32,130 bases of DNA. Source: Phycisphaerae bacterium. Lineage in GTDB: Bacteria; Planctomycetota; Phycisphaerae; UBA1845; PWPN01. Made by a program: the position numbers and the translations under genes. The notes below the pieces were generated by a model that worked only from the letters and a program-made list of their open reading frames with translations, did not search any database and was not told the origin of the DNA. Below, one piece after another: positions 1-32,130 of this stretch (position 1 is the first letter of the stretch; the number at the start of each line of letters is the position of its first letter). The stretch covers positions 1 to 32,130 of the forward strand of contig JAAYDF010000053.1 of the NCBI GenBank assembly GCA_012729395.1, in the 5' to 3' direction.

Positions 1-257
1 AACCCGATGCCCCGCCTCTGGGGAGGCAGGTGCACTCGCCTCTCAGCGTCGAACCATACCTCCTCGCCGAAGCGGATCCACCCGCGTTCCGGCCGCTCGA
101 GACCGGCCAGACACCGCAGAATGGTCGTCTTTCCACAACCCGAGGCACCGAGCAGCGCGGTCACGGAGAATCGGTCAGCCGGCCGCCGCATCACCCCGTG
201 GATGACCGGCACCCCCGGAAAACGCTTCTCGAAGTCAGACGCAAGCTCCGCCATCAT
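1..257 (-). CDS. modC: Molybdate ABC transporter ATP-binding protein ModC, N-terminal part (cut by window edge)
   Basis: About 85 N-terminal residues are visible before the window ends. They contain a Walker A P-loop, GASGCGKTT, at about residues 37-45, then LRCLAGLERPERG, which is typical of the nucleotide-binding subunit of import ABC transporters. The protein would power molybdate (or tungstate) uptake from the cytoplasmic face. The start ATG overlaps the modB stop as ATGA, so translational coupling is likely; a second ATG directly follows it. The usual N-terminal strand before the P-loop looks divergent (ELASDFEKRFPGVPV). Assignment to ModC rather than another ABC ATPase rests mainly on the modA-modB neighbours. 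The signature motif, Walker B and any molybdate-binding TOBE domain lie outside the window. Confidence 0.85.
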   Translation of the reverse strand, partial: MMAELASDFEKRFPGVPVIHGVMRRPADRFSVTALLGASGCGKTTILRCLAGLERPERGWIRFGEEVWFDAERRVHLPPQRRGIG

Positions 258-916
258 AGCCCCGGCACCCGACGTTGAAGTGAGTACACCACGCTCAGCA
301 TGCAGACCGAGAAGGCCAGCAAAACCCCCGCCGTCACATTGGCGGCGCCGTAGTTCATCGCCTGCACATCATCGTAGATCAGTGTCGAGATTGTCTGGGT
401 CACGCCCGGAATGTTCCCGCCCAGCATCAGAACCACGCCGAATTCGCCAACGGTATGGGCAAATGACAGAACCACACCGGTGAGAATCCCCGCCCGCGCA
501 AGAGGGAGGATCACCCTGCAGAACGTCCGAAACCGAGAGGCCCCCAGACACCACGAGGCCTCGACCAGACGCCGATCGACCGCCGTGAAGCCAGCCACGA
601 AAGGCCGTACCGCAAACGGCAGGTTGAAGATGACCGACCCAACCAGGATACCCCCAAAGGAGAACGGAAGGCTGCTGCCGGTGACCGACTGGATCAGCCC
701 GCCGATGGGGCTCCTCGGACCCAGGGCCATCAGCAGGTAGAAGCCCAGCACGGTTGGCGGAAGGATGATCGGCAGCGCAACAACGGCCTCAACGAGGAAC
801 TTGCCCCGCCATCGCGTCGTCGTCAGCCAATAAGCGAGAGGCAAACCCAAGAGCAGAAGAATGGCCGTGGTAGCCACCGCAAGACGCAACGTGACCCACA
901 CTGCCGATTCACACAA
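254..916 (-). CDS. modB: Molybdate ABC transporter permease ModB
   Basis: A 220-residue polytopic membrane protein with about five or six hydrophobic segments, the usual size for ModB. The cytoplasmic EAA loop that contacts the ATPase is visible as VEASWCLGASRFRTF followed by VILPLARAGILTG. LPIILPPTVLGFYLL near residue 50 is typical of ModB permeases. It forms the membrane channel for molybdate delivered by ModA. The start is taken as TTG, three bases after the modA stop, with GGAGAG about 8 nt upstream inside the end of modA; no ATG lies near this N-terminus. The stop overlaps the modC start as ATGA. Gene order modA-modB-modC on one strand supports a single operon. Confidence 0.92.
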   Translation of the reverse strand: MCESAVWVTLRLAVATTAILLLLGLPLAYWLTTTRWRGKFLVEAVVALPIILPPTVLGFYLLMALGPRSPIGGLIQSVTGSSLPFSFGGILVGSVIFNLPFAVRPFVAGFTAVDRRLVEASWCLGASRFRTFCRVILPLARAGILTGVVLSFAHTVGEFGVVLMLGGNIPGVTQTISTLIYDDVQAMNYGAANVTAGVLLAFSVCMLSVVYSLQRRVPGL

Positions 917-919
917 GAT

Positions 920-1765
920 TCAACTCTCCGGAAGAGCGTAACCATGCTTCCTCAGAATAGCTCGGCTCTCCTCGCCACGCATGAACTGGCACAACATACG
1001 GACGGATCTCGTGTCCTCCGACCGACGCAGGATCACGCCTGCCTGCTCTATCCGAGGGTAGGCATCGACCGGGATCTCCCAGTACCGTCCTTTGTCGCGC
1101 ATCGGCGGAGCAAGGGCCAGCGATAACGCGATGATACCGATATCCGCCGCCCCGGACTCCACGAACTGGGCGGCCTGCGTGATGTTCTCGGCCAGCACGA
1201 GCCGCGACTTCACTTCCTCGTAGACTCCCAGTGTCTTCATGGCCGACTCAGCCGCCCGCCCATAGGGCGCATGGGTAGGGTTCGCCATGGCAATTCTTTG
1301 GACCGAAGGATCCACCAGGCTTTGTATGCCAACGGAAGCCACGTCAAGTGGCGAGCTGTTGGGCACCCAGATGGCTATCCTCCCCACCGCATAGAGAAAC
1401 ACATCCGATTCTGACGCCAAACCCTGTTCGACGAGTTTCTGCGGATACGCCACATCTGCCGACAGAAACAGATCAAAGGGAGCCCCGTTGGCTAGCTGGG
1501 CAAAGAGGCTGCCCGAGGAACCGTACACCGCCTTCACCTCGACCTCGGCGTGCTGATGGCGAAATGCCGCGATGACATCGTCAAGAACGAACTTCAGATT
1601 GGCCGCGGCCGCGACTGACACCTGCCGTCGAACCGAGGGCTGAGAGGCCGGCGACTCAGTGGGCTGTTCTCGCCCTCCGCAACCAGACGCCAGCGTGCCC
1701 AGGCATGCCAACAGAAGACTACGACGCCACCAGGAAGCCACCCAATCGGACGGATGATCCTTCAC
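920..1765 (-). CDS. modA: Molybdate ABC transporter substrate-binding lipoprotein ModA
   Basis: A 281-residue periplasmic solute-binding protein. The N-terminus has a hydrophobic signal (LLLACLGTLA) ending in the lipobox LASGC, so the mature protein should be a lipoprotein with Cys29 acylated. A Pro/Ser/Gln-rich linker follows, then the ModA hallmark VSVAAAANLKFVLDD, GSSGSLFAQLANGAPFDLFLSAD and GAADIGIIALSLAL. It binds molybdate and presents it to ModB-ModC. The start is GTG, with AGGAG 6 nt upstream. The upstream spacer (1766-1997) is shared with the divergent rhomboid gene. I see no match to the enterobacterial ModE operator there, only a short dyad (CACC-5 nt-GGTG) at 1801-1813. Confidence 0.93.
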   Translation of the reverse strand: MKDHPSDWVASWWRRSLLLACLGTLASGCGGREQPTESPASQPSVRRQVSVAAAANLKFVLDDVIAAFRHQHAEVEVKAVYGSSGSLFAQLANGAPFDLFLSADVAYPQKLVEQGLASESDVFLYAVGRIAIWVPNSSPLDVASVGIQSLVDPSVQRIAMANPTHAPYGRAAESAMKTLGVYEEVKSRLVLAENITQAAQFVESGAADIGIIALSLALAPPMRDKGRYWEIPVDAYPRIEQAGVILRRSEDTRSVRMLCQFMRGEESRAILRKHGYALPES

Positions 1766-1997
1766 GGTATTCTCCTAACCCTGCAATAACCCTATCCTGA
1801 CACCATCGCGGTGGTTGACAACACGCTCACGCCCGCGCGACGGGCGATCCTATCCGGCTCTTCCCGCGGCTGTCAAGGCCGACCAAGCGAAGCTCTTGCC
1901 TTTGCATCCTGGTAGTTCGGCTTGTGAACGGTTACCCTTGCCCCAAGCCGACAGGGCAAGCCCGGAGCTGCAATGAAACCATCGCCGGGGAGGCAAA

Positions 1998-3143
1998 ATG
2001 ATCGAATGCCCGACATGCTGTGCTCCACTGAACAGAAGGCAGACCACGCATGGGTACGTGTACTGCTGCAGGCAATGCCGGGGGCTGGCGGCGACGCTGC
2101 CGGTCCTGCGGAAGGCGGGGGCGACGCGCGAGTTCCTGCGAGAACTGTGGCAGAGAATCCACAACGAGGGAGCGCCTCGTCGCCGCCGGTGTCCGCACTG
2201 CATGATGCCGATGGCCGAGGTGAGCTTGCCGGCCGGCGGGCATCGTCTCACGCTGGATGCGTGCGCGCGGTGCGCGGCCATCTGGTTTGACGCGACGGAG
2301 TACGAAGCCGTACCACGCCGCCCCGAGCCCAAGCCAACGCCAATCGAGCGGACGATGTCACCGGAGGCACGCGAGCAGCTCGCGCTTTGCCGGGTGAAGC
2401 AGATCGGCGAGGATGCCCGCCGGGAAAGCTTCAATGAGGGCCCGGACCAGGCGTGGCAATGGTTACCGGCACTGTTGGGACTTCCGGTTGAGCTGGAGGC
2501 GCCCGCAGTCTCGCAGCGACCATGGGTCACGTGGACTGTGACTGTTCTATGTGTGATGGCCACGCTACCTATTCTGGGAGACGAGGGCCTGCCCCAAAGC
2601 GAGACGTTCCGGCAATGGGGCTTCATTCCGGCCGACTGGGCGCGTGGCGGCGGCATCACCCTGCTGACCTCCTTCTTTCTGCATGCCGGCTGGTTTCACC
2701 TGCTGGGCAACCTGTACTTCCTGATGGTCTTTGGCGACAACGTGGAGGACCGGCTCGGGCGAGTGGCCTTTGTGGCGTTGCTGGCCGGCGGGCATCTGGC
2801 GGGAATGGTGGCCCACGGAGCCTTTGGTGCGGATGCATCCATGCCCTGCATTGGGGCGAGCGCCGGCATCAGCAGTGTCATCGCCTTCTACGCGCTCGAG
2901 TTCCCCAAGGTGCGGCTGGGGTTCATGTTCCGCTACTTCCTGCTCTTCAGGTGGTTCCACCTCTCCGCCGCATGGGCACTGGTGCTGTACGCGTTCATGC
3001 AAATCTTCGGCGTCTACTTCCAGATCCTCGGAGCCAGCAACGTATCGTACCTCGGCCACCTCGGCGGTCTGGCCGTCGGCGTGGCCGCCATCTTCGTGTA
3101 CCGTAGCCGGCAGCGACGCGAGGTGGCAAAGGCCATAGACTAG
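1998..3143 (+). CDS. Rhomboid family intramembrane serine protease with N-terminal zinc-ribbon region
   Basis: A 381-residue protein in two parts. Residues 1-100 carry two cysteine sets, C4/C7 with C23/C24/C27 and C65/C68 with C89/C92, resembling two zinc ribbons of the TFIIB-like type. From about residue 175 it is a polytopic rhomboid core: HAGWFHLLGN (residues 229-238), catalytic Ser288 in GASAGIS, and His354 in YLGHLGG. This Ser-His dyad is the rhomboid active site, which cleaves transmembrane helices of substrate proteins. The ATG follows a GGGGAGG ribosome binding site. The gene is divergent from modA. The zinc ribbons should lie on the cytoplasmic side and could recruit a partner; that is inference. 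The substrate is unknown. Confidence 0.9.
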   Translation: MIECPTCCAPLNRRQTTHGYVYCCRQCRGLAATLPVLRKAGATREFLRELWQRIHNEGAPRRRRCPHCMMPMAEVSLPAGGHRLTLDACARCAAIWFDATEYEAVPRRPEPKPTPIERTMSPEAREQLALCRVKQIGEDARRESFNEGPDQAWQWLPALLGLPVELEAPAVSQRPWVTWTVTVLCVMATLPILGDEGLPQSETFRQWGFIPADWARGGGITLLTSFFLHAGWFHLLGNLYFLMVFGDNVEDRLGRVAFVALLAGGHLAGMVAHGAFGADASMPCIGASAGISSVIAFYALEFPKVRLGFMFRYFLLFRWFHLSAAWALVLYAFMQIFGVYFQILGASNVSYLGHLGGLAVGVAAIFVYRSRQRREVAKAID

Positions 3144-3344
3144 CACGGCCAGCCACGCAGCCCGTATCTTCAGGTGTGCCACCGGCCTGCCCGCCGTGAC
3201 GGGCGTCTCGCTTCCCTTGCGGCCCCGGTCAACGACGCCAAGCCGGACTTAGGCCGCGGCATCACCGATACTGCCAACCGTGGGTTTCTTGTTGTCCCGA
3301 GAAAACGACAGCTCACGCAGAGGCGTCGGCCTCGCCGACGACCC

Positions 3345-3625
3345 CAGACAACTCTCCGCCGCCCACGACCCAACGCCAACGGCGTTGAATAACACAGCCC
3401 TGGGTCGCGCAGCGCACCCTGGGTGATCAGACCCGTCTTGATCCAGCAAACCCTGAAAGAGTCTCATATCCGGCCGCGGCTCAATCCCCCAACACCAAGA
3501 CCTTGCCATCACACCGGCTCCGAAGCACTGGCACTCCGGCGGGAGGCACATGCAACCCTTTCAGGGTTGAGCCATGCTTGCGGGCATAATTCCCGGGGTG
3601 CGCTGCGCGACCCCGGGCTGCGATC
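3345..3625. repeat. Dispersed palindromic repeat block
   Basis: The block holds two near reverse-complement copies of one module: GGGTCGCGCAGCGCACCC around 3407-3424 and GGGGTGCGCTGCGCGACCCC around 3596-3615. Between and beside them are the palindrome CAACCCTTTCAGGGTTG (3553-3569) and CGCCAACGGCGTTGAATAA at about 3371-3389. The core palindrome recurs at 14309-14323. I recall similar modules scattered through environmental planctomycete genomes, but cannot verify that here. Confidence 0.55.
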
Positions 3626-3785
3626 TGGAACCGCGTTGCGGTTCGAGGGCCAGTATCGGCACGCCAACAGAGTGCCACATTCCCGGGAACCGCATTGCGG
3701 TGCGGACCGCGTCGCTGAGTAGGGACAGACCACGGGCACGTCGACCCGGCTTGAATGCCGGGCCTAGAGCGTTTCCCGAACCGCT

Positions 3786-3815
3786 GTAGCGGTCGCCCCC
3801 TGACTTCGGCGAGCT
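3786..3815. repeat. 30-bp exact dispersed repeat, copy 1
   Basis: Thirty bases beginning GTAGCGGTCGCCCCCTGACT are identical to 14538-14567 in the same orientation. Both copies are intergenic. The flanks differ, so the unit seems to end near the GAGCT at its right end. Confidence 0.7.
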
Positions 3816-3868
3816 TAGCCCAGCCGTGGCGACCGGCGTATTCTCCGCAAACCCGCCGGCCACCATAA

Positions 3869-3900
3869 CCTGTCCGCCGCGGCGGAGGGGGCGGCCGCTA
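3869..3900. repeat. GC-rich dispersed repeat with a second copy at 16692-16721
   Basis: The module CCTGTCCGCCGCGGCGGAG followed by GGGCGGCC and a CTAC-like end appears here and, with few changes, at 16692-16721. It contains the palindrome TCCGCCGCGGCGGA and could fold into a hairpin. Part of the right end (GGCGGCCGCTACGC) recurs near 11034. Role unknown. Confidence 0.55.
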
Positions 3901-3991
3901 CGCCATGACGTGAACTGCTCTAGCACGGACAACGCAATAATCCGGAAAGACGCTCAACACGTACCAAGCCCGCAACTCGCTGTCGCGTATC

Positions 3992-4010
3992 GCTCACGGT
4001 GAGCTATAAT
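3992..4010 (+). promoter_or_regulatory. Candidate promoter -10 with abutting operator-like dyad for the aldo/keto reductase
   Basis: A perfect 6-bp inverted repeat, GCTCAC-G-GTGAGC (3992-4004), is followed directly by TATAAT (4005-4010), about 80 bases before the reductase ATG. No good -35 hexamer lies 16-18 bases upstream, which fits an activator- or repressor-controlled promoter. The position of TATAAT also argues against a start codon at 3999. Confidence 0.45.
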
Positions 4011-4091
4011 CCACCCATACGGGACGCTGTGGTAACGATTGGGCTGTGGCCCCTGTCGCGCGACACCGCCGGCCCTACGGAGGACTTATCC

Positions 4092-5099
4092 ATGCGACGA
4101 CGTCAATTCCTCGGCACGTTGGGCGCCGCCCTGGCGACCGGTGCCTTCGCCCGACGCACACCGGCTCAGACCGCGGGCGAGTCGGCCACCGAAGAGCGAC
4201 TGGCTGATGGCCCCCGATCCAACGCGCCCCGGCTCCCCATGCGCGAGTACGGAAAAACGGGAATCAAACTGTCGATCATCGGCTTCCCCGGTTTCGCCAT
4301 GCGAGACACTACCCATAACGACCGCGACCGGACAAACCGCCTCGTGGCCGAGACCATCGAACGCGGCGTAAACTTCTTTGACTTGGCTGCCCAGTACGGC
4401 AACGCCGAAGAAGTCATGGGCCCCGCGCTGCAGCCCTATCGCCGGCAGGTGTTCGTCTCCAGCAAAACCGCCAAACGAACAGCCGAGGAAGCCGCGAAGG
4501 AACTCGATTGCTCACTCGAACGACTCAAGACCGACTACCTCGACGCGTATAACCTGCACCATATCCAACACATGGACAAGGACGTGGATGTGGCCTTCGG
4601 CAAGGGCGGAGCGATGGAACTGTTGATCCAAGCCAAGAAGGAGGGCCGGGTGCGACACCTGGGCTTCTCCGCCCATTCCATCGAGGCCGCCTTCGCCGCC
4701 CTCGACCGCTACGATTTCGACTCGGCGATCTTCCCCATCAACTACCCCTCGGCCATGAAGGGCAAGTGGGGACCACAGATCATCGAGCGCTGCCAGGCCA
4801 AGGGCGTGGCCATGTTCGCACTCAAGGCCCTGGCCCGCCAGCAATGGCCTCAAGACGACCCCCGACGAAGCAGCTACCCCATCTGCTGGTACCAGCCTAT
4901 CACCGACCTCGACGAGGCGGAGCTCGGCCTGCGGTACACGCTCAGCCAACCGATCGTGGCGGCCCTCCCGCCCTCATCCGACCGCCTCCACCGCCTCGCC
5001 ATGATCCTGGCGATGGACCATCGGCCGATCACACCCGAGGAGGAGCAAAGATTGGCCGCCCTGGCCGAGGGACTGGATCCCGTTTTCTCGCAGGCTTGA
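4092..5099 (+). CDS. Tat-exported aldo/keto reductase
   Basis: A 335-residue NAD(P)H-dependent oxidoreductase of the aldo/keto reductase superfamily. The N-terminus MRRRQFLGTLGAALATGAFA is a twin-arginine signal, so the folded protein is probably exported. The catalytic tetrad is visible as Asp97 and Tyr102 (FFDLAAQYGNAEEVMG), Lys125 (VSSKTAKRT) and His156 (NLHHIQH). The start at 4092 is chosen because GGAGGA lies 6-7 nt upstream and the Tat signal begins there; an in-frame ATG at 3999 would sit inside the -10 element. The substrate cannot be read from sequence. Similar signal-bearing family members are common in planctomycetes, as I recall, often without a known pathway. No partner gene for a clear operon is adjacent. 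Confidence 0.88.
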   Translation: MRRRQFLGTLGAALATGAFARRTPAQTAGESATEERLADGPRSNAPRLPMREYGKTGIKLSIIGFPGFAMRDTTHNDRDRTNRLVAETIERGVNFFDLAAQYGNAEEVMGPALQPYRRQVFVSSKTAKRTAEEAAKELDCSLERLKTDYLDAYNLHHIQHMDKDVDVAFGKGGAMELLIQAKKEGRVRHLGFSAHSIEAAFAALDRYDFDSAIFPINYPSAMKGKWGPQIIERCQAKGVAMFALKALARQQWPQDDPRRSSYPICWYQPITDLDEAELGLRYTLSQPIVAALPPSSDRLHRLAMILAMDHRPITPEEEQRLAALAEGLDPVFSQA

Positions 5100-5124
5100 C
5101 AACCACCCTGCCGCAAGGTGACAT
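5096..5124 (+). promoter_or_regulatory. Weak candidate promoter for the GNAT gene
   Basis: TTGACA (5096-5101) overlaps the reductase stop codon. After a 17-base spacer comes TGACAT (5119-5124), which matches the -10 consensus at only three positions. The -35 is perfect but the -10 is poor, so this is tentative. Confidence 0.25.
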
Positions 5125-5166
5125 GCGATCGCCACCTTCAGGTGACCCACCGGAGCAACGCCAACC

Positions 5167-5637
5167 ATGACCATCACCAGAGCATCCACCGCGGATGCGG
5201 AGTGCGTCCTGCAGCTCCAGAAGCTGGCCTATCGTAGCGAGGCCCTTCTCTATGGCGACTTCTCAATACCCCCGCTGACGCAAACGCTGGATGACCTCAG
5301 GGCCGAATTCGCCACCAAAACAGTTCTCAAGGCACTGCTGAACGATCAGATCGTGGGCTCGGTCAGGGCGTCGCACAAACACGGCACCTGCTTCATCGAA
5401 CGACTGATCGTGCATCCGGACTTCCAGGGCCAAGGCATCGGGACGCAACTCCTGCTCGACGTCGAGGCCTGTTTCCCCAACGCGGATCGCCTCGAGCTGT
5501 TCACCGGACACAGAAGCCACAGGAATATCCGCCTGTACGAGAGGCTCGGCTACCGAATCTTCAGGCAGCAACCCGTCAGCAGCAGCCTGAGTCTCGTGTA
5601 CATCGAGAAGCTCAAGCAGGCACCGCCAGACGCGTGA
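5167..5637 (+). CDS. GNAT family N-acetyltransferase
   Basis: A 156-residue protein of the usual single-domain GNAT length. The acetyl-CoA binding motif A is clear: IERLIVHPDFQGQGIGTQLL, with QGQGIG at residues 87-92. Motif B follows with ELFTGHRSHRNIRLYERLGYRIF. The protein would transfer an acetyl group from acetyl-CoA to an amine; the acceptor (small molecule, peptide or protein N-terminus) cannot be deduced. The start ATG gives the normal N-terminus MTITRASTADAECVLQL. It lies 67 bases after the reductase on the same strand, so co-transcription is possible, although TTGACA at the reductase stop could give it its own promoter. Confidence 0.88.
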   Translation: MTITRASTADAECVLQLQKLAYRSEALLYGDFSIPPLTQTLDDLRAEFATKTVLKALLNDQIVGSVRASHKHGTCFIERLIVHPDFQGQGIGTQLLLDVEACFPNADRLELFTGHRSHRNIRLYERLGYRIFRQQPVSSSLSLVYIEKLKQAPPDA

Positions 5638-5861
5638 GCGACTCAACCCTCGGTCTGTGGACCACAGTCCCGTCCAAAGGCACCTGCAACGCGATAAGTG
5701 CTTGTGCCGATACGGGTTGGGAGCAGTGATCGGCCAACAATCGCCGCTTTCGATCTTGACAACGCGGTCGTCGCCCAATGGGTTCAAAGCATCTATTCGA
5801 ACCACAGGCAGCCGAGAAGGCCTGCCCGATGCGAAGAGTCTACATGTCCGGAGGGTTTGCC

Positions 5862-6446
5862 ATGCCGAAGCGAGTGTTATGCGGTGCGGTTCTGGTAGCG
5901 GTCACCTGCTCGGCGAGCGGTGTCGGCGCGGCCACGATCACGATCTATACCGACAAGACGGCGTGGGAGAACGCCGTGGGCGGCCAGTTCCTGACGGAGG
6001 ACTTCGCCGACGATCAACTGAACCCCGGGATCAGCTTCGTCTCCAGCGAATCTGGCCGTGTCAACTCAGCTCAGGAATACTATCAGGACGTCCTGGCCTC
6101 ACAGAGTCAGAACGAGCCCAGCACGACCTGGAGCTTCGTACCGCAGATCACCGCATACGGCGGCAACTGGACCTTGGGCGGCCCCGGTGGCTCGGGCAAC
6201 AACCTACAAGTCCACGTCGACGACCTCTCCATCTACGTGGGCGCCATTTCCAACAGCTACAACGGCGGATTCTGGGGTTTCACCTCGGACACCCCCCTCA
6301 CCTCCGTCCGCACCGTGGGCGGGAGTGGCAGCCATCAGCAACACTACAGTCTTGATGACATGGTGTATTCCCCGGTGCCCGAGCCGGCCACCGTGGGGCT
6401 GCTGGCCTTGGGCGGACTGGCTGTGCTGCGTCGCAAGCGCGGCTGA
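5862..6446 (+). CDS. PEP-CTERM sorting domain-containing exported protein
   Basis: A 194-residue secreted protein. It has an N-terminal signal peptide (MPKRVLCGAVLVAVTCSASG, cleavage probably after VGAA), a roughly 145-residue mature region, and a C-terminal PEP-CTERM signal: VPEPATVG, a hydrophobic stretch, then RRKRG. Such tails are processed by exosortase and sort proteins to the cell surface or exopolysaccharide. The mature part starts ITIYTDKTAWENAVGG with a downstream DLSIYVGAISNSYNGGFWGF, which resembles surface proteins of this class but has no catalytic motif I recognise. The start at 5862 has GGAGGG 6 nt upstream; earlier in-frame ATGs lack a signal peptide. No exosortase gene is in the window. 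Confidence 0.85.
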   Translation: MPKRVLCGAVLVAVTCSASGVGAATITIYTDKTAWENAVGGQFLTEDFADDQLNPGISFVSSESGRVNSAQEYYQDVLASQSQNEPSTTWSFVPQITAYGGNWTLGGPGGSGNNLQVHVDDLSIYVGAISNSYNGGFWGFTSDTPLTSVRTVGGSGSHQQHYSLDDMVYSPVPEPATVGLLALGGLAVLRRKRG

Positions 6447-6466
6447 CGCTCTCACCCTGGCATCAC

Positions 6467-6482
6467 CCCGGCCCGCGCCGGG
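6467..6482 (+). terminator. GC-rich hairpin after the PEP-CTERM gene
   Basis: CCCGGC-CCGC-GCCGGG forms a 6-bp stem with a 4-nt loop 20 bases after the stop codon. There is no T-run, so it is a weak terminator candidate or an mRNA 3'-end stabiliser. Confidence 0.3.
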
Positions 6483-6838
6483 AGGCAACCGCAACGGAAC
6501 CGCACAACCACGCACCCTGCACAAACCAAGAACTGCGGCATGCGCAATCTTTGGCATCTCGCGGGCTACACGCCAGCGATGGTAACCACGCACGGAGCTC
6601 GCCAGTTTGGCACCTGGCGGAATCCCGCCTTGTTGAAGCCTCCGCCGCCCCCAACGGCCTTCCTCCTCCAGGGACGGCTCGCACCACACACGCATAAATT
6701 GCACCTTGAAACGAACTCCCAGAACCCGCCCATCGTCCCCATCTACAAGAAACGCCGAACGCTTTGAAACTTTCAGCCTCGTCAGACGTATACGATGGGT
6801 AGTAATGCCCAGCGAAGGAAATTTTGGGAATTTTTTCG

Positions 6839-6867
6839 TTGGTTTTTGGGCGGGGATGGGTTAGAAT
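6839..6867 (+). promoter_or_regulatory. Candidate sigma70-like promoter
   Basis: TTGGTT (6839-6844), a 17-base spacer, then TAGAAT (6862-6867, five of six matches to the -10 consensus), in an AT-rich patch. It could drive transcription toward the DUF2617-like gene, leaving a leader of about 220 bases. Confidence 0.3.
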
Positions 6868-6992
6868 CGGCTTCGGTGACCTCCACCCTCGGCCTACCTG
6901 ATGAGGAGTAGCTGCCGTGGCGGGCTGACACCCGTAGCGGGTGTGCACCTGAGGACGGGAAGGCGGCACTCACAGTACCCAGGGATTACACA

Positions 6993-7026
6993 AGGCCATT
7001 GTCAGGCCTTGGTTAGGGTATATGTT
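6993..7026 (+). promoter_or_regulatory. Candidate promoter with inverted repeat over the -35 region
   Basis: TTGTCA (6999-7004, five of six matches) is followed after 16 bases by TATGTT (7021-7026, four of six). The -35 is the centre of a perfect inverted repeat AAGGCC-ATTGTCA-GGCCTT (6993-7010), which could bind a dimeric regulator. It lies about 70 bases before the DUF2617-like start, nearer than the 6839 candidate. Confidence 0.4.
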
Positions 7027-7093
7027 CGGCCTGTGAGCATCGACACAGGCAGGTGGATTCCGATGGCGCCCGGTGGGCGTCGAGGGGCTGACC

Positions 7094-7669
7094 GTGGAAC
7101 TCGGCCAGACATTACAGCGGGTTGCGGACCTTAAGTTCGTGCTTTACCGGAGGCCTTTGCATCCGGAGTTGTTCTGCATTCACGAGAGCCGGCACCTGGA
7201 GCGCGGCACCTACCAGGCGGATATCTGGGTGATGGGGCTCTCTCATGTGGTGACGGTCCAGTCGGCCGGCCGGTGCGTCACCGAGGTCACCACCGAGGAT
7301 ATCGAGGTCTTGCCGCAAAACGGCTTGGTCACGACTTTCCCGTTCCGCGGCGAGCGGGATCACCTCGAGAAGCTCGACGACGGCATGCACTACATCCTCT
7401 CGACTCAGGTCGAGCGGATGAATCGCAACCTGTTCCATGCCTCGCACCGTGACCTCATGCACTACGGGGCCACGCGGGGGATGCTGGTCAAGTTCGAGAA
7501 CTGGGTCCACGACGACAACCTGGTACCCTTCAGCTTCATTGACTGGGAGCTGCGGGACCGGGAACTGCACGTACAGGCCTTCCATTCCTTCCCGGCTGAC
7601 TATACCATCCTGAAGACTCAGTCGATCTTCGAGGTCGGCCCACCGCCGAAACCCAAGCAAAGTCGCTAA
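7094..7669 (+). CDS. DUF2617-like protein of unknown function
   Basis: About 191 residues, soluble, with no signal peptide. The N-terminal LKFVLYRRPLHPELFCIHESR followed by YQADIWVMGLSHVVTV resembles, from memory, the DUF2617 family found in planctomycetes and actinobacteria; the C-terminal AFHSFPADYTILKTQSIFE fits as well. No catalytic residues are known for it. The start is set at GTG 7094 because GAGGGG lies 6 nt upstream; an in-frame GTG at 7073 would add seven residues but lacks a good ribosome binding site. A strong hairpin terminator follows, so it is probably monocistronic. The family call was not tested by profile search. Confidence 0.7.
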   Translation: MELGQTLQRVADLKFVLYRRPLHPELFCIHESRHLERGTYQADIWVMGLSHVVTVQSAGRCVTEVTTEDIEVLPQNGLVTTFPFRGERDHLEKLDDGMHYILSTQVERMNRNLFHASHRDLMHYGATRGMLVKFENWVHDDNLVPFSFIDWELRDRELHVQAFHSFPADYTILKTQSIFEVGPPPKPKQSR

Positions 7670-7709
7670 GTTCGAGCGGGATCGGCCGGGAGACGACAAA
7701 GGCTGTAAC

Positions 7710-7743
7710 GGGCGGATCGGCCAGAGCGCGATCCGCCCTTTCT
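7710..7743 (+). terminator. Rho-independent terminator after the DUF2617-like gene
   Basis: A perfect 10-bp stem, GGGCGGATCG (7710-7719) pairing with CGATCCGCCC (7729-7738), encloses a 9-nt loop and is followed by TTTCT. It lies 40 bases after the stop codon and 46 before leuD, separating the two transcripts. Confidence 0.8.
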
Positions 7744-7788
7744 GTGGATACTCCCCGGGCCTCCGCCCGGCAAAGCAGAGGACACGAC

Positions 7789-8355
7789 ATGGACGAGGTG
7801 ATCCGCGGTAAGGCGTATGTGTTGGGCGACGACGTGGACACGGACCAGATCATCCCGGCCCACTACCTGATGTACAACCCGGCGATTCCCGAGGAGCGTC
7901 GGCAATTCGGTCGGTACGCCCTGTCCGGCGTGCCCGCGCCGCAGGCGGGGCTGCCCGACGGTAACCGGCCGTTCGTGGATCAGACCGACCCGGAGAACAC
8001 CCGAAGCCCGTACACCATTGTCATCGGGGGCCGCAACTTCGGCTGCGGCAGCTCGCGCGAGCACGCCCCGCTGGCCCTCGCCGAAGCCGGCATCCAGGCC
8101 GTCGTCGCCGAGTTCTACGCCCGCATCTTCTTCCGCAACTCGGTCAACGGCGGGTACGTGGTCCCGTTCGAGACGCCCGAGCGGCTCGTCGAGCAGGTCG
8201 CGACCGGCGACGAGGTTGAGATCCACACGCGGGAGAACTGCCTGGTCCACCGCGCGACCGGCTGGCGGTTCCCCCTTCAGCCGCTAGGCGACGTGGCCCC
8301 GATCATCGAGGCTGGCGGCGTCTTTGCCTACGCCCGCCAGGCGGGGATGCTGTGA
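7789..8355 (+). CDS. leuD: 3-isopropylmalate dehydratase small subunit LeuD
   Basis: A 188-residue LeuD. With LeuC it isomerises 2-isopropylmalate to 3-isopropylmalate in leucine biosynthesis. The swivel-domain hallmarks are all visible: GDDVDTDQIIPAHYL near the N-terminus, NFGCGSSREHAPLAL at about residues 83-97, and FFRNSVNGGYVV. The length is normal for a bacterial small subunit. The ATG at 7789 gives the typical start MDEVIRGKAYVLGDDVDTDQ and has AGAGGA just upstream; an in-frame ATP-type start at 7744 would add 15 unlike residues and lies at the terminator. leuC, leuA and leuB are not in the window, so leuC would have to be elsewhere. The substrate could instead be homoaconitate, as the families overlap, but leucine synthesis is the usual role. 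Confidence 0.92.
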   Translation: MDEVIRGKAYVLGDDVDTDQIIPAHYLMYNPAIPEERRQFGRYALSGVPAPQAGLPDGNRPFVDQTDPENTRSPYTIVIGGRNFGCGSSREHAPLALAEAGIQAVVAEFYARIFFRNSVNGGYVVPFETPERLVEQVATGDEVEIHTRENCLVHRATGWRFPLQPLGDVAPIIEAGGVFAYARQAGML

Positions 8356-8612
8356 CCGGCTTGGGTGGAACTCGCCAGCCGCGCGCGGAATGGCCAATAC
8401 CGAAGCACCAATGACCAAGACAGTCCGGCCGGGTAGCCTGTACTCAGGCCCGTGGCCTCCCCCAGCGCAACCACGGGGCGGAGTACCGACCCATGCCACC
8501 CGCCGCAGTTCTGGTTTCGGGCTTGGTCATTGATTAGTCATTGGGCCTTGGGCATTCGCCATTGGATCCCAGGAGCGTCTGATCGCCCTCGAACTCATGA
8601 GGCAGATGGCCT

Positions 8613-9011
8613 ATGGCTACGATCCGGATACCACCCGACTTCGTCGCGTTCTTGAGGTTGCTGAACGCACACCGGGTTGAGTACCTGCTCATCGGTGGGT
8701 ACGCGGTCGGCTACCACGGCTATCCTCGGCCCACCGGCGATCTGGACGTGTGGATCGCGACGCCCCCCCGACAACGCGGAAAGGGTGCTCCAGGTTCTCA
8801 CCGCGTTCGGCTTCGGTGAAACGGGTATCACGGCTGAAGAACTTACCGCTCCCCAGCGGGTTTTCCGCATGGGTCTGCCGCCGGTGAGGATCGAGCTTCA
8901 GACTACCATCTCGGGCGTCCAGTTCGCGGACTCTTACACCCGCGGTCCACGACGAGATCGAGGGCGTGCCGGTCCGAATCATCGGCCTGGGGGCCACTGC
9001 GCACGCCTGTG
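8613..9011 (+). pseudogene. Frameshifted and truncated nucleotidyltransferase (AbiEii/MNT-like)
   Basis: The first 50 residues read well: VEYLLIGGYAVGYHGYPRPT followed by GDLDVWI, the GG-x-HG-x-R-T-D-D pattern of the nucleotidyltransferase fold. The frame then breaks at a run of seven Cs (8763-8769); dropping one C restores DNAERVLQVLTAFGFG through RIELQTTISGVQFAD. A second one-base shift near 8942 restores VHDEIEGVPVRIIGLG, and a TGA follows soon after, where intact members continue for about 30 more residues. Two frameshifts plus a lost C-terminus point to decay, though a sequencing error in the C-run cannot be excluded. Intact relatives occur as antitoxin, toxin or resistance-type transferases; no partner gene is adjacent. 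Confidence 0.75.
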
Positions 9012-9167
9012 ACTGACCTCGGGGATGGTATCAGGGAACAGAGAGGTCGGCCTGTCCTCTGTTGCTCCAATACATCCTGTTCACACGTTCTAGAGCTTAC
9101 ACATGCTGCCCGACCCCGTGTTCTGCCCTCAGCCATAAGATACCCGGACCTTTCGCTACCGGATTCA

Positions 9168-9195
9168 AGAACCGCTCCCTCGCGGTCGCGGCTCC
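9168..9195. repeat. Copy of the 30-bp arm of the repeat at 30098-30167
   Basis: The stretch starting AAGAACCGCTCCCTCGCGGT matches the arms of the long inverted repeat near 30.1 kb with only a few differences, and ends in the same GCGGCTC. It lies between the pseudogene and the end of mcsB. A dispersed repeat family of unknown role. Confidence 0.6.
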
Positions 9196-9240
9196 GCACA
9201 GAGGTTTCCACCCCTGACAGGTAGCTTGCGGCACCGATCT

Positions 9241-10311
9241 TCAGTTATTTGTGGAATCGGCCCGGTGGAGGCGCTGGCGGATCAGCTCGGCACGGAACAC
9301 GGAGCGCTTCTCGCCGTCGAGGGGCTGGCCGAGCTGCTTCTGCAGATGGGCGGCCTGGATAGCGATGAACAACTCGTTGATGGCGTCGAGCGAGACGTGC
9401 TTGACGCGGTCCAGCACCACGCCCATGCGCAGGTGCGAAAGGAGGAACAGAGCCTCCTCAGTGCTAATGGTTCGCGCGTTCTCGAGCAGCCCAACCGCAC
9501 GCCAGATCTTGTCGTCCAGAGCGTTGAGCCGATCGCGCTGCAGAACTCGCCTCGCCTCCTGCTCATAGCGGACAATTGAGGGGATCACGTCGGCCTTGAA
9601 GCCGGTAAGAATCTCCTGCTCGCTACGGCCCAACGTGGTCTGATTGGACACCTGGAAGAAGTCGCCGAGGGCGTCGGTGCCTTCGCCGTACAGGCCGCGA
9701 ACCGCCAGGCGCATATCCTTGGCCGCCCGAAAAACCTTCTCCAACTCGTTGGTCAGCTTCAGAGCGGGCAGATGCAGCATGACCGAAACGCGCAGCCCCG
9801 TCCCGACGTTGGTCGGGCAGGCGGTCAGGTACCCGTAACGCTCGTGAAAGGCAAACCGGACCAGTGCCTCGATGGCGTTGTCCACGCGGATGGTCTCGGT
9901 CCAGGCGTCGTCAAGGTTGAGCCCGCGGCGGAGGACTTGGATGCGCAGGTGGTCCTCCTCGTTGATCATCAGGGCGAAGGTCTCAGACTGGGCGATGGCG
10001 ACACCACGACTGCCTTCCGCGTCGGCGTGCTGGCGGCTGATCAAATGCCGCTCGACGAGCAACTGGCGGTCGAGCGGATCCGTCTTGTCGATGTCGACAT
10101 AGAAGGTTTTCTGCCCCAGGTTGCAGACCGAGATGGCCTCGAAGAGCACACGCTCGATCTCCGTCCGATCAGCCCGCGAAGCCCGGCTCAGGAACGAATG
10201 CCCCTCCAGGTTGCGAGCCAACCGGACGCGGGAGGAGATCACCACGTCGTTCATCGGCCCGCCGGTGGCGAGCCATTCTCCCGTCGAGCGTGCGAGATCG
10301 TCGATACTCAT
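9241..10311 (-). CDS. mcsB: Protein arginine kinase McsB (ATP:guanido phosphotransferase)
   Basis: A 356-residue guanido-kinase-fold protein. The signature is clear: CPTNVGTGLRVSVMLHLP with Cys165, the NEEDHLRIQ loop at about residues 117-125, and the N-terminal SSRVRLARNL. In Bacillus, McsB phosphorylates arginines on damaged proteins and marks them for ClpC-ClpP. The start overlaps the mcsA stop as ATGA, so both are translated together. Length matches Firmicute McsB (about 350-360). The metazoan N-terminal domain of creatine/arginine kinases is absent, supporting McsB over a metabolic phosphagen kinase. Neither ctsR nor clpC is beside it, unlike the Bacillus ctsR-mcsA-mcsB-clpC operon, so control may differ. 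Confidence 0.92.
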   Translation of the reverse strand: MSIDDLARSTGEWLATGGPMNDVVISSRVRLARNLEGHSFLSRASRADRTEIERVLFEAISVCNLGQKTFYVDIDKTDPLDRQLLVERHLISRQHADAEGSRGVAIAQSETFALMINEEDHLRIQVLRRGLNLDDAWTETIRVDNAIEALVRFAFHERYGYLTACPTNVGTGLRVSVMLHLPALKLTNELEKVFRAAKDMRLAVRGLYGEGTDALGDFFQVSNQTTLGRSEQEILTGFKADVIPSIVRYEQEARRVLQRDRLNALDDKIWRAVGLLENARTISTEEALFLLSHLRMGVVLDRVKHVSLDAINELFIAIQAAHLQKQLGQPLDGEKRSVFRAELIRQRLHRADSTNN

Positions 10312-10796
10312 GACTGCTTGTCCAACTCCGCCAGTTGATCGCGCAACTCGGCAGCCCGCTCGTAATCCTCAGTCTCGACGGCATCCCGGAGCTGCCGTTG
10401 GATCAAGAGCCGCTTCTGCAAAACCGGATCGAAGGGGATGGATTCGCCGGGCCGCTTACCTGTGTGCTGAAGCTGCCCGTCCTGGGCCCGCTGAATCACG
10501 TTGGCCAGCGCCTCGCCAAAGGCGTCGTAGTCCTGAGGACAGCCCAGGAGACCCTGGCTGCGGAACTCGACGAAGGTCATACCGCATTCGGGGCACTTGA
10601 GTTGGGCGAGTTCCTGCACGGTGGCCTGCGACATCAGAAAGGAGTTGAGGACCTCGTTGATCGAGACCTGCTGCTTGACCGTGATGCCCTCCTCGCTCGC
10701 ACAGCGCTGACAGAGGTGCCTCTCGCGCTTCTCCCCCTTGACGAGGTCCGTCAGGTGGATGGTGGCCTCGTGTTTCTTGCATCTTTGACAAAGCAT
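10308..10796 (-). CDS. mcsA: McsA-like zinc-binding activator with UVR motif
   Basis: A 162-residue protein with paired cysteines C3/C6 and C29/C32 (MLCQRCKKHEAT, HLCQRC), a second CPECG...GC set in the middle, and a C-terminal UVR motif (QLRDAVETEDYERAAELRDQL). This is the McsA layout: zinc-binding N-terminus plus a UvrB/C-type helix pair. McsA activates McsB kinase and senses thiol or metal stress in Firmicutes. The ATG at 10796 is chosen because the first CxxC follows directly; the longer upstream frame is unlike the family. The stop overlaps the mcsB start. A promoter candidate lies about 150 bases upstream. Confidence 0.88.
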   Translation of the reverse strand: MLCQRCKKHEATIHLTDLVKGEKRERHLCQRCASEEGITVKQQVSINEVLNSFLMSQATVQELAQLKCPECGMTFVEFRSQGLLGCPQDYDAFGEALANVIQRAQDGQLQHTGKRPGESIPFDPVLQKRLLIQRQLRDAVETEDYERAAELRDQLAELDKQS

Positions 10797-10948
10797 GGCG
10801 ATGAAAAGGCTCCCCGACCAAGGGGTGGACGCACACCTTACCATGCGTCCCGAAAACCATCGGGCGGAAACCCCTCCGGCTTGAACCCAAGAGCCGCCGA
10901 ACACCCCAACCAGTGCGGTCATGACGGCTTATGGGACGCACCTACTTT

Positions 10949-10977
10949 ATGTTAGGTTGCGGCGGCGGAAGCGTCAA
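10949..10977 (-). promoter_or_regulatory. Candidate promoter of mcsA-mcsB
   Basis: On the minus strand TTGACG (10972-10977) is followed after exactly 17 bases by TAACAT (10949-10954). Five of six and four of six positions match sigma70 consensus. It would leave a leader of roughly 145 bases before mcsA. I see no CIRCE element in the leader. Confidence 0.45.
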
Positions 10978-11066
10978 CCGGGCGGCTTGCCAGCTCAGTA
11001 CGACAGCGATGTGTCACGGCGACCGCAGCCGCTGGCGGCCGCTACGCGAGAACGCCATCCAGGCTG

Positions 11067-11432
11067 TCATGCCAGGTAGCTGGCGAAGCAACCGGGCTCC
11101 TCCTCGACCCGCAACTCGACCAACGGCGCGTCCGGACCAAGAGCCGCCCGGACCGCCTCGAACAAACAGCGTGCGACATTCTCCGCGCTGGGGTTTGCAC
11201 CCGCCAAACGGGGTACTGTCCCAAGATCGCGGCCGACCAGGGAACCGGTCACGGTATGGAGCACCTGCCGCACCCGCGTGAAGTCCACCAGGACGCCGAT
11301 CGCGTCGAGCTGCTGCCCACGGAACACCGCCTCGATCAACCAGTCGTGCTCGTGCGGCGGCTCTCGCCGACCGTCGTACATCCGCAACCCATGAGCCGCC
11401 CGAAATCGATGCTGGACCCGCACTTCATACAT
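11067..11432 (-). CDS. 6-pyruvoyl/6-carboxy-tetrahydropterin synthase family protein with Glu in the Cys position
   Basis: A 121-residue single-domain T-fold protein. The zinc-binding histidines are visible as His14 (FRAAHGL), His27 and His29 (EPPHEHDW), and the C-terminal Glu region appears as VELRVEEEPGC. In QueD the catalytic Cys sits a few residues before the HxH motif; here that segment is GRREPPHEHDW and holds no Cys. Glu24 occupies the E-x-x-H-x-H arrangement described for the PTPS-III subgroup, which makes 6-hydroxymethyldihydropterin for folate instead of the queuosine precursor. HEH also replaces the usual HGH. Either a PTPS-III-type folate enzyme or a divergent QueD is possible. 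No queC, queE or fol genes are adjacent. Its start codon is 14 bases from trpE. Confidence 0.8.
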   Translation of the reverse strand: MYEVRVQHRFRAAHGLRMYDGRREPPHEHDWLIEAVFRGQQLDAIGVLVDFTRVRQVLHTVTGSLVGRDLGTVPRLAGANPSAENVARCLFEAVRAALGPDAPLVELRVEEEPGCFASYLA

Positions 11433-11446
11433 GTTAGGATACTCGC

Positions 11447-12955
11447 ATGGTACGCTACTTCCCTGATCTTAACGAGTTCGAGCGTCTCGCCCAGCGCGGC
11501 AACACCGTCCCCGTATACTGCCAACTCCTGGGCGACAACCTGACCCCGGTGACCGCCTTCGCCGCCATTGCCGAGGACAGCCCGCACGCCTTCCTGCTGG
11601 AGAGCGTGGTCGGCGGGGTGGACGTGGCCCGCTACTCGTTCTTGGCGGCCCACCCACAGGTCATGTTCGAGGCGACCGGCGATCGGGTTACGCTGGATGG
11701 CCCTCAGGGGCGTCAGGAAGAGACTTGCCCCGACCCGCTGACAAGGCTCGCGCAGTTGCTGGGCTCGTATCGAGCGGTACACCTGCCGCAACTGCCACGC
11801 TTCGCCGGTGGGATCGTCGGGTACGCGGGCTACGACAGCGTGCGGTACTACGAGCCTTTGCCAAACGCGCCGCCGGACGACCGACACCTGCCCGACCTGC
11901 TGTTCAACCTCTACGACACTATGGTCGTTTTCGACCACGCCTACAAGACCATCCTGGTTATCAGCCATGCCCATGTTGAGGCCGAGGGCGTACGCGGGGG
12001 ATACGAGCGGGCCTGTGAACGCATCGAGGCAATGGTCCAACGGTTGACAGCCCCGCAGGCCACGCGAGTCAGCCGCATCAACCGCATGGGCGACCCAAGC
12101 CTCGCGTTCTCGAGCAACTTCCAGCAGGCGGAGTTCGAGAAGGCCGTCGAGGCGTGCAAGGAGTACATCCGGGCCGGCGACATCTTCCAGGTCGTGCTCT
12201 CTCAGCGGCTGCTGGTGAAAACGGCGGCCGACCCGTTCGACATCTACCGGGCACTGCGGGTGGTGAACCCCTCGCCGTTCATGTTCTATCTCAAGAGCCC
12301 ACGGGTGATCCTCGTAGGGGCATCGCCGGAAATCATGTGCCGGGTCGAGGACGGGGTCATCACCAACCGGCCGCTGGCGGGAACGCGCCCTCGCGGGCGG
12401 GACGATCAGGAAGACCTGCGCCTCGAGGAGGAACTGCTGGCCGATCCCAAAGAGCGGGCGGAACACATCATGCTCGTCGACCTGGGACGCAATGACGTCG
12501 GGCGGGTGGCTGAACTGGGCAGCGTCGAGCTGCGCAAAGTCATGACCGTTGAGCGATACAGCCACGTCATGCACATCAGCAGCACGGTGCGGGGCAAACT
12601 GGCCGCAGGGATGAGTTCTTTCGATGCGTTACGGGCCTCGCTGCCGGTCGGCACGGTCAGCGGTGCACCGAAGGTGCGGGCGATGCAGATCATCGATGAG
12701 TTCGAGCCGACGCGCCGCGGGCCGTATGCCGGCGCCGTGGGCTACGTCGATTTCGCGGGGAATATGGACACTTGCATCGCCCTGCGGACGATCGTCATCA
12801 CACCCGGAGATACGTTCGGCAAGCACCACGCCTACGTGCAGGCCGGCGCGGGCATCGTCGCCGACTCGCAACCCACGATGGAGTACCAGGAAACGATCAA
12901 CAAGGCGAAGGGCTTACTGCGAGCCATCGAAATCGCAGAAACGCGGTTCCAGTGA
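11447..12955 (+). CDS. trpE: Anthranilate synthase component I TrpE
   Basis: A 502-residue chorismate-utilising enzyme. With the glutamine amidotransferase TrpG it converts chorismate to anthranilate, the first step of tryptophan synthesis. The N-terminal regulatory half contains LLESVVGGVDVARYSFL, the tryptophan-binding LLES motif typical of TrpE. The catalytic half shows ITNRPLAGTRPRG, DLGRNDVGRV, PVGTVSGAPKVRAMQIIDE and GAGIVADSQPTMEYQET. The length is normal. ATG 11447 follows AGGA with a 7-nt gap. No trpG or other trp gene follows; 660 bases of repeats do. PabB is the main alternative, but the LLES motif and the length favour TrpE. Its promoter must lie within the divergent pterin synthase gene. 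Confidence 0.93.
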   Translation: MVRYFPDLNEFERLAQRGNTVPVYCQLLGDNLTPVTAFAAIAEDSPHAFLLESVVGGVDVARYSFLAAHPQVMFEATGDRVTLDGPQGRQEETCPDPLTRLAQLLGSYRAVHLPQLPRFAGGIVGYAGYDSVRYYEPLPNAPPDDRHLPDLLFNLYDTMVVFDHAYKTILVISHAHVEAEGVRGGYERACERIEAMVQRLTAPQATRVSRINRMGDPSLAFSSNFQQAEFEKAVEACKEYIRAGDIFQVVLSQRLLVKTAADPFDIYRALRVVNPSPFMFYLKSPRVILVGASPEIMCRVEDGVITNRPLAGTRPRGRDDQEDLRLEEELLADPKERAEHIMLVDLGRNDVGRVAELGSVELRKVMTVERYSHVMHISSTVRGKLAAGMSSFDALRASLPVGTVSGAPKVRAMQIIDEFEPTRRGPYAGAVGYVDFAGNMDTCIALRTIVITPGDTFGKHHAYVQAGAGIVADSQPTMEYQETINKAKGLLRAIEIAETRFQ

Positions 12956-13020
12956 CCATGCGCCCTGCGACAGTACTCCATCACAACCACCTATCCACGG
13001 CACTGGGATCTGTCAGCAGC

Positions 13021-13077
13021 ACGAGGGTCTGTACGCAGTACGAGGGTCTGTACGCAGTACGAAGGTCTGTGCGCAAT
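13021..13077. repeat. 19-bp tandem repeat, three units
   Basis: The unit ACGAGGGTCTGTACGCAGT occurs exactly at 13021-13039 and 13040-13058, then with three changes at 13059-13077. It contains the near-palindrome GTACGCAGTAC across each junction. It lies 65 bases after trpE. Confidence 0.8.
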
Positions 13078-13235
13078 CCGAGCCGGGGACGAGAGTCTCC
13101 GGTTGAGTATCCCAGGAAGACCATCGTGCTTCCCCGATGAAACCATCGGTCTGCCAATGATCGCTGTTTTCCATGCAGGATCGGCCGTACCGGCAACGGG
13201 TGCCAAATTGCCGACGGGCGCGTCACGATAGGGAT

Positions 13236-13318
13236 TGCAGATCTGAAATCCCAGATCGCGAATCTCAAATCGCAGATCTGAAATCGCAGATCGAAGATTG
13301 CAGATTCCAGATCGGGGA
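13236..13318. repeat. Degenerate GATCTGAAATC-type repeat tract
   Basis: A run of short imperfect copies built on CAGATCTGAAATC / CGCAGATC / CGAATCTCAAATC. A related tract with the same GAGATCTGAGATC character is found at 23863-23935. The composition is much more AT-rich than the flanks. It has no regular spacers. Confidence 0.6.
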
Positions 13319-13460
13319 TCAGCCAACGAGTACGGGCATCAGCAGGACAGTCCACCGCTTACGGCTTCGCACAACCGGATACGGGCCGCAGCATGGTACG
13401 CTTGTGCTTCCCGCGGCAACGCACAGATCCTGATGTGGTGTCCTTGCACTACGCGCTATA

Positions 13461-13580
13461 CGAAGATGATCGCCACGCACGACGCAAAGATGAGCACCAC
13501 GCACCGCGCGAAGATGATCGCCACGCACGATGCGAAGGTGAGCACCATGCGCCATACGAAGATGATCGCTCCGTGCGGTG
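13461..13580. repeat. 24/48-bp tandem repeat, five half-units
   Basis: CGAAGATGATCG recurs at 13461, 13509 and 13557, exactly 48 bases apart; the intervening half-units at 13485 and 13533 are diverged 24-mers with AAGATGAGCACCACGCAC-type sequence. The period is a multiple of three, so every frame shows an 8-residue repeat, but none has a believable start or fold. It abuts the 3' side of the 103-residue orphan gene. Confidence 0.75.
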
Positions 13581-13617
13581 CGGAGGCGAACGACTGGGTT
13601 GGCGATCCAGCGCGGAC

Positions 13618-13929
13618 TCACGCGGGGGTGATTTCCACGCACTTTTCCACGCTCGCCAACTCGCGGAGCACGTCCAGCGAAGCAAAAAGCTTGCAGGAGG
13701 TTCCGGCCGCGATCTGGGGAATGACGATCCGCGCCGGCCGATCATGCCAGATGCGGCCGCCCCGAACGTGGCCGCGAACTACGCGAGCCCGGCTCAGCCG
13801 CTGACGCTCCCGCTGCGCGGTTCTGTCCTTCTCGAAAAGGCGAATGAGCGTCTTGACGCCCCCCTTGCTCTGCGGCCGCTTCGTGATCTTGACCGTAACC
13901 CACTGACCGGGTCGAATATCCGTTGGCAT
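13618..13929 (-). CDS. Small basic protein of unknown function
   Basis: A 103-residue protein rich in Arg and Lys, without signal peptide or membrane segment. It starts MPTDIRPGQWVTVKITKRP, a beta-strand-like opening with a PGQxV turn, then KTLIRLFEKDRTAQRERQRL (a helical basic stretch), then RIWHDRPARIVIPQIAAGTSC and a VEKCVEI end. The alternation suggests a small beta-barrel with a basic helical insert, perhaps nucleic-acid binding; that is inference only. The start at 13929 is chosen because AGGAG lies 7 nt upstream; ATG at 13962 in frame has no such site. A strong promoter lies about 155 bases upstream. I do not recognise the family. Confidence 0.65.
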   Translation of the reverse strand: MPTDIRPGQWVTVKITKRPQSKGGVKTLIRLFEKDRTAQRERQRLSRARVVRGHVRGGRIWHDRPARIVIPQIAAGTSCKLFASLDVLRELASVEKCVEITPA

Positions 13930-14084
13930 CGCCTGCTCCTGCTGGTCTTCCTCGTCCGTCATCGCGGGCACCGTTTGAACACGGGCCTCCCGCCTGCCCG
14001 TCGCTCCACGTTCTCGCCACGGCGACCGGCCACCCTGTGCCCCGCCGCCCGCGACGCTTTCCACCCAACGGGCAGAATCTAAAT

Positions 14085-14113
14085 ACTATACGGCATCGTG
14101 GCTGCGGTGCCAA
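14085..14113 (-). promoter_or_regulatory. Strong candidate promoter for the 103-residue protein
   Basis: On the minus strand TTGGCA (14108-14113) and TATAGT (14085-14090) are separated by exactly 17 bases; each matches sigma70 consensus at five of six positions. It is the best promoter match seen in the window. The leader before the start at 13929 would be about 150 bases. Confidence 0.6.
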
Positions 14114-14537
14114 GATCTCCTCCCCCATCACAGCGGGCGGACCCGCCCTACTTGGCCGCCGCGCTCCGGCAAATCCGCGATCCGCCAGGGTAATGCACCT
14201 GGCAACCCAACCGCCCCCTTCTCCCCAAGCGAACCGCCCAGCCACCTCGCTGGGCCGCCCGCAAGGCTGATCGGACCTGATGACGGCAACGCGAACAACG
14301 AAGGGTGAAACCCTTTCAGGGTTAGTGTATGGTTAGGATGGCGGTGGCGGACGACGTCTCCGGCGGCCACCCCCTGTGGCGTATGTGTTTAGCGTCCTCG
14401 GAAGGGGGACAGACGCTTCTCTGCCTTGAAGCCTGTCCCTTGCACCGACACCGGCGTGCGTCAGGTGACTGAACCGTGTGCAAAGACCTCTCGTCGGCAA
14501 AAAAGGGCCAGTCCCCGGACGCTACCTGTGGCGTTCC

Positions 14538-14567
14538 GTAGCGGTCGCCCCCTGACTTCGGCGAGCT
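14538..14567. repeat. 30-bp exact dispersed repeat, copy 2
   Basis: Identical to 3786-3815 in the same orientation. Here its last three bases are also the first bases of the left arm of the hairpin at 14565-14625, whereas the 3.8-kb copy has no such hairpin. Confidence 0.7.
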
Positions 14568-14625
14568 CTCTTCGAGCCTGCCTTCGGCTCTGAGGCTGAG
14601 CCTCATGCTCAGGCTCGAAGAGAGC
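14565..14625. repeat. Perfect 16-bp inverted repeat with a nested hairpin
   Basis: GCTCTCTTCGAGCCTG (14565-14580) and CAGGCTCGAAGAGAGC (14610-14625) are exact reverse complements. The 29-base interior carries a second perfect dyad, TGAGGC-TGA-GCCTCA (14591-14605). The structure ends about 160 bases before the SAM hydrolase start. There is no T-run on either side. Confidence 0.75.
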
Positions 14626-14787
14626 CGCAGAGCCAAAGGCACCCGGGCCGTGGCGGCAGGCGGCCAAGACTCCATCGCCGCCCGGCTGGCTGCGACGGAA
14701 CAGCGATGTCATACGAAGTGTTCGTCCTCCGGGGCACCCTGTACACCCCGGGCTTGGTCCCAGAATCGAGTTGTGGTTCGCAACGCT

Positions 14788-15579
14788 ATGGCAATCATCG
14801 CTCTCATGACGGACTTCGGTACGCGAGACCACTATGTGGCCGCGATGAAGGGAATGATCCTGCAGATCGACCCCAAGGCAACACTCGTGGACATCACCCA
14901 CGAGATCGAGCCGCAGGAGATCGTCTCGGGAGCATTCATCCTACGACAGGCCTTTCCCTACTTCCCCGTGGGAACGATCTTCCTCGCTGTGGTCGACCCA
15001 ACCGTGGGCACCAGTCGGCGAATCCTGGCCGCCCGCTACAGCGACCGCATCGTCCTGGCCCCGGACAACGGCCTGCTGACCCTCATACACCGCGATGCCG
15101 AGGTGCAGGAAGTCCGCGTGGTCGACAACCGCCGCCTCATGGCCGCCTCACTATCGAGCACCTTCCACGGCCGGGACATCTTCGCCCCTGTAGCCGGGCA
15201 TCTATCCAAGGGTATGTCGCTCGGCCAGGTCGGCCCCGCCGCCAGCCAAGTCCTGATGCTCGAGCTGGCCAAACCCGTGTACCGACCCAACGGCGGACTC
15301 GACGGCGAAGTCCTCTTCATCGACCGCTTCGGCAACCTGATCACCAACATCTCGGAGCTTGACCTGTCAGCAGCCCATTCCCGTGCCCGCCAACACCGCG
15401 TCGCCGTGGGCCCACATGAGGTAGGCCCCATCCAATTCAGCTACGCCGACGTACCCCAGGGCAAACTCATTGCTCTCATCGGCAGCACACAGATGCTCGA
15501 AATCGCCGTCAACGGAGGCAGCGCCGCCGCCGCCCTCGACGCCCGCCGCGGTACGCCCATCCAAGTCCGCGCGGAGTGA
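14788..15579 (+). CDS. S-adenosyl-L-methionine hydrolase (adenosine-forming), SAM hydroxide adenosyltransferase (DUF62)
   Basis: A 263-residue member of the family that includes fluorinase and chlorinase but mostly hydrolyses SAM to adenosine and methionine. The start MAIIALMTDFGTRDHYVAAM holds the conserved Asp8 and the FGTRDxYVAxMKG motif. VVDPTVGT, LAPDNGLLT, TFHGRDIFAPVAGHL and FIDRFGNLITNI follow in normal order, including the residues expected to orient water. The fluorinase insertion loop is not evident, so hydrolysis is most likely. ATG 14788 is chosen because the family begins there; the 61-residue upstream extension is repeat-derived. It precedes the PIG-L deacetylase by 139 bases. 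Confidence 0.9.
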   Translation: MAIIALMTDFGTRDHYVAAMKGMILQIDPKATLVDITHEIEPQEIVSGAFILRQAFPYFPVGTIFLAVVDPTVGTSRRILAARYSDRIVLAPDNGLLTLIHRDAEVQEVRVVDNRRLMAASLSSTFHGRDIFAPVAGHLSKGMSLGQVGPAASQVLMLELAKPVYRPNGGLDGEVLFIDRFGNLITNISELDLSAAHSRARQHRVAVGPHEVGPIQFSYADVPQGKLIALIGSTQMLEIAVNGGSAAAALDARRGTPIQVRAE

Positions 15580-15718
15580 CAAAGCCATCGCGAATGCGAG
15601 CATCCCCCGCCTTGACACCCAACCTGTCCCGAGGCGACACTGCTCTACCTGCCTGACATGCCCGGAATGTAACGGGTGGATCTTGTACGCCAGGCTTTCC
15701 GCAACGGAGCAGACTCCT

Positions 15719-16474
15719 ATGTCCCAAACCGTCCTTTCCTTCATGGCTCATCCCGACGATGCCGAGTTCAAATGTGCCGGCACCCTCATCCGCCTCAAGC
15801 GAGAAGCCGGCTGCCGTATCGCCATCGCCACAGCCACCAGCGGAGACTGCGGCTCGGTCCAGCACTCGCCGGCCGAGATCGCCCGCATCCGGCACGCAGA
15901 GGCCAAAGCAGCCGCCAGCATCCTCGACGCGGACTACTACTGCGCTGGCAGCAAGGATGTGCTCATCGTTTATGACCAGCCGACCATCCAACGTTTCGTC
16001 GAGGTGATCCGCAAAGTGCGGCCCGACATCGTCATTACCCACCCTCCGGTGGACTACATGGTGGATCACGAAATGACCAGTCGGCTGGTACGGACCGCGT
16101 GCTTCATCGCCGGCGGACCGAACTTCCTGACCTACGACATCGACCCCGCCCCCCCTGCCGGATGTGTCCCGCACCTGTACTACACCGACCCGGTCGAAGA
16201 GAAGGACATCTACGGCCGGCCGGTCGAGCCCGACTTCGTGGTCGACATCACCGACGTGCTACCTACGAAGGAGAAGATGCTCGCCAGCCACGTCTCGCAG
16301 CGAGAGTGGCTCCGCGCCCATCACGGCATCGACGAGTACATTGACAGCATGAAGCGCTCCGCTACCGTCCGGGGCCAACGAATCGGCCGGCCCGCCGGCG
16401 AAGGCTTCCGCCAGCACCTGGGCCACGCTTACCCGCAGAACAATATCATCGCGGAACTGCTTGGCGTGAAGTGA
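15719..16474 (+). CDS. PIG-L/LmbE family deacetylase
   Basis: A 251-residue zinc-dependent N-deacetylase-like protein. The metal-binding motif AHPDDAEF lies at residues 10-17 (His11, Asp13, Asp14), and the third ligand is in the later VDYMVDHEMTSRLV segment. Family members remove acetyl groups from N-acetylglucosamine-linked lipids, mycothiol or bacillithiol precursors, or chitooligosaccharides. Planctomycetes encode many of these; the substrate cannot be read here, and no thiol-biosynthesis partner is adjacent. The start at 15719 has GGAG 10 nt upstream and gives the typical N-terminus MSQTVLSFMAHPDD; the upstream in-frame extension is unlike the family. Confidence 0.88.
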   Translation: MSQTVLSFMAHPDDAEFKCAGTLIRLKREAGCRIAIATATSGDCGSVQHSPAEIARIRHAEAKAAASILDADYYCAGSKDVLIVYDQPTIQRFVEVIRKVRPDIVITHPPVDYMVDHEMTSRLVRTACFIAGGPNFLTYDIDPAPPAGCVPHLYYTDPVEEKDIYGRPVEPDFVVDITDVLPTKEKMLASHVSQREWLRAHHGIDEYIDSMKRSATVRGQRIGRPAGEGFRQHLGHAYPQNNIIAELLGVK

Positions 16475-16691
16475 AAAGGCAAGCCGCGGAGCACCCGGGC
16501 AAACCGCTTGGTCGCATCGGCATCAATCGCCGCCCCGCGCGCTCCGATGAACCGCGCGCAAGTACCGCCTCCCCCACTTGTCATCGGGCAAACGGGGCCA
16601 TAACCCAAGCCTGGAGCATCTCACGGCATGGCATAACGGCCGCTGCCTCTGGCGACTGGCGAACACGCAGCCAATGGGCCGGTCGCCATGG

Positions 16692-16721
16692 CCTGTCCGC
16701 CGCGGCGGAGCGGGCGGCCCT
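16692..16721. repeat. GC-rich dispersed repeat, second copy
   Basis: Repeats the CCTGTCCGCCGCGGCGGAG module of 3869-3900, with CGGGCGGCCCTAC replacing the GGGGCGGCCGCTAC end. It is in the 286-base spacer between the deacetylase and the small protein gene, in which I see no gene. Confidence 0.55.
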
Positions 16722-16760
16722 ACCACGCATCGTAAGACGCTCTACCCGCCAAGAGTTCAC

Positions 16761-16955
16761 TCAAAGAGGAATGTTGTCCAGCCAATCCCAGAAGTCGTCG
16801 GGCTCCGCACCGTCGGGGTCGACCTCGTCGGCATAGTCCGACAACTGGTCACCCAAGTCCCGGAGCGCGTCGCCTGCACAATTCCCTGCCGAAGTCGCGA
16901 ACAACACAGCGCCACCCAACAGCCATCGAAGTCCGCATGTGAACCATCTACGCAT
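16761..16955 (-). CDS. Small exported protein of unknown function (64 residues)
   Basis: MRRWFTCGLRWLLGGAVLFA is a signal peptide with a basic start and a hydrophobic core; cleavage is likely after the ATSAGNCA region. The mature part is short and very acidic: DLGDQLSDYADEVDPDGAEP followed by DDFWDWLDN. GAGGG lies 7 nt upstream of the ATG at 16955. The signal peptide, ribosome binding site and consistent acidic composition support a real gene despite the size. It may pair with the similar-sized exported protein upstream on the same strand. Function unknown; no catalytic residues are expected. Confidence 0.6.
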   Translation of the reverse strand: MRRWFTCGLRWLLGGAVLFATSAGNCAGDALRDLGDQLSDYADEVDPDGAEPDDFWDWLDNIPL

Positions 16956-17044
16956 GATTGATCCCTCGCTCGCCTCCCGCCCCAGCCGAGGGCTTCGTGT
17001 GCTTGAGCCGAAGCCCACAGGGTACCCCACCTCAGCACCGCGCC

Positions 17045-17056
17045 CTGGGGCCCCAG
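17045..17056. repeat. 12-bp perfect palindrome
   Basis: CTGGGGCCCCAG lies about 90 bases upstream of the 64-residue protein start. Too short to be sure of a role; it could be an operator or chance in GC-rich DNA. Confidence 0.3.
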
Positions 17057-17287
17057 AGTAGGGACTTATCGGCGACTTGGGCCAGCTCGATCCAGCGAAA
17101 AGGGCTCAGCCCAGCCCAACAGCGGCCGCTCAGACCGATGCAAATCGCAACGTGCTTAATCGCAATAAGTTAGGATCAATACCCGGCTAGCGCCGCAGTG
17201 TACGACGCCGACTTTGGCACAGAGGGAACAGCATGTCCATTTCGCCCTGCGGTGAGGTCCGAGCACCCGGATGGCAGGACGCGATGC

Positions 17288-17536
17288 TCAGCACAAAGCG
17301 GTGCTGACCGCGTCAAACAGCCAAGTCGTGACCGTCGAAGAACCGTCGCTGGTCGGTTGAATGGCCAGGAAGAAGGCGTCCACCAGGGCCACCACAAACT
17401 CGTTCAAGCCACCCAGGATGGCTTTGGTCACGTCGGTGTTCTCACAGCCGCCGAATTCAGCGAGAACGCCCGACACAATGGCCAAACGCAGCAAACCTCG
17501 ATGGTACATCTTCTGCCAGATCGGGCCGAGTTTCAT
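17288..17536 (-). CDS. Small putative lipoprotein of unknown function (82 residues)
   Basis: The N-terminus has basic residues, then LLRLAIVSGVLAEFGGC, a signal with a lipobox-like FGGC; Cys31 would be the lipidated residue. The mature part (ENTDVTKAILGGLNEFVVAL followed by VDAFFLAI) has a hydrophobic helix. The ATG at 17536 has GGGAGG 6 nt upstream; the ATG two codons earlier overlaps that site. The gene lies 330 bases upstream of the 64-residue protein, same strand. Planctomycetes have many short lipoproteins of this build, as I recall. I cannot assign a function. Confidence 0.6.
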   Translation of the reverse strand: MKLGPIWQKMYHRGLLRLAIVSGVLAEFGGCENTDVTKAILGGLNEFVVALVDAFFLAIQPTSDGSSTVTTWLFDAVSTALC

Positions 17537-17989
17537 GCCCATCCTCCCTATGGTCAGATACGGACTCTTGCGGGAGCCCTGGACGCATCGGACTTCAGCT
17601 GGACAACGCGGAACACGTGCCCCTCGCCCTATCGCGGCAGGATACGCGAATCGCCCCGACACAAAGCCGGCGTCTCCACACGATTGCCCCGACGCAGGGG
17701 AAACCGCCAAAGCATTATACCGTTAGTCCGATCATCGGTTGACCGGCGGCGAGAAATCAATTCCGACTGTCGTCTCCCTGGACGCTCCCTGTTCCTGACT
17801 TGTTCTCGCCGATCACTAACTCCTTATCTGAGATGAACTTAACCCACCATAGAGCTTCTGCGAATCGTCGCGGAATTCCGACCGTCGTAAACCGATCCTG
17901 GTGTTCCCGTCGAGCGTCAGCGGTTATCGGCCGATACATACCCGCGGACGACGAGAATCAGCCTCTGACTCTATTGTGGAAGCCAGTCA
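17537..17989. other. Divergent spacer with a -10-like element
   Basis: About 450 bases between the small lipoprotein and the FlgM-like gene. On the minus strand TATAAT is found at 17714-17719, but without a matching -35. Sigma28-like GCCGATA occurs at about 17931-17937 on the plus strand without a TAAA box at the proper distance. I see no gene or RNA. Confidence 0.45.
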
Positions 17990-18256
17990 ATGTCTTACGT
18001 GCCGGCCACAACCAAACGGACCACAACGACCACCACTCGGCGCAGACCGGGCACGAGACAACAGATGGACCGCCAGCTGGCGGATCTGCCGCGGTGGCTG
18101 GAGAAAGTCAAAGCCCTGCCGGATATCCGCTGGGAGAAAGTGGCAGCGATCCGGGCGGCGTTGGAGTCCGGCCAGTACGACGCCGACGCCCGCATTGAAG
18201 ATCTCCTTGAACGGTTTCCGGCGGAACTCGCCGCCCTCAAGGACTGCCAGGTCTAG
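17990..18256 (+). CDS. FlgM-like anti-sigma factor
   Basis: An 88-residue protein. The first 25 residues are Thr/Arg-rich and disordered-looking. The C-terminal half, IRWEKVAAIRAALESGQYDA followed by DARIEDLL, fits the sigma28-binding region of FlgM (typically VRxEKVxxIRxAIxSGxY). FlgM holds the flagellar sigma factor FliA inactive until the hook is built and FlgM is exported. The N-terminal disorder also fits. No flagellar gene is nearby, so it could also control another sigma factor. The ATG has only a weak ribosome binding site (GGAAG). The gene is convergent with the zinc-ribbon gene, with 46 bases between stops. Confidence 0.65.
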   Translation: MSYVPATTKRTTTTTTRRRPGTRQQMDRQLADLPRWLEKVKALPDIRWEKVAAIRAALESGQYDADARIEDLLERFPAELAALKDCQV

Positions 18257-18302
18257 GCATCCGTCAGGTTGAAGCATCCGTCGCGGGCACGCCGAGGCCG
18301 AA

Positions 18303-19046
18303 TCACACCACCACACTGGCGGGCGCGTCCAGGTAAAGGATTCGCGAGCAGGATTGGCACTGCTGGACATCATCTCTGGATTGCAGTGCGTTAATGATCT
18401 CCAACGGAATGGACATGCTGCAGCCGCCACAAACGAACTCGGCTCGTTTGGGGTGAACCTGTTCGAGTCGGGCCATGGCCTCGCCATCGTGCCTCTCGCA
18501 GGCCCGCTCGAAGATGGCCAGGACGGACGGTGCGACCTGGCTTGCGGCCTGTGCGCGCTGGTCGTCCAGATCTTTCAACTGAGCAGCGAGGCGAGTCTCG
18601 GCCTCGGTGGAGGCCTGTGTGACCTCAGCAAGCTGGGCCTTTTCCTTGTCAAGGGTGATCTGGGTAGCGGCGGTTTTCTTCTTCTCTTCGTCGACTTTGG
18701 CCAGCGCCGCCAAGACGCTGTCCTCGATCTTGAGGATATCGACCTTCTCGGTGTTGAGCTGGGTCAGGATAGCGGCGTATTCCTTGTTGCTTTTGGTTCG
18801 GTTGAGCGCCTCGCGCAGTTTGGCCAAGTGCTCATCGCGACTTTTTCGGTCGAGTTCGAAGCGGTCGGCGGACGCCTGGGTTTGCTGAATGGTGTTGCGG
18901 ATATCAGCGATTTCGTGTTCGAGCTTGGCGATGCGCCGCTGGCGGGCGTGGACAGTCTTTCTTCTGGACTCGATCTGTTCGCGAACGGTTCGGAGTCTGT
19001 TCTCAATGGATTGCAGTCGATGTAGAGCGTCGAGGGTGGCTCCCAT
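18303..19046 (-). CDS. Coiled-coil protein with C-terminal zinc ribbon (DUF164/CdsZ-like)
   Basis: A 247-residue protein. Residues 1-170 are a long heptad-rich coiled coil (QSIENRLRTVREQIESRRK onward). The C-terminus carries a C4 zinc ribbon with C206/C209 (CGGC) and C230/C233 (CQSC), and SIPLEIINALQ between them. This is the zf-RING_7/DUF164 architecture found broadly in bacteria; relatives have been linked to cell division, RNase H-adjacent genes and type III secretion. Function here is unknown. The start at 19046 is chosen for MGATLDALHRLQSIE with AAGGGA upstream; the longer upstream frame is not family-like. It is divergent from panB. Confidence 0.83.
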   Translation of the reverse strand: MGATLDALHRLQSIENRLRTVREQIESRRKTVHARQRRIAKLEHEIADIRNTIQQTQASADRFELDRKSRDEHLAKLREALNRTKSNKEYAAILTQLNTEKVDILKIEDSVLAALAKVDEEKKKTAATQITLDKEKAQLAEVTQASTEAETRLAAQLKDLDDQRAQAASQVAPSVLAIFERACERHDGEAMARLEQVHPKRAEFVCGGCSMSIPLEIINALQSRDDVQQCQSCSRILYLDAPASVVV

Positions 19047-19249
19047 GCGTCCCTTCCCGTGAACCGGCCGGCAGGCCGGAGGTATCCGCGTGTCAAACGT
19101 GCCCGCGTGCTTGACCGAGGGCGCGGCGGACCGGACGCCGATCCGCACCCCCCACCGAGCGAGGTCGAGGGGGTTGCCATTATCGCGTGAGTATGCTGAG
19201 GATGCAACCGTTCTTGTGGAAGAAAGTGTCGGCTCGTATGCTGGTGTCC

Positions 19250-20122
19250 ATGAGTGACTCAGGTGACGGCACAGAGCGGATCACACTGGCGACCCTGCAG
19301 GCCTGCAAAGAGACTGGGCGGAAGTTCAGCGTTCTGACCTGTTATGACGCCCCGACGGCCCGGCTGATGGCGTCGGCGGGGGTTGAGATATTGCTGGTGG
19401 GGGATACGGCCGGCGAGGTTGTGTTGGGTCTTCCGCGGACTCGGGAAGTGCCGATCGAGTTCATGGTGCACATCACGGCAGCGGTTCGTCGGGGGGCGCC
19501 GAACGCCTTCGTGATGGCAGACCTACCCTATCAGTGCACGGTTGATGGACCCGCCAAGACGGTGGAGTGGTGTCGGCGGTTCCGGGACGAGACGGGGTGT
19601 GATGGCATCAAGATCGAGGTAACGGCCGCGCAGGCGGCGTTGGTCTCCGCGGTACGTGACGCGGGTATTGCGGTGGTTGCACATTTGGGGCTGTTGCCGC
19701 AATCGATTGAGTCGCCATCGGGGTACCGAGCACAGGGCCGTGACGCAGCCGGCGCGCAGCGGCTATTAACGGAGACCCACCAGATCGAGGAAGCGGGCGC
19801 GTCGATGCTGCTGCTGGAGGCGGTGGCGAGCGAGACGGCGGGTGAGATCACCGCGCGGACAAAGCTGCCGGTGATCGGTTGCGTATCGGGCCCGCGTTGC
19901 GACGGGACGGTGGTGGTACTGCACGACATGCTCGGGCTAGGCGGAGGCCATCCTCCGCGAGCGGTCAAGCGTTACGAGAACCTGTCGGAGCTCATGACTC
20001 GGGCGTTTCGGGCCTATGTGGAGGACATCCACGCCGGCCGGTTCCCGACGGACGAGCAGGCGATCCATATGCACGCGGGCGAACATGAGAAGCTCCTGAG
20101 GGCCTCTGGAGCCAAGCGATGA
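19250..20122 (+). CDS. panB: 3-methyl-2-oxobutanoate hydroxymethyltransferase PanB
   Basis: A 290-residue TIM-barrel enzyme that makes ketopantoate from 2-ketoisovalerate and 5,10-methylene-tetrahydrofolate in pantothenate (coenzyme A) synthesis. Clear motifs are RITLATLQACKETGRKFSVL, LTCYDAPTARLMASAGVEIL, LVGDTAGEVVLG, MADLPYQ, IKIEVTAAQ, HLGLLPQS and the C-terminal PRAVKRY. Three in-frame starts exist (19193, 19238, 19250); 19250 gives the normal family N-terminus, but none has a strong ribosome binding site. The stop overlaps the next start (ATGA), coupling it to a glycosyltransferase. panC and panD are not in the window. Confidence 0.93.
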   Translation: MSDSGDGTERITLATLQACKETGRKFSVLTCYDAPTARLMASAGVEILLVGDTAGEVVLGLPRTREVPIEFMVHITAAVRRGAPNAFVMADLPYQCTVDGPAKTVEWCRRFRDETGCDGIKIEVTAAQAALVSAVRDAGIAVVAHLGLLPQSIESPSGYRAQGRDAAGAQRLLTETHQIEEAGASMLLLEAVASETAGEITARTKLPVIGCVSGPRCDGTVVVLHDMLGLGGGHPPRAVKRYENLSELMTRAFRAYVEDIHAGRFPTDEQAIHMHAGEHEKLLRASGAKR

Positions 20123-21030
20123 TCCGACTGTCGGTGGTGATCCCCTGCTACAACGAGGCAGAGAACGTCACCGAGCTGCACCGCCAATTGAGCGAGACTC
20201 TCGAAGATCTGAAGCTGACGGCGGAGCTGGTTTTCGTGGACGACGGCAGTGGGGATGCAACGCTGGACCGGCTGCGGGCGCTGGCCGGCGAGGACAAGCG
20301 GGTCCAGGTGCTCAGCCTGTCGCGCAACTTTGGACATCAGGCGGCCTTGTCGGCGGGTCTCGACCACGCATGCGGGCAGGCCGTGGTGGTCATGGACGCG
20401 GATCTGCAACACCCGCCTGAACTCATCAAGACGATGGTCGAGCAATGGGAGCGGGGCTTCGATCTCGTCTATGCGTACCGCGAGGGGGTTCGGCCGCGTC
20501 TGGGATATCGTGTGTTGAACCGGCTGATGCGTCCGCCCATTCCGGCGGAGTCGGCGGACTTCCGGCTGATGGATCGCAAGGTGGTGGACGCCTTCCGCCA
20601 AATGCCCGAGCGGACGCGGTTCATTCGGGGCATGGTCAGCTGGCTGGGTTTCCGGCAGACTGGGGTTGGCTATCACGATCGTGCCCGCCACGCCGGCCAG
20701 CGGGCGTACACGGTACGGCAGACGGCCCGCATGGCCCTCCATGCGCTTCTTTCGTTTTCGGTGATTCCGTTGCGTCTGGCCTCGCTGCTGGGGTTGGTGA
20801 CGCTGCTGGCGGGTCTGTTTTACGCGGGCTACATTCTGTATGCCCGGCTGGCGGGCTGGCCGATCGAACGCGGCTGGACGGGGCTGATGCTGACCGTTCT
20901 CATCCTGGGCGGGGTTCAGTTGGTCAGTCTGGGCATTATTGCCGAGTACATCGGGCGTATTCTGGAGGAGGTCAAGCATCGCCCGCTCTATGTGGTGCGG
21001 GAACGGATTGGCGGACCGGGACAATCCTAA
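20119..21030 (+). CDS. Family 2 glycosyltransferase, GtrB/DPM1-like, membrane-anchored
   Basis: A 303-residue GT2 protein: PCYNEAENVTELHRQL near the start, DDGSGDATLDRL for nucleotide-sugar binding, MDADLQHPPELIK with the metal-binding DxD, and two C-terminal membrane helices (residues about 218-245 and 255-280), ending IGRILEEVKHRPLYVV. This is the layout of polyprenyl-phosphate glucosyl/mannosyltransferases, which charge a lipid carrier at the inner face of the membrane. The sugar cannot be told. The start overlaps the panB stop by ATGA, an unusual functional pairing. A 5'-to-3' polymerising role is excluded by its small size. Confidence 0.88.
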   Translation: MIRLSVVIPCYNEAENVTELHRQLSETLEDLKLTAELVFVDDGSGDATLDRLRALAGEDKRVQVLSLSRNFGHQAALSAGLDHACGQAVVVMDADLQHPPELIKTMVEQWERGFDLVYAYREGVRPRLGYRVLNRLMRPPIPAESADFRLMDRKVVDAFRQMPERTRFIRGMVSWLGFRQTGVGYHDRARHAGQRAYTVRQTARMALHALLSFSVIPLRLASLLGLVTLLAGLFYAGYILYARLAGWPIERGWTGLMLTVLILGGVQLVSLGIIAEYIGRILEEVKHRPLYVVRERIGGPGQS

Positions 21031-21186
21031 GCCTCAGAACGCGGACAAGTTGGCTCGGCCTGTCGCCTCAAGGCGTTTGACCGGTCTTTGCGCTTGTTCA
21101 CTCGGGACCGGTCAGAGACAATGGGCGAACCGGGCGGCGGCACGATGCGGCCTGGTTGTACCCTGAACAAGGAGCCGGTGACTCAG

Positions 21187-21681
21187 ATGACACGACATTG
21201 GCGGATCATATTCGGGTTGATGGCGCTGATGCCGCTCACAGCGGGTCAGCTGTGCGGTACGGGGTGGGTTCCGACCCCGGTGCCGCCTGATACACAACCT
21301 TCCGACGAGGATCCCGATGATCCAGGGGATGACCCTTCGATCCCCACGGGCAAGATATCGGTGACGCCATCGCAACGGAACTTCGGCGTGGTCGTGATGG
21401 GCGGCTTCTCGTTCGTGGAGTCATTCCAGGTGACGAACGTGGGGCGGGCGGACCTGTATGTCAGCAGGGCTCGGCTCACCGGGCTGCACGCGTCGTCATT
21501 CACGATCGTCGGCAACACATGCGCTCTGAGCTCGTTGGTGCCGCTATCAACATGTACGGTGCAGGTGATGTGTGTACCGGTCACTCCCGGTTCCCTGCAG
21601 GCGAACTTGACCTTCGACTCGGATGATCCGGACACGCCGACGCTGAATGTGCCGTTGCAGGCGTTGGCCTCTCAGTACTGA
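21187..21681 (+). CDS. Exported protein with choice-of-anchor-D/ASH-like domain
   Basis: A 164-residue protein with a signal peptide (WRIIFGLMALMPLTAGQL), an acidic Pro/Asp linker (about residues 31-55), then one beta-sandwich repeat: SVTPSQRNFGVVVMGGFSFV, FQVTNVGRADLYV, LTFDSDDPDTPTLNVPLQAL. The NxG-x-AxL and SDDPDTPxLxVPL motifs are typical of choice-of-anchor D (ASPM-SPD2-Hydin) modules on surface proteins, usually protein-protein interaction units. Two cysteine pairs occur in the mature part. The ATG at 21187 is the first that precedes the signal; AAGGAG lies 12 nt upstream. It lies 30 bases before the SpoIIE-type phosphatase. Confidence 0.78.
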   Translation: MTRHWRIIFGLMALMPLTAGQLCGTGWVPTPVPPDTQPSDEDPDDPGDDPSIPTGKISVTPSQRNFGVVVMGGFSFVESFQVTNVGRADLYVSRARLTGLHASSFTIVGNTCALSSLVPLSTCTVQVMCVPVTPGSLQANLTFDSDDPDTPTLNVPLQALASQY

Positions 21682-21711
21682 GACGGTCCGGCCCATTCAG
21701 GGGAGACAGCC

Positions 21712-22971
21712 ATGCCGGACACGCGAAGCAATTCCGACCAGCACCTGTCGGTCCTGATCGAAGTCGTGCGTCAGATGAGCGAAACGTTTGAGCTGGCGCC
21801 TCTGCTGTGCACCGCGGAGCGTGCGGCGTTGACCGTGCTGCAATGCGATCGGGCGACGATTTTCCTCTACGATCGTGGGACGGACGAGCTATACAGCAAG
21901 GTAGCAACGGGCACAGACGAGATCCGCTTCCCGGCGAAGTTGGGGATCGCGGGAGAAGTGGTGCGTACGCGATCCGTGGTGATCGTGCAGGATGCCTACC
22001 AGGATCCGCGGTTCAACCCGGAGATCGATCGGCAGACCGGGTACCGGACGCGGAATATGCTGACGCTTCCGCTGATCGTGCCGGACGGTGAGGTCATCGG
22101 CGCCTTGCAGTTGCTCAACAAGCTGCCCGGGCCCTTTGACGATCGGGACGAACTGCTGGCGGGTGCACTGGGCTCGCTGATCGGGATCACGATCAAGCGG
22201 CAGATTCTGCTGGATGCGGCGGCGGAGAAGGAACGGCTGGAGCACGATCTGAACATCGCGCGACACATCCAGACACAGATGTTGCCGAAGGCCCAGCCGG
22301 AGGTAGCGGGTTTCGACATTGCGGGCTGGAACCAACCGGCGGATCAGACGGGCGGGGACTGTTACAGCTTCCTGCCGCTACCCGGTGGGCAGTTGGGCTT
22401 CCTGATCGCGGACGCCTCGGGGCACGGGATTGGGCCGGCTTTGGTGGTCACCCAGTGCCGGGCGATGATCCGGGCGCTGGCGGGTCACGGCGTGGACATG
22501 GCGGACATTGCCGGGCGGGTGAACAACCTACTGAGCGAGGATCTGCCGGGCGGTCGGTTTGTGACCGCATGCTTTGGCGTGCTCGATCCGGCCAGCCATA
22601 CCGCGCACTACGTCAGTGCTGGGCACGGGCCGTTGCTGTGGTTCCACGCAGCCACCGGCGAGGTCGATCAGTTCGGGTCAAGCGGGCTTCCTCTGGCGGT
22701 GATGGAGGACAGCGATTACGCGGTGGCCAAGCCCATCACGTTTGAGCCGGGCGACATGTTCTGCCTGCTGACGGATGGGTTCACTGAGTGGACGCGGCCG
22801 GACGGCGCCCAGTACGGTGACGACCGGATGACCGAGATCATCAAGCAGCACCGCGGCCTGTCCAGCGCGGAGCTGATTCGAGTCATCCACGAAGACGTGC
22901 TGCGGTTCAGCGAGGGCACATCACAGGCTGACGATTTGACGGTGGTGATCTTCAAGCGCGTGGAGACTTGA
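21712..22971 (+). CDS. GAF domain-containing SpoIIE-family PP2C serine phosphatase
   Basis: A 419-residue cytoplasmic signalling protein. Residues about 20-165 are a GAF sensor (CTAERAALTVLQCDRATIFL, GIAGEVVRTR, LLNKLPGPFDDRDE). A helical linker (KERLEHDLNIARHIQTQML) couples it to a PP2C/SpoIIE domain with metal-binding aspartates in GGDCYSF (Asp216) and IADASGHGIGPAL (Asp234), and TDGFTEW and DDLTVV later. Such proteins dephosphorylate anti-anti-sigma factors (RsbU-like partner switching). No anti-sigma or STAS gene is adjacent, so its partner must lie elsewhere. The ATG follows GGGGAG. It converges with the PAS-like mini-gene. Confidence 0.92.
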   Translation: MPDTRSNSDQHLSVLIEVVRQMSETFELAPLLCTAERAALTVLQCDRATIFLYDRGTDELYSKVATGTDEIRFPAKLGIAGEVVRTRSVVIVQDAYQDPRFNPEIDRQTGYRTRNMLTLPLIVPDGEVIGALQLLNKLPGPFDDRDELLAGALGSLIGITIKRQILLDAAAEKERLEHDLNIARHIQTQMLPKAQPEVAGFDIAGWNQPADQTGGDCYSFLPLPGGQLGFLIADASGHGIGPALVVTQCRAMIRALAGHGVDMADIAGRVNNLLSEDLPGGRFVTACFGVLDPASHTAHYVSAGHGPLLWFHAATGEVDQFGSSGLPLAVMEDSDYAVAKPITFEPGDMFCLLTDGFTEWTRPDGAQYGDDRMTEIIKQHRGLSSAELIRVIHEDVLRFSEGTSQADDLTVVIFKRVET

Positions 22972-22988
22972 CCGGCACAGGTCGGCAG

Positions 22989-23240
22989 CTAACCGATCGC
23001 CGTGGCCAAGCGAGCGACGATGTGGCCCGCGTGGTCGACGATCTCATAGCGCGAGGCGCGCGTGTCGTCGGGGTCGAGCTCTCGAGCCCCGCGGTTGCGA
23101 TAGACACTGGCGCCACCGAGGTCTTCTATCCACATCGGCGTGGATGCCGCATCGCACGTCCGGGTCAGGGAATCCAGGTGCTCATGCGAGAGAGCGCGTG
23201 ATCTCGTCGCCACCGGAGGCGTGTCCAAACCGATCTTCAT
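22989..23240 (-). CDS. PAS-like small protein
   Basis: An 83-residue protein with MWIEDLGGASVYRNRGARE, closely resembling the opening strands of PAS domains (W-x-ED-x-G-x-x-VYxN), ending ASRYEIVDHAGHIVARLAT. It is shorter than a full PAS domain (about 100 residues), so it may be a truncated sensor or a minimal family of its own. The ATG at 23240 has GGGAAAGGG about 5-8 nt upstream. The gene is convergent with the GAF-SpoIIE phosphatase, 17 bases between stop codons. A coding role is plausible but not certain. Confidence 0.5.
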   Translation of the reverse strand: MKIGLDTPPVATRSRALSHEHLDSLTRTCDAASTPMWIEDLGGASVYRNRGARELDPDDTRASRYEIVDHAGHIVARLATAIG

Positions 23241-23372
23241 CTTGGCCCTTTCCCAAGGCGGCCGTCGGCCGCGTCCGAGCACCGCGGCCACGCATGCACC
23301 ACGGCACCGCTCAAGAACAGTGGCACACGACTTGTTATCGGACAAGCACATGCAAGTTCTTGAACGGGCGAC

Positions 23373-23378
23373 TATAAT
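23373..23378 (+). promoter_or_regulatory. TATAAT -10 candidate for the [2Fe-2S] gene
   Basis: A perfect TATAAT; no good -35 lies 16-18 bases upstream. Transcription would start near 23385, leaving about 25 bases before ATG 23410. This helps exclude ATG 23377, which overlaps the hexamer. Confidence 0.4.
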
Positions 23379-23409
23379 GCCGGTGATGCGACAGGATGGC
23401 AAGACCGTG

Positions 23410-23685
23410 ATGCAACCGGATGACAAGATCTGCTACTGTTACGATGTGTCGCTGCGGAAGTTGTGGAACTTCGCTCGGCAGCGTCGGCTTGCGCGGGCCA
23501 GCCAGATGTGTGAATGCCTCGGGGCCGGCACGGGATGCGGCTGGTGCATTCCCATGCTCAAACGGGTGCACACAGCGGTGTTGAGTCAGCAGACGGCCGA
23601 CGGACTGATCGATATGACGCCGGATGAGTACGCCGACCAACGACGACAGTACATCAGCGAGGGCAAGGCGCGGAATGCCTTCTAA
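23410..23685 (+). CDS. BFD-like [2Fe-2S]-binding protein
   Basis: A 91-residue protein with CYC (Cys8, Cys10) and, 32 residues on, CGWC (Cys43, Cys46), matching the CxC-x(31-33)-CxxC pattern of bacterioferritin-associated ferredoxin. Two more cysteines (Cys34, Cys36) precede the LGAGTGCGWCIPML loop. Bfd delivers electrons to bacterioferritin to release iron; relatives act in nitrite reductase or other redox proteins. No bacterioferritin gene is adjacent. The 40-residue tail after the domain is unlike Bfd and its last residues are repeat-like DNA. The start is ambiguous: ATG 23377, 23386 or 23410; 23410 is favoured by the -10 position. Confidence 0.75.
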   Translation: MQPDDKICYCYDVSLRKLWNFARQRRLARASQMCECLGAGTGCGWCIPMLKRVHTAVLSQQTADGLIDMTPDEYADQRRQYISEGKARNAF

Positions 23686-23689
23686 GGGC

Positions 23690-23845
23690 AAGGCGGAGAG
23701 TACCTTCCGAGGATGAGCCGGACGAAGGCCCATTGAGGCCAAGGCGAGCGGACATTCTGAGGCCAAGGCGGAGAGTACCTTCCGAGGATGAGTCGGACGA
23801 AGGCCCATTGAGGCCAAGGCGAGCGGGCATTCTGAGGGCAAGGCG
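23690..23845. repeat. 75-bp tandem repeat, two copies plus a fragment
   Basis: Copy 1 (23690-23764) and copy 2 (23765-23839) differ at about two positions; AAGGCGAG then starts a third. Each copy contains two half-units starting AAGGCG. The end of the upstream gene (23664-23690) looks like a diverged half-unit, including its stop codon. Confidence 0.85.
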
Positions 23846-23862
23846 AGGGGGCTGGGGCATGG

Positions 23863-23960
23863 ATTTGAGATTTGAGATCTGAGATCCCAGATTTGCGATT
23901 GGTCGATTTGAGGTTCGGGATTTGGGAGTTGCGGCTCGGGGCTGGGTGTTTGGGAGTTGG
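23863..23960. repeat. Degenerate GAGATTTGAGATC-type tract
   Basis: Imperfect copies of GATTTGAGATCTGAGATC, turning to TTTGGGAGTTG-type repeats. It resembles the 13.2-kb tract in style and lies just before lipA. Confidence 0.55.
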
Positions 23961-23975
23961 GATTTCGGAGTCAAG

Positions 23976-24962
23976 ATGCCGGATGCCGAAGACGCTCGTT
24001 CGAGGAAACTGCCGGTGGTGAACACGGTTTCGCCTTGTTCGTCGGCCGGCGAGCCGGCGGGCTACAGACCATTGTGCGGATCGGCGGGTGCCAAACCGGT
24101 TCGCAGGTTGCCGCCCTGGCTGAAGCGACCGTTGCCCGCGGGCGGAGGGATGGTGGCGACGCGCAGGGTTGTCACGGCCAGCGGCGTGGCGACGGTGTGC
24201 GAGGAGGCCCGCTGCCCGAACCTGACGGAGTGCTGGTCGAAACGCACGGCGACATTCATGATCTTGGGCGACCGGTGCACGCGGCGCTGCCGATTCTGCG
24301 CGGTGAGCACGGCGCGCCCTGAGCCGCCAGCGGCCGACGAGCCCGACCGGCTTGCGGAGGCGGTCGCCCGGCTGGGACTGCGGCATGTGGTCATCACCGC
24401 GGTGGCCCGGGACGATTTAGCGGATGAGGGCTCGGGCCACTTCGCGGCCTGCATTCGGGCGGTGCGTGCCCGGGCACCGGAGGCGACGATCGAGGTCTTG
24501 CCGGCCGACTTTCACGCCCGGCCCGAGTGCATTGCGACGGTGTGTGACGCCCGGCCGGACGTGTTCAACCACAATATCGAGACGGTCGAGCGGCTGACTC
24601 CGATCGTGCGTCCACAAGCCAAATACCGGCGGTCGCTGGACGTGCTGCGTCTGGTCAAAAGCCACGATCCAGGTATACCCACTAAGAGCGGGTTGATGGT
24701 CGGCCTGGGTGAGGCGGCCGACGAGCTCCGGCAGACGCTGGTCGATTTGCGGGAGGCGGGTTGCTCGATTGTGACCATCGGGCAGTATCTCCAGCCGACG
24801 CCAGAGCATACACCGATCGCGCGCTTCTATGAGCCAGCCGAGTTCGACTTCTGGGCCGCGCAAGCCCGAGAGATCGGGTTCCCCAGCGTGGCCAGCGGTC
24901 CCTTCGTACGCAGCAGCTACCACGCAGGCGAGGTGTTCGACGATCTGCACGGCGTGCGATAG
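23976..24962 (+). CDS. lipA: Lipoyl synthase LipA
   Basis: A 328-residue radical SAM enzyme that inserts two sulfurs into octanoyl chains on lipoyl domains. The auxiliary cluster motif is visible as C75-x4-C80-x5-C86 (CEEARCPNLTEC) and the radical SAM motif as C101-x3-C105-x2-C108 (CTRRCRFC). VFNHNIETVERL, KSGLMVGLGE, TIGQYLQPT and the final SGPFVRSSYHAGE are all LipA hallmarks; the Arg-Ser-Ser-Tyr near the end coordinates the auxiliary cluster. RRLPPWLK at residues 43-50 is also typical. The ATG at 23976 has GGAG 5 nt upstream; the first 40 residues are poorly conserved and may be over-extended. lipB is absent here. It converges with pcm, six bases apart. Confidence 0.93.
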   Translation: MPDAEDARSRKLPVVNTVSPCSSAGEPAGYRPLCGSAGAKPVRRLPPWLKRPLPAGGGMVATRRVVTASGVATVCEEARCPNLTECWSKRTATFMILGDRCTRRCRFCAVSTARPEPPAADEPDRLAEAVARLGLRHVVITAVARDDLADEGSGHFAACIRAVRARAPEATIEVLPADFHARPECIATVCDARPDVFNHNIETVERLTPIVRPQAKYRRSLDVLRLVKSHDPGIPTKSGLMVGLGEAADELRQTLVDLREAGCSIVTIGQYLQPTPEHTPIARFYEPAEFDFWAAQAREIGFPSVASGPFVRSSYHAGEVFDDLHGVR

Positions 24963-24968
24963 AGCATT

Positions 24969-25661
24969 TCACAGTCTCTGGTCGGCCTGGCCCCCTGACT
25001 CGGTTTCGCCGCCCTCCCGCCAAGCTTCGCGGCCGATGAGCTTGACGAAGCGGCAGGCAAAGCGCGGCACTTCGCGAGTGTGCGGGCCGGTGCGTTCGAC
25101 GATGGTGAGAATCTGCTCATCGCGGCCGCCGACGGGGATGACCAGCCGGCCGCTGTCGGTCAGTTGGGCCGTCAGGGAGGGCGGCACCTCGGGGGCTCCC
25201 GCGGTCACGATGATGCGGTCGAACGGAGCCTGCTCCGGCCAACCGAGGCTCCCGTCGCCGGTGCGGTACGAGACGTTGGTGATCCCGAGAGATGCCAGCA
25301 GAGCGCGGGCGCTGTTCTGAAGCTCGCCGATGCGCTCGATGGTGTAGACCTCGCAAGCCAGTCGGGCCAGGATAGCCGTCTGGTAGCCGGATCCCGTGCC
25401 TATCTCGAGTACGCGGTGATGCCCTTCGAGCCCGAGGCAATCGGTCATGGCGGCGACCATGAAAGGCTGGGAGATGGTCTGTCCGCAAGCGATGCTCAGT
25501 GCCCGGTCGCAGAAGGCGTCGGGGCGGTCCCGCTCGGGCACGAATCGCTCGCGGGGCACCTGCTCCATCACGGCGAGGACGCGTTCGCTGGTGATTCCTC
25601 GGGCGCGAATCTGCTCGCGTACCATGCGCTGCCGGGCATCGAGATAGGGGTTCGTGCACAT
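24969..25661 (-). CDS. pcm: Protein-L-isoaspartate O-methyltransferase
   Basis: A 230-residue SAM-dependent methyltransferase that repairs isoaspartyl residues in aged proteins. The family features are ERFVPERDRPDAFCDRALSI, GQTISQPFMVAAM, then VLEIGTGSGYQTAIL (SAM binding), VYTIERI, GDGSLGWPEQAPFDRIIVTA and GRLVIPVG. The ATG at 25661 has AAGGT upstream and matches the family; an in-frame GTG at 25685 adds eight residues. It follows the pullulanase-like gene by 63 bases on the same strand and could be read from the same transcript. Stop codons of lipA and pcm are six bases apart. Confidence 0.93.
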   Translation of the reverse strand: MCTNPYLDARQRMVREQIRARGITSERVLAVMEQVPRERFVPERDRPDAFCDRALSIACGQTISQPFMVAAMTDCLGLEGHHRVLEIGTGSGYQTAILARLACEVYTIERIGELQNSARALLASLGITNVSYRTGDGSLGWPEQAPFDRIIVTAGAPEVPPSLTAQLTDSGRLVIPVGGRDEQILTIVERTGPHTREVPRFACRFVKLIGREAWREGGETESGGQADQRL

Positions 25662-25724
25662 GGGCGACCTTGCAGAGGCAAACACGATGGTCGTGGGCCT
25701 GTTGTGCGTCGATTGAGCGATCGG

Positions 25725-27614
25725 CTACCGGATCAGCATCATACCGGAGTGAGCGGGCAAGGTCACATGGCCCGAGGCGTGTCTGAGCGTCCGCCCCGCG
25801 TGGTCGGCGTCGGCGTGCACGGCCCACCGGCCGGGCGGCAGCTTGAAAGTCGTATCGCCTGATTCGCCGTTCAGTAGGAGGAGTATCCAGTCGGCCGGCT
25901 CGCCCTCCAGACCCCGGCCGCGCAGACGACTCACCAAGCATCGCGGGGCGGGCGGCTTGCGGAAGATGACGCGTCTCTCCACCTGCTCCCGCGACGCCAA
26001 CCGAAGGACCGGATGCCGACGCCGCAGGGCAATCAACCCGCGGAAGTAGTCGCAGACGTCGGCGTATTTGAGCTTGCGCGACCAGTCGATCTGGTTGATC
26101 TCGTCGCCTAAGTTGTAGCTGTTGTGATGCCCTTGCTTGGTGCGGCAGAACTCCTGGCCGGCCTGTATGAATACCGCCCCCTGCGAGGTAAAGAGGATCA
26201 GGGCTCCGAAACGCATCATCCGTTGGCGGACCTCGTCGCCGGCGTCAGGGACACTCTTGAGCAGTTTGTCCCAGGCGGTCAGGTTGTCGTGGCATTCGAA
26301 GTAGTTGACGGTATCGGCCGGGTCCAGCGGCCAATCGTCCGCTATCCCCGCCAGGCCGCGTCGCACGTCGTCGGCACGGTCGCCCGCCTGGATGAAGCCC
26401 GGTGACTCGTCATCGCGCTCGCCTTTGATCGCGTCGCGAAAGCAGTCGTTGAATGCCCCGATGCCCGTGCCCCGCGTGCGCAGCTTGTCCGACCGCTTCC
26501 TCAGCGGCGAAGGCCCGGCCGCCCAGGGCTCGCCATAAACGAGGATGCCCGGGTCGATGGCCGACAGTTCGCTACGCACCTGTTTCATGGTGTCGATGTC
26601 GAGCAAGGCCATCACGTCGAACCGGAAGCCGTCCACCAGGTATTCGCGGACCCAGAACTTGAGCGAATCGAGGATGAACTTGCGGGCCATGGGGCTCTGG
26701 GTGCGGAACTCGTTGCCGCATCCGGAGCCGTTGGCGAACCCGCCCTTGCGATCCATGCGGTAGTAGTAACCTGGCACGAGCTTCTCGAAGCTTGCCCGGT
26801 CGGAGGTGTGGTTGTAGACCACGTCCATGATGACGCCGATGCCGGCCTGATGGAGAGCCTGCACCGCGGCCTTGAACTCGCGGATCTTGGCCGACCCTTC
26901 AGCTGAACTCGCCAGCCAGCCTTCCGGCGAGTTGAAGTGCACGGGCATGTAGCCCCAGTTGTAGGTGTTGTCGTTCTCGACGTTGCGGCAGTCGTAATGC
27001 TGGACGGGCATCAACTGGACGTGCGTAACTCCCAGGGACTTCAGATGATCCAGGCTGGTGCTCACCTCGGGGTGACGCGGCACATGCGTGCCCGTCTCGG
27101 TCAAGCCCAGGTATCGCCCATGGTGCCTGACACCCGAGTTGGCGGCGATGGTCAAGTCGCGGACGTGCAGTTCGTAGATGATCGCACTAGCCAAGGGGCC
27201 GGGGCGGGTGAAGCGTGATTCGCGGAAACCCGGCGGGTCCGTCTTCCGCAGGTCGACGATCAACGAGCGCGAGGCGTCGCCCTGCGTGCAGGTGGCGTAG
27301 ATGTCGACCACCTCGCGGTCGGGCTCCAGGCCCGGCCCGGTAAGCTTGTAGGCGTAGCATCTGCCCTGGATATCGCCGGGGATCGTCGCCTCCCAAATGC
27401 CCTTGCCCGCCGGTGACATGGCGTGCTCGGCCAAGCCGTCCGCACCGGCAAGCCCATCGGCCACGACCACCTTGACCCGCTCGGCAGACGGGGCGAACAC
27501 GCGAAAGACCGTGCACTCGGGCGAGTAGATCGCCCCCAGCTCCGCGCGCCCGTCAAAGTAACGCCGGCGAGCGAAGAACGGTCTGGCGCGATGAGTTCCG
27601 TGCGGAGGGTTCAT
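25725..27614 (-). CDS. Pullulanase/GlgX-type GH13 alpha-glucan debranching enzyme
   Basis: A 629-residue GH13 protein. An N-terminal CBM48-like region (TVFRVFAPSAERVKVVV, residues 35-51, to about 125) precedes the catalytic barrel. VYNHT (266-270) is conserved region I, DGFRFDVM holds the nucleophile Asp333, YGEPW holds the acid Glu362, and FECHDN holds the third acid Asp443. YNWGYMPV (218-225) is the type I pullulanase signature, so it probably cleaves alpha-1,6 bonds in glycogen or pullulan-like branches. No signal peptide is seen, so it acts inside the cell, likely on glycogen. The start at 27614 is unusual in lacking a clear ribosome binding site. It lies 37 bases after the M48 protease gene; other glycogen genes are absent here. 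Confidence 0.92.
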   Translation of the reverse strand: MNPPHGTHRARPFFARRRYFDGRAELGAIYSPECTVFRVFAPSAERVKVVVADGLAGADGLAEHAMSPAGKGIWEATIPGDIQGRCYAYKLTGPGLEPDREVVDIYATCTQGDASRSLIVDLRKTDPPGFRESRFTRPGPLASAIIYELHVRDLTIAANSGVRHHGRYLGLTETGTHVPRHPEVSTSLDHLKSLGVTHVQLMPVQHYDCRNVENDNTYNWGYMPVHFNSPEGWLASSAEGSAKIREFKAAVQALHQAGIGVIMDVVYNHTSDRASFEKLVPGYYYRMDRKGGFANGSGCGNEFRTQSPMARKFILDSLKFWVREYLVDGFRFDVMALLDIDTMKQVRSELSAIDPGILVYGEPWAAGPSPLRKRSDKLRTRGTGIGAFNDCFRDAIKGERDDESPGFIQAGDRADDVRRGLAGIADDWPLDPADTVNYFECHDNLTAWDKLLKSVPDAGDEVRQRMMRFGALILFTSQGAVFIQAGQEFCRTKQGHHNSYNLGDEINQIDWSRKLKYADVCDYFRGLIALRRRHPVLRLASREQVERRVIFRKPPAPRCLVSRLRGRGLEGEPADWILLLLNGESGDTTFKLPPGRWAVHADADHAGRTLRHASGHVTLPAHSGMMLIR

Positions 27615-27651
27615 GCAAGTCGGCCCGCCATGGCTGCCGCGTCATTCTTGC

Positions 27652-28815
27652 TCATCGGCCCGAGCGGGCGGCGTAAGCGTCGGCCGCGGCGATGCGCGTC
27701 GAAATGGCCGGGTGGTCCTCGAAGAAAATCTCCTCCCATCGCGGCGGATTCGGGTCCTCCAGATTCATCGTGGTCAGCAGCTCGAACGCGCCGCGGAAGG
27801 CGGCCGGGTTGTCGGTCAGGCGCAGGGCGTCGGCGTCGGCCTGACGCTCGAAGTGGCGGCTGATGGCGTTGGTGGCCGGCCCGATAATCAGCGGGAACAC
27901 GGTGAGAATGAAGCTCACCTGGGCCAGCCCAGCCACCGCTCCCGTCCACTGGCCGGCATCCGTGCCCGCAAACGGGTTCAACCGCCAATGCAGCAGGGCT
28001 ACCAGCAACGAGGTAGCCACCGCCGCCAAGCCAATGCCCTTGACGATGTGCCCGCGAATGTGATGGCCCAATTCATGGGCGAACACCACGGCGATCTGGT
28101 CGTCGCTGAAGGCTTCGAGCAGGGTGTCCGAAAGGTAGACTCGGCGGGAGGAGCCCAGGCCGGCCAGCATGGCGTTGGCCTTCTTGGTCTCCTTGCTGAG
28201 CTCGAGGTTGAAGATGCCGGTGATAGTCATGCCCGCCCCGCTGGCCAGGGTGGTGAGCCGTTCGATGAGCGTCGGACGTTCCAGCGGCTTGGCGGGGTAG
28301 AACAGCGGCAGGATGATCAACGGGAAGACCTTGGCCAGCAGGACGCTGAAGATCATCAGGCCGGCCCAGGCCCAGACGCTCCAGAGCCCGCCGCCGTACC
28401 AGAGCAGGGCGTACAGGCCTGCCAGCAGAATGCCGCCGATCACCGTTCCGACCAGCCAAGTCTTGATCTGAAAGACCAGCCACGTCCCGGGCGTCTGATT
28501 GGTCAGGTCATAGCGGCGCTCGAGGATGAATCCGCTGTAGTAGTCGAGCGGCAGACCGACCAGGTGATACCCGCCGTGCATCACGACCGCGGTGGCCAGC
28601 AGGGCCAGCCAACGGGCATCGAGGTACTGATCCAGCCATGCGACCAGCCCGCCGGCCAGGGCCAGCCAGATGCCCCAATACGCGATTCCCTGGGCAATGC
28701 CCGCCAAATGGCAGATGCGTTTGGCCTGATGGTAGGCGTGCACTTTGCCCGGGTCGGGGGGCGAGGCGACCGCCGCGACTTCGTCTTTCCGTTCCTGCTC
28801 GAGGGTTGCTTCCAT
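27652..28815 (-). CDS. M48 family membrane metalloprotease (Ste24/CAAX-type)
   Basis: A 387-residue polytopic zinc protease. HELGHH (His247, Glu248, His251) is the zinc site, and FERQADADAL later gives the third ligand. Hydrophobic segments lie at about 44-60, 67-90, 120-140, 145-172 and two around 262-315. The EAA-like NLELSKETKKANAMLAGLGSSRRV region before the site is typical of Ste24. Bacterial members degrade or process membrane proteins, since prenylated substrates are not expected. The start at 28815 fits the family; a much longer in-frame extension upstream is antisense to the sulfotransferase and not real. It is first in a likely M48-pullulanase-pcm run. Confidence 0.9.
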   Translation of the reverse strand: MEATLEQERKDEVAAVASPPDPGKVHAYHQAKRICHLAGIAQGIAYWGIWLALAGGLVAWLDQYLDARWLALLATAVVMHGGYHLVGLPLDYYSGFILERRYDLTNQTPGTWLVFQIKTWLVGTVIGGILLAGLYALLWYGGGLWSVWAWAGLMIFSVLLAKVFPLIILPLFYPAKPLERPTLIERLTTLASGAGMTITGIFNLELSKETKKANAMLAGLGSSRRVYLSDTLLEAFSDDQIAVVFAHELGHHIRGHIVKGIGLAAVATSLLVALLHWRLNPFAGTDAGQWTGAVAGLAQVSFILTVFPLIIGPATNAISRHFERQADADALRLTDNPAAFRGAFELLTTMNLEDPNPPRWEEIFFEDHPAISTRIAAADAYAARSGR

Positions 28816-28941
28816 GCTGAGAGGATAGCGGGCCTGGGCGCCCTTGAGAAGCGCATTGACGGGGCACCGGCTCGCGGCTACAAGTGTGCCCCGAACCGAG
28901 GCTTCTCTGACCCCTGCGCGGGTCGATTCATAGCCGCCACC

Positions 28942-29025
28942 GGGGAAAAAGGTGTCAGGATGATTTTTCGGCGACGATGCCTGACCGCCACCGTCGCCAA
29001 AAATCATCCTGACACCTTTTTTCCC
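28942..29025. repeat. Near-perfect 84-bp palindrome (34-bp arms)
   Basis: Left arm 28942-28976 and right arm 28992-29025 are reverse complements except for one extra C and small run-length differences; the core GGTGTCAGGATGATTTTT pairs fully. The loop is 15 bases. It lies between the divergent protease and sulfotransferase starts, and ends 3 bases before the AGGAG of the latter. It resembles REP/RAYT-type mobile palindromes; no transposase is present. Confidence 0.8.
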
Positions 29026-29040
29026 TGCCAGGAGTGTCGC

Positions 29041-29895
29041 GTGGACATGAGACCTGTTTTTGTCATCGGACCGCCCCGGACGGGGACGACCTTGCTGGGC
29101 AAGCTGCTGGCCAACGGCGAGGCGGTACTTTCGCTCAGTGAGCCGTTCCACCTGAACGACCTGCTGCCGCCGTGGGCGTTGCGGCACTTCTACGCCCGCT
29201 TCCAGCGTGACTCTCATCTGCGGCGAGTCCCGTTCCCGCGTGATCGCCGACCGGCCCGCTACTTCCGCTTCCTGCAGGACATGGCCCGCGAGAACGACCT
29301 GCGCTATCTGGTCATCAAGGAAGTCTTCCACGAAATCGACCTGCATCCGCGTTGGGGCAACTTCAAGCTGCTCGACAACCTCGCCGCCCAGCAGGTGCCG
29401 ATCATCGCGATCATCCGGCACCCATGGGACGCCGCCGCCTCGACCGTGGGGCTTCTCCGCCGGTTGTTCTTCGGCTGGCGCGGGCGGGTGATCCGCACCC
29501 TCTGGCCGACCGTGCCTCGCTTCCGCGATGACGACCACATTGTCAACTGGGCGGCTCGCAACTGGGTGCATTTCGTCGAGTGGACCCGTGACCGCAATCT
29601 GTTCGTCGTCCGCTACGAAGACCTCGTGCGCGAGCCCGCCGCCGCCCTGCGTCGCGTCTGCGATCACGCGGGCATGCCCTTCGCCGACTCCATGCTGGAC
29701 CACCACCGCTGGCCCCAGGCCTTCGCGGGCATCGGCGCCCCGGAGGTCCTCTTCCGCGGCGGGCAGCCAGTCCATGCCCAGTCCGTCGGTCGCGGCCGTC
29801 ACCTGACGGCGTCACAACAACGCACGCTCGATGAGATCTGCGGCCCACACATGGCCGCCCTAGGCTACGAGACACTGATGGCCGCCTCCGCCTGA
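29041..29895 (+). CDS. Sulfotransferase family protein
   Basis: A 284-residue P-loop sulfotransferase. The 5'-phosphosulfate-binding loop is GPPRTGTTLLGKLL (residues 10-23), and the 3'-phosphate-binding motif is IIRHPWDAAASTVG in the middle. VRYEDLVREPAAALRRVCDHAGM near the end is also typical. It would transfer sulfate from PAPS to a sugar, lipid or peptide; planctomycetes hold many sulfated polymers and sulfatases, so a glycan acceptor is likely but not shown. GTG 29041 is chosen because AGGAG lies 6 nt upstream; ATG 29047 is also possible. The promoter region is occupied by the 84-bp palindrome. Confidence 0.88.
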   Translation: MDMRPVFVIGPPRTGTTLLGKLLANGEAVLSLSEPFHLNDLLPPWALRHFYARFQRDSHLRRVPFPRDRRPARYFRFLQDMARENDLRYLVIKEVFHEIDLHPRWGNFKLLDNLAAQQVPIIAIIRHPWDAAASTVGLLRRLFFGWRGRVIRTLWPTVPRFRDDDHIVNWAARNWVHFVEWTRDRNLFVVRYEDLVREPAAALRRVCDHAGMPFADSMLDHHRWPQAFAGIGAPEVLFRGGQPVHAQSVGRGRHLTASQQRTLDEICGPHMAALGYETLMAASA

Positions 29896-30097
29896 GCTGC
29901 GAGAGCACTCGCCGGTTGCGCGAAGCGGCAAGCCGCGTCGAGCATGTGACTCGCGAATCTCGCGGGTGGTCCATGCACGGCGCATCCCCGGGCCGCACGA
30001 GCTTGCCCGCATTACCGGCTTCTTCGACCGCGTCGTCGCCAACCTGCCGGCAATGGTTCTATGGGCTGGAACAAGCCAGTAGAAGCGTGTGGCGCAG

Positions 30098-30203
30098 CAG
30101 AGCCGCGACCGTCAGGGAGCGGTTCTTCAATGCCGAGAAGAACCGCTTCCTCACGGTCGCGGCTCTGATGCAGGCCACCGCTCTCTTGCGGTCGCGGCTC
30201 TGA
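30098..30203. repeat. 30-bp inverted repeat with a third partial copy
   Basis: Left arm 30098-30127 and right arm 30138-30167 pair at 28 of 30 positions around a 10-base loop. A further partial copy (TTGCGGTCGCGGCTCTG end) lies at 30178-30203, and a related single copy at 9168-9195. The rest of the spacer 29896-30221 has no gene. It would form a strong hairpin after the sulfotransferase stop. Confidence 0.75.
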
Positions 30204-30221
30204 AAGGGCAGCTCCGTCCGA

Positions 30222-31742
30222 CTACTCGGCAAATAGCGTGTCGATGGCCGCGACGGTGCGGTCGACGAGGATTTGACCGCCTTCGGGGCCGACCGCGTTG
30301 CTCTGGACCACAGCGCTGTACCCGCCGCCGCGTGCCGCCCGCTCCGTCGGCAGGTAGCTGCCGCTGCCGGCCAACTGGATCACAAACGTCTGGATCGCCT
30401 TGCTGCGGGCCTTGATCTGGATGCCGTAGTCGGTGAACAACTCGAAGGGGTTCGTGCAGATGACCGCGTCGCCGATGCGGATCACGTGCACCTCGACCTC
30501 ATGCGTAGGATTGGGCTCATCCTTCTGGGCCTCGAACCGCTTCACGATCCGCTCGTGCCACTGCATCATGTTGTGGAGGTGTTCAGAGGTGGCGGGGTTT
30601 TTCGCGATCTCCTCAGCGGCCTTGTGCGAGGCGGCCTTGGCCTCGGCGTATTCCGCCTCGGTGACCAATCGCATCGGCAGGCGGAGCGTCTCGACCCGGT
30701 GGATCAACGGCACGCTTTCGCGTCGATCGTTCTTGACCACCTCGTAGGCCTCGTCGACCGCCCGGGTGATGCGGCGAGCCAGTTCCTCGGTCTGCTCCAG
30801 GCCGCGCAGCTTGGCCATGCGGGCCTCGGCCGCTTTGCGGTGCATCGGCCGGGGGGCCTGATCGCCGCCCGCGCCCGTCCAGCCAAGAACGCAAGCCCCG
30901 GGACCGTACCGGGCGTGCAGGGCCTCACGCACCGGGTGCCAGAAGTCGGCGTTGACCGCCGATCGACTCTCCACCACCTGAGACGGGCAGGATACGTTGA
31001 CACCGATACTGATAAGCTTGCCATCCGCGTTCCAGAAAAACAGCGAGTTGACGTCGTGGTCCTCGCAGCCTTCGAGACCGCGGAACTCCGGCACGTCGGT
31101 CTTGCCATACATAACCGCCGAGCCGTCCGCGTAGACCGCCCGCCGGTTGTACGCCACCACCGCGTGCCCCAGCCCCCAGGTCACGCTGCCCGGCCCGCGA
31201 CCCTGCCATGCCCGCCCGATCGCCTCGGCCACCCGCTCGACCGCGAACGCCCGATACGCCTCGGGTTGCATCACGCCCTCGGACGGCAGGACGTATCGGC
31301 CAGACTCGGTGTCCGGGGCAGTGTGGGTGTGCGTTCCGCTCAGGAACACCTTCCGCGAGTCCAGCGTCGGCAGACGTTTGCCCACCTCCTCGCGCACCAT
31401 GCGCAGCATTTCGTTGGAGATACTGAGCAAATCGCACGAAACGATGACCGCGACATCGAGCGACTGATCGCCGACGCGCGACTCCAGGGCGACGACGTTG
31501 GCGGTCAGCGGCGTCTCGACCGCCTTGGAGATGCGCAGGTTGAACTGACCGCGCAGCGACACCGGCTCCGGCGGGGTGATGTCCACGCTGGCCGCGCCGA
31601 TCAGCAGTACGGGCTTCCCCGCCGGCGCATCCTCGGCCCGGGCCGGTGACACACTCAACAACAGCCCCAGCGCCGCTGCCATCAACACCCCATCAAGAAG
31701 CCAACGCCCCGAGTACTTCCGCATCGCTTGTTCTGTCGCCAT
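30222..31742 (-). CDS. Exported neutral/alkaline ceramidase-like protein
   Basis: A 506-residue protein with a signal peptide (residues about 8-36, cleavage after SPARA). The mature part opens LLIGAASVDITPPEPVSLRG, the DITP motif of neutral ceramidase N-domain proteins, and has VSCDLLSIS, SGTHTHTAPDT (residues 136-145, zinc histidines) and GWTGAGGDQAPRP. True ceramidases (about 700 residues) cleave ceramide to sphingosine and fatty acid; this shorter planctomycete type lacks the C-terminal Ig-like domain, and its substrate is unknown. The start at 31742 is chosen because GGAG lies 9 nt upstream and the signal peptide follows; ATG 31724 is the alternative. Confidence 0.85.
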   Translation of the reverse strand: MATEQAMRKYSGRWLLDGVLMAAALGLLLSVSPARAEDAPAGKPVLLIGAASVDITPPEPVSLRGQFNLRISKAVETPLTANVVALESRVGDQSLDVAVIVSCDLLSISNEMLRMVREEVGKRLPTLDSRKVFLSGTHTHTAPDTESGRYVLPSEGVMQPEAYRAFAVERVAEAIGRAWQGRGPGSVTWGLGHAVVAYNRRAVYADGSAVMYGKTDVPEFRGLEGCEDHDVNSLFFWNADGKLISIGVNVSCPSQVVESRSAVNADFWHPVREALHARYGPGACVLGWTGAGGDQAPRPMHRKAAEARMAKLRGLEQTEELARRITRAVDEAYEVVKNDRRESVPLIHRVETLRLPMRLVTEAEYAEAKAASHKAAEEIAKNPATSEHLHNMMQWHERIVKRFEAQKDEPNPTHEVEVHVIRIGDAVICTNPFELFTDYGIQIKARSKAIQTFVIQLAGSGSYLPTERAARGGGYSAVVQSNAVGPEGGQILVDRTVAAIDTLFAE

Positions 31743-31906
31743 ACTCTGGTCTCCATGCATCACGATCTGCTCAGCCAGCCCACCCTCACTCAAGCTGACC
31801 CATGTGCGGGTGCCGCTCATCTCGAATCGTCGTCGGACAATCGGTCAGTTCGAGTACCAGCAGGTATGCTATCACCGGGTCGCGTTTTCCGGTAGCAGCA
31901 GCCGCG

Positions 31907-32130
31907 AGCCAACGAGCCCCGAGCGCAAGCGAGTGGGAGGGAGTAGAAGACGCACACGCGAGCACGCGCGCCAGCCAACGAGCCCCGAGCGCAAGCGAGT
32001 GGGAGGGAGTAGAAGACGCACACGCACGCAAAACAATGCTCACAGAGCAGTACCACACGCGAGCACGCGCGCCAGCCAACGAGCCCCGAGCGCAAGCGAG
32101 TGGGAGGGAGTAGAAGACGCACACGCACGC
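31907..32130. repeat. Direct repeat array running off the window edge
   Basis: A unit beginning AGCCAACGAGCCCCGAGCGC and ending near GAAGACGCACACGC occurs at 31907, 31973 and 32074, so spacings are 66 and 101 bases. Copies 2 and 3 also share the CACACGCGAGCACGCGCGCC leader. The last copy is cut by the window end. Copies are nearly identical, and spacers are unequal. Confidence 0.8.

Follow-up and report, generated by a model that had tools for sequence, protein, structure and literature searches.

A Glu-type pterin synthase without the Cys-Asp-His triad, probably replacing FolB in folate synthesis of a Phycisphaerae bacterium

The locus and its PTPS gene

The window (the whole stretch of 32,130 nucleotides that was analysed) is contig C6 of a Phycisphaerae assembly of 5.74 Mb in 370 contigs, with 99.55% completeness and 3.43% contamination. 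A PTPS gene on its reverse strand is followed by two genes that we presume to be mcsA and mcsB. The features are as follows.

9241..10311, (-): mcsB-like ATP:guanido phosphotransferase gene (PF00217, 222 bits), with a 4-base overlap with the mcsA-like gene
10308..10922, (-): mcsA-like gene with a UVR motif (PF02151), just downstream of the PTPS gene
11067..11432, (-): gene for a Glu-type PTPS (probable PTPS-III variant), 121 aa, ATG start, PF01242 match
11088..11102, (-): E111-E-P-G-C115, with E111 in 214/216 and C115 in 204/216 Glu-type relatives
11232..11237, (-): Val66-Gly67, where QueD/PTPS carry the catalytic Asp-His pair (as LDH)
11346..11363, (-): E24-P-P-H27-E28-H29, with Glu24 in the role of the catalytic Cys and HEH as the HxH zinc motif
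11391..11393, (-): His14, the first of the zinc ligands, in 216/216 Glu-type relatives

The PF01242 (PTPS) match of the window protein (85 bits, E 5e-24, cut-off 22.4) is far over the cut-off and the reading frame is therefore not a chance one. PTPS is the sole family named by Pfam, and the FolB family PF02152 gave no match. The best NCBIfam match is the QueD model TIGR03367, but at 50.4 bits against a cut-off of 89.25, and the wider 6PTHBS model scores 29 bits, below its cut-off of 125.5.

The zinc histidines of PTPS align with H14, H27 and H29, Glu24 is located three residues before H27 (REPPHEH), and there is no Cys at positions -4 and -6 from H27; in these three respects the sequence-only reading, which had described intact zinc histidines, an absent Cys and Glu24 in an ExxHxH arrangement, was correct. 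Its assignment of the protein as PTPS-III-like is well supported, with some reservations. The PF01242 domain with three zinc histidines and the Glu replacing Cys (Exx before HxH) agree with PTPS-III, as does the placement in the tree, but the strict signature ExxHGH, as given in the available part of PMC5041015, is missed by one residue (ExxHEH) and Val66-Gly67 occupies the place of the Asp-His pair that is found in the archaeal PH0634. The protein agrees with none of the other subfamilies: it has neither the CxxxHGH motif of QueD (PTPS-I) nor a TIGR03367 score over the cut-off, no Cys for the CxxxxxHGH motif of PTPS-II, which is carried instead by a paralogue on contig C93, and REPPHEH where the PTPS-I/III hybrid has CExxHGH. 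Glu in position 111 is presumably the residue that anchors the pterin, a role that we take from rat PTPS; Cys115 follows four residues later, away from the catalytic Cys position.

Conservation of the active site and loss of the Asp-His pair

The class sample consisted of 298 genomes, with matches to the window protein in 260, to FolB in 47 (39 over the cut-off) and to HPPK in 282. PTPS sequences were typed in 237 genomes, giving 216 with the Glu type, six with the Cys+Glu type and 15 weak matchers, whose copies were all of the Cys type apart from one (L071) that ends before the motif. Overlapping HxH motifs were typed by hand (L162/G146 as Glu; G360, G300, G475 and G511 as Cys; L056/G219 as CxxxHGH), and G149 and G243 gave split PTPS matches.

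H14, E24, H27 and H29 are invariant in the alignment of the 216 Glu-type homologues of the class sample, and together with the near-invariance of E111 this indicates that the site is under selection. One of 64 Glu rows in a second alignment has Ala in position 24, which, given the invariance of E24, is taken as an alignment artefact. The middle residue of HxH is much less constrained (Gly in 122, Glu in 29, Ser in 17, Ala in 13, and any of 13 further amino acids in the last 35), so that the HEH form, presented in the sequence-only reading as a further change, is a real variant of HGH but not a rare one.

The catalytic triad of PTPS is reportedly formed between subunits (Burgisser 1995, cited in PMC2229834). 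Generally, the members of this triad are taken to be Cys, Asp and His. The Asp-His pair is present at the triad position in 23/23 Cys-type copies of the class sample (CxxxHGH 13/13, CxxxxxHGH 10/10) and in 5/6 of the Cys+Glu type, but in 0/216 of the Glu type, of which 21 have a swapped His-Asp at this site; across all 37 aligned Cys-type copies, with either CxxxHGH or CxxxxxHGH, the pair is kept. Loss of the Cys and loss of the Asp-His pair thus go together in the Glu type, a change that the sequence-only reading had overlooked and of which our literature search found no description for Glu-type PTPS. The loss is not absolute, because L003, a single relative from a scan of genome contigs and outside the set of 216 proteins, is of the Glu type and retains LDH. 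In one further protein (L139, genome G059) a CExxHGH motif is nested in the Glu-type clade together with a swapped His-Asp, that is, the Cys site is filled without Asp-His.

The loss of Cys, Asp, His and strict HGH could also be the mark of a degenerate, inactive PTPS relic in genomes where another enzyme replaces FolB. The invariance of E24 and the zinc histidines, the retention of E111 and the near-exclusion with FolB described below make such a relic very unlikely. The survey of the FolB step covered FolB and PTPS; other FolB substitutes are of a transaldolase-like or an archaeal type.

A conserved Cys elsewhere in the active site had been named beforehand as an observation that would count against the Glu-type assignment. 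No Cys occupies the catalytic position; Cys115 is conserved elsewhere. Considering that a Cys is found at this position also in the Cys+Glu types (6/6 in the class, 23/30 outside) and in Cys types, it is not a marker of a replaced Cys; nor can it serve as a marker restricted to the Glu type, since 8/14 Cys-type copies outside the class have it.

Folate and queuosine genes of the host genome

The search of the host genome for FolB gave no match, while 10/14 control genomes were matched. HPPK (C330), FolE (C259) and FolP (C345) are present, and among the folate steps searched FolB alone is missing, which is the gene content expected where a PTPS-III is used. The absence of FolB beside FolE, HPPK and FolP, together with the near-exclusion in the class, supports the bypass of dihydroneopterin aldolase that the sequence-only reading had put forward as a possibility.

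Two PTPS matches were found, the window gene and the copy on C93, which forms the C-terminal part of a 276-residue two-domain protein and is of the Cys type (CxxxxxHGH) with an intact DH; the second, Cys-bearing PTPS whose presence was to be checked therefore exists. QueC is present as well (C327), and the C93 copy would be available for the queuosine branch. A two-domain PTPS is also seen at L001:1489-2319 (-), where the N-terminal half looks degenerate and the other half is of the Cys type (CxxxxxHGH), and similar frames occur in several other genomes.

Distribution of FolB in the class and the rest of the phylum

In the counts of FolB 38 of the 47 matches were used, after exclusion of a partial match of 32 bits in a 394-aa frame (G221) and of eight matches below the cut-off (G026, G078, G104, G115, G145, G157, G234 and G237). 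Where a Glu or Cys+Glu type is present (222 genomes), FolB is absent from 220 and present in two; where neither type was found (53 genomes), FolB is present in 36 and absent from 17. For this table of 275 genomes, treated without correction for relatedness, the Fisher p value is 1.2e-29. A further 23 genomes with a strong match to the window protein, outside the table, have FolB in 0/23.

Among the 17 genomes with neither enzyme, listed completeness is below 90% in 14, 90 in two (G057 and G236) and 97 in one (G137). In the last, the Glu type and FolB are both missing, and a PF01242 profile search, run on this genome only among the 38 without a match to the window protein, found one Cys-type copy. 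The two genomes with both enzymes are G285 (Glu type, L061/L070), which is the only FolB-bearing one of the 216 Glu-type genomes, and G218 (Cys+Glu type, L052/L069); they are possibly transitional or redundant cases.

Both states, the Glu or Cys+Glu type and FolB, occur within 10 of the 19 families tabulated, and the swap has therefore probably happened several times; the families outside this table (f9, f10, f17, f18, f20, f24, f26 and f27) contain no full FolB. Two HPPK matches were found in 27 genomes, 25 of which are FolB-positive, and at locus L034 folB is directly followed by a folK-like frame (named by eye), which suggests that folB and folK are often acquired together.

Across the phylum 294 genomes were searched, the class included, and from the genomes whose match positions were listed, 50 that lie outside the class were typed. 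These comprise 30 of the Cys+Glu type (seven with FolB), six of the Glu type (none with FolB) and 14 of the Cys type (five with FolB). The Asp-His pair is present in 30/30 of the Cys+Glu type and absent in 5/6 of the Glu type, the sixth (G322) keeping DH and grouping with the Cys types. FolB exclusion is thus not seen for the Cys+Glu hybrid, which fits a dual role: the hybrid would tolerate FolB beside it because, according to the accessible text of PMC5041015, it is able to serve both pathways.

Tree and structure model

A quick IQ-TREE run was made with 144 sequences and 124 columns, with SH-aLRT support only and a midpoint root, and 59 of its 141 inner branches are weak. In this tree the window protein pairs with L005, an HGH relative from its own family with 55% identity, in a Glu group of 71 rows with support 90, which includes the archaeal PH0634 and one Cys+Glu row. 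The main Cys+Glu group (32 rows, support 88) adjoins it. A separate group of 41 rows with support 95 holds all 37 Cys types, three Cys+Glu rows and one Glu type; three of the 30 out-of-class Cys+Glu copies group among the Cys types. Clustering of the window protein with Cys-type QueD, the outcome named beforehand as contrary to the assignment, is therefore rejected, since it falls in the Glu group and the 37 Cys-type rows all belong to the other.

The fold model, built from two sequences (the window protein and L003), has a pLDDT of 83.8, and its structural matches are QueD (Z 14), PH0634 (Z 13.9) and the Plasmodium enzymes (Z 11-12). The model confirms the PTPS fold and not the function.

The possibility should be considered that the window protein is an ordinary QueD of the queuosine pathway, or a PTPS-II, in which another residue such as Cys115 has taken over the role of the Cys. 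The QueD model is its best NCBIfam match, Cys115 is widely kept and QueC is present in the genome. Nevertheless, the score stays below the model's cut-off, a Cys-type paralogue in the genome could fill that role, the protein stands apart from the Cys-type rows of the tree, Cys115 also occurs in types that keep the catalytic Cys, and the exclusion of FolB would be left unexplained; taken together, these points make this reading very improbable.

Proposed function

The motif and the gene content lead us to consider it very probable that the window protein serves folate synthesis alone, as a PTPS-III-like enzyme that would make FolB unnecessary. Its substrate would be 7,8-dihydroneopterin triphosphate, the product of FolE. 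Zinc held by H14, H27 and H29 would bind the side-chain hydroxyls, E111 would anchor the pterin ring, and Glu24 would act as the catalytic base instead of Cys; cleavage of the side chain would then yield 6-hydroxymethyl-7,8-dihydropterin for HPPK, with no need for FolB. We infer this reaction, the roles of the residues and the order of the losses. It is proposed that the Asp-His pair drifted away because the pair activates the Cys and would become superfluous when Glu takes over as base, and the Glu type is probably derived from a dual-function ancestor, with the whole triad dropped.

A more far-reaching version can be put forward tentatively, and we hold it to be less likely than not: the protein may be a minimal dihydroneopterin-triphosphate aldolase that has discarded Cys-Asp-His and cleaves the C-C bond with zinc and Glu24, possibly helped by Cys115, which would donate the proton in a new role next to the Glu that binds the pterin, and it may be the standard folate enzyme of the class, repeatedly displaced by FolB.

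The kind of enzyme is already known, because both a Plasmodium PTPS with Glu for Cys (PMC2229834) and a PTPS-III that replaces FolB (PMC3223725) have been published. In the available part of PMC2229834, wild-type PfPTPS yields both 6HMDP and the ordinary pterin product, the substitutions Glu38Cys and Glu38Gln leave only the latter and Glu38Leu leaves neither; the excerpt of PMC3223725 states that FolB is replaced by PTPS-III in many bacteria, and that of PMC4674097 (2015), citing earlier work, that folB is absent from Planctomycetes genomes. The PTPS-III call made by PMC4674097 in Rickettsia is disputed in the accessible portion of PMC5615194, and the motif itself must therefore be read.

With PTPS-III (PfPTPS 1Y13; PH0634 2DJ6/2DTT; COG0720 subfamily) the window protein shares the fold, the zinc histidines and Glu for Cys (ExxHxH), and PTPS-III users are known to be FolB-less, as is the host genome. 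Two differences are apparent. First, PTPS-III has HGH where the window protein has HEH; second, PH0634, an archaeal protein which by its ExxHGH motif we read as PTPS-III, retains LDH, whereas the window protein is without Asp-His. The PTPS-I/III hybrid (CExxHGH) shares Glu24 and mostly Cys115, and its main group is sister to the Glu group, but it keeps Cys, HGH and nearly always Asp-His, and can coexist with FolB. QueD/PTPS-I and PTPS-II have the same fold and zinc site and differ by the Cys motif and Asp-His. For FolB dihydroneopterin aldolase the predicted product is the same, and the structural match of Z ~7 may mean only a common arrangement.

As far as our literature search shows, two things are new: the triad-less variant, in which HxH is also relaxed, and the finding that this type and FolB nearly exclude each other across the class. 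The variant offers a natural test of the residues that PTPS chemistry needs: in settings that seem to require the folate product alone, all three triad residues are lost together, and zinc and Glu are retained. If the proposed function is true, naming such proteins 6-carboxytetrahydropterin synthase is wrong for most of the class, and an essential step has, in several lineages, changed hands between two enzymes that are not related.

Gene neighbourhood

Of the 148 Glu-type loci of at least 6 kb, 73 have a co-directional mcsA relative downstream, with a median gap of about 77 bp (the gaps are approximate, as they were taken between the PTPS match and frames delimited by stop codons), and among the loci where it was found the orientation is never reversed. 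This linkage raises the alternative that the gene belongs to a McsA/McsB protein-arginine-kinase operon and has a pterin role there instead of in folate synthesis. The linkage went undetected in the other loci, some of which are cut by contig ends, yet E24 and the zinc site are invariant throughout, and the near absence of FolB from Glu-type genomes also speaks against such a role, to which we would give very little credence.

To our knowledge, no pterin takes part in McsAB function. A folate gene cluster around the PTPS gene was considered and rejected: among the recurrent neighbour families listed (clusters in at least 12 loci, named by eye) no folate genes stood out, the conserved ones being mcsA, mcsB and coaD. 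The gene context is thus neutral for the folate reading, which draws its support from the motif and the gene content.

In 29 of the 148 loci the gene directly upstream is coaD-like, as judged by eye. The run ptps-mcsA-mcsB (9241-11432, -) is conserved, in some relatives with the coaD-like gene upstream, and no link between pterins and protein-arginine kinase is obvious. The starts of the PTPS gene and trpE are divergent with 14 bases between them (11432-11447), and a divergent trpE lies upstream in 15 other Glu-type loci as well.
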